Below, piece by piece: positions 1 to 64,000 of a stretch of DNA of 64,000 nucleotides. Each line of letters begins with the position of its first letter. The stretch's first letter is position 1. This DNA is from Solibacillus sp. FSL R7-0682 (lineage in GTDB: Bacteria; Bacillota; Bacilli; Bacillales_A; Planococcaceae), in the NCBI RefSeq assembly GCF_038005985.1, contig NZ_JBBOUI010000001.1:2376001-2440000 (forward strand), read 5' to 3'. The notes under the pieces were generated by a model. It had not been told where the DNA came from and did not search any database. It worked only from the letters and a program-made list of their open reading frames with translations. Position numbers and translations under genes: made by a program.

Positions 1-846
1 ATTACATTAACTGTTTTTGAAACGGCAATACCACTAGCTACTGCACCCTATCACTATAAACAGTCTGAACAGGCAATGACTCGTCTCCAAAATATACCTA
101 CTACTTACGACGATGGCTCGATCTATCTGGAATATTGCGAGCCATATGTACTGAACGCTAAAGAACTAGCTTATCATTATGAAGAAGGAATAAACGAAGT
201 CGTTCGCAATATTACCTTTACAATTGAAAAGGCCGAAAAAATCGCCATTGTTGGTCCAAGTGGCTCTGGAAAATCAACGTTATTTCAATTATTAATCAAT
301 GGACTAAAGCCAACTAAAGGTTCGATTTCCATTCATAATTTTCCTTATAGTATGGTTGATTCGCAATCTTTATGGCAACTTATGAGCGTACAATTACAAC
401 ACAACCACTTTTTCTCTGGTACTATCCGGGACAATTTAAAAATTGCTGGGGAACAGGAAGAAGATGAAAAACTACTAAAAGTATTACAACGTGCGCAGCT
501 CCCCCTCTCATTAGACCATCTTGTATATGAAAAAGGTGAAAATTTATCCGGTGGCGAAAAACAGCGACTCGCATTTGCACGTGTATTGTTAAAAAATAGC
601 CCGATTTGGTTGCTCGATGAACCTTTTACTAGCTTAGACAACGATACAGAACGAGTATTATTTCAAGAAATGCTCGATTGTACAAAAGATAAAACAGTCA
701 TTTTGATCACCCATAAGCTAACAGGACTTGAAAAGATGGATCGAATTTTTGTCATGCAGGAAGGTATAATTGGTGAGAATGGCCATTTTGATGAATTAAT
801 TGCCCAGAAAGGTTTATTTTATGAAATGTGGACACGACGTAGCTGA
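1..846 (+). CDS. cydC: CydC-type thiol reductant ABC exporter subunit, C-terminal part
   Basis: The reading frame is open from base 1, so the 5' end lies outside the window and 281 codons are visible. The first ~25 codons read as the end of the membrane domain (FETAIPLATAPYHYKQSEQA). An ABC ATPase domain follows with Walker A GPSGSGKST (nt 253-279), signature LSGGEKQR, Walker B IWLLDEP and H-loop THK. In the CydDC family this half-transporter pairs with CydD to export cysteine or glutathione, which is needed for cytochrome bd assembly. The CydC assignment rests on the linker region and the fused architecture; another fused exporter is possible because the transmembrane part is missing. Confidence 0.8.
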   Translation: MTLTVFETAIPLATAPYHYKQSEQAMTRLQNIPTTYDDGSIYLEYCEPYVLNAKELAYHYEEGINEVVRNITFTIEKAEKIAIVGPSGSGKSTLFQLLINGLKPTKGSISIHNFPYSMVDSQSLWQLMSVQLQHNHFFSGTIRDNLKIAGEQEEDEKLLKVLQRAQLPLSLDHLVYEKGENLSGGEKQRLAFARVLLKNSPIWLLDEPFTSLDNDTERVLFQEMLDCTKDKTVILITHKLTGLEKMDRIFVMQEGIIGENGHFDELIAQKGLFYEMWTRRS

Positions 847-873
847 TCTAGTCTTTTTACGAAAGGAGATTTT

Positions 874-1290
874 ATGTTATTTCGGATTGTCATCGCCTTG
901 TTAATTAGTACTTTCATTACTTTAACTGGGGTCTTTGGCATTTTATTTGGGGAATGGAAGTATCCAGTAGAGTTAATTCTGATGGTAGTCACTTTTACTT
1001 TTCTATTTTTACCAATTATTTTATTGTACGGAACCGCCTCATTTTATTTAGCAGAACTATTATCACGTCGTTTGAACCATTCTGTTAAAAATATAGGTAA
1101 GTTTGTGCTTATCCTTATTCTAGCATTTGCAACAGTAGTTATTTTCCCCGCTGAAATGAAAATTCAATTTTCTACAATAGCTGTTGATTTAACATTAATC
1201 GTAGCCCTCCCGCTCGCCATAATTGCTTTTTTCATTGATGAATTTATGCATTCTAAATGCAAACGATCGAAAGTAGTACCAACTATGTAA
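874..1290 (+). CDS. small four-helix membrane protein, unknown function
   Basis: 138 residues, almost entirely hydrophobic, with four predicted membrane segments at about residues 5-25, 33-58, 75-93 and 103-123 and a basic C-terminal tail. A good ribosome binding site (AAAGGAG) precedes the ATG. It starts 27 bases after the cydC stop, so it is probably the last gene of the cyd transcript, which ends at the hairpin just downstream. I do not recognise a family; a link with the cytochrome bd system is inferred from position only. Confidence 0.7.
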   Translation: MLFRIVIALLISTFITLTGVFGILFGEWKYPVELILMVVTFTFLFLPIILLYGTASFYLAELLSRRLNHSVKNIGKFVLILILAFATVVIFPAEMKIQFSTIAVDLTLIVALPLAIIAFFIDEFMHSKCKRSKVVPTM

Positions 1291-1298
1291 TACTGCTA

Positions 1299-1327
1299 GC
1301 CTGACGCAATCGCATCAGGCGTTTTTT
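1299..1327 (+). terminator. Rho-independent terminator after the cydC transcript
   Basis: GCCTGA and TCAGGC form a GC-rich stem, extended by an inner GC/GC pairing, and are followed by GTTTTTTC. Confidence 0.85.
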
Positions 1328-1421
1328 CATCTTTTATTTTTCTTCAATTTCATTAATTTCAACAGATAAATTGCAGCTTCCTATCATTTTCTTACCGTTA
1401 TAAAACGTTCTCGTTAACCCC

Positions 1422-3068
1422 TCAAATTTCTTTGTAAAAGATTTTCCGATAATTGACACGACCATGCTGATCAAATTCAACATGTTTATACTGCGTATCT
1501 TCCCTCACGTAAAAATTATGCTTGCGATGCGTCATAAACTTTAACGTGTATTCATCAATTAACAACTGTTCAATTTGCTTGAAGCTCTCTAAACCGTTCT
1601 CCTGTCTTGATGCTTGCTGTAATAAACGATCAACTTGTTGACGCGCATTGTAATGTAAAAAATTCAGGAAAATTCGAGGCTCACTAAAATACATCATAAA
1701 ATACGATAATAACAAATTATCATTCAGAGCATTTCCTCCTACGAAGATATCAATTTTTTCATGTAATTGTTCATGTTGAAGTTTTAAGTCAACACATATT
1801 GTAGTGCTTTCAATTCCTTGTTCAAAAAGAAGCTGCTGAATTGGTTCTACCTTGAACATATGGTTAACCCCTTGACGAATTTCCTGATAACCAATGACGA
1901 GGGGACGTGAAAATTGAGGTTTTTTTGGTTTTTCTGATGGTAGTTTATTGTGCTCCCCCACTATCCAGCTCTCTGCAATCGTCTCTCGTTCCTGATCTAT
2001 GAGGCATTGAACGGGATCTAATAAGTGCCAAATATAAGCACGCCGATCGGTGTCTTTTAACTCCCCAAAAGCACTATTTAACGCAACAAAATCAGCTCCC
2101 TGTTCTTGTGAAATAATCTCACGATATGGAATGTGCGCATTGAAAGGAATTTTCCTCACAATATCAGCCTCAAATTCTTGATAAATAAGCTCTACTGCAT
2201 CTATCCATGGCCGTGGTTTAAAATAACGCGTAAAAGTTTGGAGGCGCATCCGCTCCTCTGTATGTACAGCTAGCTGAAATGGACCACAACCAATTGTTGG
2301 CTCCTGTCCTTTATAAAAAATAGCAAAACGAATGCTCGCCAAAAAATTCGGCAATAGTGCAAATGGTTGATTCAATGTCATTAAAAACGCGTAGCGACTA
2401 ATGATGCCCATCGATTCAATTGTAAATATGTTTTTATAAAATGGTTGAACATAGCGTAAAGAGGCAACTGCATCATTAGCTGTAAGCTCCTCTAAATTGT
2501 GAAACAATACTCCTTTTCGAAGGACAAAATGCCATGTTTTATAGTCTTCTGTACTAAAGTCAAAAAGAAGATTTTTTTCAATCTCTTGCCGATCATTTAT
2601 ACTAAATAGCGATTCATGCAACTGCTCTAAAATATGCATATCATGTCGGGAAACAGCCTTTAATGGATTTAAAAATAGTTCAACATAATATGTTGGCTGT
2701 ATGAAAACATGTTCTTCATTATACGCATGCAGGCCAAATTGCTCGTTCATCCATGCTTGTATACTAGGATGTTGTTGCAATTGAAACTCCTTCACAAGTT
2801 GAAATGCCTTATCATATTTTTTCTGTTGCCACAGCGGCTGTAGCGCTTGAAGCACAGCATCGGTTTTTGAGTGGAGAAGTGTCAAAAATGGCTTTCTCCC
2901 TCTCCCACGCGACGTTTCCCAAAGTACCTTTTGTTGCTCATGTAATTGCTTTATTACAATTTTCGCATATCGGTCAGAACATTGCCAAAGACATGCGAGC
3001 TGGTCAATTGACGTTTCTGTTCTTCTTTGCTCTTCGAAATACTGATGTAAAACTAATTCATAATGCAT
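1422..3068 (-). CDS. SgrR-like transcriptional regulator with solute-binding domain
   Basis: 548 residues from the ATG at 3068, chosen because AGGAG lies directly upstream (RC of 3071-3080); an upstream in-frame ATG at 3104 has no such site. Residues ~1-90 form a winged-helix SgrR_N-type DNA-binding domain with a GRGRKP wing. The rest resembles the oligopeptide solute-binding (SBP_bac_5) fold, here cytoplasmic because no signal peptide is present. In this family the binding domain senses a small ligand. The gene is divergent from an MFS transporter 180 bases away, so it probably regulates that exporter. The ligand is unknown. Confidence 0.8.
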   Translation of the reverse strand: MHYELVLHQYFEEQRRTETSIDQLACLWQCSDRYAKIVIKQLHEQQKVLWETSRGRGRKPFLTLLHSKTDAVLQALQPLWQQKKYDKAFQLVKEFQLQQHPSIQAWMNEQFGLHAYNEEHVFIQPTYYVELFLNPLKAVSRHDMHILEQLHESLFSINDRQEIEKNLLFDFSTEDYKTWHFVLRKGVLFHNLEELTANDAVASLRYVQPFYKNIFTIESMGIISRYAFLMTLNQPFALLPNFLASIRFAIFYKGQEPTIGCGPFQLAVHTEERMRLQTFTRYFKPRPWIDAVELIYQEFEADIVRKIPFNAHIPYREIISQEQGADFVALNSAFGELKDTDRRAYIWHLLDPVQCLIDQERETIAESWIVGEHNKLPSEKPKKPQFSRPLVIGYQEIRQGVNHMFKVEPIQQLLFEQGIESTTICVDLKLQHEQLHEKIDIFVGGNALNDNLLLSYFMMYFSEPRIFLNFLHYNARQQVDRLLQQASRQENGLESFKQIEQLLIDEYTLKFMTHRKHNFYVREDTQYKHVEFDQHGRVNYRKIFYKEI

Positions 3069-3248
3069 CGTTTTTCTCCTAAAAGGTGAACTTATTTTTA
3101 CCAATCAATCACTTTATGTTCCTCTTTTCTTATTTTACACTACTTTAGTGAAGAAAGTTTAAGTATTTCAAGGAAATCCACATAAAAAAATACATCATTT
3201 CGTACTATTTTGGCGCAAAAGGTGTTGTTTTAACAAGGAGGAAACGTC

Positions 3249-4436
3249 ATGAATTTATACCATCACAAAACATTCCAAAAGATTTACGCAATTAACCTTT
3301 TATCCAATGTATCATCTGTCATTTTTACATTTATTGTTCCTATTATTTTATACGAGTACACGAAATCGGCCTTTGCAATGAGTATGATGCGAATGGTGGA
3401 GTTTTTGCCAAACGTGCTACTTGGAATGCTCATCGGAGTATTTGTGGATAGAATGAATCGTCGCCTAGTATTGCAATATGCAAATACAACCCGTGTTATT
3501 ATTGCCGCATTATTTGTCTTTTTCCTAACAAGCCAAGATCTTTCTCTTTGGACACTTTATGTACTCGGATTTTTACTTTCTAGCTTAGGTTATATGATAG
3601 GTAGTGCAACAAACGCCATACTGCCACAGCTTTTTGATAAGCAATATATGACGGATATTCAATCCAAGTTTGCGATGATGTATACGCTTGTATCGATCAT
3701 TGGGCCCGGTTTACTAGGGGCAATGCTTCTATGGGTCTCCAATGATATGTTTTTATGGTTATTTTTAACGTGTCATGTTGTCACATTAATACTTGTTCAA
3801 TTTATTGAACGCGTACCGACTCCTGTTCGAAAACAAGCAACACTTATTCAAGATTTAAAAGAGGGAATCATCGAACTTATTGGTAATCGCTCGTTATTTA
3901 TTCAAACTTGGACAATCTTTTTTTCAAATTTTGCCTCGTCCCTTATTATTGGCATACTGACATTCTATGCACTCGATCAGCTACAACTAACAAAAGAACA
4001 GCTTGGTCTTATGTTAACAATTGCTGCGTGTGGAGGTATTTTGGGAGCAAAAGTTATTCAACCTTTACGCAAAAAATTAAGACGTGGACAAATCTATACA
4101 TATAGTACACTTGTAGAGGTAATCATATTAGCTATGATGTTTTTTACAAAGCAGTGGATTTTCCTTGGCGTACTTCTTGGTTTACGTACTGCAATTTCTA
4201 CAATGACAAATATTGTTTATTTAGCACTTCGTCAAGAAACAACACCGAATCATTTACTTGGGCGTGTCGCAGGTACATCTTCTATGATTATGAAGCTCGC
4301 CCTACCGATTGGCTTGTTAATTGGTGGTATTTGGGCAGATACCCTTCCAATACAACCTATTTTCCTCATAAGTGCAGCGATAATATTATTTAATTTTTTC
4401 CTACTTATAAAAGTTAAATTTACAACGGTTGAATAG
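3249..4436 (+). CDS. MFS transporter, DHA3-type exporter
   Basis: 395 residues with about 12 hydrophobic segments. The loop between helices 2 and 3 carries the MFS motif (GVFVDRMNRR at ~residues 63-72), followed by the long intracellular loop and a second six-helix half. The overall look is that of the macrolide-efflux-like DHA3 group. A strong site (AAGGAGG) precedes the ATG. The divergent SgrR-like gene is the likely regulator. The substrate cannot be read from the sequence. Confidence 0.8.
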   Translation: MNLYHHKTFQKIYAINLLSNVSSVIFTFIVPIILYEYTKSAFAMSMMRMVEFLPNVLLGMLIGVFVDRMNRRLVLQYANTTRVIIAALFVFFLTSQDLSLWTLYVLGFLLSSLGYMIGSATNAILPQLFDKQYMTDIQSKFAMMYTLVSIIGPGLLGAMLLWVSNDMFLWLFLTCHVVTLILVQFIERVPTPVRKQATLIQDLKEGIIELIGNRSLFIQTWTIFFSNFASSLIIGILTFYALDQLQLTKEQLGLMLTIAACGGILGAKVIQPLRKKLRRGQIYTYSTLVEVIILAMMFFTKQWIFLGVLLGLRTAISTMTNIVYLALRQETTPNHLLGRVAGTSSMIMKLALPIGLLIGGIWADTLPIQPIFLISAAIILFNFFLLIKVKFTTVE

Positions 4437-4457
4437 ATAGTAGAGTATTTTCTTCAT

Positions 4458-4495
4458 CACATTTAGCTTAATGGCAAAATTATAAACTAAATGTG
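4458..4495. repeat. 9-bp inverted repeat downstream of the MFS gene
   Basis: CACATTTAG (4458-4466) and CTAAATGTG (4487-4495) are perfect complements around a 20-base loop. There is no T-run, so this is not a terminator by itself; the real terminator follows at 4505. Confidence 0.5.
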
Positions 4496-4504
4496 ATGGT
4501 CATA

Positions 4505-4546
4505 CCCTGCATGCGTAAAATATCTTTTACGTGTGCAGGGTTTTTT
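4505..4546 (+). terminator. terminator of the MFS gene
   Basis: CCCTGCA ... TGCAGGG with inner CGTAAAA/TTTTACG pairing, then TTTTTT. Confidence 0.85.
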
Positions 4547-4585
4547 CTCTTGCATTTATTTTGTTTCGAATTCAAGATATTTTTA

Positions 4586-4616
4586 TTGCAATTTCTTCAC
4601 TTGAGTAGTAAAGTGA
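4586..4616 (+). promoter_or_regulatory. promoter with overlapping palindrome upstream of the MarR gene
   Basis: TTGCAA (4586-4591), a 17-base spacer and TAAAGT (4609-4614) make a plausible sigma-A promoter. A perfect inverted repeat, TCACTT (4597-4602) and AAGTGA (4611-4616), overlaps the -10 element, as expected for autorepression by the MarR protein encoded next. The operator role is inferred. Confidence 0.5.
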
Positions 4617-4638
4617 TATTAACGAAAGGATGTTGCCT

Positions 4639-5076
4639 ATGAAAAACAACACACTTGGTTCCCTTATTTGGCTTCGAATTATGCGCTTTACGCATCAAAG
4701 CAATTTGCTATCAAATGAATTTTTAAAAGACTTTGGCTTAACAACGGCACAATTTGATGTATTATTGCAAATTTCAGCTTTTTCACCAATTACACAAGCT
4801 GAACTGGCAGAAAAGGTGACAGTTACGGAAGGCGGAATTTCACGTATGCTTTCTCGCCTTGAAAAAGACGGCTTAATTAAGCGACAGCAAGAATGGAAGA
4901 CAAAAAAGATTTCACTTACCGAACAAGGTGAACAGCTATTGAATCAAGCATTTGATGCACAGTTAGCCTTCCAATCATCCTTTTTCGATGAAGCCTTATC
5001 AAAAGAAGAACAAAAAGTATTATTAAATCTCATGTCTCGCGTTCAAAAAAATAGTGAAAAACGAATAAAACAATAA
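4639..5076 (+). CDS. MarR family transcriptional regulator, MhqR-like
   Basis: 145 residues from the ATG at 4639; AAAGGA sits eight bases upstream of it but directly abuts the alternative ATG at 4630. The winged-helix core is clear: helix-turn-helix around [30 protein letters not shown] and a basic wing ([10 protein letters not shown]). The neighbours, a ring-cleaving dioxygenase and a flavin monooxygenase, match the targets of MhqR-type quinone-sensing repressors in Bacillus. No obviously conserved sensor cysteine is visible, also as in MhqR. Confidence 0.85.
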
Positions 5077-5097
5077 CTACTAGTGGAGGTAAAGAAT

Positions 5098-6036
5098 ATG
5101 TATACAATTCCAGGGCATCATCATATTTCAATGATTACAAAAAACGCCAATGACAATAACTATTTTTACCGTGAAGTGCTCGGTTTACGACGCGTTAAAG
5201 TAACTGTCAATCAAGATGATCCATCAATGTACCACTTATTTTATGGGGACAAAACAGGCAGTCCCGGTACTGAATTATCCTTTTTTGAAATTCCACTTGT
5301 CGGACGAACACATCGTGGTACGAATGCAATAACGAAAATCGGATTGATCGTTCCGTCCGAGGAAAGCTTACATTATTGGCAAAAACGCTTGAATGAATTT
5401 AGCGTTGCAAATGAAGGGATCACAACCTTTGCAAACCGACCTGCCCTATTGTTTGAAGACAAAGAAGGATTACGTATGGCCTTAATAGCTGGGTATGGGA
5501 ATAAAATTGACCATTGGGAGACGTATGAAAAATCACCAATTCCAACTGAACATCAAATTCTAGGAATGGGTACAGTAGAAATCACTGTGAAAAATCTATC
5601 AAAGCTGACAGCTACATTAACGGAGCTTTTTGGTTATACAGCTATCGAACAAACAGAAAATACGAAGCTATTTCAATCTGTAGCTGGTGAAATGTTTGGT
5701 GAAATTTATGCCATTAAGCAGGATGGTCCATCGGAAAAGCCAGGCCGCGGTAGTATCCATCATTTAGCCATCCGCGTTAAAAATGATGAGGAACTCAATT
5801 TTTGGAATGAGCAAGTAAAAAAACGTGGCTTCCAAACATCTGGCATTGTTGATCGTTATTATTTCAAAAGCTTATATTTCCGCGAATCCAATGGAATATT
5901 ATTTGAAATTGCAACAGATGGTCCTGGTTTCCTAAGAGATGGTGACATTGAAACACTTGGTGAGCAATTAGATTTACCTGACTTTTTAGAAGTAAGGCGC
6001 GAAGAAATTATGACAAAATTAAAACCTATTGACTAA
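5098..6036 (+). CDS. ring-cleaving dioxygenase, MhqA/MhqO type (VOC fold)
   Basis: 312 residues from the ATG at 5098, which has GGAGG eight bases upstream. Two vicinal-oxygen-chelate modules are visible. Candidate metal ligands are the histidines in GHHHISM near the N-terminus and SIHHLAIRV at about residue 220, plus the glutamate in NGILFEIATDGPGF. The family opens hydroquinone or catechol-like rings with Fe or Mn and protects cells against quinones. It lies 21 bases after the MarR gene and 12 before an LLM monooxygenase, so the three are almost certainly one operon. Confidence 0.88.
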   Translation: MYTIPGHHHISMITKNANDNNYFYREVLGLRRVKVTVNQDDPSMYHLFYGDKTGSPGTELSFFEIPLVGRTHRGTNAITKIGLIVPSEESLHYWQKRLNEFSVANEGITTFANRPALLFEDKEGLRMALIAGYGNKIDHWETYEKSPIPTEHQILGMGTVEITVKNLSKLTATLTELFGYTAIEQTENTKLFQSVAGEMFGEIYAIKQDGPSEKPGRGSIHHLAIRVKNDEELNFWNEQVKKRGFQTSGIVDRYYFKSLYFRESNGILFEIATDGPGFLRDGDIETLGEQLDLPDFLEVRREEIMTKLKPID

Positions 6037-6048
6037 GGAGTGGTTAAA

Positions 6049-7107
6049 ATGGAGCAATATCGTATTCATAAAGAAAAAGGATTAGAATTCGGTCTTTATA
6101 CGTTAGGAGATCATATTCCAAATCCACTAACAGGTCACCGCATTAGCGCTCAGCAACGTATTAAAGAAATTATCGAGCTAAGTCAATTAGCGGAGCAAGC
6201 TGGGATCGATGTATTCGCAGTCGGAGAAAGTCATCAGCAATATTTTACAACGCAGGCACATTCAGTCGTTCTAGGTGCGATTGCACAAGCTACAAATACA
6301 ATCAAACTGGCGAGCTCTGCTACAGTATTAAGTGTTGCCGATCCAGTACGAGTATATGAGGATTTTGCAACAATTGACTTAATCTCAAATGGCCGCGCTG
6401 AAATCGTAGCTGGCCGTGGTTCACGGGTTGGTGCGCATGAATTATTTGGTGTTAGCTTACGAGACTATGAAGATATTTTCGAGGAAAAATTAGCACTATT
6501 AAAACAACTAAATGAACAAGAAGTAATAAACTATGAAGGGAAATTCCGCCCATCATTAGAAAATGCTCGTATTTTACCACAGCCTTTAAATGGCTCATTA
6601 CCAATTTGGCGAGCTGTTGGTGGTCCGCCACAAAGTGCGATTAAAGCTGGTTATATGGGAATTCCAATGATGTTAACAACGTTAGGTGGACCGGCAGCAT
6701 ACTTTAAGCCATCTGCAGATGCGTATCGGGAAGCAGCAGAGCGTAGCGGACATGACCCAGCATCGTTACCAATTGCAACAACAAGTCTGTTTTATGTTGC
6801 AGAAACAGCAAAGCAAGCCGTAGAGGAAATGCATCCTCATTTAAATACAGGCTTCCAAGCGATTCGAGGAAGTGGTTATCCAAAGCAACAAGTAGAAAAT
6901 GCACTCGATGTTCATGATGCGCTCATGGTCGGTGGTGCGAGTGAAATTGTTGAAAAGCTACTGTATCAGCATGAGCTATTTGGCATGCAACGTTTCATGG
7001 CACAAATTGACTTCGGTGGCGTGCCATTTGATAAACTGATGAAAAATATCGAAATTATCGGCAACGATATATTACCTGCCATTAAGAAATATACGACCAA
7101 ACAATAA
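6049..7107 (+). CDS. LLM class flavin-dependent oxidoreductase
   Basis: 352 residues from the ATG at 6049 (AAGGAG nine bases upstream). Luciferase-like TIM-barrel motifs are present: EFGLYTLGDH at the N-terminus, VGESHQQYF, and the flavin-loop region IVAGRGSRVGAHELFG. The family uses FMNH2 from a partner reductase. As third gene of the MarR/dioxygenase operon it probably acts on the same aromatic or quinone stress, but the substrate is not readable. Confidence 0.85.
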   Translation: MEQYRIHKEKGLEFGLYTLGDHIPNPLTGHRISAQQRIKEIIELSQLAEQAGIDVFAVGESHQQYFTTQAHSVVLGAIAQATNTIKLASSATVLSVADPVRVYEDFATIDLISNGRAEIVAGRGSRVGAHELFGVSLRDYEDIFEEKLALLKQLNEQEVINYEGKFRPSLENARILPQPLNGSLPIWRAVGGPPQSAIKAGYMGIPMMLTTLGGPAAYFKPSADAYREAAERSGHDPASLPIATTSLFYVAETAKQAVEEMHPHLNTGFQAIRGSGYPKQQVENALDVHDALMVGGASEIVEKLLYQHELFGMQRFMAQIDFGGVPFDKLMKNIEIIGNDILPAIKKYTTKQ

Positions 7108-7109
7108 TG

Positions 7110-7145
7110 AACAGTCCTAAACAATTGAAAACGTTTAGGACTGTT
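7110..7145. terminator. bidirectional terminator inside a gene end
   Basis: AACAGTCCTAAAC (7110-7122) pairs perfectly with GTTTAGGACTGTT (7133-7145). The stop codon of the convergent minus-strand gene (7135-7137) lies inside the right arm, so both operons share the hairpin. Confidence 0.8.
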
Positions 7146-7707
7146 CTTCTTTATCCAATAAAATTTCAGTCTTTCTCTTTTCTTCAACCCTTGCATATTC
7201 CTTCATTTTATATAGATAAATAAGGAAGGTAACAAATGCGATAAAATAGATGACAATCATACTAACAATTAGAATTTCCGCTTCATATAAATGAATGGCG
7301 ATATAAGGTGCCATTATTGTAAACCATAGACTAATTAAATAGAAGTACTTCACCTTCTTTGTATAGCCAATATAAGCCGAATCCTTAAGTAATTCTAGAC
7401 AGACCTTAAAAATATAGTAATAGTAAATAAGAAGAGAGAGAATTACTATTATTCTTACTAAAAATTCAAACACCGATGGTAAAGTTGCGATAAGACTTTC
7501 GAAAATTGCCATTTCCAATATAGATACTATGCCGACGATAATAGCCATTTTCCTTGTGAACGGTGCTGACGGTACATTTGATAACTTTGCTAGCGCACTA
7601 GCTATTAATAAGTAACCAATAATATCTGGAAGTATATCTATGAAAATATTGATATCTAATAGTATAAAAACATATCCCCATAGCAACCGAGAAAAGAAGT
7701 TGCTCAA
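7135..7707 (-). CDS. integral membrane protein, unknown function
   Basis: 190 residues with five or six hydrophobic segments and a charged C-terminal tail. The ATG overlaps the upstream gene's stop by four bases, indicating translational coupling with the anchored protein encoded before it. No family recognised. Confidence 0.7.
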   Translation of the reverse strand: MSNFFSRLLWGYVFILLDINIFIDILPDIIGYLLIASALAKLSNVPSAPFTRKMAIIVGIVSILEMAIFESLIATLPSVFEFLVRIIVILSLLIYYYYIFKVCLELLKDSAYIGYTKKVKYFYLISLWFTIMAPYIAIHLYEAEILIVSMIVIYFIAFVTFLIYLYKMKEYARVEEKRKTEILLDKEEQS

Positions 7708-8522
7708 TGAACTTTCCCCCTCACTTTATCTACATAATCATTGATCCATTCATTAGATGGGAGATCAATTGCTCCTACACTTATTGGCTCATAAAAAGGC
7801 TTGCCGTTGTCTAATTTTCCTTGAATAAACACACGGTGATCTGAAAAATTACTCGTATCAAAATTATCCCATAATCTAACGGACAGCTTCTCCCCCTCCA
7901 CCGTCTTATAGGGTAACGTTACTTGTTCCTTATCTTTATACAACTTTAATGTTGCCATTGGAAAAGAAGTCGAAAGTTCTTCAATCGTCCCCCCTTGTTG
8001 TATTGAAAAAGTGACACTTGAAAAATCACTTGTTCTCTCTGAAACATGACCAAAAGTAAATTCTGGTTCATTTTTTTCGTCTACATAGAGCTTTAGGGTA
8101 TAAGGAATTTGGAAACCATTTGATAAAACAACAGTTACGACCTCGTTCTGCTTCAATGTATTTTGTACCTGTGCCAACTGTTCTTTTGGCAATCTAAAAA
8201 CCGCTTCATGTAAGTCGTAATATGTATAACGTTTCGTATACAAATTATCAGTAGAAGGAGTGTTCATGAAAAAATCAGTTTGAAAATATGAAATTGGATA
8301 GAGTTGGATATCCCCTATATTGATCCATTGAATTGCTTCATATTCCTTTTGATTTGTAATATAGCTAACTATAAATTCATTACTCTCTGAACTACTATAA
8401 ATTACTTGCTCACCACTAGGAATGAGGATCGGTTGCTCAAGTTTCTTACTTTCCACTAAATAAATACTTCCCGCAACAAAAAGCAGGGTTAATCCCAATA
8501 AAATAATAAAACGTTTACTCAA
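7704..8522 (-). CDS. membrane-anchored extracytoplasmic protein, unknown function
   Basis: 272 residues from a TTG start at 8522, preferred because AGGGGTG lies five to six bases upstream; a TTG at 8540 has no site. An uncleaved N-terminal helix (FIILLGLTLLFVAGSIYLVE) is followed by a mostly beta-type exported domain. There is no lipobox cysteine. It is coupled to the following membrane protein by a four-base overlap, so the two probably act together at the membrane. Confidence 0.65.
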   Translation of the reverse strand: MSKRFIILLGLTLLFVAGSIYLVESKKLEQPILIPSGEQVIYSSSESNEFIVSYITNQKEYEAIQWINIGDIQLYPISYFQTDFFMNTPSTDNLYTKRYTYYDLHEAVFRLPKEQLAQVQNTLKQNEVVTVVLSNGFQIPYTLKLYVDEKNEPEFTFGHVSERTSDFSSVTFSIQQGGTIEELSTSFPMATLKLYKDKEQVTLPYKTVEGEKLSVRLWDNFDTSNFSDHRVFIQGKLDNGKPFYEPISVGAIDLPSNEWINDYVDKVRGKVH

Positions 8523-8603
8523 TTTATCACCCCTAACCAATATCGTACCATAAAATAGAAAATATTGGATTAGATGTGGCGTTATATGTTAACAGAATTA
8601 TTA

Positions 8604-8638
8604 AAGCCCCTAATCACAAATACAGTGATCAGGAGCTT
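8604..8638 (-). terminator. terminator of the sulfur-scavenging operon
   Basis: Minus-strand reading: a stem built from AAGCTCCTGATCAC and GTGATTAGGGGCTT with one mismatch, then TTTAATAAT. The T-run is short. Confidence 0.6.
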
Positions 8639-8643
8639 AACTA

Positions 8644-9177
8644 TTACACGTTTACTTTTTCCTTTGGTGCTACTGCTTCCCATACTTTATCAATGCGCTG
8701 AATGGCTTCTGCTTCAAGTTCAAATCCGGTTTCTGTACGCGAAACTTGTGAATCGACAATGTAAATTGGGCTTGCAATTTGGGTTGCACCTAAAATGGAT
8801 AATACGGGCTTTAACGAATATTCTAATGCTAGTAAATGGGCAATTGAGCCACCAATGGCCACTGGTACAACTAGCTTATTTTCTAGTCCTTTTTGTGGTA
8901 ATAAATCAATAAATGTCTTTAAAATACCAGTGAACGATCCTTTAAAAATCGGTGTTAGGAAAAAGACAATGTCCGCTTCTCCTACTTTCACGATTTCTTT
9001 TGCAATTGCTTCGCTTGCATAATTCGCTGTAATTAAATCTACAGCAGGCAGTTGATGCACGTGAATGACTTCACTTTTAATTCCGTCCTTTGTTAGCAAT
9101 TGCTCAATCACTTGCTGTATTCCCGTTAAACGTGACTGTACACTATTTCCACCGTTAATAATAATTGCCTTTGTCAT
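8644..9177 (-). CDS. NADPH-dependent FMN reductase, SsuE type
   Basis: 177 residues with a flavodoxin-like fold: IINGGNSVQSRLTG is the FMN phosphate loop, and a second motif is IVFFLTPIFKGSFTGILKTFIDLLP. TAGGAGG precedes the ATG. SsuE-type reductases supply FMNH2 to two-component monooxygenases. This is the last gene of an operon that encodes two such enzymes directly upstream, which fits that role. Confidence 0.85.
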   Translation of the reverse strand: MTKAIIINGGNSVQSRLTGIQQVIEQLLTKDGIKSEVIHVHQLPAVDLITANYASEAIAKEIVKVGEADIVFFLTPIFKGSFTGILKTFIDLLPQKGLENKLVVPVAIGGSIAHLLALEYSLKPVLSILGATQIASPIYIVDSQVSRTETGFELEAEAIQRIDKVWEAVAPKEKVNV

Positions 9178-9188
9178 GTTTCTACCTC

Positions 9189-10511
9189 CTATACGTGCTG
9201 TACATCATAGCTGGATGGCACTGGCTTCAAGCCTAAATTTTCTCGTAAAGTTGTGCCTTCATATTCCGTTCGGAAAACACCACGACGTTGTAGTTCTGGA
9301 ATGACTAAATCGATAAAATCCGTAAATCCTCCTGGGAAATAGGGTGGCATTAAATTAAAACCATCCGCAGCGTCATTTTCAAACCATTCCATTAACTGAT
9401 CTGCAATTTGTATAGGTGTTCCAAAAATAATGCGATGACCTCGTGAGCCTGCAATACGTAAATACAATTCACGGATTGTTAAATTATCCCGCTCAGCCAA
9501 TTCAATAATAAGTTGCTGACGGCTACGATTTCCATTCGTTGCTGGAATATCCTTTGGCAAAGGACCATCCAAGTCATACTTTGATAAATCAACGCCTAAA
9601 TAATCCGCTAAGAAATCTAAACCAATTTCAGGTGTAATTAACTGCTGCAGCTCTTCATATTTCGCCCGCGCTTTTTCTTCAGTTTCTGCGACATAAACAG
9701 ATACCCCTGGCATTATTTTAATATCATCACGCTCACGACCCGCTGCTACTGCTTTATCCTTTAACTTTTTGTAAAAGCTTTGCGCATCTGCTAGCGTTTG
9801 CTGCGCCGTAAAGATTACATCCCCTTGCTTCGCTGCAAGTGTAGTACCAGCTTCTGAGGAACCTGCTTGCACTAACACTGGTCGCCCTTGTGGTGGCCTA
9901 GATGAATTAAGCGGTCCGCGAACTGAATAATACTGTCCTTTATGATGAAGGGTATGCAACTTCCCTTTTGTAATATATTCCCCAGTTTCTTTATTACGAG
10001 CTAGCGCATCATCGTCATAGCTATCCCAAAGACCCTTTACTACCTCTACAAATTCATCCGCCCGATCATAACGGAGCGAATGATCTAAATGTTTGTCTTG
10101 AGTAAAGTTACTTGCCTCTGCTTCGTAATACGAAGTGACGATATTCCATGCAGCTCGACCTGCACTTAAATGGTCTAAGGACGAAAATTTACGTGCAATA
10201 TGGAAAGGCTCATTATACGTTGTTGAAGCGGTTGCTGTTAAACCGATATGCTTCGTTACAGTTGATAGCACACTTAATAGCGTCAATGGTTCAAAACGAA
10301 CTTGCTCTGCTGGGTGGGATAGTTCATTAAACGATAAGCCATCACTTAAAAACAGCATATCGAGCTTCCCTTCTTCTGCCTTTTTGGCTACTTCCTTGAA
10401 GAATTCCACATTTTCACTCGCATCTGCCAGTGCTTGAGGATGACGCCAAGACGCAATATGATGTCCTGTTCCCATCAAAAACAAGCCTAGTTTCATTTGT
10501 TTTTTTGTCAT
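9189..10511 (-). CDS. NtaA/SnaA/DszA-family FMN-dependent monooxygenase
   Basis: 440 residues, the usual length for this subfamily. Family-typical stretches are MKLGLFLMGTGHH and SWRHPQA at the N-terminus, VQAGSSEAGTTLAA in the middle and GTPIQIADQLMEWFE near the C-terminus. Relatives such as DszA oxidise sulfones and NtaA oxidises nitrilotriacetate, using FMNH2 from a separate reductase. Its place between an SsuE-type reductase and an SsuD-like enzyme points to organosulfur oxidation. Substrate not determinable. Confidence 0.85.
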   Translation of the reverse strand: MTKKQMKLGLFLMGTGHHIASWRHPQALADASENVEFFKEVAKKAEEGKLDMLFLSDGLSFNELSHPAEQVRFEPLTLLSVLSTVTKHIGLTATASTTYNEPFHIARKFSSLDHLSAGRAAWNIVTSYYEAEASNFTQDKHLDHSLRYDRADEFVEVVKGLWDSYDDDALARNKETGEYITKGKLHTLHHKGQYYSVRGPLNSSRPPQGRPVLVQAGSSEAGTTLAAKQGDVIFTAQQTLADAQSFYKKLKDKAVAAGRERDDIKIMPGVSVYVAETEEKARAKYEELQQLITPEIGLDFLADYLGVDLSKYDLDGPLPKDIPATNGNRSRQQLIIELAERDNLTIRELYLRIAGSRGHRIIFGTPIQIADQLMEWFENDAADGFNLMPPYFPGGFTDFIDLVIPELQRRGVFRTEYEGTTLRENLGLKPVPSSYDVQHV

Positions 10512-10523
10512 AATTACGCCTCC

Positions 10524-11651
10524 TTAAACGACTTGCTTTTCGCGCTGTTCTAAAATTTGATGCACAAGTGGGATTACTTTTTCACCAACCTCTTGAATCA
10601 CCTCTAAATGTGGGAAGCCACGTAACAATACTTTATCAAAGCCTAATTCAACAAATTCTACAACGCGTTCTGCAACTTGCTGAGGCGTTCCTACAAGTGC
10701 AATCGAGTTCCCTGATAATACTTGCGTTAAGCCTGCCCAAATATTTGGTGCGATGACAAAGTTATTGTCCTTTGATTCCACCATTAACTGATGTAAACGA
10801 CCAACACCAACGGCACCATTTTTCAACGTATTTTCGTGCTTCGCAGCTAATACTTCAGGATCTACTTGGCTAATGATTTTGTTTGCCTTAGCAAAAGCTT
10901 CTTCCTCCGTATTACCTAAAACAACCTGGAATGACACGCTATAAGATAAATCTCGATTTTTTTCTTTTGCTAATTTGACAACCGATTGTAATTCATCCCC
11001 TGTCGTCTCTAACGTTTCCCCCCAAAGCATGTAAACATCGGCCACATCGGTCGCAACTTCTTTAGCAATGGGTGAAGAGCCACCAAAGAAAATTGGTGGA
11101 ATTTCCTTTAAAGGTAACGGTAAGTTTGCACCTTTTAGCGTGTAAAACTCACCATCATAATCAAATGTTTCACCAGCAAATAAGCGTTTTATAATGTCGA
11201 TATATTCACGTGTACGTTTGTATCGATCAGTATGGGATAAAAAGTCACCGTCGTTTTCTAACTCCTTCGGTGCACCACCTGTCACAACATTGACAAGTAC
11301 ACGATTCCCCGTCCAATAATTGATCGATGCATACTGCTTAGCTAGTTGTGTCGGTGCTGTAGAGCCTGGACGTACAGCAAATAAAAACTTGATTTTTTCC
11401 GTATGCGCCGTTAAATGTGACGCTGCCACAAGAGAATCTACACAGCTCCCGCCAATTGGTAAAAGTAATGTCGAAAATCCTGCATTTTCTGCTGCTTGTG
11501 CTATTTGCGTAATATATTCAACAGATGGCTCGCGATCTGAATCAATGCCTACGCCAGACCATGTTTGTGCATTTTTTGATACAGCTGAATTCCCTACATA
11601 TTCACTATCACCAGAAGTTGGTGCCATTGTAATAAACTCTACCTTTGTCAT
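10524..11651 (-). CDS. SsuD-like alkanesulfonate/sulfone monooxygenase
   Basis: 375 residues, close to the usual length of SsuD. Family hallmarks are LLPIGGSCVDSLVAAS, FLFAVRPGSTAPTQLAKQ, LVNVVTGGAPKEL and IFFGGSSPIAKEVA. SsuD and SfnG-type enzymes cleave C-S bonds of sulfonates or dimethyl sulfone with FMNH2 and oxygen, releasing sulfite. The site AAGGAGGAG precedes the ATG. The operon supplies a transporter and a reductase, so the pathway is locally complete. SsuD versus SfnG specificity is open. Confidence 0.85.
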   Translation of the reverse strand: MTKVEFITMAPTSGDSEYVGNSAVSKNAQTWSGVGIDSDREPSVEYITQIAQAAENAGFSTLLLPIGGSCVDSLVAASHLTAHTEKIKFLFAVRPGSTAPTQLAKQYASINYWTGNRVLVNVVTGGAPKELENDGDFLSHTDRYKRTREYIDIIKRLFAGETFDYDGEFYTLKGANLPLPLKEIPPIFFGGSSPIAKEVATDVADVYMLWGETLETTGDELQSVVKLAKEKNRDLSYSVSFQVVLGNTEEEAFAKANKIISQVDPEVLAAKHENTLKNGAVGVGRLHQLMVESKDNNFVIAPNIWAGLTQVLSGNSIALVGTPQQVAERVVEFVELGFDKVLLRGFPHLEVIQEVGEKVIPLVHQILEQREKQVV

Positions 11652-11663
11652 TAAAACTCCTCC

Positions 11664-12035
11664 TTAAATTGTAATTGGACTACTAGCAACTACTTGATCT
11701 GCTGGCAATTTTCCTGAGATTTGAATGCTTCCTTCCTTTAAAGCCTGTGCCACTTGCGCAAAGCTTTGATTAGGTTCAATATTATAAAATGAAATATTTT
11801 CTTCCTGTGCCTTTTTATACGAAAGCTCACAAAATGTTGCTGGCGGCGCAATAAAAGTAGTTGCACCAAGCTCAATTACTTTACGTAATGTTGCTCCTCT
11901 TCGCCCCTCCGTTAAATCAAGTGCTGGATTTCTGTGATCATCAACTGAATGATCTTTATGAACAATTCGTAAAATTGTTCCCTCTACAATTGGTGTTACA
12001 ATTCCTTCATCATTTACTACAACGGCAATCGCCAT
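11664..12035 (-). CDS. small NifX/NifB-associated-like protein, function uncertain
   Basis: 123 residues, no signal peptide or membrane helix. The order of segments (AIAVVVNDEG, EGTILRIVHKD, then ATLRKVIELGATTFIAPP and a C-terminal ALKEGSIQI) resembles the dinitrogenase iron-molybdenum cofactor-binding fold of NifX/NifB proteins, with the variable region matching their nucleotide-like loop. This is a by-eye resemblance, not a firm call. It sits between metY-like and ssuD-like genes with tight spacing, so it belongs to the operon. Residues ATFCELS contain its only cysteine. Confidence 0.55.
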   Translation of the reverse strand: MAIAVVVNDEGIVTPIVEGTILRIVHKDHSVDDHRNPALDLTEGRRGATLRKVIELGATTFIAPPATFCELSYKKAQEENISFYNIEPNQSFAQVAQALKEGSIQISGKLPADQVVASSPITI

Positions 12036-12049
12036 TATAATCCCTCCTC

Positions 12050-13348
12050 TTATTTCAAGACTCCCACAGCATTTGTTGCCTTTTGTAATGCTTGCGTTAA
12101 GTCGTTTTTAATATCTTCAATATCTTCTAAACCAATGGATAATCGAATTAATCCGGGCGTGACCCCACTTGCAAGCTGTTGTTCAGCAGTTAAACGTGAA
12201 TGCGATGTACTGGCTGGGTGTATAACAAGGGATTTCGAATCCCCTACATTCGCCACATGAGATAATAGCTCAACGTTATTAATAAACGCCTTTGCTGCCT
12301 CTAAACCACCTTTAATACCAAAGCTAAAGATGGAGCCTGCTCCTTTTGGTAAATACTTCTCCACTAAATGAAGCTGATTATTTTCAGGTAATGTTGGGTA
12401 ATTGACCCACTCTACTTGATCATGCTGTACTAAAAATTCTGCTACCGCTTGTGCATTTACTACATGCTGACGCACACGTACCGCTAACGATTCTAACCCT
12501 TGAATAAATAACCATGCATTAAAGGGGGATAATGTTGCACCTAAATCATGACCTAATTCAAACCGTGCCTTTGTAATAAATGCCTTCTCGCCAGCAGCCT
12601 CTACAAATGAACGATCCCCAATTAATTCATTCGGTTCAATGAATGTTTTGAAGCGTGGTGCCTTCCACTCAAACGTTCCACCATCAATAATTGCGCCACC
12701 TAATGAAGTACCGTGACCACCAATAAATTTCGTTGTCGAATGAACGACAATATCCGCGCCAAATGTAAGTGGCTTTGATAAGTATGGTGTCGCAAACGTA
12801 TTGTCTACAACGAGCGGTACATCATGACGATGAGCGATTGTTGCTAACGCTTCAATATCAGCAATTTGTAAACTTGGGTTGCCAATCGTTTCCGTAAATA
12901 CTGCACGCGTTTTTTCGTTAATTGCTGCCTCCACTTCTTGTAAATTCGTTCCTTCAACAAAGCGTACCGTTACACCAAAACGAGGTAATGTTTTAGAAAA
13001 CAACGTATATGTTCCACCGTAAAGAGCATTTGTCGCAACAATTTCTTCACCTGCCTGAGCCAAAGTTAATATGGCAATTAAGATCGCTGCTTGGCCTGAG
13101 GAAACTGCAAATCCAGCTACACCATCTTCTAGTGCGGCTAACCGTTCTTCAAAAACGGCATTTGTTGGATTGGCATTACGAGAATATAAATAACCACTCG
13201 CTTGTAGTTTAAATAGGCTAGCTGCATGCTCCGTATCATCAAATACATAAGAAGTCGTTTGGTATAAAGGAACTGCACGGGATTTAGTTATCGGATCCAC
13301 GGTTTGCCCTGTATGTAAAGCAATCGTTTCTTGATTTAAATGTGTCAT
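12050..13348 (-). CDS. O-acetylhomoserine aminocarboxypropyltransferase (sulfhydrylase)
   Basis: 432 residues from the ATG at 13348, which follows AAAGGAGAG; the in-frame ATG at 13366 lies within that site. PLP-dependent Cys/Met-metabolism fold: SSGQAAILIAIL, PLVVDNTFATPYL and HSTTKFIGGHG, the last giving the PLP-binding lysine. The length and the ELIGDRSFVEAAGEKAF insertion favour MetY-type sulfhydrylase over cystathionine gamma-synthase. It joins sulfide to O-acetylhomoserine to make homocysteine, giving the operon an assimilation step downstream of sulfite release. Confidence 0.88.
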   Translation of the reverse strand: MTHLNQETIALHTGQTVDPITKSRAVPLYQTTSYVFDDTEHAASLFKLQASGYLYSRNANPTNAVFEERLAALEDGVAGFAVSSGQAAILIAILTLAQAGEEIVATNALYGGTYTLFSKTLPRFGVTVRFVEGTNLQEVEAAINEKTRAVFTETIGNPSLQIADIEALATIAHRHDVPLVVDNTFATPYLSKPLTFGADIVVHSTTKFIGGHGTSLGGAIIDGGTFEWKAPRFKTFIEPNELIGDRSFVEAAGEKAFITKARFELGHDLGATLSPFNAWLFIQGLESLAVRVRQHVVNAQAVAEFLVQHDQVEWVNYPTLPENNQLHLVEKYLPKGAGSIFSFGIKGGLEAAKAFINNVELLSHVANVGDSKSLVIHPASTSHSRLTAEQQLASGVTPGLIRLSIGLEDIEDIKNDLTQALQKATNAVGVLK

Positions 13349-13362
13349 ATCAATCTCTCCTT

Positions 13363-13857
13363 TCATTCTTCCATTAATTTCGCAAAATGGAGAAGCTGTT
13401 CTTCTGTCAATTCACCTTTGACTGTATGAACAATTTCACCATTTTTTATATACAGCGTCGTTGGTAAAGCCATAATGTGAAAATGATTTTTTACATCCCC
13501 ATCTCGGTCAAGTAAAATTGGAAAACTTAATTTAAATTTGGATAAATAATGATTAACAAGCTTTGTAGGCTCCTCGACATTTATGGCATATAGGTCAATC
13601 CCTTTTTCCTGTAAAGAGGGATATGCTGCTTCTAAGGCTGGCATTTCACGCTCACAGGGCGGACAGTACGTGGCCCAAAAATTTAAAATAACACTCCCTT
13701 GCTGATCAATCGTTACCTTCTCATTTTCCGTATTTAGTAATGCAAATGTATCTCGCTTTGCTTGTGCTTCTTTTTTCTTTAACACAGTTGAAAGAATAAC
13801 CGAACAAATAGCGACACCGATTAGGCTTATAATGACGATTTGGATATATCTTTTCAT
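13363..13857 (-). CDS. membrane-anchored TlpA/ResA-like thiol-disulfide oxidoreductase
   Basis: 164 residues: an N-terminal membrane anchor (~residues 5-25) and a thioredoxin fold with the active site CPPC in WATYCPPCEREMPA and the cis-proline region ALPTTLYIKNG. The ATG overlaps the stop of the YtkA-like gene by four bases. The domain faces outside the membrane. A redox role for the sulfur-uptake system or its lipoproteins is inferred from the operon. Confidence 0.85.
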   Translation of the reverse strand: MKRYIQIVIISLIGVAICSVILSTVLKKKEAQAKRDTFALLNTENEKVTIDQQGSVILNFWATYCPPCEREMPALEAAYPSLQEKGIDLYAINVEEPTKLVNHYLSKFKLSFPILLDRDGDVKNHFHIMALPTTLYIKNGEIVHTVKGELTEEQLLHFAKLMEE

Positions 13858-14213
13858 TGCAATGTCACCTCTACTTCGGGCATTTCATGAAGGTTTTCAT
13901 AGGTCACATGGGCAATCACCTTATAGGTGCCCACTAAGTCAAAGCTCGTTTCAATTGTGTAGGCGCCATCTCCTGTATTTGTTGGGATTACTGATCCTAG
14001 CGATTGTCCTTGTGGGTTAATAAATTCAAACTCAATTTCTGCTCCGTTTTTTATTGGCGATCCATCATAACGAAGCTTCGCCGTAAAAATGACTGGTTCA
14101 AAAGCTTCCACATGATCGTCACTTGCATTAAATGTAACTTGTAACCCATCTTCACTTGCTTGAGCACTACAACCAACGAGTAGAAGCATTGTAAGAAATA
14201 CGATCCGGATCAT
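13854..14213 (-). CDS. FixH/YtkA-like lipoprotein
   Basis: 119 residues with a lipoprotein signal (lipobox LLVGC, cysteine near residue 15) and one YtkA-like beta-sandwich domain: EAFEPVIFTAKLRYDGSPIKNGAEIEFEF... GDGAYTIETSFDLVGTYKVIAHV. It overlaps both neighbours by four bases (ATGA), showing tight coupling to the permease and the TlpA-like protein. Its job in the sulfur operon is unknown. Confidence 0.8.
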   Translation of the reverse strand: MIRIVFLTMLLLVGCSAQASEDGLQVTFNASDDHVEAFEPVIFTAKLRYDGSPIKNGAEIEFEFINPQGQSLGSVIPTNTGDGAYTIETSFDLVGTYKVIAHVTYENLHEMPEVEVTLQ

Positions 14214-14980
14214 TTGCTATCCGCCTTTAAATTTGTCCAGAACAGCAGACGCTTTTTAATTTTTTCAAAGGCGATCATGACCGTTACAATGATGACACTG
14301 TTAAAAATAATGCCAGCCACAACGTAATGGTATTGAGAAAAATCACTATAATACTGGATGAAAAAGCCCATACCAGATGATGCCCCAAACATTTCAGCAA
14401 TCGTTAAAATTAAGAACGCCATTCCAAGTGAAGTACCTGCACCGCTCAAAATATGAGGAGCACTTGCAGGCAGCACAACCTTAAATAAAAATGTCGGGCC
14501 TTTTAATCCTAATGATTTGGCATTATCTAAATAATGCTTTTCTATTAGCAACACCCCATGAATCGTTCCTAAAAAGATTGGCCAAAACGAGCCAATGAAA
14601 ATGAGCGAAATCGAAGCAGTTTGGAACGTCGGCAACAAGGCAATTGCATAAGGAATAAATAATGTTGGTGGAATCGGACTTAACGCATGAAAATAAGGCA
14701 TTAAAATTTCACGCGAACGTCTATTCAAGCCAAAAAATAGCCCGCCTGCAATCCCGACAAGTAACGCTCCAAAAAATCCAGGGATGAGAAGCTTCATTGA
14801 ACTTCCTACACCACCAATTAACTCGCTTAATTTTGAAACAAATGATTCAACTACAATATGTGGCTGCGGAAATATAACCGGGTTTATCCATGTTGCGTAT
14901 TTTGTTACAAGCGCCCAAATCGCAATCATTATAATTCCTATCAAAATAGTAAGATTATAGCGTTTAAAAAATGTGAGCAT
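14210..14980 (-). CDS. ABC transporter permease, SsuC/TauC type
   Basis: 256 residues from the ATG at 14980 (AAGGAG nine bases upstream). About six membrane helices and the BPD permease EAA loop (FLGTIHGVLLIEKHYLDNAKSLGLKGP, then KVVLPASAPHILSG). It is the membrane partner of the binding protein and ATPase encoded just upstream. The family imports sulfonates, taurine, nitrate or thiamine precursors; context favours a sulfur source. Confidence 0.88.
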   Translation of the reverse strand: MLTFFKRYNLTILIGIIMIAIWALVTKYATWINPVIFPQPHIVVESFVSKLSELIGGVGSSMKLLIPGFFGALLVGIAGGLFFGLNRRSREILMPYFHALSPIPPTLFIPYAIALLPTFQTASISLIFIGSFWPIFLGTIHGVLLIEKHYLDNAKSLGLKGPTFLFKVVLPASAPHILSGAGTSLGMAFLILTIAEMFGASSGMGFFIQYYSDFSQYHYVVAGIIFNSVIIVTVMIAFEKIKKRLLFWTNLKADSK

Positions 14981-14997
14981 CACCTCTCACTCCTTAC

Positions 14998-16071
14998 TTA
15001 AATATTTTGTTCATTAAAGCGAACCAATTGTTTTGCATAGTATTGATCTTCAGGATTTTCTTCAATTAGCTCATTTAAAGCCCGTTCGTATAAATCTATA
15101 TTGACATAATCATTAATATTAATATCGTCTACATTTTCTACATAGCCGATCTCCTTCATTTGCTCCCACATTGTTGCTACCTTTTCTTTGCTTGGATCAG
15201 ATGAATAATTGGAATGTCCTTCATTTACAATTTTGTTAATTACATTGTCATCTACTTTCATGTATTCCTTGGCAGCTGTCACAGCAGCTTGAGGATCCTC
15301 AACTTTTTTTCGTTCTGCACGAATTAAAGCTTTTAAAAATCGTTTATATGCTTCTCCATCTTCATCTGTTAATAACTCTGAACGGGTTACGACACGGCAG
15401 CAAACATGCCCGTCTTGCAAATCATTACTCCAAGCAACTGCCTCAAGTCCCATATCTACAGCCTGCGCGTAAAAGGAATTCGCTGATACAGCAACATCTA
15501 CCTTCCCAGAAGCAACAGCCTCTAGAAGCATACTTCCCGTTTTAAATTCAACAATTTCTACTTCATTTTCCCAATCGATGCCGGCCTTTTCTAATGCAGA
15601 TCGGAATACGATATCAGATGTGAAAATACGAATTGTTCCAACCTTTTTCCCTTTATAATCTTCTAGAGAGGTATACTGTTCCGCATTTTCTTTTTTCGTT
15701 AAAATTGGATGACCTCCCTCTAAATGACCACCAATAATTGAAAAATCCGAACCATTTGCAATGAACGTTAATGGTCCTGCTGTACCGAATGATACACCAA
15801 CGTCCACTTTTCCAGCTTGTAACGCATTTAATCCATCAGCAGAATTGGCAAAACCAACGCGATTAACCGTTAAATCTTCATCTTTAAAATATCCTTCCTG
15901 ATGGGCAATGTCGACAAGTGTCCCACCAGCGGACTGGCTCAGACCAACTGTAATTTCATATTTTCCTTTTACATTAGATGATGTGACATCCTTTTCACTA
16001 CCACATGCCCCCAGTAATCCAGCTACGACGATTATTGGTGCTAGTATTCTTACTTTTTTCAAAGTTATCAT
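14998..16071 (-). CDS. ABC transporter substrate-binding lipoprotein, SsuA/NMT1 type
   Basis: 357 residues. Signal peptide with lipobox LLGAC, then the SsuA/TauA/NMT1 fold: VGLSQSAGGTLVDIAHQEGYFKDEDL, ALQAGKVDVGVSFGTAG and VASGKVDVAVSANSFYAQ. The mature protein is tethered outside the membrane and delivers the substrate to the SsuC-type permease. A TTG start three codons in is also possible. Substrate class (organosulfur) is inferred from the operon. Confidence 0.87.
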   Translation of the reverse strand: MITLKKVRILAPIIVVAGLLGACGSEKDVTSSNVKGKYEITVGLSQSAGGTLVDIAHQEGYFKDEDLTVNRVGFANSADGLNALQAGKVDVGVSFGTAGPLTFIANGSDFSIIGGHLEGGHPILTKKENAEQYTSLEDYKGKKVGTIRIFTSDIVFRSALEKAGIDWENEVEIVEFKTGSMLLEAVASGKVDVAVSANSFYAQAVDMGLEAVAWSNDLQDGHVCCRVVTRSELLTDEDGEAYKRFLKALIRAERKKVEDPQAAVTAAKEYMKVDDNVINKIVNEGHSNYSSDPSKEKVATMWEQMKEIGYVENVDDININDYVNIDLYERALNELIEENPEDQYYAKQLVRFNEQNI

Positions 16072-16082
16072 TCCTTCTCCCC

Positions 16083-16952
16083 CTATATGCCTGCTCCATC
16101 TGAAACTTCTGCATTTAAGCTATTTAAAATTTGTTCATTCATTTCATTTAATAAGGACTCACGGAACGAACGAAACTCTGTACTTTCAAACAATTTTTGA
16201 CGATCCTTCGTTTTGTGACGGAAAGGGACATCAATGCTTTTCGTAACGGCGCCCTCCTTACTAGGCGCAAATATAACGATACGGTCTGCCAAGTAAATCG
16301 CTTCATCCACATCGTGTGTTACAAACACAACTGTTCGATTTTGCTCTGCGCTTATTTGAACGAGCAAATCTTGTAGCTGGATTCGTGTTACTGGATCTAG
16401 CGCCCCAAATGGCTCATCCATAAGGAGTAAGTCTGAACCATAGGATAATGCCCGTGCAATTGCTGCCCGTTGCTTCATGCCTCCAGACATTTGTCCAGGA
16501 TACTTTTTAATGGCATGGCCCAAATTTACAAGTGTTAAATACTGTTCTGCAATATGAGCTAATTCCTTTTTAGTCATTTTTGGATTACGTTGCTTTAATG
16601 CGAGCATCACATTGGATTGTGCATTCAACCAAGGAAACAATGAATAATCCTGAAAAACTACACCACAATCTGGATGCTTTGTTTTAACAGAATGTTCATT
16701 GATGAAAATGTCACCATCCGTAAATCCCTCTAAGCCCGCAATCATTCGTAAAAATGTGCTTTTCCCACAACCGGAAGGCCCCATAAATACTAAAAATTCA
16801 CCTTCTTTTACATCTAGATTGATATCGTTTAATATTTTTGTCGTGTCATAGCTAAAATGTATGCTTTGAGCTTTTATTTTTGTTTGGCGCTCATTTTTTT
16901 CCAGTGTTCCCTTATTACCTACTTCATTCTCTCTTTCTAATAGCTGAACCAT
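16083..16952 (-). CDS. ABC transporter ATP-binding protein, SsuB/TauB type
   Basis: 289 residues: a ~27-residue charged N-terminal extension, Walker A GPSGCGKST, Q-loop VVFQDYSLFPWLNA, signature MSGGMKQRAAIARAL, Walker B LLLMDEPFGALD and H-loop VTHDVDEA. FPWL and DEPFGALD are typical of the sulfonate/nitrate/taurine group. It energises the adjacent SsuC-type permease. Confidence 0.9.
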   Translation of the reverse strand: MVQLLERENEVGNKGTLEKNERQTKIKAQSIHFSYDTTKILNDINLDVKEGEFLVFMGPSGCGKSTFLRMIAGLEGFTDGDIFINEHSVKTKHPDCGVVFQDYSLFPWLNAQSNVMLALKQRNPKMTKKELAHIAEQYLTLVNLGHAIKKYPGQMSGGMKQRAAIARALSYGSDLLLMDEPFGALDPVTRIQLQDLLVQISAEQNRTVVFVTHDVDEAIYLADRIVIFAPSKEGAVTKSIDVPFRHKTKDRQKLFESTEFRSFRESLLNEMNEQILNSLNAEVSDGAGI

Positions 16953-16966
16953 TTACTCACTCCTTT

Positions 16967-18106
16967 TTATTCATTCACTAAAAATTTGCGACCTAAATGT
17001 TGAATGGCTGTATCGACAGGAACATGTAACGTCATCGTTCTTAAATTTCGCCAATAGCGATCAAAACCATAACGACTTGTTGTGGCGCGACTACCCATTA
17101 CTTCAAAAATTCTAGACGTAATATCAAGGCCTACTTGCGTCGTAATAATTTTTGCTGTATGTAAGGCTGAATCAAGCTCATCTCTATCCTGTGCAGTTAT
17201 CGAATGTGGTCGCCCCCACAAACTTTGTAGAATGTTATCTGCTTTCTCAACTACTAAATTAGCAGCTTCAACCTTCACATAAAAAGTTCCATAATGATGC
17301 TGAATTATTGGATCTTCAATAGCTGATACATGAATGGGTGAACGTGGTCTCGTTTGTTCACGGGTATAAATTAAAGCTGTTTCAAGTGCACCTTCTGTAA
17401 TTCCTAAGTACAGGTGATTTAACACAAAGGTTGCAATGTTTAATCTTAATTTAGAAAATTCACTATCATTAAATCCACGCTTCAATACTTCATCATCTTC
17501 TACTTTTACTTGCTCAAAAATGATTGTGCCACTATCCGTTTGCCGTTGCCCCATATTGTCCCAATCTTCTTTTACCTCTACACCTATTCGTTTAGTAGGA
17601 ATTACAGCAAGCAAAGGCTCATCCTGTCCTTCTACTAATGCCGATATAAGTAAAATATCCGAATCAACACTGCCTGAACAAAATGTTTTCGTACCATTGA
17701 GAAGATAACCATCTGCCGTCTTTTCTGCCTTTAGTTTTATATCTACAGGATTAAAGGCATTTCCCCAGAAATAATTATGGCTCGCTGTTTCACGGTAAAA
17801 ATGCTCTTTTTGTGCTTCTGTTCCACATAAATGAGGTGTTACTAAGTTAATAAAGTGATAGCCAAACACGTGGGCCAATGAGCTGTCTACTTTTGCAAAT
17901 GTGCGAATTACTTTAAATAGATCAAGCCAATTACCACCTAAACCACCATATTCAGTAGGAATTAAAAGCTTTAAAAGCCCGCTCTCACGGATTAAATCTC
18001 GCTCAAATTTTGCATTACCTCCAGCTTTATCACGTTCAACTGCTGTTGCAGCAAACTTTATAGCCAACTCCTGAGCGATTTCTTCAATGTATGCAACTGC
18101 CGTCAT
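16967..18106 (-). CDS. acyl-CoA dehydrogenase-like flavoprotein, SfnB/DszC group
   Basis: 379 residues from the ATG at 18106, which has GAGGAG upstream; the ATG at 18145 lacks a site. Acyl-CoA dehydrogenase fold: LLKLLIPTEYGGLGGNWLD, a flavin region (NGTKTFCSGSVDSD), and a C-terminal helical domain ending VMGSRATTSRYGFDRYWRNLRTMTLH. The RNLRTMTLH end is typical of the group-D flavin monooxygenases DszC/SfnC/SfnB rather than beta-oxidation enzymes. It is the first gene of the organosulfur operon and may do the first oxidation of a sulfide or sulfone. Confidence 0.83.
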   Translation of the reverse strand: MTAVAYIEEIAQELAIKFAATAVERDKAGGNAKFERDLIRESGLLKLLIPTEYGGLGGNWLDLFKVIRTFAKVDSSLAHVFGYHFINLVTPHLCGTEAQKEHFYRETASHNYFWGNAFNPVDIKLKAEKTADGYLLNGTKTFCSGSVDSDILLISALVEGQDEPLLAVIPTKRIGVEVKEDWDNMGQRQTDSGTIIFEQVKVEDDEVLKRGFNDSEFSKLRLNIATFVLNHLYLGITEGALETALIYTREQTRPRSPIHVSAIEDPIIQHHYGTFYVKVEAANLVVEKADNILQSLWGRPHSITAQDRDELDSALHTAKIITTQVGLDITSRIFEVMGSRATTSRYGFDRYWRNLRTMTLHVPVDTAIQHLGRKFLVNE

Positions 18107-18165
18107 AGGATGCACTCCTCTTTTAAAAATAGAATTTTCTTTCAATTCAGTAATCTTAATTCGTA

Positions 18166-18194
18166 ATATTACACGTAGAAAAAAACGAAGTCAA
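18166..18194 (-). promoter_or_regulatory. sigma-A promoter of the organosulfur operon with palindromic -10 region
   Basis: Minus strand: TTGACT (18189-18194), exactly 17 bases, TAATAT (18166-18171), about 60 bases before the first ATG. The perfect palindrome GTAATATTAC (18163-18172) covers the -10 element and could be a repressor site. No S-box or T-box leader fits between promoter and start. Confidence 0.7.
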
Positions 18195-18344
18195 CCCACA
18201 ATTTAAATAATTCTTACAGGAATAGTAAACTTTAACGAAGTAACGCATTAACTAAGTAAATTTTGGGATAAAAACAATTTTTGTTGTTTTTTATAAATTG
18301 TCCAGTTAAAAAGACGCTGCGACATAAGTAGAAAGCTTTTGTAT

Positions 18345-18400
18345 TTATTGAAGTGAAGGGTCGCCCCCTCGGAAAGCGTACCCGGAATAGAAACCAGTTT
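18345..18400. repeat. possible remnant of a Bacillales intergenic repeat
   Basis: The short GC-rich patch with CCCTCGGAAAGCGTACCCGG and a following AGAAACCAG stands out in AT-rich spacer. It resembles, from memory, the end of a repeat seen between genes in many Bacillaceae (CGGAAAGCG...GGAA..GAAATC). It may be only a decayed piece. Confidence 0.3.
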
Positions 18401-18407
18401 TACGCGC

Positions 18408-18448
18408 AAAAAAAATACAATTTCCCCACAGAGAAAAATTGTATTTTT
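18408..18448 (-). terminator. terminator of the VOC gene
   Basis: Minus-strand reading: AAAAATACAATTT and AAATTGTATTTTT pair perfectly, and the T-run continues for eight bases. Confidence 0.8.
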
Positions 18449-18473
18449 GATTTGTCCTAGCTTCTATTCATCC

Positions 18474-18839
18474 TCATTTTAAATGTTGAATCATTTCTAC
18501 CCTGTTGCCAAATGGATCTCTAAATTCAAAACGGTCAAAGTTAGGAATCGGGACAGCATCCATTAGTTGTATTCCCTCATTTACTAATTTATTTTTCCAA
18601 TAAGTAAGATCCTCTACTTCATATGCGATATGTGCCTTCGTTTGCGTTCTGTCAAAACCATCTTCTGTTCCAATATGCACTTCTCGATCACCGACTTGAA
18701 TCCAAAAACCGCCACGCCCTTTAAGCGAATCGGGTTTTTCAATTTCTTGTAACTGTAAAATGCTACAATAAAACTTCCTGCCAGCTTCTTCAGTTCCCTT
18801 TGGAATTGTTAGTTGAACGTGATGTAAACCTTTAATCAT
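18474..18839 (-). CDS. VOC family (glyoxalase-like) protein
   Basis: 121 residues, a single glyoxalase/bleomycin-resistance/dioxygenase module pair: start IKGLHHVQLTIP (candidate metal His), HIAYEVEDL in the middle and FRDPFGNRVEMIQH at the end (candidate Glu). Monocistronic: own ribosome binding site (AAGGGGTGG) and own terminator. The activity cannot be assigned. Confidence 0.8.
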   Translation of the reverse strand: MIKGLHHVQLTIPKGTEEAGRKFYCSILQLQEIEKPDSLKGRGGFWIQVGDREVHIGTEDGFDRTQTKAHIAYEVEDLTYWKNKLVNEGIQLMDAVPIPNFDRFEFRDPFGNRVEMIQHLK

Positions 18840-18978
18840 ATTGCTGCCACCCCTTAATTTGAATAATTTTACAAATCGTTTCTTTTCTTAAGGGTAGCAT
18901 ATTCAATTAGAAAGTGCGTTTTCTATTTCCTATACACATTAATAAGGTGAGCTTATCATTGATTGTGCTTAAATTATT

Positions 18979-21321
18979 CTATTCCGTAATTAAACTGTAA
19001 GCAGAAATTTTTTTAAGTTTTATAGATACAAACATGGAGACAATGTAAGCTAATAGTAGAATTCCTAAACATAGCATTACAATACTCGGTAAATTAACAA
19101 GAAAATCTAAACGCTTAACCCCTGCACTTGATAGTAAAATTGAAAGCATTGGATTTGTGTAAAAATACCCTAGTACACCACCAATGGTCACGCCGGAAAT
19201 AATTACTGGTAAAAAACTAATGGACATTTGATGCATCAGCTGAATTGTCGAATAACCTATTGCTTTCATTACACCAAACTCTTGTTTACGTTTAATAATC
19301 ATTGTTTTAATAACCAAATACAAAATCATTACAACTACTAGAACAGTAATTGTCAAAACCATTACCATAACTGCGAACACTGCTGCTGTATACATACCTG
19401 TTTGGCTCTCGATATTTTCATCAATATCTAATGTTTCAACTATTGCATCCCCATACTGTTCCTGTACGTTTTCTATAAAGCTTTTGTTTGATATACCATC
19501 CAAATATACATAAAGAGTCGTGCCTTTATAATCTGAATGTAATTGCTGTATTCCTTCCATCGTTAAAGCACCTATTTGTCCTAAGTTTCCAATTGATTGG
19601 CTAAGCCCCGTTACTAGATAACTACCTGTTTCTGCCCCATATGCTATCTCAACTGTATCTCCAATTCCTTTATTAATTTGATTGGATACAACCCAGGAGA
19701 TGGATATCTCGTTTTCATATTTTGGCTGACGCCCTTCATAGACAGTATTATTTTCTAACTGATCGTATTGCTCAGTAACATTCGTATATACGGTTTGACC
19801 ATCCATTTTTGTTGTAATAAGGTCGAGTACATTCACCTTCCTTACTTGGTCCATTTGTTTAACATGACTCATTAGCTCCCTTGTATCTGTATCTGGCTTA
19901 ACATATAACAGCACATTTGCAGGTTCAGAGCCGAATAAGTTAACAAATGCGGTTTTGTCGGAAGCGATATTAAAATAAAGGACGACTGAAAATACAGATG
20001 CGAATGTTAATGCGACAATTATTAAAAGTATCATAAAGTTCTGTTTTACATTTGTCAGCATCGATTTAATCCCAAGTAAAAAATGAAGGCTGCCTCTCGT
20101 ATTTTCCAATGGAAAGTGGTTTTTTCTAAAACTATGTGTAGAAATGCCGCCACGAAGTGCCATGATAGGTTGAATTTTTTGAACCCGAAAGGCGGAAATC
20201 AATGTAACAATAACAACACAAAGAACAACAGTGAAAATAGTAACTAAATTAATAAGCATATCGAATTTTTGATGCCATAATAACCCAGATAACGTTGAAA
20301 CAATACTTCCAATGAAGGGCATAAGACTATATGATAATCCAACTCCGATCACACTTGCACTACTAGCAATTAACACAAACTGTAAAATAAAAGATGTAAT
20401 AATTTGCTTATTAGTATAGCCAATCGCTTTAAGTACACCTATATTCGTCATTCCGTCTTCAATGCTATTTGATACACGGTACTTAATGACAATAAGTGAA
20501 ACAAATACGATAATGCAGGCAAAAGCTACTAATATCATTGAAATGACATTAATGGTCAATGTACTTACATTTTTAACCATTTCAATATCTAAACCCCAAA
20601 TTTATGAAGTTGTTCCTCCTACTGCTGATTGAGGGAATTCCATCGTAAAATCATTTAGTAACATAGGTGATTGTGTTTGGTCATCCATCACCGCTGACAG
20701 GACGATTCCTTCTGTCAGTTCATCTAATTCACCTGCTAATTTATGATAAGGAGCAGTAGGCAACATGAATTTCATGACACCAATATTCGTTGTACCCAAC
20801 ATGGTTGTTTCGAAAAATCCAGCAATTTGAAAGGCATAGTCTTTATTTTGATACGTAATTGTGAAGTTATCACCTAATTTATAACCACCATTTGTTTTGA
20901 AAATATACGGAATAAAAATATCGTTGGCACTTGTAGAATTTAGTTTTTCAACAAGTTTCAAAGTCCCTATATTACGATGATCATCTGCATTAAAAATAAC
21001 TGTACTACTCGTTAAATCACTATTTCCAAATTTATATTTGGCATTCATGATAATGGCCTCTTCTGTTTCTTTTTCAGTTACCCCAGCATAGTTCGTTATG
21101 AATTCTCCAATATCATCATGATAGCTCGCATAATCCATCATGATGATGGCATGAGGGTCTTTTAATTGTTCAGCTTTATTATCAAAAAACGTATTTATTT
21201 GAGTAATCACCATTAGACCGATATTCAATAGCAATGCAGCAACTAGAATAAATATAAATAAAGACACTGTTGCAGATTTACTTCTTCTAATATTAGCAAT
21301 TGCGAGATTCATGAGTTTCAT
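18979..21321 (-). pseudogene. FtsX-type ABC transporter permease split by an in-frame TAA
   Basis: One continuous frame of 780 codons plus the final stop, interrupted by TAA at 20602-20604 (codon 240). On both sides the protein is a MacB/FtsX-like permease: an N-terminal helix (LFIFILVAALLLNIGLMVI), an extracytoplasmic domain cut by the stop, then membrane segments flanking two FtsX domains (GVLKAIGYTNKQII and GVMKAIGYSTIQLM). Seven codons after the stop (IWGLDIE) lead to the next ATG at 20580 without frame change. The start at 21321 is set by GGGGTGG and lies one base after the ATPase stop. Either a single-base nonsense mutation, a sequencing error or two separately translated parts. Confidence 0.8.
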
Positions 21322-21322
21322 C

Positions 21323-22084
21323 TTACCACCCCATTTCGTCAAGGAATGCCCCAAGCTTTTCATGACGCTCAAAATTCTCTTGGTCGCTGTATACACCTAA
21401 CGGCAAGTCCCCACAGATCACGCCATCTCGCAAATATAAAATTCGATTTCCGCGCAATGCGGTTTTCATATCATGAGTTACCAAGACAATACTTTGCCCA
21501 TTGCGATTTACATTTGTGAATACATCTAATACATTTTCACTAGATGCCGAGTTCAAAGCTCCCGTTGGTTCATCAGCAAATAGTATTCTCGGATTATTAA
21601 TCAATGCTCTGACAATCCCAACTCGTTGTGCCTCCCCACCAGAAAGTTGTGTCGGAAATTTAGTCCATGAGTTTTCATTGATTCCTACCTGTTTTAGGAG
21701 CTCTTTCGCGTGTTTAACGAGCTCACGCTTATTTTTATTTACTAAAAGACCACTTGCTAGTACATTATCTAATACACTCATATTGTCTAATAAATAAATT
21801 TGCTGAAAAACAAATCCACAATTATTTCTTCTAAATATCGCGAGTTGATCATTATTTAATTTCACTAAATTTTTTCCACCAAAATCGATTTCACCTAATG
21901 TCGGTTTATCCATTCCGCTTATAGCATAAAGTAAAGTTGACTTTCCAGAGCCTGAACTCCCCATTATGACTGTGAAATCGCCTTCTATTAAACTGATATC
22001 AAGGTTTTTTAAAACATGCTGCTGAATTCCACCGCTCGAAAAGGTTTTACACAGCTTCTCCGTCTTGATAATTGTCTTTGTCAT
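21323..22084 (-). CDS. ABC transporter ATP-binding protein, MacB/LolD type
   Basis: 253 residues: Walker A GSSGSGKST, Q-loop FVFQQIYLLDNMSVLDNV, signature LSGGEAQRVGIVRAL, Walker B ILFADEPTGALNS, H-loop VTHD. DEPTGALN and NMSVLDNV place it with ATPases that serve FtsX-type permeases in antibiotic-peptide resistance and lipoprotein export. Partner of the split permease directly downstream; encoded behind the two-component system that probably regulates it. Confidence 0.9.
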   Translation of the reverse strand: MTKTIIKTEKLCKTFSSGGIQQHVLKNLDISLIEGDFTVIMGSSGSGKSTLLYAISGMDKPTLGEIDFGGKNLVKLNNDQLAIFRRNNCGFVFQQIYLLDNMSVLDNVLASGLLVNKNKRELVKHAKELLKQVGINENSWTKFPTQLSGGEAQRVGIVRALINNPRILFADEPTGALNSASSENVLDVFTNVNRNGQSIVLVTHDMKTALRGNRILYLRDGVICGDLPLGVYSDQENFERHEKLGAFLDEMGW

Positions 22085-22134
22085 GTTTTTAGCACTCTCC
22101 CATTATTAAGTTCATATTTGTATTTTCGAATAAA

Positions 22135-22166
22135 CGAAAAAAGACCGTAATGAAGATTACAGTCTT
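22135..22166 (-). terminator. terminator after the histidine kinase gene
   Basis: Minus-strand hairpin AAGACTGTAAT / ATTACGGTCTT (one mismatch) followed by TTTTTT. It lies between kinase and ATPase genes, so it may attenuate read-through into the ABC genes. Confidence 0.65.
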
Positions 22167-22221
22167 ATCATACAAAATGAATTCTTATTAAATCTTTGTG
22201 CAATTCTTAACTAAACCTTAA

Positions 22222-23490
22222 TTATGATGCAAGCTTGATTTTTAAAACTACAGTAAAACCATCTTTTCGAATGTTACAATGAATTTCGCCATTCATATTT
22301 TCCATAAAGTACTTCGAAATATAGAGCCCTAAACCCGAACCACTCTTGCCTTCAACATTTTTTCCACGATAATATTTATTGAATAATAGAGGTAATTCTT
22401 CTTCACTAATTGCGTTGCCAAAATCTAAAATGTGAAGTTCAAGATAGCCATCTTTGATTTGAGACGTAATCTCTATCTTTGTACCGGCATATTTATATGA
22501 ATTGCTTATAATATTATCGATTACCTGCTGCATACGTAGCGGATCCATTAAAATAATACATTGTCGAATGGGTTCATATTTAATTTGGTGATCATAATTA
22601 ACATTTTCAATCATCTCAATAAGTAATTCGCTCGATTCTTCGGTTACAGTTAATTTCAATTGTTGCAGTTCTTCTAATGTGGCGTGAAACATATCTGTTA
22701 CAAGCAAGTTAATTTGCTCTGCTTTCGAATAGATCGTATTCACTTGCTTTATAACCTTTTCATCTTTTGCTCGCATTAGCATCAATTCACTAACTGCCTT
22801 GATTGAAGCGACTGGTGTCTTAATATCATGACTTAATGTAGCCACAAGCTCTTTCTTACTACGATTAGATTCATACTCTCTTTGACGAGCAGCATTTAGT
22901 TCTTCACGCAGTATATCAAAACTTTCCGAGAAAGCACCAAAGGTATTGTTCTTATCCATATTTAATGGCATGTTTAAATTCCCTCTAGCCACGTTCACTG
23001 CGAAATATTGTAGTTGCTGAAAAGGCTTCAATACCGTTCTGTAAATATAGATAATATAAAGAATACAAAGAATCATTAAGAGACTAAAAACCAAAATTAT
23101 AAAGGTGCCAAGTTCACTTTTCATTTGCTCCACTAATTGTTGTTCATTATTAAGAATAATTACTTTCCCAACAACTTCGTCATGTAGCTTCAAATCGATA
23201 ATTGTGTCCCTATTTTTTATGGCATCGTACACATTATTGAATTGATTCCCTGGTGTTTTGTAAATCACGTTACCTAACTGATCTATAATGGAAAATGGTT
23301 GTTTAATGTCGCTGTTTTGAAAAGTATCTTCACTTACTTTCCCCCAATTTTTCTCCGCAATTTTAACTACCTCGTTAATGGCTACTAAATCCACTTCTAT
23401 ACTTTTTTTATTGTGAATTATACTGATCGAGAAAGGAATTCCTGTTACAAAAACAATTAAAATTAAAACAATAAGTAGTTTTATTCTCAT
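22222..23490 (-). CDS. sensor histidine kinase
   Basis: 422 residues: membrane helices at ~4-24 and ~130-150 around an extracytoplasmic sensor of about 100 residues, a HAMP-like segment, the phospho-acceptor box LSHDIKTPVASI, N-box IDNIISNSYKYA, and ATP-lid motifs LDFGNAIS and GSGLGLYIS. The sensor loop is too long for BceS-type kinases. The ATG overlaps the regulator stop (ATGA). Ligand unknown; the linked ABC genes suggest a peptide or cell-envelope stress. Confidence 0.9.
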   Translation of the reverse strand: MRIKLLIVLILIVFVTGIPFSISIIHNKKSIEVDLVAINEVVKIAEKNWGKVSEDTFQNSDIKQPFSIIDQLGNVIYKTPGNQFNNVYDAIKNRDTIIDLKLHDEVVGKVIILNNEQQLVEQMKSELGTFIILVFSLLMILCILYIIYIYRTVLKPFQQLQYFAVNVARGNLNMPLNMDKNNTFGAFSESFDILREELNAARQREYESNRSKKELVATLSHDIKTPVASIKAVSELMLMRAKDEKVIKQVNTIYSKAEQINLLVTDMFHATLEELQQLKLTVTEESSELLIEMIENVNYDHQIKYEPIRQCIILMDPLRMQQVIDNIISNSYKYAGTKIEITSQIKDGYLELHILDFGNAISEEELPLLFNKYYRGKNVEGKSGSGLGLYISKYFMENMNGEIHCNIRKDGFTVVLKIKLAS

Positions 23491-24182
23491 TGATTAGTAT
23501 CCTCTAAAACATAGCCTGTTCCCCAAACAGTCTTTATATATTGCGGGTCCTTTGGATTACGCTCAATCTTTTCACGTAAATGCCGAATATGTACGTTTAG
23601 CGTCCCATCCCCTACAAAAGAATCTCCCCAAACATTTTGAAATAGTTCATCTTTTGTAATAATGCGATTTTTATTTTTAGCCAAATAAGACAATAGTTTA
23701 TATTCCATCGTTTTCAACTGAATATCAATACCGTTAACACGAACACGTTGAAGCTTCGTATCAATTTGGATTTGTCCAAACTGTAAAACATCTTGATGAT
23801 TAATAGAGGCACTGCCATTGCCATATCTTTTAAGTACTGCCCGAACTTTTGCTAATAAAATACTTAATGTATATGGTTTTTGAATGTAATCGTCGCCGCC
23901 AATATTAAGTGCAATTAAAACGTCATCATCACTAGAACGAGCGCTAATAAATAAAATCGGTACTTGCGTTGATTTACGTAAATTTTTACACAAATCAAAC
24001 CCTGATTCATTGCCAAGATTAATATCTAAAAGAATCAATGAAGGCTCGTTTTCTAACAAAAAATGTCGACACGCCTCCGCACTTGTCACAAATGCAGTTT
24101 TAATATCAAACATATTAAAATATTCACAGGTGGTTTCAGCTAAAGCAATTTCATCATCAACAATTAAGCAATCTAATTTCAT
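23487..24182 (-). CDS. OmpR-family response regulator
   Basis: 231 residues from the ATG at 24182 (AGGAGAG upstream); an earlier in-frame codon at 24197 overlaps that site. Receiver domain with acidic pair DD (9-10), phospho-acceptor D53 in LLDINLG and lysine in YIQKPY; C-terminal winged helix (MEYKLLSYLAKNKNRIITKDELFQNVWG, VDVHIRHLREKIE-like recognition region reading LNVHIRHLREKIE). Cognate to the overlapping kinase gene. Confidence 0.92.
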   Translation of the reverse strand: MKLDCLIVDDEIALAETTCEYFNMFDIKTAFVTSAEACRHFLLENEPSLILLDINLGNESGFDLCKNLRKSTQVPILFISARSSDDDVLIALNIGGDDYIQKPYTLSILLAKVRAVLKRYGNGSASINHQDVLQFGQIQIDTKLQRVRVNGIDIQLKTMEYKLLSYLAKNKNRIITKDELFQNVWGDSFVGDGTLNVHIRHLREKIERNPKDPQYIKTVWGTGYVLEDTNQ

Positions 24183-24235
24183 TTTAACTCTCCTCATTTA
24201 CTTAATAGATGCTTTGTTTCACTAAAAAATGAGGC

Positions 24236-24319
24236 TTATATCGTCTGGTGTTCTACATGCCCATTACATTCAATTGTTGGTAAAGATTCATTGGCTACAA
24301 TTACAAAATATAAAGTCAT
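24236..24319 (-). CDS. 27-residue peptide gene upstream of the response regulator
   Basis: ATG at 24319, stop TAA at 24236-24238, with AAGGAG six bases before the ATG, one of the best sites in the region. The peptide begins MTLYFVIVANESLPTIEC and ends GHVEHQTI, with one cysteine. It lies 54 bases before the regulator ATG on the same strand, so it is probably in the same transcript. It could be a leader peptide, a secreted signal or a toxin-like peptide; no family recognised. Confidence 0.5.
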   Translation of the reverse strand: MTLYFVIVANESLPTIECNGHVEHQTI

Positions 24320-24404
24320 GGACTCTCTCCTTTATTAAACGAAATTCATCGTAAATATTGTTAAAATATTGTTTGGCAAGATTAAGGTCTTTCAATTCTT
24401 TCAA

Positions 24405-24791
24405 TTACGGTTTAACAATTAAAAATGTATTATCTTTTATAGTATAGGTACCAAATTTCCTCGGGATTATAACCGTTTTGATAGCATATTTTTCATTCGC
24501 AAATACTAATAAAAAACGATCATCAAGTATATCAATTCCGCCATTATCCCCTTTAAATTTTATTTCCATTGATTCTTCAATCATTTCATTTGTTGTATAC
24601 GGGCCAAAGAGACCAACTTGAGTCCATCTGAAAACAGCTATATTTGTTAAATCAATTTGTGTTTCTCCTTGTTTCAATAGAGTCTCGATTTCCTTAGCAA
24701 CAATCTCGTCTTGACTAGCTCTATTCCATATATAAGTAACAATTATTCCAATAGCTGTAATAATGAGGAGTAGGTAAACTATTTTCTTCAT
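24405..24791 (-). CDS. small membrane-anchored protein, unknown function
   Basis: 128 residues from the ATG at 24791 (GGAGG upstream; the earlier ATG at 24848 has none). One N-terminal membrane helix (IVYLLLIITAIGIIVTYIW), then an exported domain of ~100 residues. Not recognised. It lies upstream of the two-component/peptide operon in the same direction, 85 bases away. Confidence 0.65.
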   Translation of the reverse strand: MKKIVYLLLIITAIGIIVTYIWNRASQDEIVAKEIETLLKQGETQIDLTNIAVFRWTQVGLFGPYTTNEMIEESMEIKFKGDNGGIDILDDRFLLVFANEKYAIKTVIIPRKFGTYTIKDNTFLIVKP

Positions 24792-24923
24792 AAAACCTCC
24801 ATGCCATATAGTATATTTGACTAAATAGTTCGGGAATTTTAAATGCACTTATTAAATACTATATATACTATTTCAAATTGGAAATGAAATTCCTTTTTTT
24901 ATTAAACCATACTTTTGCACAAT

Positions 24924-24963
24924 AAAAAAAGAGCTGACGATTGATTTCATGATCTTCAACTCT
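24924..24963 (-). terminator. terminator of the DUF2089 operon
   Basis: Minus strand: GAGTTGAAGAT ... ATCGTCAGCTC with mismatches, followed by TTTTTTT. Confidence 0.5.
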
Positions 24964-25061
24964 CAACTTTCACCCTATAGTTGGGCTTCATATTGTTTGC
25001 TTATTTATTTAATTAAGTAAAAATCGTTAATAAAATGTGTTATTTCGAAATCGTCAATACA

Positions 25062-25343
25062 TTATAGTCTAATCTTTACTTCAGTACCGTCCTTTGCTTG
25101 AACATCTATTAGCGTGAGCCCTTTATAATTTTTCATCTCCTGAACAAGCGGCTTTACGGTTTGTTTATCTATTAATGGTAACGTAAAGTCAAATTTTCTT
25201 CTTTTAAAGTACTCGTTTGTCCATTTGTTTAATTTTTTCTGGAAAAAAGATGAAACAAAAATGGATATAGCAATGTTTAACAGAGCATATGGAATTGGGA
25301 TGCTCAGCCGAACGTCTTCCGTTTTCACTTTTATAAGTAACAT
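25062..25343 (-). CDS. small protein following the SHOCT-like gene, unknown function
   Basis: 93 residues if it starts at the ATG at 25343; a TTG at 25361 would overlap the upstream stop. A central hydrophobic stretch (PYALLNIAISIFVSSFF) is followed by a basic segment and a soluble tail ending DGTEVKIRL. That ending echoes the end of the upstream protein (NGDTVSVFID), and both have an IP(L/I)...A...I pattern, so the two may be related halves. No family recognised. Confidence 0.55.
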   Translation of the reverse strand: MLLIKVKTEDVRLSIPIPYALLNIAISIFVSSFFQKKLNKWTNEYFKRRKFDFTLPLIDKQTVKPLVQEMKNYKGLTLIDVQAKDGTEVKIRL

Positions 25344-25353
25344 AAGTTTTTCT

Positions 25354-25743
25354 CTAATCAATGAAGACAGAAACGGTATCTCCGTTTGCCGATTTCACAT
25401 CGATAATTTGACCTTCTAATTCATTTTCGATTGTTTCGATAATCATGTTTATATCAAGATCTTTCACATATTTCTCTGATTGTGGAATACTCGCTGCGAT
25501 GCTATGGCCAGCTACTAAAACAGCCTTGACAAGTTTTATAGGCAAATTGACCGTGACATTATCGTTTTCAGCTGACACAACACGTATTTTCAATTTTTTA
25601 TCTAAGTAACTATTCTTTTTTTCAAAAGGTTGATTCTCTGATTCTTCTTTCTCTTTTAATACTTGAACTAGTTCTGATGCCATTTGTGCATCAATCTTCC
25701 CCTCTTCAACCATTGTTAACACTCTTTTAATTTCTTCTTTCAT
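25354..25743 (-). CDS. SHOCT-like domain protein
   Basis: 129 residues. The N-terminus (EEIKRVLTMVEEGKIDAQMASELVQVL) matches the short helical SHOCT-like module found at the start of YvlB/LiaX-type envelope-stress proteins. The rest is a beta/alpha region with VTVNLPIKLVKAVLVAG. No signal peptide. Second gene of a three-gene operon with a DUF2089 regulator. Function not known. Confidence 0.65.
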   Translation of the reverse strand: MKEEIKRVLTMVEEGKIDAQMASELVQVLKEKEESENQPFEKKNSYLDKKLKIRVVSAENDNVTVNLPIKLVKAVLVAGHSIAASIPQSEKYVKDLDINMIIETIENELEGQIIDVKSANGDTVSVFID

Positions 25744-25756
25744 AGTTAAGCCCTCC

Positions 25757-26122
25757 CTATTCTTCTTTTAAAAGCTTGATCGCTTCCTCAGGTGTGATTT
25801 CACCATTTTCCAACATTGTAACTACTTTTTTCTCATCAATTTCATTTTTCTTTTTCTGCTCATATCCAAGAGCTGAAATAATGTCCGATAGCTTACCACG
25901 TACCGTTGGATATGAAATTCCAAGTTCCTTTTCAACTTCTTTAATATTCCCTCTACAGATTAAAAATACTTCCACAAAATGAAGCTGGTCCTTTGATAAA
26001 GAAGCTACTTTAGATAATTCAAATTCATTTTCAATCGTAGTGTGACAATGAGAACAGTGTAACTTTGTTATTTTCAAAGTATTACTGCAGACAGGACAAT
26101 CTGTTATTACTTTATAAGCCAT
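25757..26122 (-). CDS. DUF2089 family zinc-ribbon/HTH protein, likely regulator
   Basis: 121 residues. An N-terminal zinc ribbon (CPVC at 9-12 and CSHCH at ~23-27) is followed by a helix-turn-helix (GNIKEVEKELGISYPTVRGKLSDII) and a C-terminal SHOCT-like motif (VVTMLENGEITPEEAIKLL). This order is that of DUF2089 proteins. It heads the operon and lies 30 bases below a -10 box and just below a perfect 15-bp inverted repeat, suggesting that it regulates its own operon. Confidence 0.8.
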   Translation of the reverse strand: MAYKVITDCPVCSNTLKITKLHCSHCHTTIENEFELSKVASLSKDQLHFVEVFLICRGNIKEVEKELGISYPTVRGKLSDIISALGYEQKKKNEIDEKKVVTMLENGEITPEEAIKLLKEE

Positions 26123-26151
26123 AGTATACTCCTTTCCTTTAAGATAATTTG

Positions 26152-26157
26152 ATTATA
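26152..26157 (-). promoter_or_regulatory. -10 box of the DUF2089 operon
   Basis: Minus strand TATAAT, 30 bases before the ATG. The -35 region (TTTGTT-like) is weak, which suggests help from an activator at the adjacent inverted repeat. Confidence 0.5.
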
Positions 26158-26182
26158 CAACAGCATCCCCTAAAAACAAATT

Positions 26183-26221
26183 AAAATAATTAATTTTCAC
26201 TTTAATAAAATTAATTATTTT
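26183..26221. repeat. perfect 15-bp inverted repeat upstream of the DUF2089 promoter
   Basis: AAAATAATTAATTTT (26183-26197) and AAAATTAATTATTTT (26207-26221) are exact reverse complements around nine bases. The repeat lies immediately upstream of the predicted -35 region. It has no GC content for a terminator; an operator is the better reading. Confidence 0.6.
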
Positions 26222-26313
26222 CACCAAAATATTAATATTATCAAATTTAAATTTAATTATTTGGCGTACTAGCCTAACCACTCCAGAGGTGAGGATCTTA
26301 CAACTCCCTTAAT

Positions 26314-26441
26314 ATAGCATTAAGTTACTCGTTAATATTGCACGGGCAATAACATACGAAGACATTTTAGCGATCGGGCAAATGTTACCCACTAAGGGCG
26401 TACTTTTATCGCCATTATTAAATTGTCTGGAAAAACATTAA
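26314..26441 (+). pseudogene. possible remnant of a coding sequence
   Basis: About 42 codons open after a stop, with protein-like composition (RAITYEDILAIG, MLPTKGVLLSPLLNCLEKH) but no start or ribosome binding site. It lies in the otherwise empty spacer before the SMR promoter. I cannot name a parent family; it may be chance. Confidence 0.25.
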
Positions 26442-26442
26442 T

Positions 26443-26490
26443 TTGATTTTTATTTGCCTCTATGTTAAATTATGAATGAACGTCATTCAT
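26443..26490 (+). promoter_or_regulatory. promoter and TetR operator of the SMR exporter pair
   Basis: TTGATT (26443-26448), 17 bases, TAAATT (26466-26471). Directly after the -10 is the perfect palindrome ATGAATGA-ACG-TCATTCAT (26472-26490). Nearly the same palindrome lies before the TetR gene at 27333, so the TetR protein probably represses both. Confidence 0.65.
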
Positions 26491-26561
26491 TTTGATGTGT
26501 GTTGTTATATTTTAAAAGAAATATTAACGATATTAAATTTTTGGATTTTAGGAGGTTCATA

Positions 26562-26909
26562 ATGAGTAAGTCTTGGTTTTATGTAATTTTGACAAGTATT
26601 TGTGAGCTATTATGGATTTTTGGCTTTAATGTTGCAAGTACTTGGTGGCATTGGGCAATAATTATCCCTCTAATTGCAGTAGATTTCTGGTTCCTTTCTA
26701 AAGCATGTGAAGGATTACCAACTGGTACGGTCTATGCCATATTTGCAGCCGCTGGTACTGTAGGTACGGCATTAATGGATATTTTCATCTTTAATGAAAC
26801 ATTTACTCCAATTAAAATCGTATTTATTTGTGTCATTGTTTTTGGGGTTATGATGTTAAATATTGCAGATACATTAGATGAACGAAAAACGCAAAAGGAG
26901 GCGGCATAA
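26562..26909 (+). CDS. SMR family exporter subunit (YkkC-like)
   Basis: 115 residues from the ATG at 26562, which follows AGGAGG; an upstream in-frame ATG is in the leader. Four membrane helices in the small-multidrug-resistance pattern, with the conserved glutamate in ILTSICELLWIFGF of helix 1 and the GTVYAIFAAAGTVGTAL motif. Paired SMR subunits of this type (YkkCD) export guanidinium-like or lipophilic cations as heterodimers. The charged C-terminal tail is absent from the partner, as expected for an asymmetric pair. Confidence 0.85.
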   Translation: MSKSWFYVILTSICELLWIFGFNVASTWWHWAIIIPLIAVDFWFLSKACEGLPTGTVYAIFAAAGTVGTALMDIFIFNETFTPIKIVFICVIVFGVMMLNIADTLDERKTQKEAA

Positions 26910-27224
26910 TTGGGTTGGTTCTATGTATTTTTAGCAGCAATTTTAGAAACTATTGGCGTTATTGGCTTAAAAAAATTCAGTACAACGAAAACTTTAAAAA
27001 ATGGTTTTACTTTAATAGCTGGTTTTGCTGGTGCGTTTTATTTTTTATATGCGTCATTTGATTATTTACAAGTAAGTATTGCATACGCCGTTTGGATTGG
27101 TATAGGTACGACAGCAGCTGTTATCATTAATATGCTATTTTTTGGCGAATCAAAAAGTGTTGGAAGAATTATTGCAGTATTCATTATTGTCATTGGTGTA
27201 TCTGGCTTAAAATATGTTTCATAA
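26910..27224 (+). CDS. SMR family exporter subunit (YkkD-like)
   Basis: 104 residues from a TTG start immediately after the TAA of the first subunit; AAAGGAGG lies eight bases upstream. Four helices, conserved glutamate in LAAILETIGVIGLKK, SIAYAVWIGIGTTAAVI and the GES loop (FFGESKSVGR). Forms the second half of the exporter. Confidence 0.87.
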   Translation: MGWFYVFLAAILETIGVIGLKKFSTTKTLKNGFTLIAGFAGAFYFLYASFDYLQVSIAYAVWIGIGTTAAVIINMLFFGESKSVGRIIAVFIIVIGVSGLKYVS

Positions 27225-27231
27225 TGGAAAT

Positions 27232-27261
27232 AGAGCATAGAATATTTTCTTGCTCTTTTTT
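27232..27261 (+). terminator. terminator of the SMR pair
   Basis: AGAGCA ... TGCTCT with inner AGAA/TTCT pairing, then TTTTTT. Confidence 0.7.
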
Positions 27262-27292
27262 AAATGAAATTTTTCTGTTAAGTAGCATGTTA

Positions 27293-27351
27293 TTGTTCTT
27301 TCTGTCATCTTTCGTTATGATAAAACTAATTAATGAATGAAAATCATTGAA
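27293..27351 (+). promoter_or_regulatory. promoter and operator of the TetR gene
   Basis: TTGTTC (27293-27298), 17 bases, TATGAT (27316-27321), followed by ATGAATGA-AAA-TCATTGAA (27333-27351), which differs by one base per arm pair from the operator before the SMR genes. Confidence 0.6.
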
Positions 27352-27371
27352 TGCGATGAGGTGGTCTTTCT

Positions 27372-27938
27372 TTGGATAAAAAACAAAAAATTGTAGCAGC
27401 AACGATTAATCAATTTACGACAAAAGGCGTTGAAAGTACGAAAATATCTGACATTGTAAAAGCTGCCGGTATAGCTCAAGGTACATTTTATTTGTATTTT
27501 CCATCTAAATTCTCAGTAATGCCTGAGATTGCCAAATATGCTGTAGAGGAAATTATGAAAGGCATTCATTCAAGTGTCAATCTATCAGACCCTTTCAATG
27601 AGAAAATAGAGCAACTTGTGAAAGCTGTATTTCATATTACTGAACAAAAAAAAGAGCTTTTTGCCGTTCTGTATGCTGGTTTAGCACAAAGTGAGCATTT
27701 AAAACAATGGGAGTCGATCTATTCCCCATTTTATGATTGGGTTTACAATTTTTTAGAGGAGTCATTAAGAAAAGGTGAAATTCGATCAAATATTGATTGT
27801 GCACGAACTTCTAGAATTTTAATCGGATTAATTGAATCTACAGCAGAGCAATTATATTTATATGATTCTCCTACAGAAGATGAAATAGAAGCGCAATATA
27901 ATGAACTAATTCTTTTTACTAAAAGTGCATTAAAATAA
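27372..27938 (+). CDS. TetR family transcriptional regulator
   Basis: 188 residues from a TTG start with GAGGTGG upstream. N-terminal TetR helix-turn-helix: IVAATINQFTTKGVESTKISDIVKAAGIAQGTFYLYFPSK. The C-terminal ligand domain is helical. It follows the SMR pair on the same strand and shares a palindromic operator with it, so it is the probable local repressor. Confidence 0.9.
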   Translation: MDKKQKIVAATINQFTTKGVESTKISDIVKAAGIAQGTFYLYFPSKFSVMPEIAKYAVEEIMKGIHSSVNLSDPFNEKIEQLVKAVFHITEQKKELFAVLYAGLAQSEHLKQWESIYSPFYDWVYNFLEESLRKGEIRSNIDCARTSRILIGLIESTAEQLYLYDSPTEDEIEAQYNELILFTKSALK

Positions 27939-27977
27939 TCGTTTTTTAAAGACAATTTCATTTGCTCCTACATGAAT

Positions 27978-28013
27978 AACCCACTCAAAAATACTAGCTT
28001 ATTTGAGTGGGTT
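27978..28013. terminator. bidirectional terminator between TetR and hydroxyacyl-CoA dehydrogenase genes
   Basis: AACCCACTCAAA (27978-27989) pairs perfectly with TTTGAGTGGGTT (28002-28013). Confidence 0.75.
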
Positions 28014-28043
28014 ATATTCAATTGGACATATAGTTAATTTATT

Positions 28044-28937
28044 TTAGTTTGACTTTAAGAAGTCAGGGTCCATATAAGCTGGGTTTGGATATTTGTAGAA
28101 GCCCTCTCCAGTAGCAATGCCCATTTTTCCTTGGTCAATCATTTCACGTTTAATTTTATCTGCAACAAATTTAGCAGCTGGATCATGTTGTGCGCGCATT
28201 AAGTTTAAGTTATATGGCGTTTCCATACCGACAATATCGTAAATCGCAAATGGTCCACGTGGCGCGCCCGTAGAAATCATCCAGTTTTTATCGATTGTTT
28301 GTGGATCGGCAATATCCTTTACCCAAAGCTCCATCGCAGCAGATAAAAATGGCACTAATAATGTATTTAAAATATAGCCTGGCTGTTCTTTTTTCAGTAC
28401 AAATGGAATCATCCCAATTGCACGAGCAAAATCTGTAACTTCTTCTACATATTTTACTTCCGTTCCTGGGTGCCCCATCACTTCAGCCGTATTGTTTTGC
28501 CAAATTGAGTTGGCAAAGTGTAACGCTAAAAACTTCTCAGGGCGACCCGTAAATTCAGCAAACTGACTTGGTAGCATTGTCGAAGAGTTAGACGCAAAAA
28601 CCGTTTTTTCTGGTGCCAATTTCGCTAAGCCTTCGTAAAAGCTTTGTTTAATTTCAATACGTTCTGGTACTGCTTCTACAACTAAGTCTGCATCCTTTAC
28701 TGCCTCACCCAAATCTGTGAAATAGCTTAAATTTGCAAATGCCTTTTCAGCACGCTCTGCATCTTTAAAATAATCTCCGTATACCTTTTTTAAGTTTTCC
28801 ATGCGGCCTTTTGCTGTTTCGATCGCTGCTTCGTTAATATCGTAAACGCTTACATCAAAGCCATGAAAAGCAGATTGAAATGCGATTTGACTTCCTAAAA
28901 CACCACTACCTGCAATCGTTACTTTTTTGAAATTCAT
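28044..28937 (-). CDS. 3-hydroxyacyl-CoA (3-hydroxybutyryl-CoA) dehydrogenase
   Basis: 297 residues. N-terminal NAD-binding Rossmann fold with GSGVLGSQIAFQSAF and an acidic strand end (VSVYD). Catalytic-region motifs VFASNSSTMLPSQFAEFTGRPEKFLALHFANSIW, and a C-terminal helical domain ending GMGIATGEGFYKYPNPAY. The typical HFFNP is here HFANSIW, so it is an atypical member and may have another 3-hydroxyacid substrate. GAGGAG precedes the ATG. A divergent LuxR-type gene may regulate it. Confidence 0.85.
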   Translation of the reverse strand: MNFKKVTIAGSGVLGSQIAFQSAFHGFDVSVYDINEAAIETAKGRMENLKKVYGDYFKDAERAEKAFANLSYFTDLGEAVKDADLVVEAVPERIEIKQSFYEGLAKLAPEKTVFASNSSTMLPSQFAEFTGRPEKFLALHFANSIWQNNTAEVMGHPGTEVKYVEEVTDFARAIGMIPFVLKKEQPGYILNTLLVPFLSAAMELWVKDIADPQTIDKNWMISTGAPRGPFAIYDIVGMETPYNLNLMRAQHDPAAKFVADKIKREMIDQGKMGIATGEGFYKYPNPAYMDPDFLKSN

Positions 28938-29092
28938 TTGACATTCTCCTCTTTTTTCGAGTTCAAATTCTCGTTTGATAGTTACTACTTTTGTTTGCTA
29001 CACCATTTATTTTAATGATTAAACATGACATAATATACATATAAAAGAATGGATTTTTTATTAAAACAATACTATGAATGTAGGTAATTTAT

Positions 29093-30178
29093 ATGACAAC
29101 AAGCGAATTTCCTTATTTATTATTTTTTAAAATGTACCGAGGAGAGCTTCAACAGGAGACAGCCATTTACATTGAAAAACAAATTTCGTTAAATGGCGAA
29201 GAAAAAAGAACATTGCATTTGATTAGTGTGTCGTTCATTCAATTTTTAGCGAATCAAATGAAGAAACAAGCGATTCATACAGATGCTCTCCAATATTGGG
29301 TACAGGTTCACCATAAAGGGTTCCCTATCGAAAAATCGAAATATTTCCCACAAACAATTGAGCATGTAGTAAATCAAGTATTAACAGAAATTAATCATTC
29401 TCATACGTCACAAATACTAGAATTGAATGCTCAAATAATGCAGCAAATTATGAAGTCCTTTTCAAAATGGATCGATGAGCCCCAACAAACGATCTCGTTA
29501 TCTTCACAATTGAATAGCCAATTAGATGCCTTTAGCCTTCAACTAATCCAATTAAATGGGACGGAAGATTTACCAATTTTATTAACAAAGGCTGAAGAGA
29601 TTTTTCAATTTAAACGCTGTATCTTTTATAGTTACAACCCTTGGCTCAATGAGTTTTCTGGTGTTATCGGATTTGATCTCCCTAAAATTCAACGGATGCA
29701 AGGTAAAATTGACTTAGAACTTGTATTTGCGATGAAAAAGCCTATTTTCTTAAAGGATCCTGCGCCGTATGTACAGCAAGTGGCCATCGATTTATTCGGC
29801 TTATCTTCTGTTATCTTTATCCCCGTATTATTTGAGCAGCAATTATACGGCTGGGTATCATTCGATCAAGTAGGTGAAAAATTTGAATGTAGTAAGGAAC
29901 AACTATCCTTATTAGAAATGGCGGGTAATCGAATCGGCATGTATTTAGCACGCAAACAACTACGGAATAACTGGAATCATCGCTTCGATTTAACCGAAAA
30001 AGAATATGCAATTTTATATTTACTTGCGGAAGGCTATAGCAATAAGGAAATGGCCGAAATGATTTTTTTAAGTGAATTTACAGTGCGGGACTATGTACAA
30101 AAACTCATGCTTAAATTAAAAGCAAAAAACCGTACACAAATCATTTCGACAGCTTTTCGCATTGGATTAGTCGATTAA
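29093..30178 (+). CDS. GAF-domain LuxR-type transcriptional regulator
   Basis: 361 residues. The middle (~residues 150-285) looks like a GAF sensor (LLTKAEEIFQFKRCIFYSYNP ... VIFIPVLFEQQLYGWVSFDQ). The C-terminus is a LuxR helix-turn-helix: LTEKEYAILYLLAEGYSNKEMAEMIFLSEFTVRDYVQKLMLKLKAKNRTQI. The leader carries only a weak site (TAGGT). Divergent from the dehydrogenase gene 155 bases away; control of fatty- or hydroxy-acid use is an inference. Confidence 0.85.
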   Translation: MTTSEFPYLLFFKMYRGELQQETAIYIEKQISLNGEEKRTLHLISVSFIQFLANQMKKQAIHTDALQYWVQVHHKGFPIEKSKYFPQTIEHVVNQVLTEINHSHTSQILELNAQIMQQIMKSFSKWIDEPQQTISLSSQLNSQLDAFSLQLIQLNGTEDLPILLTKAEEIFQFKRCIFYSYNPWLNEFSGVIGFDLPKIQRMQGKIDLELVFAMKKPIFLKDPAPYVQQVAIDLFGLSSVIFIPVLFEQQLYGWVSFDQVGEKFECSKEQLSLLEMAGNRIGMYLARKQLRNNWNHRFDLTEKEYAILYLLAEGYSNKEMAEMIFLSEFTVRDYVQKLMLKLKAKNRTQIISTAFRIGLVD

Positions 30179-30181
30179 AAT

Positions 30182-30205
30182 GACTTCGGAAAAAAAACCG
30201 AAGTC
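30182..30205. terminator. hairpin between convergent genes
   Basis: GACTTCGG and CCGAAGTC enclose eight A residues, right after the LuxR-type gene and before the stop of the SLAP gene. Read on the minus strand the loop is all T. There is no following T-run on the plus strand. Confidence 0.5.
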
Positions 30206-30585
30206 TAGTTCTCTTCAATATGAACAGATGGAGGCGTCATATTTAGATCATTTTCTATAATTTCAACCTCAAAAATAAATGTCCATGGCATCGATGCTTT
30301 TGGAGGAATAACAAGTGCTGGTATTGTAAATAATTGTGTAAAGTAATGCCCTTGAATGTGGCAACCTACTTTGGTTTTCATAAATCGTAATACATCTTCT
30401 TGAAAATTGTGGATTAAAACCGTCACCAGTAATTGGTTTCGGTGATTGACGGCGACTCGAACTGGTACACATTGAATTAAATTTTGACTATTGTCTTTCG
30501 TTTGTTCAAAAAGCTGTTCAATGAATACTCGATCTTTTACTGCAATAGTTTTATCCCATGCAGCTTCAAATTGTAGCTGTTGCAT
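30205..30585 (-). CDS. SLAP domain-containing protein
   Basis: 126 residues from the ATG at 30585 (AGGAGGAG upstream; an earlier ATG at 30633 lacks a site). The pattern FEAAWDKTIAVKDRVFIEQLF ... PVRVAVNHRNQLLVTVLIHNF ... IPPKASMPWTFIFE is that of the SLAP domain of Bacilli, associated with S-layer or accessory-Sec surface proteins. No signal peptide is present, so this copy is probably cytoplasmic. Exact role unknown. Confidence 0.65.
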   Translation of the reverse strand: MQQLQFEAAWDKTIAVKDRVFIEQLFEQTKDNSQNLIQCVPVRVAVNHRNQLLVTVLIHNFQEDVLRFMKTKVGCHIQGHYFTQLFTIPALVIPPKASMPWTFIFEVEIIENDLNMTPPSVHIEEN

Positions 30586-30710
30586 GTTTCTCCTCCTCTC
30601 TGTTTTTATATTAAAAAAATTTATTTCCCTCAAATCATAAATAATTTTTACGTTTTCACGTAATACATGTTACAGTTAATAGGAATCTTATAAGTTAGTA
30701 GGCGAAGAAA

Positions 30711-31094
30711 ATGATTGAAGTAAAACTATCTCCTATCAGTGAAGGAGAATTTAACCGTGGTGTATTCTCCACAGAAAATATTAAAAAAGGGACGCTGTTT
30801 CATCAAGCTCCAGTAATAAGTTATCCGAACGAGCAACACGAGCATATCGAAAAAACCCTTTTAGCCGATTATGCATTTGAATTTGGGATTGGACAATCCG
30901 CTATTTTATTAGGGTATGGTATGTTATTTAACCATTCCTATACACCAAACGCAACATATGAAATTAATTTCGATAATTTTACATTCGATTTCTTTGCCTA
31001 TACGGACATTGAAGCCGGCGAAGAAATTTTTATTAACTATAATGGTGATGTAGATGATCAAGATCCACTTTGGTTTAATAAAGAAGAAGAATAG
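30711..31094 (+). CDS. SET domain-containing protein
   Basis: 127 residues, a stand-alone SET fold: RGVFSTENIKKGTLFHQAPVI at the start, the pseudoknot motif LFNHSYTPNATYE and EEIFINYNGD. These contain the family's S-adenosylmethionine and catalytic tyrosine region. SET proteins methylate lysines; the bacterial target is unknown. Monocistronic with its own terminator. Confidence 0.85.
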   Translation: MIEVKLSPISEGEFNRGVFSTENIKKGTLFHQAPVISYPNEQHEHIEKTLLADYAFEFGIGQSAILLGYGMLFNHSYTPNATYEINFDNFTFDFFAYTDIEAGEEIFINYNGDVDDQDPLWFNKEEE

Positions 31095-31114
31095 GTAGTG
31101 CTTTCTCTCAAGGA

Positions 31115-31152
31115 AGCTCGGGTTTGTATTTATCCTATACCCGAGCTTTTTT
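31115..31152 (+). terminator. terminator of the SET gene
   Basis: AGCTCGGGT (31115-31123) and ACCCGAGCT (31139-31147) followed by TTTTTTA. Confidence 0.85.
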
Positions 31153-31169
31153 ATTTGAGCGGGTGGCCC

Positions 31170-31901
31170 TTATTTATTTTTAATAAAGGAAATAATATCC
31201 CTCGCTAGCAAATCACGTTCTTTCCCTAAGGATATCAAATGACCGCTTTGCTCATAGCATTTTTTTTCTACATAAGTGCTTTGTACAGAATCCGCAATTA
31301 GATCAATGCTTTCCTGGAAAACAACTTCGTCTAATGCGCCCTTTGCTACAAATAATGGTTGTTGAATTTTATGCATTTCATTGCCTGCGCCCACAATAAA
31401 TTGTTGTAATGCAATAAGCTTTTCAGGTGGACGTGGAAAATGATGCTGTAAAAATGCCTGAAGTTCCTCTTCTGATTTCCCTTTTAGAAACCGAATGGAA
31501 TACTGTTCAACACGCTTTTCTAGACCATCAATAGGACGCTCGAGTACTGGAGAAGAAACAATACATAGTGCTGTGCATTGCATATATTCATTTGCCAAAC
31601 GAATGCCTAAAACCCCGCCAAGGGATTGCCCTACAATCGTAATATCCTCAAAGCCCTTTTCCACTAACGAATCAAAAGCACGCCTTGCACCGGCCCATAT
31701 TTTGTCCATCGAAGAAGCAAATAAATGTTCTGGACTTGCTCCATGTCCAGCTAAATTTGGTGCATAGCACGTATACCCTTCTTCATGAAGTGCAGTCGCA
31801 ATATGACGCATCTCCTTTGCGTTACTTGTAAAGCTATGTAACAGTAATACTGCCTGATTACCGGCACTTAAAAAAATATCCTCTACAACGTTGTTCATCA
31901 T
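31170..31901 (-). CDS. alpha/beta hydrolase, Est30-type carboxylesterase
   Basis: 243 residues. LLLHSFTSNAKEM forms the oxyanion region and GQSLGG the nucleophile elbow (serine near residue 93). The candidate acid is in GALDEVV and the histidine in QSGHLISLG. The length fits Bacillus YvaK/Est30 carboxylesterases, which hydrolyse short-chain esters. AAGGAG lies eight bases before the ATG. Confidence 0.85.
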   Translation of the reverse strand: MMNNVVEDIFLSAGNQAVLLLHSFTSNAKEMRHIATALHEEGYTCYAPNLAGHGASPEHLFASSMDKIWAGARRAFDSLVEKGFEDITIVGQSLGGVLGIRLANEYMQCTALCIVSSPVLERPIDGLEKRVEQYSIRFLKGKSEEELQAFLQHHFPRPPEKLIALQQFIVGAGNEMHKIQQPLFVAKGALDEVVFQESIDLIADSVQSTYVEKKCYEQSGHLISLGKERDLLARDIISFIKNK

Positions 31902-31938
31902 GTTAAATACTCCTTAATGTAAACAAAAATAAATAATA

Positions 31939-31960
31939 CCTGCCACATATGTATGACAGG
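31939..31960 (-). terminator. weak terminator of the rhodanese gene
   Basis: Minus strand: CCTGTCA and TGGCAGG form a 7-bp stem with one G-U pair, followed by a mixed AT tract. Confidence 0.45.
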
Positions 31961-31972
31961 CATTACATCCGA

Positions 31973-32335
31973 TTATAACTCCCCACGCTGTTGATAAGAG
32001 GTAATACCACCTTTAACATTTGTAATCCGAGGGTAGCCTAACTTTTTTAACTCTTTACATGTTTCGAGCGAACGCAAACCCGAACGACACATGACCACAA
32101 TTTCCTTATCCTTTGGAAGAGCAGCAATTCCCTTTCCATGAGGATCATTAATAAATGGTGCGACATGCATTTTGTTAAAATCGCTCATACTTCTTACATC
32201 AATAAAAAGTTTATCTTGATCGCGTAACATCGTTTGCAATTCGTCTGTTGAAATCGTTTTAATCCCTTCGACCGGACGCATTTTCCAAAAAACGATAGCT
32301 GCGCAAATACCTAAAATAATGATTAATTCAATCAC
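31973..32335 (-). CDS. membrane-anchored rhodanese-like protein
   Basis: 120 residues from a GTG start at 32335, chosen because GGAGG lies eight bases before it. One N-terminal membrane helix (IELIIILGICAAIVFW) and one rhodanese domain with active-site loop CRSGLRS (cysteine nucleophile). Transfers sulfane sulfur in the family; the physiological acceptor is unknown. Confidence 0.85.
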   Translation of the reverse strand: MIELIIILGICAAIVFWKMRPVEGIKTISTDELQTMLRDQDKLFIDVRSMSDFNKMHVAPFINDPHGKGIAALPKDKEIVVMCRSGLRSLETCKELKKLGYPRITNVKGGITSYQQRGEL

Positions 32336-32411
32336 GCGTAGTTCCTCCGACAACATTCATTTTGTCTATTGTATCACGAATTAATGCTATCTTCAGATAA
32401 CTTTATGACCA

Positions 32412-33026
32412 TTATTCCCCTGATGCTAGTAAGCTTAAATCATAAATTGTATAATCACAGCGGTAAATGAATAAATAATGCCCGTCAATTAATAGCCCTG
32501 TTGATTTATCCATTTCTGTCGAATAATAGCTTACATCTTCTCCTGCAAAAGTAGCAAGCGGTTGTCCTGATTGCGAGCGTATTAATACAATTTTATCTTT
32601 CCCAGTTGTCATATTCGCTAAATCATTTACCATGCGATTAATAAATGGCACTGAGCGATCAAAGCTTTGAAGATCAATTTGTTTTGAATATGCATCAAAC
32701 ATATCGACTAAACCATCTTCATACGCGATTAAACTACTTCCAACATGTAGCATTTGCTTCCCACCGACCGTAATATTCAGCACGGCCGATTTCTCTACAG
32801 TATTCCCATCTACATCTTTTAAGCTAAATTCTTCATCTGCTTCGATACTTACACTTTTCCCAATGACACGGTCAATTAATTGACTGTTTTCGTCATATGT
32901 TTGGATTGTTAATTCACGACCGACAAAATTCTCCTTGAGATTACCAAATTTCATCTCCAACCAATTACAACCTGATAAAACAAGTGTCGCTGCTACTATT
33001 ATTGCAATAAATGACCACTTTTTCAT
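32412..33026 (-). CDS. lipoprotein, possibly DUF5052 family
   Basis: 204 residues from the ATG at 33026 (GGAG eight bases upstream). Lipoprotein signal with lipobox VLSGC. The mature part starts NWLEMKFGNLKENFVGRELTIQTYDENG-like and is beta-rich (GGKQMLHVGSSLIAYEDGLVDM). The pattern recalls the DUF5052 lipoproteins of Bacillales, from memory. Role unknown. Confidence 0.65.
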   Translation of the reverse strand: MKKWSFIAIIVAATLVLSGCNWLEMKFGNLKENFVGRELTIQTYDENSQLIDRVIGKSVSIEADEEFSLKDVDGNTVEKSAVLNITVGGKQMLHVGSSLIAYEDGLVDMFDAYSKQIDLQSFDRSVPFINRMVNDLANMTTGKDKIVLIRSQSGQPLATFAGEDVSYYSTEMDKSTGLLIDGHYLFIYRCDYTIYDLSLLASGE

Positions 33027-33208
33027 CAACCTCACTCCTTCATTATGTATAGAAACACTACTATTTACTATTAAATAAAGAAAAAGGTTTCATCCTTTCA
33101 AATATAAAATAGTATTTTAGCAAAACTAGTAGCTTTTCATAGACAGATAAAAACTATCACGTTATATTGAAACCATTACGTCTCACTTTCGTCTAACTAG
33201 ATATACAA

Positions 33209-34033
33209 ATGTATAGAATTTTAAAAGGATGGAATCAATTGCTACACTATAAAATTTACAGCCAAGATAAACAGGAATGGGTTGTCCTTGTTCACGGTGC
33301 AGGTGGAAGTTCAACAATTTGGTATAAGCAAATACGAGCTTATCGAAAAGAATTTAATGTACTCGTTGTCGATTTAAGAGGTCACGGATCGTCTAAGTTT
33401 AACTGTACACCAAAGCATTATACGTTCGACCTTGTAAGTAAAGATATTATGGAAGTTTTAGATCATGTAGGAATAAAAAAAGCACATTTTGTTGGGATTT
33501 CACTTGGAACTATTTTAATTCGCCAGCTTGCAGAGACACACCCTGAAAAAATGTTAAGTATGGTGCTTGCAGGAGCAGTCATTCGCATTACGCCGCGCTT
33601 GCAGTTTCTATTAAGTATCGCAAACAGATTTAAGCGTATTGTCCCTTATATGTGGTTGTATCGTTTCTTTGCATGGATATTAATGCCGAAAAAATCCCAT
33701 GAAGGCTCACGTTCTTTATTTGTTCAAGAGGCAAAAAAAGTACAGCATCGTGAATTTATACGTTGGTTAACGTTAACGACGAATGTGGCAAAGTATTTAA
33801 TAAAGTTCAATGAAAAGGATACGAATATTCCAACCCTTTATTTGATGGGGGCTGAGGATTATATGTTTACCCATACAGTAGCAGAGCTTGTGAAGACGCA
33901 AAAAACAAGCGAGCTAATAATAATCGAAGACAGTGGACATGTTTGTAATGTAGATCAGCCAAGTCGTTTTAATGAGCTGTCGTTAAATTTTTTAAATACC
34001 ATTCAGCCTCATGAAAATCCTCAATTGGTGTGA
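33209..34033 (+). CDS. alpha/beta hydrolase
   Basis: 274 residues. Oxyanion motif VHGAGGSSTIWYKQ, nucleophile elbow GISLGT, candidate acid in GAEDYMF, histidine in IEDSGHVCNVDQP, and a helical cap of about 70 residues. No signal peptide. Substrate unknown. It starts close to a TATA-like AT-rich leader without a strong ribosome binding site (AAAAGGA overlaps the early codons). Confidence 0.8.
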   Translation: MYRILKGWNQLLHYKIYSQDKQEWVVLVHGAGGSSTIWYKQIRAYRKEFNVLVVDLRGHGSSKFNCTPKHYTFDLVSKDIMEVLDHVGIKKAHFVGISLGTILIRQLAETHPEKMLSMVLAGAVIRITPRLQFLLSIANRFKRIVPYMWLYRFFAWILMPKKSHEGSRSLFVQEAKKVQHREFIRWLTLTTNVAKYLIKFNEKDTNIPTLYLMGAEDYMFTHTVAELVKTQKTSELIIIEDSGHVCNVDQPSRFNELSLNFLNTIQPHENPQLV

Positions 34034-34041
34034 ATGTGCAG

Positions 34042-34070
34042 GAAGCAGCTAAATATTTAGCTGCTTCTTT
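34042..34070 (+). terminator. terminator of the alpha/beta hydrolase gene
   Basis: GAAGCAGCTAAA and TTTAGCTGCTTC form a near-perfect palindrome, then TTTTATT. Confidence 0.75.
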
Positions 34071-34296
34071 TATTGATGCCATTCTAACATCATTATATGG
34101 TTTTCCTTTATTTTAATTAGGGCCACAAATGTATCAAAATCATTATTTTCAAAAACGTGAAAAAAGTGATCCGCTAGCTCTGAGAATTTATAAAAAGACA
34201 AAGCAAACTACCACTTCTTTATAAGTTATTTATATTGTTATATACTACCATTAAAGTTAAAAATCGTATTAGAATTAACTAAAGGGGTGTTTTTTC

Positions 34297-35139
34297 ATGC
34301 AAATGCAAATCCATAACTTAGCTTCAGAATTCGTAGAAAATTATGAGCCTACCCTTTCATATTTAGAAAATTTTTTTGCTAAACATGAAGCAAGCTATCA
34401 CTATTATTTTAGTTATCATTGCAAACGAAAAGAGGAAAAGATGCAGCTTGCACTGGAACGACATCCGCTAAAACTCGCAGATATTCGAAAAATGTGTGAA
34501 GCGATGCCACTATTCATTCAGGAAATTGTTGATCAGTATGAGGTACTTTATCCAATTCACTTTACAAAGGATGTCCACCTTCTTGTTGGCATTTACGGTT
34601 CCAATGCTTATACACATCGCCAATTCGACCCAGAAATCACATTTTGCCTAGAAAAATTGTCCGCAGAAGAGGATCATTTAAAAGTCATTATCGCCCATGA
34701 ATTTGGTCATGCAACCCATCATCTATTGTCTATTCGTGAAAATGTCGATATGTACCAAATTGAGTGGACAAGCCCGTATACATGGCTTTTGCAGGAAGGT
34801 TGCGCTACGTATTTGTCTACGAAGGTCGTGAACACACATGAAGACGTCTATTTTGCCTTTGAGCGTGATGCAGATTGGCTAAAATTCTGTAAAGACAATG
34901 AAAACATGATCGTTAACCACTTTATTCAAGAAATTCAAACAATGCCTAGTGACGAAATCTTTAAAGAATGGTTTTCCATTAACGGTGGGGAACGATTTGG
35001 TAAGACACGCCTCGGTTATTATATTGGCTATGTAGTCGTTAGTCGTTTAATCGAACTCCATGGGGAATTCGAAACGATTACGATGTGGAAGCATACGAAT
35101 TTAAAAGAGATCATACTTGAGCAGTTGAAAAAAATATAA
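34297..35139 (+). CDS. gluzincin-like zinc metalloprotease
   Basis: 280 residues without signal peptide. The zinc motif HEFGH is at residues 134-138 in VIIAHEFGHATHH, and EGCATYLS at 167-174 supplies the second-helix glutamate expected of gluzincins. The remainder is helical. This combination matches the DUF2268-like Zn-dependent protease group, cytoplasmic in this case. AAGGGGTG precedes the ATG. Substrate unknown. Confidence 0.75.
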   Translation: MQMQIHNLASEFVENYEPTLSYLENFFAKHEASYHYYFSYHCKRKEEKMQLALERHPLKLADIRKMCEAMPLFIQEIVDQYEVLYPIHFTKDVHLLVGIYGSNAYTHRQFDPEITFCLEKLSAEEDHLKVIIAHEFGHATHHLLSIRENVDMYQIEWTSPYTWLLQEGCATYLSTKVVNTHEDVYFAFERDADWLKFCKDNENMIVNHFIQEIQTMPSDEIFKEWFSINGGERFGKTRLGYYIGYVVVSRLIELHGEFETITMWKHTNLKEIILEQLKKI

Positions 35140-35143
35140 TATA

Positions 35144-35190
35144 AAAAGCCAAGGAGTGTTACTTAAATCATAAGCACTCCGTTGGCTTTT
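35144..35190. terminator. bidirectional terminator between protease and acetyltransferase genes
   Basis: AAAAGCCAAGGAGTG pairs with CACTCCGTTGGCTTTT apart from one bulged G; it lies between two convergent stops. Confidence 0.75.
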
Positions 35191-35191
35191 C

Positions 35192-35950
35192 CTACTTATT
35201 GATATCCATCTTCAGCACATTGTATTGCTTCCCGATATAGGTATACCCTTGCTTTACATACATTTCACGTGGTGTGTCTTCTTCATCCGCTACTAAAATA
35301 ATAGTCTTATCGGCAAACTCACTCATAACAAATTGTTGAATTTTCGTGCCAATTCCCCTTTTTTGAAACGCCGGAAGAACGAAAAAATTATCGATTTCAG
35401 CTGTATTGCTTTCGATAATCACATCTACTGATCCAACTACTTGCTCGTCAATACGTGCTATGATTTGTTTTTTACGCTGCATTAAAAAATCACGCTCGAG
35501 CATTTTTTCCCTTCCAGCCGCGTAAATTTCACCCCATTGCTTCGCATCTTCAAAATGAATTGCTAAATAGTGAGGTAAAGTATGCTCCGATAAGAATTCG
35601 ACAATAACATGCTCACATGTAGCGGAATGCCCAAAGTCCTTTGGTTCAATGGCATACATTTCTAAACTTCCAATTGTATAGCCTTCATTTTTCACATAGT
35701 CCAACACTTCGTCTGGAATTTCTTTATCCTGTGGGAATGTAAACTTAACATGGGTTTGCCCCTTCGCTTCATGAAAATCCTTTAAATATTGTTCCATCTC
35801 TTTATATTGCTGTAGGGACGGCATTTTTAAAAACTGAATAAAATTACTATAATAACGGTCTTTTAGTTCATCTAGTTTATAGTGCTTGAACCATTCTGTT
35901 TCCTTTTCAACTTGGGCAAATATTTGGATATTATTAAATGATAAATTCAT
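35192..35950 (-). CDS. GNAT family N-acetyltransferase
   Basis: 252 residues. The C-terminal half is a GNAT domain with the acetyl-CoA loop FVLPAFQKRGIGTKIQQFV (Q-x-x-G-I-G) and following beta strands (IILVADEEDTPREMYVKQGYTYIG). The N-terminal half (~120 residues) is a divergent, degenerate GNAT-like region. AGGAGGG precedes the ATG. Acceptor unknown. Confidence 0.85.
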   Translation of the reverse strand: MNLSFNNIQIFAQVEKETEWFKHYKLDELKDRYYSNFIQFLKMPSLQQYKEMEQYLKDFHEAKGQTHVKFTFPQDKEIPDEVLDYVKNEGYTIGSLEMYAIEPKDFGHSATCEHVIVEFLSEHTLPHYLAIHFEDAKQWGEIYAAGREKMLERDFLMQRKKQIIARIDEQVVGSVDVIIESNTAEIDNFFVLPAFQKRGIGTKIQQFVMSEFADKTIILVADEEDTPREMYVKQGYTYIGKQYNVLKMDINK

Positions 35951-36246
35951 GTGTACCCTCCTAGAATATGTATATCTTCTTATTCGTTCTAATTTACTAT
36001 TATAAAGGACAAAAAATTCTTTGTCCTACCGTTATTTAAATTGTTTGTAAATTACACAATATAATAGGTGCGATAATCTATTTATATAGTAAATATTGTC
36101 GTTTATGCTATAAAAGAGCTTAAATTAGTACTTTAAAAGCCTCTAAATAATCTAATAATTCAGCAAGTAAGGTTTCTATGAAAATTGGCGTATAATGTAA
36201 TTGTTTATCCAACTATCACACAATTCTCTTGGAGGGTTCGTACACA

Positions 36247-37659
36247 ATGAGTACACGTATTGAAAAAGACTTTTTAGGCACATTAGAAATTCCAAAGGAC
36301 GTTTATTATGGCGTTCAAACAACTCGTGCATTAGAAAACTTCCCAATTACTAAAATGACAATGCATCCTGAATTAATTCGTGCATTTGCCATCGTAAAAA
36401 AAAGCTCTGCCCTTGCCAATGCGGCGATTGGTAAATTAGACACGAAAATTGCCAATGCAATCGCTCAAGCAGCAGACGACATCATTCACGGTCAGCTACA
36501 CGATCAATTCGTTGTAGACCCAATTCAAGGCGGCGCAGGTACTTCAATGAACATGAATGCCAACGAAGTAATTGCAAACCGCGCATTAGAAATTTTAGGG
36601 GAAGAAAAAGGTACTTATTCAATTATTAGTCCTAACAGCCACGTCAACATGGCGCAATCTACAAATGATGCTTTCCCATCAGCTATTCATATCGCAACGG
36701 TGTCAACTTTAGATAAGTTAATTGTAGCGATGGAACGCATGAAAGAAAGCTTCCTGAAAAAAGCAGTGCAATTTGATTCTATCGTAAAAATGGGTCGTAC
36801 CCACTTACAGGATGCAGTGCCAGTTCGTTTAGGTCAAGAATTTGGTGCCTATGCAGCCGTTGTAAGCCGTGACATTCAACGTATTAAAAATGCGCAAAAA
36901 ACAATGTTACAAATTAACATCGGGGCGACAGCAATTGGTACAGGCTTAAACGCTGACCCAGAGTATATGAAAATTGCCGTGGAGCATATTGCTGAATACA
37001 GTGGCTTCCCATTCGAGCGCGTAGAGAACTTAATTGACGGTACGCAAAACACAGATACTTATTCAGAAGTGTCTTCTATGCTAAAAATTGCGATGACGAA
37101 TATGTCAAAAATCTCAAACGATTTACGCTTAATGGCCTCTGGTCCAAAAACAGGCTTCAGTGAAATTCGTCTACCAGAGCGTCAACCAGGATCATCAATT
37201 ATGCCAGGGAAAGTAAACCCTGTTATGCCAGAAGTAATTAACCAAATTGCCTTCCAAGTTGTCGGCAATGACGTAACGATTTCATTAGCTTCTGAAGCAG
37301 GTCAATTCGAGCTTAACGTAATGGAACCAGTCCTTGTCTTCAACCTATTACAGTCAATTGAAATTATGACAAATGGCTTCACTGTATTTACGACACACTG
37401 CTTAGATCATATTGAGGCAAACGAAGCGCGCATGCATGACTTTGTAGAACGTTCAATTGGGGTTGTAACAGCATTAGCACCACATTTAGGCTATGAGCGT
37501 TCAAGCCAAATTGCCCGCGAAGCGCTACACAGCGGCAAATCAGTACGTGAATTATGCTTACAGTACGATTACTTCACAGTCGAACAATTAGATATTATCT
37601 TAAACCCATTCGAGCTCACACAACCAGGTATTGCTGGGGAAAAAGCTTTAATGAAATAA
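36247..37659 (+). CDS. aspA: aspartate ammonia-lyase
   Basis: 470 residues from the ATG at 36247; a TTG at 36229 overlaps the GGAGGG site. Fumarase/aspartase superfamily: EKDFLGTLEIPKDVYYGVQTTRA, the substrate motif IQGGAGTSMNMNANEV, GRTHLQDAVPVRLG and the signature GSSIMPGKVNPVMPE. It converts aspartate to fumarate and ammonia. The aspartase-type signature and N-terminus distinguish it from fumarase. A TATAAT box lies at 36191-36196 but with no good -35. Monocistronic with its own terminator. Confidence 0.93.
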   Translation: MSTRIEKDFLGTLEIPKDVYYGVQTTRALENFPITKMTMHPELIRAFAIVKKSSALANAAIGKLDTKIANAIAQAADDIIHGQLHDQFVVDPIQGGAGTSMNMNANEVIANRALEILGEEKGTYSIISPNSHVNMAQSTNDAFPSAIHIATVSTLDKLIVAMERMKESFLKKAVQFDSIVKMGRTHLQDAVPVRLGQEFGAYAAVVSRDIQRIKNAQKTMLQINIGATAIGTGLNADPEYMKIAVEHIAEYSGFPFERVENLIDGTQNTDTYSEVSSMLKIAMTNMSKISNDLRLMASGPKTGFSEIRLPERQPGSSIMPGKVNPVMPEVINQIAFQVVGNDVTISLASEAGQFELNVMEPVLVFNLLQSIEIMTNGFTVFTTHCLDHIEANEARMHDFVERSIGVVTALAPHLGYERSSQIAREALHSGKSVRELCLQYDYFTVEQLDIILNPFELTQPGIAGEKALMK

Positions 37660-37670
37660 GATGAAAATTT

Positions 37671-37712
37671 AAAACGCCAATGTGGTAGGTTGACTACCCC
37701 ATTGGCGTTTTT
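37671..37712 (+). terminator. terminator of aspA
   Basis: AAAACGCCAATG and CATTGGCGTTTT with an inner GGTAG/CTACC pairing, then TTTT. Confidence 0.85.
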
Positions 37713-37915
37713 ACTTATTACAGCATCTCTTTAAAACACGATAATAAATGATCGATACTTCTCTAGTAATATTCTTTTTGAACCTTTTTTACAAAATTGT
37801 ATTATTCTACTTTCATCAACCTGAAAGTCACCTTTTGTATAATATTTTTACAGCAACTATAAGACAATTGGATATTTCTTTTAAAGGAATTGATAATATT
37901 ACTAAAATCTTATAC

Positions 37916-38386
37916 TTAAACAAGTATAGGCCGAACACAGATTTTATATCCTTTACATGCTGAATTATCAGCAATTGTTACCGGATTAACACTATAAGGA
38001 TCTACCCTTACAAGTACAGGAAGCGTACCATCTAGAGTTGCCCAAACTAACATAGGACATAGAAATTCCCCCTTCACTTGGAAAGATGAGCTAATAATTG
38101 CTAATTCATCTACTGCGGGTATTCTATACCCTGGTATTTCTGTACACGGTTGTGCAAAACGAAACAGTTGATTAATAAAATAGTACTCGTAATCTACACC
38201 GAATGGATCCGGATTATCATACAAATGAACATTACCCGCTTCAAAAGCAGCTCTTTTTAGTTTACAAATAGTTAATTTTTTTGTGCCACACTTTGAAGTT
38301 GAAAAGCGGTAGTTTTTGGGAACACCCCACTCTGAGGCGATGAAGCGGTAGTTTTTTATGTCTTCAGATTTACTACAAAAACACAT
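37916..38386 (-). CDS. cysteine-containing protein with repeated KNYRF motif, unknown
   Basis: 156 residues from the ATG at 38386 (AGGAGG eight bases upstream). About nine cysteines including MCFC at the start. Near the N-terminus KNYRF occurs twice, 15 residues apart (IKNYRFIASEWGVPKNYRFS), matching a 13-base DNA repeat (AGCGGTAGTTTTT on the plus strand at about 38301 and 38346). No signal peptide or membrane helix. A spore-coat-type protein is possible from the cysteine pattern, but I do not recognise a family. Confidence 0.55.
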   Translation of the reverse strand: MCFCSKSEDIKNYRFIASEWGVPKNYRFSTSKCGTKKLTICKLKRAAFEAGNVHLYDNPDPFGVDYEYYFINQLFRFAQPCTEIPGYRIPAVDELAIISSSFQVKGEFLCPMLVWATLDGTLPVLVRVDPYSVNPVTIADNSACKGYKICVRPILV

Positions 38387-38551
38387 AACACTCACCTCCT
38401 ATTTCAATTACAGTATCCTATTCATCTCCTTTTCAATACGCCTGTACTTCTAGAAAAATGAAATAAAAGGTAGTATTAAGATAATTTCATTAAGAGTAGA
38501 CCTAGAGAATGATTAATAAATCTATTGTAAAACATATGAAGCAACAATAGA

Positions 38552-39568
38552 CTACACGCCTATAGCCTGTTTAATATCAAGCATAATGTTATTTCCAAAG
38601 TCCTTTACATCTCGTAAATAGTTATAGCCTTCAGGATTTCCGAAGCTATTAAACGCTCGAACAGCAACAATATTTTCTTGTGGGATGACGAGAAGCGTCA
38701 CCGTTGTATACCCTAAAATTTGATACGATCCATCCGGCACAAACTCCCCTATCTCAGACCGCTGAGCAGGCGAATTTTTAACGAACCACAAAAATCCGTT
38801 ATCCGGAAGATCAGGATTCATTAATACTGGTGATTGAAATGAAGTCGCAAGTTGGATAATAAGTGGGTCAATGACTTGCTGACCATCAAGCATCCCTTGA
38901 TTAAGATGAAGAAGCCCCCATTTTGCAAATTCTCGTGTTGAAGCATACATATTCATTCCGCTACCATCTATATTTATCGGTGCAGTCCAATGGGGTTGGC
39001 TTTCTGGACGAATGACCTCTACGAAGCTGTCATCAAATTGGTTATACCAGCCTGTTTCTTTAAACTGTAGAGGGATAAAAACTTCCTCTTTTACTATTTG
39101 AGCAATTGTCTTCTTTGTCGTAAACTGAAGAATCTCTGACAAAATGTCTATATTTATCCCTTGATAGCCCCAATCTTCCCCTGCCTTAAAAACACGTTCA
39201 ACACCGTCATTATGTAATTTTAATCCATGCGTATGTGTTAATAAATGTCGGATAGTTGTCCCTTTATATAACGGATGCTGTTTGTCGATTGGCAAATGTT
39301 TTGTGATGTCATCATCGATTGAATCAATATAACCATTCATGACTGCATAGGCAACAGCAAAGCCCACATACGTCTTCCGACAAGAAGCTAAATGGAATCT
39401 CGTATGAGGTTGAATATTTTTCGCATCCTCTTTATTTGATTGCTTGCCCCAATATTGTTCGACGGCTAATTGATTTTGATGATAAATGATAAGAGAGCCA
39501 CCTGAACAATTGAGCGTTTCATAGGTGTTTTGAACAGCTTTTGTTGTTTTAGAAAACAGTGTATTCAA
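38552..39568 (-). CDS. serine hydrolase, beta-lactamase/PBP4* family
   Basis: 338 residues from a TTG start with GTGGG eight bases upstream. The catalytic SxxK is SCRK in FHLASCRKTYVGFAVAYA. HLLTHTHGL is the family motif before the YxN-like tyrosine region. A class C beta-lactamase-like fold without signal peptide, so it is cytoplasmic and more likely an esterase or peptidase than a resistance enzyme. Confidence 0.85.
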   Translation of the reverse strand: MNTLFSKTTKAVQNTYETLNCSGGSLIIYHQNQLAVEQYWGKQSNKEDAKNIQPHTRFHLASCRKTYVGFAVAYAVMNGYIDSIDDDITKHLPIDKQHPLYKGTTIRHLLTHTHGLKLHNDGVERVFKAGEDWGYQGINIDILSEILQFTTKKTIAQIVKEEVFIPLQFKETGWYNQFDDSFVEVIRPESQPHWTAPINIDGSGMNMYASTREFAKWGLLHLNQGMLDGQQVIDPLIIQLATSFQSPVLMNPDLPDNGFLWFVKNSPAQRSEIGEFVPDGSYQILGYTTVTLLVIPQENIVAVRAFNSFGNPEGYNYLRDVKDFGNNIMLDIKQAIGV

Positions 39569-39873
39569 TGTTATAACCCACTTTCTTAGAATGTACGTTC
39601 GTTTATTTATTCGCCTTTTCTCTTATTTATCCCTTTATTTCTAGTTCGGAAGTAAAAAAGTATCTCGTATAGAAAATGTAAATCAGACAGAGGAAAAATA
39701 AACTATGGAAATTATCCCCTTTTAATTATACTAATTGTTAACTAATCGGCGTCTTCACATCAAATAATCATACAATTTCTAAAAATAATCCGAATAAAAT
39801 GCAAAAAACATTTATCTACTTCGTCTTATAATGTGTAAAAGCTTTTACAAAAATTTAGGAGGATTCTTTATAG
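39569..39873. other. intergenic region between divergent serine hydrolase and sigma factor genes
   Basis: 305 bases, AT-rich. It holds TATAAT preceded by CGTC at about 39822-39831, just before the sigma gene, but no good -35 or ECF -35 (TGAAAC) at the right distance. No gene seen. Confidence 0.4.
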
Positions 39874-40440
39874 ATGAAATCAAATGAAAAGAATTTTGTC
39901 GAACGCCTCCAAATGGAAAAAGAAGATGCGCTTGAATATATCGTATATGAATATTTACCTCTCGTTAAAGGGATATCTTTTAAAATACTTGGACCTATTC
40001 AAAATGAAGGTCTTGTTGAAGAGTGTATAAACGATATTTTTCTATCCGTTTGGAACAACGCAACTAAATTCAAAGGTGATACTAGTAATTTTAAACATTG
40101 GATTGCATCCATTGCCAAGTTTAAGGCCATTGATTATTATCGAAAAGTTACTAAAAATACGGAAGTAATAGTAGATAATTTAGAATTACAAAAGGTCCAT
40201 TCTGTAGAAGAAGCCATTATTTTTTCTGAAAATAAAAAAGAAATACTCGAGTTTATTCACACGTTAGATCCGATTGATCAAAAAATCATTGTAATGCGTT
40301 TATTTCTTGATATGAAATCTGATGAAATTTCAGAAAAGCTTGGTTTAACTAAATCAGCAGTAGATAGCCGCCTGTTTAGAGGGCGTAAAAAATTAAATAA
40401 CCAAGCCCAAAAAATCATTTTAGGAGGTAACTTCAATTGA
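39874..40440 (+). CDS. sigma-70 family RNA polymerase sigma factor, ECF-like
   Basis: 188 residues. Region 2: YIVYEYLPLVKGISFKILG ... ECINDIFLSVWNNATKF ... FKHWIASIAKFKAIDYYRK. Region 4: LDPIDQKIIVMRLFLDMKSDEISEKLGLTKSAVDSRLFRGRKKLNNQ. There is no region 1 or 3, so it is an ECF-type factor. AGGAGG precedes it. The stop overlaps the TTG start of a membrane protein that is the likely anti-sigma factor. Confidence 0.88.
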   Translation: MKSNEKNFVERLQMEKEDALEYIVYEYLPLVKGISFKILGPIQNEGLVEECINDIFLSVWNNATKFKGDTSNFKHWIASIAKFKAIDYYRKVTKNTEVIVDNLELQKVHSVEEAIIFSENKKEILEFIHTLDPIDQKIIVMRLFLDMKSDEISEKLGLTKSAVDSRLFRGRKKLNNQAQKIILGGNFN

Positions 40441-41534
40441 AAGATATTTATGAACTTTTAAATGATATTCATACAAATATTTCCGATGATGATTTTGCAT
40501 CTGTTTCAGAATTTGAAAAGAAAAGATTTTCGAAAGAGCTACAAAATCGTATAGTAAAAACAAAAAAACAAAACAAATTCAAACGTTCATTAACAGTGGC
40601 AGCAATGACATTAGGAATTATATGCTCTTCCTTAATTGGTCTTTCCTTTACATCATACGCACAGGAGAGCCCTTTTCTTGGAAGTATTTTTAAGTTTTTT
40701 AGTAGTAGTGATGGAAAATATGCTGACTATGAAGAGCATGCAAAGAAACTAGGCTTAGTACAGGAAAGTAATGGGATAAAAATAAGCATTATGGATACCA
40801 TTTTTGATGGCGAAACTTTGTTTATTACGTACATGATTGAAACGACCAAAGATTTAGGCGATCGACCATGGCTCAACAGTTTGCCTATGTATGGAGACAG
40901 TGGTTTAACTAGTAGTGAACAAATATCTAAAATTGAAGATGGAAAATATATTAGTTTAATGTCAGTCAACGATTATCATCCTGAAAATTTAGATGATATC
41001 AATGTTAATTGGCAAATTGAAAGTATCTCAACACATATAAACAATACAGGCACCGTATATGAAGGAAACTGGGCATTTGATTTCAACTTATCTGCTGTCG
41101 ACAGTAAAACTATTTTAGTGAATAAAACATTAAACAATCACGGACTATCATTTACAGCTAATCATATTAAAATTACTCCGATGTCATTTATTATATCTTA
41201 TGAAGGTTCTGCGCCCCTAGACATCTTTAATAAATGGGATCATCTTTTTATGTCAATGGAAGTGATGGATGATTTAGGAAATAAATATAAAGCACTTAAC
41301 GGAACAACTCGAGGTTGGGGTATTCAAGCTATAAATAATTGGTCTGCTACTTATGAAAGTTTGGATCCGAATGCTACCAAATTGTTTATCACACCCATTA
41401 TCGAACTATCTGAAAACGACATAATAGGTAAAGATGAAGTTGGAAATCCGCTCAAGGCTAATTACCGCTCCATTGAAAGTAATGGAGACTTAAAAAAAGT
41501 GCAATTTGAAGAAATTATAGTTGATCTAAAATAG
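40437..41534 (+). CDS. DUF4179 membrane protein, probable anti-sigma factor
   Basis: 365 residues from a TTG that overlaps the sigma stop; AGGAGG lies eight bases upstream. About 50 cytoplasmic residues, one membrane helix (LTVAAMTLGIICSSLIGLSF), then a ~290-residue extracytoplasmic domain of the DUF4179 type (IKISIMDTIFDGETLFITYMIET). Position and topology are those of anti-sigma/sensor partners of SigV- or SigM-like factors. The signal is unknown. Confidence 0.8.
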   Translation: MKDIYELLNDIHTNISDDDFASVSEFEKKRFSKELQNRIVKTKKQNKFKRSLTVAAMTLGIICSSLIGLSFTSYAQESPFLGSIFKFFSSSDGKYADYEEHAKKLGLVQESNGIKISIMDTIFDGETLFITYMIETTKDLGDRPWLNSLPMYGDSGLTSSEQISKIEDGKYISLMSVNDYHPENLDDINVNWQIESISTHINNTGTVYEGNWAFDFNLSAVDSKTILVNKTLNNHGLSFTANHIKITPMSFIISYEGSAPLDIFNKWDHLFMSMEVMDDLGNKYKALNGTTRGWGIQAINNWSATYESLDPNATKLFITPIIELSENDIIGKDEVGNPLKANYRSIESNGDLKKVQFEEIIVDLK

Positions 41535-41612
41535 AAATGCTCTAAAAATTTTATTCTTTAATAAGAAGCAAACGAACGTATTCCACACTTTAGGGAATCC
41601 ATTTTTCTTATA

Positions 41613-41650
41613 AAACGGTCCTGCAAACGTAATTGCAAGACCGTTTTTTA
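41613..41650. terminator. bidirectional terminator between anti-sigma and MBL genes
   Basis: AAAACGGTC and GACCGTTTT with inner TGCAA/TTGCA pairing and flanking T-runs on both strands. Confidence 0.8.
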
Positions 41651-41687
41651 TGGAGTACTAATTTATTTTCACAATAAATGAATTAAC

Positions 41688-42536
41688 TTATTGCGATTGA
41701 AGGATCTGGTCATTCACAAATGTTTGAATGAAAAATAGCTCATTCTCGCTAGGTTCCTTATTATGTTGTGCTTTAAAGCACTCAATAGCATTTTCTAGTG
41801 AGTCAGATTTTACAGCTTCGCTTGCAGCAATTAACTCTTCCCAATATACATTCATTTCATTTAAATCACAGATTGATTCATGACCAAGTAGAAACATTTT
41901 CGCATCATATTTCTGAATGTCCTTTATCATAGGCAATAACAAAGACTGCTTGAAATGATAAAGTGAATTTTTCGTTGTACCATAAACAGAGTCACCTAAA
42001 AAAATAACTTTTTCATCAGGAATATAAATAATTGTAGAATCATCTGTATGTGTACTTTGGATTGTTTCAATTATGCAAACTTTATTCCCTAAATTAATCG
42101 ATAATGTATTATCAAAAATGACATGCGGTGAGTTCAACTTAAAACTCTCTCTGTTTGGGATTTCCGCTTGTATAATCTCCACACATTTAGCACTCATCTG
42201 TTTCGCATTTGCATACTTTTGTAATGAATGATCATCAAATGTATAACTTTTCCATTCTTTTAACAGTTCGTTTGTTTGGCGATTAACGATCACCGTTGCA
42301 TTAAATTCATTCATTCCTAGGAAGTGATCCCAATGTGCATGCGTAAGAACGACATATTTAACTGGCGGCACATTCAACTTCTCTATTTCTAGCAAAAAAT
42401 CTTTTGCATGTTGCGTAGAATTCCCACAATCAATGACTAGGCTATATTGGTCACCACATACTAAGCCTAATGTCGGACGTTCTTTTTCATCTTGATTACT
42501 TAAATAATAGATCGAATCACTTAATTTATTTAACAT
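41688..42536 (-). CDS. MBL-fold metallo-hydrolase
   Basis: 282 residues. Zinc motif HAHWDH at THAHWDHFLG, further ligands in STHTDDSTII (aspartate/histidine) and LGHES near the C-terminus, with LGDSVYG as the bridging aspartate. Glyoxalase II-like subclass by length. GAGGAG precedes the ATG. Substrate unknown. Confidence 0.85.
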   Translation of the reverse strand: MLNKLSDSIYYLSNQDEKERPTLGLVCGDQYSLVIDCGNSTQHAKDFLLEIEKLNVPPVKYVVLTHAHWDHFLGMNEFNATVIVNRQTNELLKEWKSYTFDDHSLQKYANAKQMSAKCVEIIQAEIPNRESFKLNSPHVIFDNTLSINLGNKVCIIETIQSTHTDDSTIIYIPDEKVIFLGDSVYGTTKNSLYHFKQSLLLPMIKDIQKYDAKMFLLGHESICDLNEMNVYWEELIAASEAVKSDSLENAIECFKAQHNKEPSENELFFIQTFVNDQILQSQ

Positions 42537-43007
42537 GAACTTTCTCCTCGTTTCTAAAAGTGAATGATAAGAAAGAGAAAATCTACATGTTTATTCTAAT
42601 ATATAAAATAATTTAAGATTTTCTCATGTTAATTTTTTACCATTGGACCTGTACCTCCTTATATTGTTGTAGAAAAGTATAGCACAACACAATTAAAAGT
42701 TACCATAATTACCATTAGTTAACTAATCGAATTCTGTAAAGCCGAATATATTATAGTGTTTGATATTTATAAATATAGATTTTTAAATCATCTCACTAAA
42801 GCCCTCCATTGCTCGGATAAGTACATAGTTCATTCAATAAAGCTAATACTACAATTAATTATATAAGACTCACTTTTGAAAAAGTTTCATCAAAAGAGAG
42901 TCTTATTAAGTAAATATAAAATTGATTTATAAAATAGTTGGATCATTTTTTCTATGTAGTTCAACACAAGGGTGATTAGATCTTTTTAATTTAGTGTGTA
43001 TGAATAT
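42537..43007. other. intergenic region, no gene seen
   Basis: 471 AT-rich bases between two minus-strand MBL genes. It contains the palindrome TTAGTTAACTAA at about 42716-42727 and the terminator-like hairpin at 42865-42904. No ORF with a ribosome binding site was found on either strand. Confidence 0.5.
42865..42904 (-). terminator. hairpin downstream of the rubredoxin-like/MBL gene
   Basis: AAGACTC-A-CTTTTG pairs with CAAAAG-A-GAGTCTT around a 12-base loop; on the minus strand it is followed by an AT tract without long T-run. Confidence 0.55.
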
Positions 43008-43829
43008 TTATGTTTCAAAAAGTTTATTTTCTAATGCTGCAATATACCGTTTTGCTGAAATTTGAACACGTTCTTTTGCATCCTTTTCAATTACTCGATG
43101 AAATGCGTCAAACAACTTTTCAAATTTAAATGTATCAAGTTGACTTGCAATTCGTTTCACAATATTAGCTGGTAATGGAATAAAATTCGGATAGCTGTAC
43201 ATAAAAGTTACCCATCTTCGATCTGCCACAACACGCATAATATCACCAACAAATAAAATGCCCTCTTTTTCATTTTTCTGCCATTCTAAAACGGTTGCTC
43301 CTTTAAAATGGCCTCCAATACGGTGCAATACTAAACCTTCTTGTAAAATCAATTGTTCCCCTGACCAAAAAACGATGTGTTCACTTGGTCTAGTTACCCA
43401 TTCCTTATCATCTTCGTGAATATAGATTGGAGCATCGAATGCTTCCGCCCACTCCACTTGGCTTGAATAATAATGGGGGTGAGATAACGCAATTGCATTA
43501 ATCCCACCTAATTCATTAATTTTGGCAATAGTTTGATTATCAATATAGGTAATACAATCCCATAACAAATTAAAATGGCGATTCTGAACTAAGTAAGCAT
43601 TTTGTCCAATTCCGAACGTAGGGACAGTTTTAATACTGTGCAACCTCTCTTCTTCAAATATAATTTCATTATTAAAATGATTAGATGCTACTAATTGAAA
43701 TAAAGTAGTCCATTTCTGCCCACTTAGGCTGACGTATTGTCTTTCCTCCGTACAAATTTTACATTCACTAGGTTCAACAGTGGATTTGTCATATTGGACC
43801 CCACACGTTTCACAAACAAAATAATTCAT
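43008..43829 (-). CDS. MBL-fold hydrolase with N-terminal zinc ribbon
   Basis: 273 residues from the ATG at 43829 (AAAGG upstream). Residues 1-30 carry two CxxC pairs (CETC and CKIC), a rubredoxin-like ribbon. The rest is an MBL domain in which the first zinc motif is SHPHYYSS rather than HxHxDH, and later FVGDIMR. The loss of the second His and Asp of the motif suggests altered metal binding or non-hydrolytic activity. Separate from, not adjacent in operon to, the other MBL gene. Confidence 0.75.
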   Translation of the reverse strand: MNYFVCETCGVQYDKSTVEPSECKICTEERQYVSLSGQKWTTLFQLVASNHFNNEIIFEEERLHSIKTVPTFGIGQNAYLVQNRHFNLLWDCITYIDNQTIAKINELGGINAIALSHPHYYSSQVEWAEAFDAPIYIHEDDKEWVTRPSEHIVFWSGEQLILQEGLVLHRIGGHFKGATVLEWQKNEKEGILFVGDIMRVVADRRWVTFMYSYPNFIPLPANIVKRIASQLDTFKFEKLFDAFHRVIEKDAKERVQISAKRYIAALENKLFET

Positions 43830-44221
43830 CTCAAATCTACCTTTCATATGTTGTTTTTTACATTTTATGGGTGTTCATTTGTAAATCATATATTAAAAAA
43901 ACTAAAGTTCCTATCGGGATTTAGGCTGAATATGCTTGATCATTTCTAAGCATTTTTTGGAACTAAAGTGGCTCCCTCCTTTCTAACATATATAACTAAA
44001 ATTAATGGGCATTTGTGACATTATGAAAATTTTTTTTAGATTATAAAAATTGCGAACTAATTGAGAGTTGGGGTCTCATATACAAATGCGGATTTATCCG
44101 ATAAGTCCTTAAGCTACCAAACCCTGCTTTGGCGATGTAAGTTTAACTGTTTACTATGTTCTTTTAAATCTATACACTGATAACAATTGAATTTTTTAAC
44201 ATTTAAAGTGAGGCTAATGAT
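43830..44221. other. intergenic region, no gene seen
   Basis: 392 AT-rich bases between divergent genes. A small CGGATTTATCCG hairpin lies near 44089. No convincing promoter pair or small gene was found. Confidence 0.4.
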
Positions 44222-44422
44222 TTGATAATACTAAAAAGAACTCTTTGGATTATAGGTTTTTTGTTTATGTTGTTCTATAGTGTCTATGTTTCTGGGTACT
44301 CCACATCCCCTGTTTTTAAATATGCGCTACTTATAGGTTTGCTCTTTTGGTTAGTAGAATTACTGATTAAAATAATAGAATACTTGATTTATCTAGTTAA
44401 AAAGCTTCGATTGAAAAATTGA
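44222..44422 (+). CDS. small two-helix membrane protein
   Basis: 66 residues from a TTG start with GTGAGG nine bases upstream. Two hydrophobic segments (IIGFLFMLFYSVYVSG and LLIGLLFWLVELLIKIIEYLIYLV) and a basic tail. Not recognised. Confidence 0.5.
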   Translation: MIILKRTLWIIGFLFMLFYSVYVSGYSTSPVFKYALLIGLLFWLVELLIKIIEYLIYLVKKLRLKN

Positions 44423-44565
44423 CGAGATTGCACCATTATTATCCAGGAAATAAAATCACTTTTTTCAAAATGCTCGAATTAAAAAATTGTTATATGAAAG
44501 ATGCCAGAGTTTCTGTCAAATGGTTTTTTAAGAAATAGCGATTCAAACATAGAGTCGAACGAGAA

Positions 44566-44582
44566 TGTCACAAAGTGTGACA
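44566..44582. promoter_or_regulatory. 17-bp palindrome, candidate operator
   Basis: TGTCACA-AAG-TGTGACA, perfect arms, 54 bases before the ATG of the decayed XRE-like gene. An autoregulatory site of the lost regulator is possible. Confidence 0.4.
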
Positions 44583-44635
44583 GACGCAATGAAAACCGTA
44601 ATATAAAATTCAATTTACCAAGGAGAAATCACACG

Positions 44636-44858
44636 ATGACATCAATTGGAAAGAAAATAAAAGAAGCACGATTTAAATGATGGAAACAGTGACTCTAATA
44701 TAGATATACGCATGATTGATATAAAAACCGATAAAATAGTTGAAAATTTCTCAATAAAACCTGGAGAAAGTCATAAATTAGAATCACTAAAAAAAGACAC
44801 TGATTATTCAGTTGAAGTACGCGGAGAAGATGGGACCTATTTTCTAAACTTATTTTAA
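44636..44858 (+). pseudogene. decayed XRE-type gene with surviving ends
   Basis: A good site (AAGGAGA) and ATG open MTSIGKKIKEARFK, the first helix of an XRE helix-turn-helix, but TGA follows at 44678. In the next frame from about 44679 a 59-codon stretch continues to TAA at 44856 (SIKPGESHKLESLKKDTDYS, VEVRGEDGTYFLNLF), a beta-type C-terminal domain. The two look like the ends of one gene joined by a deletion with frameshift. The parent family is inferred. Confidence 0.5.
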
Positions 44859-44904
44859 AAATACTCATTCGAACACAGTATAAATTCGAATTTTATTCTT
44901 ACTA

Positions 44905-44938
44905 AAAGCCACAAACGCTTTTAAACGTTTGTGGCTTT
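44905..44938. terminator. strong hairpin terminator
   Basis: AAAGCCACAAACG (44905-44917) pairs perfectly with CGTTTGTGGCTTT (44926-44938). It ends the decayed XRE-like gene and lies about 100 bases beyond the stop of the convergent gene at 45043. Confidence 0.75.
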
Positions 44939-45042
44939 GAATTGTATTCCATAACCTTTGATATAGAAAATTACTTAGGTGCATTGTCTGTTTGAAATTG
45001 CACTATTCATATACTTTTAGGCTTTATTAGTTTTATTAAAAA

Positions 45043-45528
45043 TCACTTCATACTCACTTCAATTTTATATGGCATTCCTAAATAACGGTAATGTACTTCG
45101 ACTTTATAAATCGGTTGCTCATTTAAAATAGTTAGACCGTAAATTCTATCGTCTTCTTCTACTTGCTTTTTATCTTGTTTTTCATAAATCTCGCCAATAA
45201 TTGTTCCTTTTTTTATTTTTGCATCCATTAAATTAAAAAAGTTAAACGCAGCTGCTTCTGAAGAAGAAAAGTCATCCACTACGATAAAACCTTTATCAGG
45301 ATGATTGATTTGCATTTTCACTTCAGAGGGAATCTCTCCATAATTAACAAACACTTCCGTAACTTGAATATCTCTTAAACCTTTATTCCCCAATTCAATG
45401 ACAACTGATGTGGATTCAGAATTGCTACCAAGTGTGCCTTTTTCTAAAGGTGGATTTAGTCTTAGCCAAGCTATAATACCTATACATACAACAATAATTA
45501 GCCCCACTATTATTTTTTTCATTTTCAT
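45043..45528 (-). CDS. membrane-anchored exported protein, unknown function
   Basis: 161 residues from the ATG at 45528 (GAGGTG upstream). One N-terminal helix (IIVGLIIVVCIGIIAWLRL), then a beta-rich exterior domain of ~130 residues. Not recognised. Confidence 0.65.
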   Translation of the reverse strand: MKMKKIIVGLIIVVCIGIIAWLRLNPPLEKGTLGSNSESTSVVIELGNKGLRDIQVTEVFVNYGEIPSEVKMQINHPDKGFIVVDDFSSSEAAAFNFFNLMDAKIKKGTIIGEIYEKQDKKQVEEDDRIYGLTILNEQPIYKVEVHYRYLGMPYKIEVSMK

Positions 45529-45633
45529 AATCACCTCAAACTAGTTACGATTTCGCTATTCATATGAGTTTGTCATTCCGAAACGAACCCTCCTCATATT
45601 TGACAGGTAAATTATAACATATTCAAAAAAAGC

Positions 45634-45918
45634 TTATTTTTTATTTTTTAATTCTAAAAGGACAGGTGCTATGTTTAATAAGATCGAAACAATTGTCAAA
45701 AACCATAATGCCCTTTCCATACTAGGTACTACATCCATTAAAGCTGCCCAGTCTTCTGCTTTTACCCACTGTGATGCAAGACTATAATCTGCACAAAGTG
45801 TTAATGCTGTAAATGATAACCCCATGGCCATCGCAAGTTTATAATCTTTTCCTGTTGCATACATATAAAGATTTATAAAAGTTACCACTATAGCAATAAG
45901 ACCAAATATTACCCACAT
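45634..45918 (-). CDS. small membrane protein, unknown function
   Basis: 94 residues from the ATG at 45918 (GGGAGG upstream; an ATG at 45951 precedes the site). Three hydrophobic segments (VIFGLIAIVVTFINLYMYA, AMAMGLSFTALTLCADYSL, ALWFLTIVSILLNIAPVLL). Not recognised. Confidence 0.65.
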   Translation of the reverse strand: MWVIFGLIAIVVTFINLYMYATGKDYKLAMAMGLSFTALTLCADYSLASQWVKAEDWAALMDVVPSMERALWFLTIVSILLNIAPVLLELKNKK

Positions 45919-46109
45919 AATGACACCTCCCTTTTTAAATATAGACACCAATTGGTAGTATATGGTTCCCGAAACCTCGTTTAGTAACCTTTCGTCAAAG
46001 AATGTTCCGGAAAATTCACAGTTCCTCGAGTTTTGAAATATTCTCTAAGTTACATATTGATTTAAATTTACTGAATTGTTATATTAATGTACAAATATGT
46101 AATCAATGA

Positions 46110-46330
46110 TGTGTCCAAGTAAATAAGAATTGTGAACCAGAAAATATAGCCTTGGCTGAGAGCTATATCACCCCTTCTTATTGAAACCTAGCACGGAGAT
46201 GTTAGCTAAAACTAACCGGGTTGTTTCGTTAAAAACGTTTAGAGGACTTAATATTTATTAGGTCGAACTAAGGTGGTACCACGTCTATGAGCATAAAGAC
46301 GTCCTTTTTGGACTCTTTATGCTTTTTTTA
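46110..46330 (+). ncRNA. T-box leader of proS
   Basis: Stem I can form from TAAGAA (46124-46129) and TTCTTA (46175-46180), with a GAACCAG bulge region and CCCC just before the closing strand, giving a proline CCC/CCU specifier. The T-box proper AAGGTGGTACCACG is at 46270-46283. The terminator AGCATAAAGA ... TCTTTATGCT followed by a T-run ends at about 46328. Uncharged tRNA-Pro is expected to stabilise the antiterminator and turn on proS. Confidence 0.9.
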
Positions 46331-46364
46331 TTTACATCATTAAATTTATTAGGAGGAATAGACA

Positions 46365-47801
46365 ATGGCGCAAAAAACAAACGATTTTTCTAAATGGTAT
46401 ATTGATACAATTCAAAAAGCAGATTTAATGGATTACACCCCTGTTCGCGGTTGTATTGCCTTTAAACCTGATGGCTATGAAATATGGGAGCATATTCAAG
46501 CAGAGATGGATAAGCGGTTCAAAGAAACTGGACATCGTAATGCGTATTTTCCAATGCTAATTCCGGAATCCTTCTTCCAAAAGGAAAAAGAGCATATTGA
46601 AGGATTCTCTCCAGAACTGCCTTGGGTAACTGAAGCTGCAGGAGAGAAATTAGAAGAACGTTTAGCACTACGTCCGACTTCTGAAACAATGATCGGACAT
46701 TTATATTCAAACTGGATTAAAAGTTATCGGGATCTTCCAGTTTTAATTAATCAATGGGCAAATGTATTCCGTTGGGAAAAGAAAACTCTTCCATTCATCC
46801 GTACTTCTGAATTTTTATGGCAAGAAGGGCATACCGCGCATGTGGATGAAAAAGATGCACGTAAAGAAACCATGCAAATGCTGACGATTTATAAAGAAGT
46901 GGTCGAAGGATTACTGGCCATTCCAGTATATGATGGACAAAAAACACCATCCGAGCGCTTTGCTGGAGCAGTTGATACATTCTCCATTGAAGCGATGATG
47001 AAAGACGGAAAAGCCGTACAAGCCGGTACCTCGCACTACTTAGGTACAAAGTTTGCAGAAGCATTTGATATTAAATATTTAAATAAAGAAAATACTCATG
47101 AATATGTGCATACAACTTCTTGGGGAACGTCTACACGTTTAATCGGTTCCGTCATTATGGTTCATGGCGATCAACAAGGGCTTGTCTTACCACCAAAAAT
47201 TGCACCAACTCAAGTCGTTTTGATTCCAGTCGGTCCATGGAAAAAAAATCCTGAAATTATAAACGAATTGGATAACATTTATGCAGCCTTAAAAGCGGAA
47301 GGCATTCGCGTTCGCCTTGATGATTCTGATCAATCACCAGGCTATAAATTTAACGAATGGGAATTAAAAGGTGTACCTGTGCGCATTGAACTAGGTCCGC
47401 GTGATTTAGAAAATAAGCAAGTATTAATGAAGGCACGTGATGAAGCGGAGAAAGTTTCTGTCCCTTTACAAGCCATTGTTGAAAGCATTAAACAAGAACT
47501 TGAAACAATGCAAACACGCCTTTTCGAAAAGGCGAAAGCATTTCGTGCTGAAAATTCGCACCAACATATCGAGACAATCGATCAGTTAAAACAACATTTA
47601 TTACAAGCCGAACAAAATGGGACCATTCCTGGGTGGATATTAGCGGGATGGTGTGGCGAGGATGCTTGTGAAGAAAACGTAAAGGAACAAACAAAGTTTA
47701 CAACACGTAACATCCCATTTAATCCACCAACAACAAAGAACACATGCCTGAATTGTGGGAAAGAAGCTAAACATACGGTTTGGTTTGCGCGTGCATACTA
47801 A
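46365..47801 (+). CDS. proS: prolyl-tRNA synthetase, archaeal/eukaryotic-like type
   Basis: 478 residues, the length of the short ProS type without the bacterial editing insertion (bacterial-type enzymes are about 565). Class II motifs: motif 2 FRWEKKTLPFIRTSEFLWQEGHTAH, motif 3 GTSTRLIGSVIMVHGDQQGLVLPPKIAP. The anticodon-binding domain follows, and the C-terminus has a zinc site (CGEDACEEN and CLNCG) ending in the WFARAY tail with terminal tyrosine typical of this type. Bacillus cereus-group and related species carry such a second, T-box-regulated ProRS beside the housekeeping enzyme. Confidence 0.92.
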   Translation: MAQKTNDFSKWYIDTIQKADLMDYTPVRGCIAFKPDGYEIWEHIQAEMDKRFKETGHRNAYFPMLIPESFFQKEKEHIEGFSPELPWVTEAAGEKLEERLALRPTSETMIGHLYSNWIKSYRDLPVLINQWANVFRWEKKTLPFIRTSEFLWQEGHTAHVDEKDARKETMQMLTIYKEVVEGLLAIPVYDGQKTPSERFAGAVDTFSIEAMMKDGKAVQAGTSHYLGTKFAEAFDIKYLNKENTHEYVHTTSWGTSTRLIGSVIMVHGDQQGLVLPPKIAPTQVVLIPVGPWKKNPEIINELDNIYAALKAEGIRVRLDDSDQSPGYKFNEWELKGVPVRIELGPRDLENKQVLMKARDEAEKVSVPLQAIVESIKQELETMQTRLFEKAKAFRAENSHQHIETIDQLKQHLLQAEQNGTIPGWILAGWCGEDACEENVKEQTKFTTRNIPFNPPTTKNTCLNCGKEAKHTVWFARAY

Positions 47802-47851
47802 AATCTGACTCAGGTGTTCCCTTCTTTATTGGATGTAGCATATATAAAATG

Positions 47852-47893
47852 AAGCGATAATGAGTAGCATTTCCTACTTATTATCGCTTTTTT
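47852..47893 (+). terminator. terminator of proS
   Basis: AAGCGATAATGAGTAG and CTACTTATTATCGCTT pair with one G-U, then TTTTTT. Confidence 0.85.
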
Positions 47894-48135
47894 ATTAGTC
47901 TATTACCTACCACATTGTATATCGTGTAGAAGCTTTCCCGAAATTTGGGCGCAACCCTTATACGGGAGATGAACGTCTTCAACTCCCCCTTTTATCCCTC
48001 ATTTTCTTATCACTCACTCCTAAAATAGTAAAAAAATGATTAAATTTAAAATATATCATCATTTTTATCAAATTATTATAGAGTATTATACGGGGAACTC
48101 GTATAATTTATGAGGATAGAAAGGAGGGATTTGAT

Positions 48136-51009
48136 TTGAAAAAAATCATTTCCACTTTATTGGCGCTAGTACTAACCCTTTCATGCTTACCTATTCAAAA
48201 TATACAAGCAGCAATCACATGTGATTCGGAGCAGCTTTGTTTTGATGAGGTATTAGATGGTCAAGGACAAGTTATTGGCGCAAAATTAATAAGCTATGCA
48301 GGAACAAAAAAAGAGATTACCATTCCAAATACTTTTAATGGAATGCCAGTAGTAGAAATTGGAGAAGGTGTCTTTTTAGATAAAAAAATAACTTCCGTTA
48401 AAATGCCTCATACGATTACGACAATTGGATATAAGGCTTTTTACAACAATGATCTAACTGAACTGACGCTCCCAAGTTCACTAAAATCGATTAAAGAACG
48501 GGCATTTGGCTTTAATGATTTAACAAAATTGATGTTGCCTAATGGCCTAGAACATATTGGCGTATCCGCATTTGGCTATAATGAATTAGTAGCTGTGACG
48601 ATTCCTTCATCGGTTAAAAAAATTGAATCGTCTGCATTTAGTAACAATGAAATGATTACCTTTAAATTAATGGGCAATATTTCATCGATCGCATCGAATA
48701 GCTTTGCATCGAACCCAATTCGCTATGTAGATTTTGCGGATTCTGTAACAAATTTTAATGTGAGTGCTTTATCTGGCTTAGACAATTTACCTTATACATC
48801 GACAGGCTATTGGTACACAGATCCAACATTAACAACCGTTTATACGAAAAAAACGGAAAACATACAGCGTATTTATTCGAAAGGGATCGATTATCAATAT
48901 TCGTTTATTTATGATGTGAACGGCGCAACTTCAGGTGTTGCACCGATTCAACGGAACACGGTTTCTGGTTCTGCTCAAGTGGCGGTTTTAATGCCAAGTG
49001 AACCTTTAGTAAAGCCAGATAGGAAGTTTTTAGGCTGGAATACGAAGCGTGATGGAAGCGGTGAAAATTACTATCCAGGTCAGTTTGCGACAATGCCTTT
49101 TAGCTATATCGAGCTTTTTGCTAAATGGGGCACTGCATCTGATATTACCGTGAGTATTAAGGATAAAGACGATCAAATAGTGCAGTATTTCGAGCATAAA
49201 AAACAAACAGTTCTTCCCTCTTCAATCAACCCTACAAAAGAAGGTTTGGTATTTGCAGGACTTTATAAAGATAAACAATTTACCCATAAATGGTCTATCA
49301 CAAAAGATGTTGTAACAGAGGATACAACGCTCTATGCGAAATTTGATTTACCATTCTATTCGGTTACATTCGAGACGGGCTTAGGTGGCACTACCTTCCC
49401 AGCTGTACAAGTTCAGTCAGGCAAAAGTCTCGACGTAAATTATACCCCGAGTCGAAACGGTTATAAATTTGACGGTTGGTATACGGATGAAGCATTGAAA
49501 CAGCGCTTTTATCCGCTCATAACATCGGTTAAACAAGACACAACCCTTTATGCAAAATGGACTGCCATTAAATATTATGAAGTTCATTATGTGACGAATG
49601 GTGGCTTAGAACTTCCAAGCGTACAAGTAGAGGAAGGCAAAAACTTTTACAATAATGCCGTTCCTACAAGAGAAGGTTATAGTTTTGAAGGTTGGTATAC
49701 AGATGAGGCATTAACTGCGAAATATCAAAGTTTTGCGACTCAAATGTACAGCGATCTAACGTTATATGCGAAGTGGCGGGAAATGCAAAAGTTTACTGTT
49801 TCCTTCGAAATGAATGGTGCACCACCAATGGAGAGCATGCAAGTATATGATGAATTTAAAGTGGCAAGCCTCCCTACCCCTGAATGGGAAGGACACCGAT
49901 TTATAGGCTGGTATAAAAACGTACACTTCACCGACCCAGCTCATAATCAATTGTTAACGGGTGATTTAAAGCTATATGCCAAATTTATGCGAAACACGTA
50001 TACAGTAACATTTGTTCATGCAACGAACACGAACAAAGTAACTGTTTTACATGGCGATTTCGTAACAGCACCTACTGCGGAAAGCCGCCCTGGTTATAAG
50101 TTCATTCGCTGGTTGGAAACGACTAACAAGGAATGGGATTTTAATAAGGACGTAGTAAAGAGCAACTTAACCTTTACCGCCATGTATGAACCGATTCCTA
50201 CGTATGACGTTCAATTTATGCGTTTACCTGGAGAGTTACTGACAGCTCAATCAGTAGAGGAAGGCGAACTGGCACAAATGCCTGTACAACCAACGCGCGA
50301 AGGCTATCGTTTTGAAGGTTGGTATTTAGATCCAACCTATACAAAGCGCTGGAACCCAAATACTCCTGTAACAGAGACGTTCCAAGTTTTTGCAAAATGG
50401 ACTGATAATGCGGGAACACAAGCGTATATTAACGGATTCCCAGACGGGACATTCAAACCAAATGCCGCTGTTACACGGGAACAAATGGCCTTAATGCTGG
50501 CGAACATTTTAACGAATTATAATGTGCCAACACATTCGTCAACGCCATTTACGGATATTTCAAATTCGTATGCAAAAGATGCGATTAACTATGTAAATCA
50601 AAACGGCTTAATGACCGGGAAAACAGCAAATGGCTTTGATCCAAAAGGCAATATGACACGTGCCGAAATGGCAACTGTTGTTTCACGCTATGTAGCGAAG
50701 CAATGTATAGAAGAAAACGGAACTGAGCCATGTAGCAACCCTGTTAGCCCTTCTATTTTTAGCGATGTAGCGAATGGATTTTGGGCAAAGGATGCGATTA
50801 TGCATGTTGTTCAAATTGGCACGATGATCGGTTACCCTGAAGGAACGTTCAAGCCAACTAACAATATCTCCCGCGCAGAATCTGTCAAAGTATTAAACGG
50901 CGTATTTAACCGCCCTGCCCTTCCAGCTAATGTAACGCCACGTGAGTTTTCCGACATTGATCGTCATTGGGCGAAAGAGGAAATTGTGAAGGCAGCAACG
51001 AGTTATTAA
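48136..51009 (+). CDS. large surface protein: BspA leucine-rich, InlB-type repeats and SLH domains
   Basis: 957 residues from a TTG start with AAGGAGG upstream. Signal peptide ~1-26 (cut after IQA). Residues ~45-205 are BspA-type leucine-rich repeats (ITSVKMPHTITTIGYKAFYNN, LTELTLPSSLKSIKERAF). About 254-755 holds seven InlB B-repeat/Flg_new units of ~70 residues (GYKFDGWYTDEALKQRFYPL ... DTTLYAKW). The C-terminus (~758-957) is three SLH motifs (YINGFPDGTFKPNAAVTREQ, FTDISNSYAKDAI, FSDVANGFWAKDAI). SLH domains bind pyruvylated cell-wall polymer, so the protein is held on the cell surface and may mediate adhesion. The SLH array is permuted: it starts mid-motif and ends with the first half FSDIDRHWAKEEI. 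Confidence 0.9.
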   Translation: MKKIISTLLALVLTLSCLPIQNIQAAITCDSEQLCFDEVLDGQGQVIGAKLISYAGTKKEITIPNTFNGMPVVEIGEGVFLDKKITSVKMPHTITTIGYKAFYNNDLTELTLPSSLKSIKERAFGFNDLTKLMLPNGLEHIGVSAFGYNELVAVTIPSSVKKIESSAFSNNEMITFKLMGNISSIASNSFASNPIRYVDFADSVTNFNVSALSGLDNLPYTSTGYWYTDPTLTTVYTKKTENIQRIYSKGIDYQYSFIYDVNGATSGVAPIQRNTVSGSAQVAVLMPSEPLVKPDRKFLGWNTKRDGSGENYYPGQFATMPFSYIELFAKWGTASDITVSIKDKDDQIVQYFEHKKQTVLPSSINPTKEGLVFAGLYKDKQFTHKWSITKDVVTEDTTLYAKFDLPFYSVTFETGLGGTTFPAVQVQSGKSLDVNYTPSRNGYKFDGWYTDEALKQRFYPLITSVKQDTTLYAKWTAIKYYEVHYVTNGGLELPSVQVEEGKNFYNNAVPTREGYSFEGWYTDEALTAKYQSFATQMYSDLTLYAKWREMQKFTVSFEMNGAPPMESMQVYDEFKVASLPTPEWEGHRFIGWYKNVHFTDPAHNQLLTGDLKLYAKFMRNTYTVTFVHATNTNKVTVLHGDFVTAPTAESRPGYKFIRWLETTNKEWDFNKDVVKSNLTFTAMYEPIPTYDVQFMRLPGELLTAQSVEEGELAQMPVQPTREGYRFEGWYLDPTYTKRWNPNTPVTETFQVFAKWTDNAGTQAYINGFPDGTFKPNAAVTREQMALMLANILTNYNVPTHSSTPFTDISNSYAKDAINYVNQNGLMTGKTANGFDPKGNMTRAEMATVVSRYVAKQCIEENGTEPCSNPVSPSIFSDVANGFWAKDAIMHVVQIGTMIGYPEGTFKPTNNISRAESVKVLNGVFNRPALPANVTPREFSDIDRHWAKEEIVKAATSY

Positions 51010-51046
51010 TGCTAGGAAAATGATTGCTTTATAGAAATTGATAGAA

Positions 51047-51087
51047 CCTCCCACTCGGTGACAAAAAGCCAAGTGGGAGGTTTTTTT
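51047..51087 (+). terminator. terminator of the surface-protein gene
   Basis: CCTCCCACT (51047-51055) and AGTGGGAGG (51072-51080) followed by seven T residues. Confidence 0.88.
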
Positions 51088-51184
51088 AATACTGGATTGG
51101 AAATAAGTATAGAATAGAAATAAGCCCGCATGAGTTATAATTAACATAGAAATACTTTCATGCCTGATTCATTCACTTTCATGT

Positions 51185-51190
51185 TATAAT
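51185..51190 (+). promoter_or_regulatory. -10 box before the HEAT-repeat gene
   Basis: TATAAT 63 bases before the GTG start; no recognisable -35 at 16-18 bases. Confidence 0.4.
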
Positions 51191-51252
51191 TACGGGTATG
51201 CGTACGAAACGCAGCATTTGCTATGAAGGCAAATGATAAAGGAGATAAAAGA

Positions 51253-51705
51253 GTGAGCAATCATAAACAAGAAACGGTAAACCAGTTACCTGAAAATTTC
51301 AATGAGTTAAAGAAAGCTGTAAACCGTACAGCAGACTGGGAAGAACGTTTACAAGCGGTAAATGAATTAGCAAAATTTAAATCTGATGAAACGATTAAAA
51401 TTTTACAATATGTAGCGAAAGCGGATTTAGTAACAAAAGTGCGCGAAACAGCAGCAAGTCAGTTAAAGAAAATGGGACAAGTCGTACCCGTATCTGAAGC
51501 CCCGAAAGGCGAATTATTCAAAGATCTTCGTAAAATTTTCTTAAGAATTAAGAAAAGCTTACCTGCAGAGCATACGTACGAAGACTTCAAACTTAAAGTA
51601 GAAAAAATGCGTAGTGATATTTATAACACGTACGAAGGTGAAAAAGGCGCAGATTTTGATGCTTGGTTAAAAGATATGTGGGCTAAGGCAAGTACAAAAA
51701 AATAG
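51253..51705 (+). CDS. HEAT-repeat protein
   Basis: 150 residues from a GTG start with AAAGGAG eight bases upstream; an ATG at 51223 has no site. The first half has one or two HEAT-like helical repeats (WEERLQAVNELAKFKSDETIKILQYVAKADLVTKVRETAASQLKK). The C-terminal half is a helical region with FLRIKKSLPAEHTYEDFKLKVEKM. Cytoplasmic. Partner unknown. Confidence 0.75.
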   Translation: MSNHKQETVNQLPENFNELKKAVNRTADWEERLQAVNELAKFKSDETIKILQYVAKADLVTKVRETAASQLKKMGQVVPVSEAPKGELFKDLRKIFLRIKKSLPAEHTYEDFKLKVEKMRSDIYNTYEGEKGADFDAWLKDMWAKASTKK

Positions 51706-51731
51706 GTTTTGAAATATGGAGGGTGCGGTGA

Positions 51732-51938
51732 ATCCGTACCCTTCTTGAATGGCTATGCGAGGCGCTCGAGCGTACTAGAATAGGTGAAATCGTTGTAGAC
51801 AAGCGCGGGGCTACCAGCATGCCGGACGGATTTGCTGCTGGCGATTGCACAGACATCCCCTATAAGCAAATCATCATTTCAATGGGATCAGGCGCTACCG
51901 TAGCACTTGGTACGTTTGACTACCTCATCCGGAATTAA
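51732..51938 (+). pseudogene. ahpF: C-terminal remnant of ahpF
   Basis: 68 codons open from after a TGA at 51729 to TAA at 51936-51938. The text [18 protein letters not shown], then [20 protein letters not shown] and GTFDYLIRN is the AhpF C-terminus: flavin-binding GDCT and the YKQIIISMG motif. It lacks everything before this point. It has no start or ribosome binding site. GC-rich like the carotenoid genes to its right, so it was probably carried in with them. Confidence 0.8.
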
Positions 51939-51991
51939 GCAGTTGAAATGATGCAACGGCGGGATAAACTTTCCGTCTTTCTACACGGCAA

Positions 51992-52037
51992 AACCATCTG
52001 GGACGTAGTTGAATCAACGTTCCAGATGGTTTTTTTA
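51992..52037. terminator. terminator at the left end of the carotenoid island
   Basis: AACCATCTGG (51992-52001) and CCAGATGGTT (52022-52031) with an inner ACGT/ACGT, then TTTTTTT on the plus strand. It fits the original end of ahpF; the minus-strand crtO transcript also reaches it. Confidence 0.8.
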
Positions 52038-52098
52038 TTCCTAGCATCTGTTTATCCCCGGAACCCCAGCTCTGTAAAATGGGGTACACCTTCATGAA

Positions 52099-52605
52099 TC
52101 ATCGGCTTTTTCGTTCCTTGCGCCTTCTCCCTTTACCATAACGGGACGAACCTACAATGGATTCGATTCTTCCTCTATTATAGCGCTGTGTGATGATGAA
52201 CGGTATGTTTGCGAGGAGTGCATAGGCAAGGATGATCCAGCCTGCCCAATCTGGATTCCACAAGAAAAATAGAGGGGCCGGCAACATTAACAGCCAATGG
52301 GTGAGCTCGGCTCTTTTCGTTTCAGCTGCAAAAATCAGTAAATCCTCCTGCTTCGTTCCATGTAGACGGCGCTTATCATAACTTTTCTTCACAATGGAAG
52401 AACCATCTATTAAGTACCTTTTCCATTTCTTCACGAACAATAAACGGTTCCATACCTCCCCATTCTTCTCCCAGGGGGCAATCCGAAGAAATGCTACATC
52501 TTTGAGAAAATAGCGCAAAGGAATGTTGAAACACAGCGCTGAAATTGCAAAATGCAGAACGAGCCATGCCACTGTATTAACAACAAGAAGCCCGATAAGC
52601 ATCAT
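52099..52605 (-). CDS. crtO: glycosyl-4,4'-diaponeurosporenoate acyltransferase
   Basis: 168 residues, near the length of Staphylococcus CrtO (165). Hydrophobic N-terminus, then EVWNRLLFVKKWKRYLIDGS and ETKRAELTHWLLMLP, and FIITQRYNRGRI, all matching the CrtO pattern (the WNKWF.VRKWK, TKRAELIHW and QRYNRPR stretches). Transfers a fatty acyl group to the glucosyl carotenoid, the last step of staphyloxanthin-type synthesis. Follows crtQ by 12 bases. A basic C-terminal tail. Confidence 0.85.
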   Translation of the reverse strand: MMLIGLLVVNTVAWLVLHFAISALCFNIPLRYFLKDVAFLRIAPWEKNGEVWNRLLFVKKWKRYLIDGSSIVKKSYDKRRLHGTKQEDLLIFAAETKRAELTHWLLMLPAPLFFLWNPDWAGWIILAYALLANIPFIITQRYNRGRIESIVGSSRYGKGRRRKERKSR

Positions 52606-52617
52606 ATCCCTCCCCCA

Positions 52618-53736
52618 TTAAACGTTGATTTTCCTGCCTTTCCACATGACCGAATGCAGGACATGCGTTCGGAAGGAAGAATACAAAAATACCGCTGTAA
52701 AGAACAGCACAAAGAAAGGATAGAGGAAGAGGACGATAATTCGGAAATTCCCTGCCCTTCTCGCCAGAAAATACACATGGGCGCCATAGAATAGGTAGAT
52801 GGCGACACTCCACGAGAACGTCACATTGGATTCCGTTAAAAAAGCGAGTATGGGTGCCACGGTTGCCATGAGGGCGCCAAAAATCCATAGTTGAATAAGG
52901 AACATGACAAATCTATGGGTTGATTGGGAGGCTGTCGCCAGATTTTTTGTCCATCCTTCAATTAATTGCTTCCTTCCCTCTTCATACATCCGCATGTTAA
53001 TGATGCCTCTGCCCACATAGTTCGTAACTGCCAGGTCCCTTTCTAAAAAAAGGTCGCTCAGTGCGAAGTCATCCATAATCGATTCTTCCGCAGCCTCATG
53101 CCCTCCTGTTGAAATGTAGCTCTCCTTATCGCAAAGGATGCAAGGTCCAAATGACCCTGCAGTCCTATACCTTTCTTTCCAAACGGTAAATACATTCATT
53201 CCTGTCAGGACAATGATGTTGAATAGGACGGATAAATTTTCGTATGGCTTTACAATGCGGTGATACGGTTGAATGGACAAGATACCCTTGCATTCTTGTT
53301 TGCTGAAGCCGGCAAGCATCTTCACGAGGCTTTTCTCATCTTCAAGCTGTACATCCGCATCTAAGAAAAGAAGCCATTCCCCTTCAGCAAATCGTCCCCC
53401 ATAGGCGCAGGCATTCGCTTTACCAGGCTTCATCCGGCCTACCTGTTTACTTTTTACCACCTTCGCCCCGTATGATAAGGCCACTTCAGACGTCTGGTCC
53501 GAGGAGCCATCATCGACTACGATTACTTCAAAACCCGTCCAGCTTTGCATTTGCAGCGATTGTAACAATGGTGGCAAACGAAGCGCTTCATTTCTGGCCG
53601 GTATAATAATCGACAGGAGCGGAAATGATTGATTCTCCTCTTGCACCGGCAGCTTTATGGTGGACCAGAACATGAGCAGGCCGCCTAATAAGCCGCTTAA
53701 GGACAGGATTTGTACGATACTATATAAAATTTCCAT
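52618..53736 (-). CDS. crtQ: 4,4'-diaponeurosporenoate glycosyltransferase
   Basis: 372 residues from the ATG at 53736 (AGAAGGA upstream; earlier in-frame codons lie within the aldehyde dehydrogenase remnant). N-terminal membrane helix, family 2 glycosyltransferase: LLSIIIPARNEALRLPPLL, VIVVDDGSSDQT, KPGKANACAYGG and WLLFLDADV (D-x-D), then FLERDLAVTNYVGRG and two or three C-terminal helices. It fits Staphylococcus CrtQ (375). Adds glucose to the carotenoid carboxylate. In operon with crtP, the aldehyde dehydrogenase remnant and crtO. Confidence 0.87.
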   Translation of the reverse strand: MEILYSIVQILSLSGLLGGLLMFWSTIKLPVQEENQSFPLLSIIIPARNEALRLPPLLQSLQMQSWTGFEVIVVDDGSSDQTSEVALSYGAKVVKSKQVGRMKPGKANACAYGGRFAEGEWLLFLDADVQLEDEKSLVKMLAGFSKQECKGILSIQPYHRIVKPYENLSVLFNIIVLTGMNVFTVWKERYRTAGSFGPCILCDKESYISTGGHEAAEESIMDDFALSDLFLERDLAVTNYVGRGIINMRMYEEGRKQLIEGWTKNLATASQSTHRFVMFLIQLWIFGALMATVAPILAFLTESNVTFSWSVAIYLFYGAHVYFLARRAGNFRIIVLFLYPFFVLFFTAVFLYSSFRTHVLHSVMWKGRKINV

Positions 53737-53753
53737 GAGCACCATTCCTTCTG

Positions 53754-54146
53754 TTAAAATAGCCACTTCCGCAGCCTCTTCACCCATACAAACACCCGTT
53801 TTGAATATGGCGGGTATTTTTCACGCAGGTATTTATTGGTGAATGCCCGATAGTCCGTTTGCAGATGGCTGCAGGAGGCGAACCCTGAGTCCCCATGATA
53901 GGCACCGAAGCCGCTTCAACCAATCCCGCCGAACGAAACCCGACTGCTCCCTGCATGGTGGATCACCTTATTAACAATGACCACTCCCCTCACGCATTGT
54001 CGAAGCAACTCGTTTTGCTCCCCTTTTTCCGTGAATAGATAGGTTGTCAACGAATCTTTCTGGATCAGCCCTGAAGCGAGCAGCCATTCCAAGATCGGGT
54101 AAGGGACAATTGTCCTCTCTGTCAGGGGGATGATTTTATTATCCAT
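53754..54146 (-). pseudogene. aldehyde dehydrogenase remnant (carotenoid aldH), deleted and with a nonsense codon
   Basis: Only the C-terminal part of an aldehyde dehydrogenase survives: TYLFTEKGEQNELLRQCVRG, VVIVNKVIHHAGSSRVSFGGIG, then TGA where the family has a glycine codon, then in the same frame SGFGAYHGDSGF and on to KYPPYSK and TAA at 53754. The catalytic cysteine region is gone and the N-terminus (MDNKIIPLTERTIV) is joined to it abruptly. Its ATG overlaps the crtP stop. It lies where carotenoid clusters of related bacteria carry the enzyme that oxidises 4,4'-diaponeurosporen-4-al to the acid. Confidence 0.8.
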
Positions 54147-55635
54147 CCATCCGGTCTCTCTCCATCAGCTTCTTTGCCACCTGTTGACCACTAAGCGTGA
54201 CCATCGGCATGCCGCCACCCGGATTGACTGTACCCCCGACGAAATATAGGTTTTCATAGCGTTCACTTTGTTTTGCATGCTTAAATCCTTTATTCATCTT
54301 TTTATTAGAAACCGTCCCATAAATGGCCCCGCGGTCTGAAGAATAGTTCCGTTCGATATCATGCGGTGTCCACATGTCCCGTGTGACGATGCTTTCTCTA
54401 AGCCCATAGAGCCCCATGTTCTCCAGTTTGATCAATACCTTTTCAGCAAAGGCGGCATAGTCCTGCCGAGTCAGCGGTTTATCCTGGAGGTAGGGGATGT
54501 GCGGAAGGATTTTAAGGTTCTCGTGGCCAGGCAGCGCCTGTTCCGAATCCGTCTTATTCACATTCACGACATAAATGACCGGATCATCAGGAAGTTCGTG
54601 CTTATGGAAAATCGCATTCATCTGCCGTTTCATATTGCCCGAAAAGAAGAAGTTATGATGTGCAAGTTGCGGATAACTGTTTTTCACCCCCAGGTGCAGC
54701 ACAAGACCGGAGCTTGCCGGTTCGAATTTTTTGTTCAAGTTGTCTACATACGTCTTTTTCTCCTCGAGCAATTGCTTGTATGCCGGAATGACTTCCATGT
54801 TGGAAACAAAATAATCCGCCGTCAATTTCATGCCATCATCTGCATAGGCCGCTGCAATCCTTTTATTCGTTTTTTCGAACTTCACTATTTTTTTCCCCAG
54901 ATGAAACGTGACGCCTGCCTCTTCCGCCAATTTTACCAACGCATCCGCTAAATGATGCATTCCGCCGGGCACATACCAGATCCCCTGTGCATGCTGCATA
55001 TAGATCATCATATTAAGGACTGCAGGCGCATCATATGCAGAGGACCCAACATATTTGACAATATAGCTCAGCATATCTCTGAATTGCGGATTGCTGATTC
55101 TTTCATCAATAGCCTCAAACATCGTCGAGGATAAATCGAATTTACGCAGCGACTGGAATATGCCGTGATGCTTGAGCACTTCCTTTAGATTGTCTAGCCC
55201 TTGATTAAAATAGCCTTGCTCCGTTATGTCGTACAGTTTTTCGGAATATTGCAATAATTCCTTGTACTGTTTTATGTCTTTTGTCGTGAGGGAAGTGTTC
55301 AACTCCTCCATTTCCTGCAGATTCTCGTATAAATCAAGTATATTTCCATCCGGAAAAAAGGAGCGCCACTGGTGGTTCAGTCGCTGAATTTGGACATACT
55401 CACTCATTCGCTTCCCGCTTTGCTGAAATAACGCCTCAAAAATATGGGGCATCGTCAGGATGGATGGTCCTAGATCAAAGCCGAAGCCATCCTGTTCCAA
55501 ACGGTTCAACTTCCCCCCAAGATGATTGTTCTGTTCATATAAGTGCACATCGTACCCCTTTTGCTGGAGCGATATCGCCGCTGACAAGCCCCCAAGCCCG
55601 CCCCCTACTACGATCACTTTTTTCTTATTCGACAT
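54139..55635 (-). CDS. crtP: 4,4'-diaponeurosporene oxygenase (diapophytoene desaturase-like)
   Basis: 498 residues; Staphylococcus CrtP has 497. FAD-binding GGGLGGLSAAISLQQKGYDVHLYEQNN at the start, then HLGGKLNRLEQDGFGFDLGPSILTMPHIFEALF, HQWRSFFPDGNI, ISNPQFRDMLSYIVKYVGSSAYDAPAVL, and GGTVNPGGGMPMVTLSG at the C-terminus. These match CrtP specifically, more than CrtN, from memory of the family. It oxidises the terminal methyl to an aldehyde. A GGGGAGG site precedes the ATG. GC-rich, unlike both flanks. Confidence 0.87.
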   Translation of the reverse strand: MSNKKKVIVVGGGLGGLSAAISLQQKGYDVHLYEQNNHLGGKLNRLEQDGFGFDLGPSILTMPHIFEALFQQSGKRMSEYVQIQRLNHQWRSFFPDGNILDLYENLQEMEELNTSLTTKDIKQYKELLQYSEKLYDITEQGYFNQGLDNLKEVLKHHGIFQSLRKFDLSSTMFEAIDERISNPQFRDMLSYIVKYVGSSAYDAPAVLNMMIYMQHAQGIWYVPGGMHHLADALVKLAEEAGVTFHLGKKIVKFEKTNKRIAAAYADDGMKLTADYFVSNMEVIPAYKQLLEEKKTYVDNLNKKFEPASSGLVLHLGVKNSYPQLAHHNFFFSGNMKRQMNAIFHKHELPDDPVIYVVNVNKTDSEQALPGHENLKILPHIPYLQDKPLTRQDYAAFAEKVLIKLENMGLYGLRESIVTRDMWTPHDIERNYSSDRGAIYGTVSNKKMNKGFKHAKQSERYENLYFVGGTVNPGGGMPMVTLSGQQVAKKLMERDRMDG

Positions 55636-55867
55636 ATTGTCCTCCCCCTGCCTGCTTCTTTGTCACGCTCTCAGCCGCTCCTCTTACTAATTCATGTTCT
55701 GTCACTTGCTTTTGTACAATGTTTACTTTTATTCGTCACCAAGTAAGAAACGTGCATTTTCCATCCTCTATACGCCTTTATCATCAGCTTCTTGTAAATT
55801 CCTCCCGTGGAATCCAACTTTCACCCAAGCCCCAAAATGTACATCATTATCCTATAATTTTACAAAC

Positions 55868-55896
55868 ATTATACACTTCTTTGTTTTTTTGTACAA
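55868..55896 (-). promoter_or_regulatory. promoter of the crtP operon
   Basis: Minus strand TTGTAC (55891-55896), 17 bases, TATAAT (55868-55873). It is about 230 bases before the crtP ATG, giving a long leader. Confidence 0.55.
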
Positions 55897-56009
55897 TGTA
55901 TTGTTTAGGGGAAATTTAGGGAGCAGGGATTTTTATCTGTCCAGAGATTATATTATCAAGTGTTATCTCTTAGTTCACAGTTCTTTACGCCAGGTCACAA
56001 AGTGAAAGT

Positions 56010-56052
56010 CATTATACAAATCTCATTGAAAAGTTGTGAAATTTGTATAATG
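56010..56052. repeat. 12-bp inverted repeat with TATAAT in both arms
   Basis: CATTATACAAAT (56010-56021) and ATTTGTATAATG (56041-56052), perfect, 19 bases apart. Each arm reads TATAAT outwards, so it may be an operator or paired promoters. Confidence 0.5.
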
Positions 56053-56116
56053 TTGTACTAATATTCAAATGAAGGTGGTAACGCTGCTGCTAGTGAACAG
56101 GTGGGGTTCAAACCAT

Positions 56117-56147
56117 ACAAAAAAGAAACCTTTAAAATACAAGGTTT
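56117..56147 (-). terminator. terminator of the CBASS operon
   Basis: Minus strand: GAAACCTT (RC of 56140-56147) pairs with AAGGTTTC, then TTTTTT. Confidence 0.75.
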
Positions 56148-56269
56148 CTCTCACTCTTTGACAATCATTGAATAATGTATATGGAGACGGCGGGGGAAAG
56201 AATGATAATTTGGTAAAACCCTTATATACCAACGTTTCCACGCCATTTTTAATACTCATTTTTGGAGAC

Positions 56270-56289
56270 TGACCCAAATTTGACCCAAA
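56270..56289. repeat. direct repeat TGACCCAAA
   Basis: TGACCCAAA at 56270-56278 and 56281-56289. Motifs of this type flank tyrosine-integrase insertions in some Firmicutes (from memory); here they lie at the edge of the defence island. No integrase is present. Confidence 0.3.
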
Positions 56290-56324
56290 AAGGATTTGTA
56301 TCGAAATTTTGCTTACGGAGACAG

Positions 56325-57182
56325 TTACTTATTTGTGTATTTAAATAAATTTTCAAGTTTACTTCTCATTCTATTATATAGTACATCTGGAATAATATTA
56401 TTAGGTATCCGACCATGAATATAAATAGAATCTTGAATAGCTCGTAGTTCTTGCTTAGTGACCTTAGCCTTGTTATTTAATGAATCATCTATACATTGTG
56501 TAATTCTTTTTAACTCATTTACTTGTTGAAGAAAATCAAACCAGGCTTTAAATAAGTAAATGAATAATGAAATCGTTGGGAAAAATAACATTATTAAAAA
56601 ATCATATAACTTGAATCCATGATAACACCCTATTACAACCAAAGAAATAAATATTAAAATACCTGAAAACAAAAGAAATTTACTAAACTTTTCTTTTTGT
56701 TTTATGGACCATGCTGTATTCATACGCTGTGCTTTTAATGTATATTCGACTTCGTTCTCAGTTTCTATTCCAGTGTACCAATCTTTTAATTTCCATTCTT
56801 CCGTTCTTTCTTTATCTGCTAACAAAACAATATCTTCTTTACTAACTTTTTCACCAACTAAATGTGAATTCCACTTTAAATTGAATATACTCGTATCAAA
56901 ACACTCTTGAATATTTGCCCCCACTTTTGAAAAGCTTTTTTCATAATATTCTATAATAAATGTTACAACTAAAATTAAGGAACTAATTACTATAACAACA
57001 TTAGAAAATTTATTATCAAAAATAAAATATAATAAAACTGCTATAATCGGCCAAACTATACTTAAAAACATTCTAAACATATAAAAATTTTTAGCTTGTT
57101 TATATGCTTGTCTTTGCCCACGTAAAAAAATAATGCTTTCTGGAGTATTTTGTCTATCTTGAATGGGAAACAGTTTATTCAT
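56325..57182 (-). CDS. S-4TM pore-forming effector of CBASS
   Basis: 285 residues from the ATG at 57182, which overlaps the CD-NTase stop (ATGAATAA) and has GGTGA upstream; a start at 57227 is possible but less likely. Four membrane segments in two pairs (~37-55, 60-80, 170-190 and 195-217), with a cytoplasmic middle that contains GEKVSKEDIVLLADKERTEEWKLKDWYTG and a helical C-terminal tail. This is the S-4TM/SLATT-like architecture of CBASS membrane effectors. On infection it would open a pore in response to the second messenger from its partner. Not related to a named transporter. Confidence 0.8.
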   Translation of the reverse strand: MNKLFPIQDRQNTPESIIFLRGQRQAYKQAKNFYMFRMFLSIVWPIIAVLLYFIFDNKFSNVVIVISSLILVVTFIIEYYEKSFSKVGANIQECFDTSIFNLKWNSHLVGEKVSKEDIVLLADKERTEEWKLKDWYTGIETENEVEYTLKAQRMNTAWSIKQKEKFSKFLLFSGILIFISLVVIGCYHGFKLYDFLIMLFFPTISLFIYLFKAWFDFLQQVNELKRITQCIDDSLNNKAKVTKQELRAIQDSIYIHGRIPNNIIPDVLYNRMRSKLENLFKYTNK

Positions 57183-58281
57183 AATCATCACCGAAAATAA
57201 TTCGCCACTGTCCATCAGCACTTTCATAATCTTGACTCGCTTCGAAATTCAATGCTTTAACTACGGCAGATTCACTTGCTATGGCCTTATTTTGTATTAA
57301 ACATTTCTTCTTATACTCTAAGTCATTTAAATCCCCTTGTAATCCTTTAGGATCTAAAACTGATTCAAAAATAGCATCTTTCAAGTAAGCAAAAAATGAG
57401 TTTAATTGATTTTTTCTATTTGGCCAAATATAGTTAGTTTCAAAGTAATTCAATACTATATTTTCTATCAAATATGATGAAATATTGATTCTTTGTACTT
57501 TATTCCAATACTTAATAATCCTTATAAATTCAATAACATTAAAATCCGTTGATTTGTTAATTCCAGTAACCCTTGCCTGATCAATCCTAGGGTCCGTTTT
57601 CTTCCAATGACCCTTTCCATTCGGAATCAGATAATAAGACCTACCATCACTTTCTTCTGTTGTTTTAAATGCTGGTATAATATCAAAGGTCCAGTCATAA
57701 CTAGTTAAACTTAAAATTACTGCTTCTTGGCTTGAACGAATATCTGCCTTTTTATATTGAGAAACTTTTGATATATTATCCTTAATCTTATTCGCTATTT
57801 TTCTTGAGTTTAAATATCCATTTTCGTCTCTTAACTTATATAGATTTTCTGCTTCTTTCGGAACAGTTAATTTTACCTCATCACCAAAATTTTCATATGT
57901 TGTCCCATCTGCTGCAAAAACTAACATAAAATCTATGTCATCTAATGGTCGAATTTTTGTTTTCCTCGAAAATGATCCGTAGTTATATATATGTTTGTTT
58001 GGATATAATCTTGGAAAATCTTCTACTTTACTAGGTAACTCTTCTAATTGCTGATACAAGAAATCCCTACTTGAACGTGCTTTCTTAGTAACATCTACAT
58101 CTAAATTTATATTATTTTTTATGAATTCATTCATATTTACCCTGGTATAAGTAGTCATCCTATTCCGCCTCTTTCTATATTTTTTCAAATACTCCCGCAA
58201 TTCAAAGATTCCTTCAATTCCCTTAATAATTAGGTTTCCTCTGCTATCTATCAATAATATTTTTAAGTTTTCTGTAGACAT
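57175..58281 (-). CDS. CD-NTase (cGAS/DncV-like nucleotidyltransferase), SMODS type
   Basis: 368 residues; a start at an internal ATG (residue 42) is possible. Nucleotidyltransferase core GSFSRKTKIRPLDDIDFMLVF (residues 102-122) with catalytic D115 and D117, and the third acid D200 in YDWTFDIIPAF. A SMODS helical C-terminal half with YWNKVQRINISSYLIENIVLNYFE. In CBASS this enzyme makes a cyclic di- or trinucleotide on phage attack. The only effector gene is the overlapping S-4TM gene; no Cap2/Cap3 ubiquitin-like or HORMA/TRIP13 genes occur, so this is a short (type I) system. Confidence 0.88.
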   Translation of the reverse strand: MSTENLKILLIDSRGNLIIKGIEGIFELREYLKKYRKRRNRMTTYTRVNMNEFIKNNINLDVDVTKKARSSRDFLYQQLEELPSKVEDFPRLYPNKHIYNYGSFSRKTKIRPLDDIDFMLVFAADGTTYENFGDEVKLTVPKEAENLYKLRDENGYLNSRKIANKIKDNISKVSQYKKADIRSSQEAVILSLTSYDWTFDIIPAFKTTEESDGRSYYLIPNGKGHWKKTDPRIDQARVTGINKSTDFNVIEFIRIIKYWNKVQRINISSYLIENIVLNYFETNYIWPNRKNQLNSFFAYLKDAIFESVLDPKGLQGDLNDLEYKKKCLIQNKAIASESAVVKALNFEASQDYESADGQWRIIFGDDYE

Positions 58282-58319
58282 TATATAAAACCCTTTATTT
58301 GGAATAATAGTGTGTTTTA

Positions 58320-58348
58320 AGTATAATATAAGTGTAATATAAAAACAA
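58320..58348 (-). promoter_or_regulatory. promoter of the CBASS operon
   Basis: Minus strand TTGTTT (58343-58348), 17 bases, TATACT (58320-58325), about 39 bases before the CD-NTase ATG at 58281. Confidence 0.5.
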
Positions 58349-58443
58349 ATACAAAATAGAACAAAGGTTCTCTTCTATATGAATTAAAGATTCCCAGAAA
58401 ATATATACAAAATTTTATTTAGACAATTTTAAGGAGACCAATG

Positions 58444-59490
58444 ATGAATATTACCGAATTTCAAACAAATATAAAATTAATTTTAGCTGAAATTTTCCAT
58501 CCAGATTTTTCGAGTGCGTTTAATGGACCAATTACATTTGATGATTTTTGCACACAAATTCTATTTGAATTATATAAAGATAGTTACATCCTTCGTTACC
58601 AACATAAAACTCCTTTACAAACTCACGTTCAAAATGAAATTTCATCACTACTTCCTAACACTGCAGCAACAATAAAGAATTCAACCTATCAACAAAAAAA
58701 ACGACTGATGAAACTTGTAAAATATTACAAAGATGATACTAAGAAATATTTTAAAAATAACGGAATTGATTTAAATCAAATTAACGGATTAAATATTCCT
58801 GAGTTAAAGACTATGGAGGAAAAAAGAAACGGACATGCTTTAACTGCTTTAAATTATGATGAACTAAACAATATCAGAACTTTCAAATTATTTGAATATA
58901 TCTTAAAAAAAACAATTACTAAAAGTAAAAATGTGTCTAATAAAGATTTAATCGATGCGTTCACACATTTAGATGATTACTACCGAGACTTGAATCTAGC
59001 ATTTAAAAAAGAGCCTTCTATGGACATATTAATTAAAATTTATGATATTGAAAACTCATACTTTACAAACCTAGCCTATCAAATCGCTGACTACTTAGAA
59101 AAAAATAATGTAAAAGACTGTGATTTAACAATTCTTTCACCGTTGCTAGTAATCACTGATTCATCAATAAATTTTGCTGCTTCCAATAGATTTATGTATC
59201 ATCGACATACATACATTTCAGAACTAATACAAAGAAAGAATTATGCACATAAAAACCTTGCTCAAATTATTTATATGAAAGCGGTTCTAACAACTAAATT
59301 TAAACGCCAAATAAATGCTCTATTTCTACAACTAGATGAAGATGATGTAAAAAATCATTTGTTTAAAAACTATGATTTAACAACAATTTACTCGTATAAA
59401 AAAGAATGCAGTCAAAAGAAGATTTCTATTATACGTAGTTTATATAAAATATATATTCGAGATGTAGAATATCCAAAAATTCGTACATAA
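58444..59490 (+). CDS. unidentified helical protein in the defence island
   Basis: 348 residues from the second ATG at 58444, which is seven bases after AAGGAG (the first, 58441, is only four away). No signal peptide, membrane helix or nucleotide-binding motif. Mostly helical, lysine- and asparagine-rich. Candidate conserved-looking stretches are FNGPITFDDFCTQILFELYKDSYILRYQH near the N-terminus and FMYHRHTYISELIQRKNYAHKNLAQIIYM in the C-terminal third, both with histidines. Divergent from CBASS (160 bases) and followed by a second unidentified gene and type I restriction genes. It could be an undescribed defence protein. Confidence 0.6.
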   Translation: MNITEFQTNIKLILAEIFHPDFSSAFNGPITFDDFCTQILFELYKDSYILRYQHKTPLQTHVQNEISSLLPNTAATIKNSTYQQKKRLMKLVKYYKDDTKKYFKNNGIDLNQINGLNIPELKTMEEKRNGHALTALNYDELNNIRTFKLFEYILKKTITKSKNVSNKDLIDAFTHLDDYYRDLNLAFKKEPSMDILIKIYDIENSYFTNLAYQIADYLEKNNVKDCDLTILSPLLVITDSSINFAASNRFMYHRHTYISELIQRKNYAHKNLAQIIYMKAVLTTKFKRQINALFLQLDEDDVKNHLFKNYDLTTIYSYKKECSQKKISIIRSLYKIYIRDVEYPKIRT

Positions 59491-59570
59491 CAAAGATTAA
59501 GTCCTAATGGTAATGTTAAATTATTCATCTTACCCCGATGATCAACATAAACATTTAGGAGGCTATCGTT

Positions 59571-59948
59571 ATGCAAAAGTTAAAAGGAAGAATTGTAGAA
59601 ATCGAAAAAAATATCCATCGAATTAACTATCTAACTACCGGAATTGGCAAAAAAGATCAACATTATTATGATAACCAATTTGGCGGCTCTAACGGAACTT
59701 ATGTAACTGCCTCAGAATATTACGGAACTACAATTGATATGAAGGTTTATATTTACGAATTAGAAAAATGTGTAAGTTTCGATATTCGCGACTTAATCCT
59801 ACAACTTAACCAGAAATCTAAGATTTCATCAAAGTTGCTTAACTATGTTATAGAAAACAACCAGGGTAACAAAATTAACCTTCTTTACTTCAATAATTCT
59901 GTTACTTTTTTACCCGACGGGTTGAATTTAGTCCGCAGTAAGAAATAA
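59571..59948 (+). CDS. unidentified small protein in the defence island
   Basis: 125 residues with AGGAGG eight bases before the ATG. Soluble, likely mixed alpha/beta: the start KLKGRIVEIEKNIHRINYL suggests a coiled helix, followed by GGSNGTYVTASEYYGTTIDMKVYIYELEK and a helix-rich end (RDLILQLNQKSKISSKLLNYVIE). No known motif. It lies 80 bases after the larger unidentified gene on the same strand and before a shared terminator, so the two are probably an operon. Confidence 0.6.
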   Translation: MQKLKGRIVEIEKNIHRINYLTTGIGKKDQHYYDNQFGGSNGTYVTASEYYGTTIDMKVYIYELEKCVSFDIRDLILQLNQKSKISSKLLNYVIENNQGNKINLLYFNNSVTFLPDGLNLVRSKK

Positions 59949-59952
59949 AAAC

Positions 59953-59992
59953 AAAAGCTTCCGTTGCAATTAAAACTGCAATGGAAGCTTTT
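59953..59992. terminator. bidirectional terminator between the unidentified pair and hsdR
   Basis: AAAAGCTTCC-G-TTGCA and TGCAA-T-GGAAGCTTTT, with T-runs on both sides. Confidence 0.8.
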
Positions 59993-60026
59993 AAATTTCA
60001 AAATCCAGCTTATTATCTGTTTTACT

Positions 60027-63000
60027 TTAATTATATTTTTGTCGAACTTCAGCAATCCATTCCGGAAGTTTTTTAGATAGCGATATATTATGTTTTAACA
60101 GAATACCCGCTGTTTTATTTGTCGCTTTTCCAAAATCTACACTACGAGTAATATCTTCTCTGTATGGAATCACATCAGGTTGTGAAATAGAATACGAACG
60201 CACGGATTTTAATAATAATTCGTTATTTATTCCCCATTCACTAGCGAATATATCTACCTCTTTTTGTAGCTTATCATCTTTCCAAATTTCAAAAGCCTCG
60301 TCAAAATTTAAATTCCCGCTTAAATTTCCGGAAACGAGTTCCGTATCAACGAATTCTTTTAATAATTTAGCTTGTTCAAATTCACCCATATTACTTAATT
60401 CTTGAATTTGTTCATAAATAATACGGCGTGTTTCATTATCGACTGTTTGCACACCATTAGATGTGATAACTTTGGAACCGATTAAACTAAGGATATGATT
60501 CGCATCAATTACTTGTGTTCCAGCTAACTTCGTTTTTCCAACGAGTGTATTAATTGTTGTTGGAGTTTGTGTCGTTCCTTCTTTCCAAGTTAAGTTCCTA
60601 TACGCACCAATATATTGTAACCAAGTGTGTTCATCAATACCGAAACTTACGTCATCCCACTTAAATTCATAATATTGTTCCACTAAATTTAATTGTTCAG
60701 CCGTATCTTTAAAAGCAAGAATAAACACTTCTTTTTGTTCTTCATCTCGTTCAAGTGTCTGCCATTCAGTAGGATTTGGTAATGTAGGAATCATCTCTGC
60801 AACTTTTAAAGCCAATTTATTTACAGCAGTTTCATAGGTATCAACAATCGCCTTGCTACTCTTACCGCCACTTCCATACAGCTTCAATGCGACTGTTACT
60901 AATTCCTCAGTAATTCGAGGATATTGGAAATTGATAATTGTCCCGAATTCCTTATTTGAACCAAATACACGATTAGTTCGTGAATAAGCTTGAATTAAAT
61001 TTTGAAGTTTAAGCGATCTATCAACATATAATGTATTTAAACGCTTAGAATCATACCCTGTCAGTAATTGGTCAGCTACAATCACAAGGTCTATATTTTT
61101 AGGATTTCGCCCACTACCACCTCTCGTAGCACGTTCTACGACATCTTCAAAGTAAGCATCCTCACCATGTTTTTTATCCTCCGCAATGAATTGGATACCT
61201 GTAAATGTAGCGTAATCTGTAAACATGCCCTTCACAATTTCCGGATCAAGCGGTGTAGTATCATTTTCGTTCCCAAAACTAAATGTCATTGCCACATTTA
61301 AGTTTTCTTTACGTTCGGCTAATTGTTTTTTGAATTCATTGTAATAAGCAATGACACGAGGTTTATAAGCAACTGTCAAAATAGCATTGAATTCTCTACC
61401 TTGTGATTGTGATTCCCAATTATTCAAAATTTCTTCTACTACACGCGGGATATGTGTTTCATCTTGATATATTAGTAATTCACGTTTTACAGCTTCCTTT
61501 TCGAGTTCAAGTTCGGACATTTCTTGTACTTCGCGTTCAATTTCTCTGTCAGTTAAATGAGGTTTTTCGGCCTTTATATCTTCTGCTATTTGCTCTCTTA
61601 AATCTTCATAACTTTTGAATTCCCCTGTGTTTATATAATCAACATGGAAACCTAATACGTTTTTATCAGCAATAGCTTCATCGATAGTGTATTTATGTAA
61701 TTCCGGTCCGAATAACTTTTCCGTTGTATTGATGACTTCACTTTTTTCGTTTATTTTCCCTTTTATATTATTTTCATCAAATAAAGGTGTACCCGTAAAG
61801 CCGAAGAAAAGTCCATTTTTCTTGAAATAACGCTTAATAGTTCCCATCATCTGTCCCATTGTTGTACGATGGGCTTCATCAATGATAAAAATAATTTTCT
61901 TTTCGGATAAACTAGCATCACTCGATTCTTCTAACTCTTTAACTAAGGTATTTAATTTGAACGTAGTTGTTACCACAATACCTTTTTTAGCAGATTTGAG
62001 TATCTTTTTTAGTTGATATGTATGTTTTGTATCATCAACAGAAACAGGCTCATACGCAGCGTAGGCTTTAAAGTTTTCGCTAGTACGATTGTCGAGTTCA
62101 CGTCTATCTACAAGGAAGATTACTTTATCAAAACCAGCTCTTGTGGATAAAAATAATGCGGTTTTGAAACTCGTAATCGTTTTACCCGAACCCGTAGTAT
62201 GCCAAACATAACCACCATGCGGTAATTTCTCTTTATTATCCCAACCAAATGCAGCACCTTCTACCGCCTGTAAAGCGTGTACTTGATAAGGGCGCATTAA
62301 CATATGTCGTCTATTTTCTTCATCACGAGCTTCATCAATTACTAAATAATCTCCAATCATCTGATGTGCCATCGGAATCATTAAGAATTGTCCGATCACT
62401 TTTTCCCAATCATTGACGATATGATTTTCTTTATCGGACCAATGAAAAATAAAACTTTGATTAAAATCGTTAATAGTTTTAGGTGTCGCAAAATATCGAG
62501 TAGCAATTTCAGATGTCATTACCATCATCTGTGAAAAAGCCATAAAGTTGTTACTGTATTCGCCATCACGATAATAACGCATGAATTGTCCGAACGCTTC
62601 ATCTAGCGTTTTATCTGTGCGTTTTTGCTCGATGTTGATTAAAGGTAAACCATTAATCAACAGGACTATATCAAATCGGTTGTTATTCGGTGTTTGCACT
62701 TCTCGTGCAATTCGATAACTAGAATCTCCACCTCGTACCGCAGCCTTTTTAAAAATCGTCAATGTGATTTGTTTTCTCGTAACATCTGGATGATCATCAC
62801 GATAAATACCATCAATCTTTCCTGTGGATTCTTCGATAGCTAAAATCTTCGCAGCTTCATAGCTATTATTAATTTGATTAACTTTCGCCACGACTTGTTT
62901 AAATTCGTTATCCGTCAATTCCACGCCTTCCAACATATCAGCATTTATACGGTTTAATTCACTTCGCCAGTGATTTATTAAATCATTAACAGTAATTTTT

Positions 63001-63110
63001 TGTTTATTACCGTCCAAAAAATCCGGTGCTTCCCATTTATACTTTTCTAATTCTTTTACAAATTTCTCTTGAAAAATTTTTTCTGAAGCGCTTTTCGGTG
63101 CATTGCTCAT
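60027..63110 (-). CDS. hsdR: type I restriction endonuclease subunit R
   Basis: 1027 residues, the usual HsdR size. N-terminal PD-(D/E)xK nuclease with FDIVLLINGLPLINIEQKRTD (Asp and ExK). SF2 helicase motor: Walker A HTTGSGKTITSFKTALF, DEAHRTT box, and motif VI AYSRTNRVFGSNKEFG. C-terminal helical region for HsdM/HsdS binding. GGGGGG-rich site before the ATG. It translocates and cuts unmodified DNA together with HsdM and HsdS. hsdM should lie beyond the right edge. Confidence 0.93.
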   Translation of the reverse strand: MSNAPKSASEKIFQEKFVKELEKYKWEAPDFLDGNKQKITVNDLINHWRSELNRINADMLEGVELTDNEFKQVVAKVNQINNSYEAAKILAIEESTGKIDGIYRDDHPDVTRKQITLTIFKKAAVRGGDSSYRIAREVQTPNNNRFDIVLLINGLPLINIEQKRTDKTLDEAFGQFMRYYRDGEYSNNFMAFSQMMVMTSEIATRYFATPKTINDFNQSFIFHWSDKENHIVNDWEKVIGQFLMIPMAHQMIGDYLVIDEARDEENRRHMLMRPYQVHALQAVEGAAFGWDNKEKLPHGGYVWHTTGSGKTITSFKTALFLSTRAGFDKVIFLVDRRELDNRTSENFKAYAAYEPVSVDDTKHTYQLKKILKSAKKGIVVTTTFKLNTLVKELEESSDASLSEKKIIFIIDEAHRTTMGQMMGTIKRYFKKNGLFFGFTGTPLFDENNIKGKINEKSEVINTTEKLFGPELHKYTIDEAIADKNVLGFHVDYINTGEFKSYEDLREQIAEDIKAEKPHLTDREIEREVQEMSELELEKEAVKRELLIYQDETHIPRVVEEILNNWESQSQGREFNAILTVAYKPRVIAYYNEFKKQLAERKENLNVAMTFSFGNENDTTPLDPEIVKGMFTDYATFTGIQFIAEDKKHGEDAYFEDVVERATRGGSGRNPKNIDLVIVADQLLTGYDSKRLNTLYVDRSLKLQNLIQAYSRTNRVFGSNKEFGTIINFQYPRITEELVTVALKLYGSGGKSSKAIVDTYETAVNKLALKVAEMIPTLPNPTEWQTLERDEEQKEVFILAFKDTAEQLNLVEQYYEFKWDDVSFGIDEHTWLQYIGAYRNLTWKEGTTQTPTTINTLVGKTKLAGTQVIDANHILSLIGSKVITSNGVQTVDNETRRIIYEQIQELSNMGEFEQAKLLKEFVDTELVSGNLSGNLNFDEAFEIWKDDKLQKEVDIFASEWGINNELLLKSVRSYSISQPDVIPYREDITRSVDFGKATNKTAGILLKHNISLSKKLPEWIAEVRQKYN

Positions 63111-63125
63111 GACATACCCCCCATT

Positions 63126-64000
63126 CTAAATAAACATTTCATTTAAATAAGCTTTTTTCAAATTTTGCAGTTTTTCTAACTTGCGTTGATGCAGAACAAT
63201 GAGATTACTTAAATTATCTAAGAAAGAAGCTATCTTATTCTGTTCTTCTATACTTGGATAGGAAACAGGAATATTTTCTAATTTTGTGTAATATAAATTT
63301 GATACATTCCCTCCCTCGACACGTTTTGCAAATTCATATTTGAAAAGGGCGTTGAACATGTATGCAGTAAATAATGGATTTTGTTGTGTGTTGTAAACTG
63401 AAATCATTTCGCCTATTGCAACTCCAGGTATGCTAAGCCAACTACAATTTGCGAAATCTAATGGATCTTCGCCTACACGGGGAACAAGAACTTCGTTTCC
63501 GGTACTAAATTTCAAATTTTCTCTTGGAATATTTGTAAAAGAATAAATTGTATCAATTTTTTCTTTGTGTTTCGTATAAAGTTCTCCATATCTTACACAT
63601 GGCGTTGTTGCATCCGATGTTACTGACCATTTTGGAGCGCTTTTTCCATAATAGAAATAGCCAAATTCCCCAATAGTACCTTGTTTCCATGCACCAGTAA
63701 ATCCTGCAAATCTCCTTTTTGGCTCAAGGTCACCCTCATTGGGAAATAGTTCAGACAGATAAGCAAATTTTAAAGCTTGAGCTTTTTCTAACTTACGCTT
63801 TTGAAAAATGATATTGTTCTCTAATTCTTCAAAAAATCTACCAATTTTATTCTGCTCATCATAATTCGGAACCTTGATTTGTAATCCTTTGACAATCGAG
63901 CCTGATAAGTTCCCTTGACCACCTTGGAGATATTTATCTAAAATTTTATGTTTTTGACTGCGTAGCAATTGCATAATAAATTTTGAATCATATCCTTCTA
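63126..64000 (-). CDS. hsdS: type I restriction specificity subunit S, partial
   Basis: Open to base 64000, so the 5' end is outside the window. Visible are the end of the first target-recognition domain (GGQGNLSGSIVKGLQIKVP), a central conserved helix (NKIGRFFEELENNIIFQKRKLEKAQALKFAYLSELF), the second target-recognition domain, and the C-terminal conserved helix (NKIASFLDNLSNLIVLHQRKLEKLQNLKKAYLNEMF). The two helices are near repeats that form the HsdS coiled coil. Sets the sequence that is methylated and restricted. 15 bases before hsdR. Confidence 0.9.
   Translation of the reverse strand, partial: EGYDSKFIMQLLRSQKHKILDKYLQGGQGNLSGSIVKGLQIKVPNYDEQNKIGRFFEELENNIIFQKRKLEKAQALKFAYLSELFPNEGDLEPKRRFAGFTGAWKQGTIGEFGYFYYGKSAPKWSVTSDATTPCVRYGELYTKHKEKIDTIYSFTNIPRENLKFSTGNEVLVPRVGEDPLDFANCSWLSIPGVAIGEMISVYNTQQNPLFTAYMFNALFKYEFAKRVEGGNVSNLYYTKLENIPVSYPSIEEQNKIASFLDNLSNLIVLHQRKLEKLQNLKKAYLNEMFI

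Follow-up and report, generated by a model that had tools for sequence, protein, structure and literature searches.

An apparent two-gene operon between CBASS and type I restriction genes in Solibacillus sp. FSL R7-0682, a tentative candidate for a conflict module

In the genome of Solibacillus sp. FSL R7-0682, two genes of no known family, here called p1 and p2, lie between a CBASS locus and a type I restriction system. A first-pass annotation of the analysed stretch of 64,000 nucleotides (the window) had singled them out, by this location, as its best candidates for a new antiphage module. The question is whether p1 and p2 form such a module, belong to one of their neighbours or are carried between defence genes by chance.

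Coding capacity and layout of p1 and p2

Both open reading frames described in the annotation, of 348 and 125 residues, are present: p1 occupies positions 58444..59490 and the small p2 positions 59571..59948, both on the + strand. Each has a good ribosome-binding site, as had also been claimed, recognised in the sequence as AAGGAG (58431..58436, +) for p1 and AGGAGG (59557..59562, +; 8 nt 5′ of the ATG) for p2. An alternative start of p1 is found 3 bases upstream (ATGATG at 58441) and would give a protein of 349 aa; the spacing of AAGGAG favours 58444 over 58441. The DNA is indeed AT-rich, with a GC content of 26–32% around p1–p2 versus 41–49% at 52000–56000.

The longest open frame in the 1,746 bp of the p1–p2 region comprises 355 codons; among 2,000 random sequences matched in length and dinucleotide composition, the median was 72 and the maximum 189 codons. 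Frames of at least 125 codons were found in 1.15% of these sequences, so the length of p2 alone is only mildly unusual. Under a codon model trained on genes nearby, p1 and p2 scored +0.07 and +0.04 per codon in their own frames, while the five other frames scored −0.42 to −0.84 per codon and contained 10–44 stops each. Opening by chance is ruled out by the frame length of p1, the codon bias and the stops in the other frames, and p1 and p2 are genuine coding genes. It is extremely improbable that they are decayed or spurious frames with no function. Conservation is not measurable, since no homologue was found, and about 1% of random sequences contain a frame as long as p2; against this stand the 348-codon frame, a codon bias like that of the neighbours, the ribosome-binding sites and a terminator-like hairpin.

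The two genes are separated by 80 nt, in which no promoter-like site was found. Their description as tightly linked is therefore apt as regards the short gap, but the frames do not overlap. Genes of toxin–antitoxin operons usually overlap or leave a few bases between them, and the gap here is longer. Upstream, a promoter-like site (TTGGAA-17-TATAAT, 10/12; 58299..58327, +) lies in the intergenic stretch from which the CBASS and p1–p2 operons diverge; it is regarded only as a candidate, since over the whole region such sites are no commoner than in shuffles. Downstream, a bidirectional terminator-like hairpin (59953..59992) with 19-nt arms, 89% complementary, is located between p2 and the convergent hsdR and is common to both. 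Its energy is −23.5 kcal/mol (z −9.2), and it is absent from the list of a strict consensus scan. By this layout, p1–p2 looks like one two-gene operon with its own terminator. A hairpin able to mask the ribosome-binding site of p2 was also considered and proved not unusual (z −1.2).

Protein families, structure and relatives

Nothing convincing was found for p1 or p2 in Pfam, PADLOC, NCBIfam, PHROGs or PDB. At E ≤ 10, no PADLOC profile matched either protein, and Pfam gave 0 families for p1 and sub-threshold matches only for p2. The best PDB matches (E of 0.37 and 0.73) are not meaningful. At the level of the Pfam, PADLOC, NCBIfam and PHROGs libraries, the first-pass statement that neither protein has a recognisable motif holds. 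The p1 protein is basic, and its hydropathy shows no membrane segment. AlphaFold models built from single sequences reached a pLDDT of 37.6 and 37.5 and are unusable as structures; p1 is probably soluble and all-helical, the helices being taken from its low-confidence model (pLDDT 37.6).

One explanation is that p1–p2 belongs to a known effector superfamily but has diverged strongly from it, e.g., with p1 as a HEPN-type RNase and p2 as the small partner; it would then be a disguised abortive-infection or toxin–antitoxin module of a known kind. As given in PMC3710099, the HEPN motif is RX4-6H. The p1 protein contains RFMYHRH and, at residues 264–269, RKNYAH; the latter fits this motif and sits in a region modelled as helical, albeit with low confidence, and p1–p2 shares with HEPN toxin–antitoxin and abortive-infection modules the two-gene organization. 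However, 28% of the p1 shuffles contain a plain RX4H and 61% an RX4-6H, and a pattern narrowed to HEPN-like residues, found in 1.3% of shuffles, was chosen after the match had been seen. Given the frequency of RX4H in shuffles and the post hoc choice of the narrower pattern, RKNYAH is a weak lead and not evidence. Unlike the components of known HEPN modules, p1 matches no HEPN profile at Pfam E ≤ 10, and p2 matches no nucleotidyltransferase profile. The HEPN explanation is distinctly unlikely.

The search for p1 relatives covered 261 genomes from its family, 399 from the class and 190 from another family, and that for p2 relatives the 261 family genomes and 398 from the phylum (at most 850 and 659 genomes, respectively; the samples overlap). 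Tblastn was run on plasmid and phage records, and exact 8-residue pattern scans, which reach close relatives only, were applied to 84,980 genomes and 2.9 million viral contigs. No real relative was found in the sampled genomes, plasmids, phages or pattern-scanned collections. A second copy of either gene, and hence a recurrent linkage to defence genes, was likewise not found in the collections searched; remote relatives outside the sampled sets are possible. Two outcomes named in the annotation as counting against a new module, namely homologues always lying outside defence islands and a match to a known family, were sought and neither was found, nor was a confirming one.

Several weak matches were examined and rejected as chance. 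All family-level matches to p1 (E 0.001–0.01) contained stops, and a p1 match in the genome G338 was antisense to another frame (NERD-like by eye). The plasmid matches to p2 (E about 0.1) lay largely on the strand opposite an IS903/IS5 transposase, the p2 match in G863 was inside a GyrA/ParC-like gene, and two weak p2 matches (G062 and G176) were not reproduced by tblastn.

Flanking defence systems and separability of the pair

Both flanks of p1–p2 were confirmed by profile matches. On the left, the genes for a SMODS-type cyclase (57175..58281, − strand; PF18144, 1.4e-11; PDLC00802, 1.1e-121) and an S_4TM pore-type effector (56325..57227, − strand; PF18159, 2e-67; PADLOC 4TM, 8e-93) constitute a two-gene CBASS. 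On the right, hsdR (60027..63110, − strand), identified by Pfam and PADLOC profiles, is followed by hsdS (63126..64000, − strand), which is cut by the window end; the whole gene (407 aa) is seen in the extended locus L016, with hsdM after it. It should be noted that the cyclase frame, as listed, begins approximately 42 residues before the conserved part, and its likely start is at MTTYTRVNMNEF.

Given such neighbours, p1–p2 might be an accessory of one of them, regulating or assisting either CBASS or restriction, or the two genes might act against defence. The pair adjoins the CBASS with the S_4TM effector and has a similarly low GC content, and p1 is divergent from the cyclase gene, with a putative common promoter region in the 160-bp intergenic stretch, which is AT-rich and contains imperfect repeats. 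Nevertheless, an accessory or anti-defence role is highly unlikely. On the other side, p1–p2 is convergent with hsdR behind the terminator-like hairpin. Profile searches revealed no helix-turn-helix or Cap2/Cap3-like match for p1 or p2, and with PADLOC, Pfam or NCBIfam neither matched a cyclase, effector or ancillary gene known from CBASS. Moreover, both neighbours are found elsewhere, at 65–84% identity, without p1 and p2.

In the same family, the cyclase has relatives in G049 (81% identity), G152 (72%), G144 (71%) and G139 (65%). All four keep the 4TM gene and lack p1 and p2 nearby, neither of which was found within about 7–8 kb of the cyclase in these genomes or in G234. A cyclase relative of 42% identity and three plasmid copies likewise retain the 4TM gene without the pair (none within 5 kb on the three plasmids). 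Near the HsdR relatives (84% and 81% identity; Priestia and Exiguobacterium plasmids), p1 and p2 were absent within 8 kb. Since both flanking systems occur elsewhere without p1 and p2, the pair is part of neither and, judged by these comparisons, is a separable cassette.

In three relatives (G049, G152 and G144; loci L067, L068 and L069), CBASS-4TM again lies next to a type I system, and the arrangement varies from one to another. This is consistent with a defence region whose parts can be exchanged; in defence islands, cargo located between complete systems is typically exchanged.

The surrounding island and the possible role of p1–p2

At about position 56000, the GC content falls from 41–49% to 26–36%. 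Here, a core sequence resembling the tmRNA 3′ end, GACGGCGGG (56186..56194, +), marks the putative left end of an island. It occurs only twice in 99 kb; the second copy is at G000:C1:2458661, 82661 from the window start and 18.7 kb past the window end. Direct repeats of the arm-like type, AAAACCCTTATATA and TTTGACCCAAAAA, are found immediately within both ends. A full tyrosine integrase gene adjoins the right core, which lies within a piece resembling the tmRNA 3′ end (23 bits, below the family cut-off), and a second integrase and a recombinase fragment are found further in. In G144, a 62%-identical integrase directly follows the tmRNA gene, and after it come the CBASS pair (cyclase 71%) and type I HsdM. 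Based on the core repeats, arm-like repeats, integrases, tmRNA-like piece and G144 relative, we interpret the region as a tmRNA-targeting type of integrative island that carries p1–p2 among its cargo. It would extend over approximately 26.5 kb, from window position 56186 to G000:C1:2458670 (about C1:2432186–2458670; loci L016 and L017).

Islands targeting ssrA (tmRNA) with tyrosine integrases are among those catalogued in Islander (PMC4383910). The present region resembles them in its terminal tyrosine integrase, in the tmRNA-3′-end-like core at both ends, so that an integrase and a core repeat at both ends are found as in a tmRNA-site island, and in the arm-like repeats inside. It differs in that the intact host tmRNA gene (C1:716248–716603) is 1.7 Mb away, whereas the relative in G144 does sit behind tmRNA. 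The site is therefore considered to be secondary or rearranged. In an empty-site comparison within the genus, the flanks upstream of crtN were not syntenic, and the right-flank gene had no close counterpart.

Beyond HsdR–HsdS–HsdM, the island contains a gene with N6_Mtase and Methylase_S domains, a LAGLIDADG-type gene and the recombinase fragment. The first of these (L016:15084–16970, 628 aa), located beside hsdM, is a methylase-specificity fusion, and no restriction subunit of its own was seen nearby. Two further island proteins (L017:4046–6043, 665 aa, and L017:8330–9175, 281 aa) are without a Pfam match. In the G144 island (L069, 2820–14691), integrase and CBASS are separated by two unrelated frames of 344 and 247 aa.

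This gene content bears on the possibility that p1–p2 is non-defence cargo, serving regulation, transfer, host adaptation or maintenance of the element, and lies between defence genes by chance. No role is known for the majority of single-copy island ORFans. The island includes genes outside defence (a Replic_Relax protein, PF13814, the LAGLIDADG-type gene and unknowns) as well as the recombinase, and the related island of G144 also carries other, unrelated frames. However, both immediate neighbours of p1–p2 are complete defence systems and not transfer or replication genes. Such a chance placement is a serious possibility, though a doubtful one.

The explanation that we tentatively prefer, without considering it probable, is that p1–p2 is a lineage-private two-gene conflict module, either antiphage or toxin–antitoxin-like, carried as independent cargo of the tmRNA-type island. 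The reality of the genes, their operon layout, their place on the island and their separability are supported by the sequence comparisons. We infer further that p1 and p2 act together, in defence, as effector and partner. In this conflict module, an operon forming a separate cargo in the defence region of the island and independent of CBASS and the restriction system, p1 (soluble, basic and helical) would be the effector, acting on infection to damage or block a process that involves nucleic acids. The small p2, encoded on the same message, would restrain p1 or sense the trigger. The lack of a homologue or profile match, the unusable structure, the non-defence genes on the island and the 80-nt gap count against the conflict module.

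The location argument of the annotation is right as far as it goes, with both flanks confirmed and what looks like a real operon between them. Guilt by association requires that genes turn up together more than once. As neither gene was found a second time, the argument rests on one locus; on this basis, a defence role for p1–p2 is conceivable but falls somewhat short of likely. The stronger claim, in which p1–p2 would be a two-component antiphage system of a new type, unrelated in sequence to any catalogued one, and would spread as a cassette between complete defence systems on tmRNA-type islands, is unlikely. Consisting of ORFans and lying in a defence region, the apparent operon is a reasonable antiphage candidate, though not an exceptional one. 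If the pair is not defensive, it would be one of very many private gene sets on mobile islands. If it is, two protein families that the searched defence catalogue lacks would be gained, from a type of location where new systems have been discovered time and again. The relatives of its neighbours show the pair to be separable, and it can thus be tested alone.
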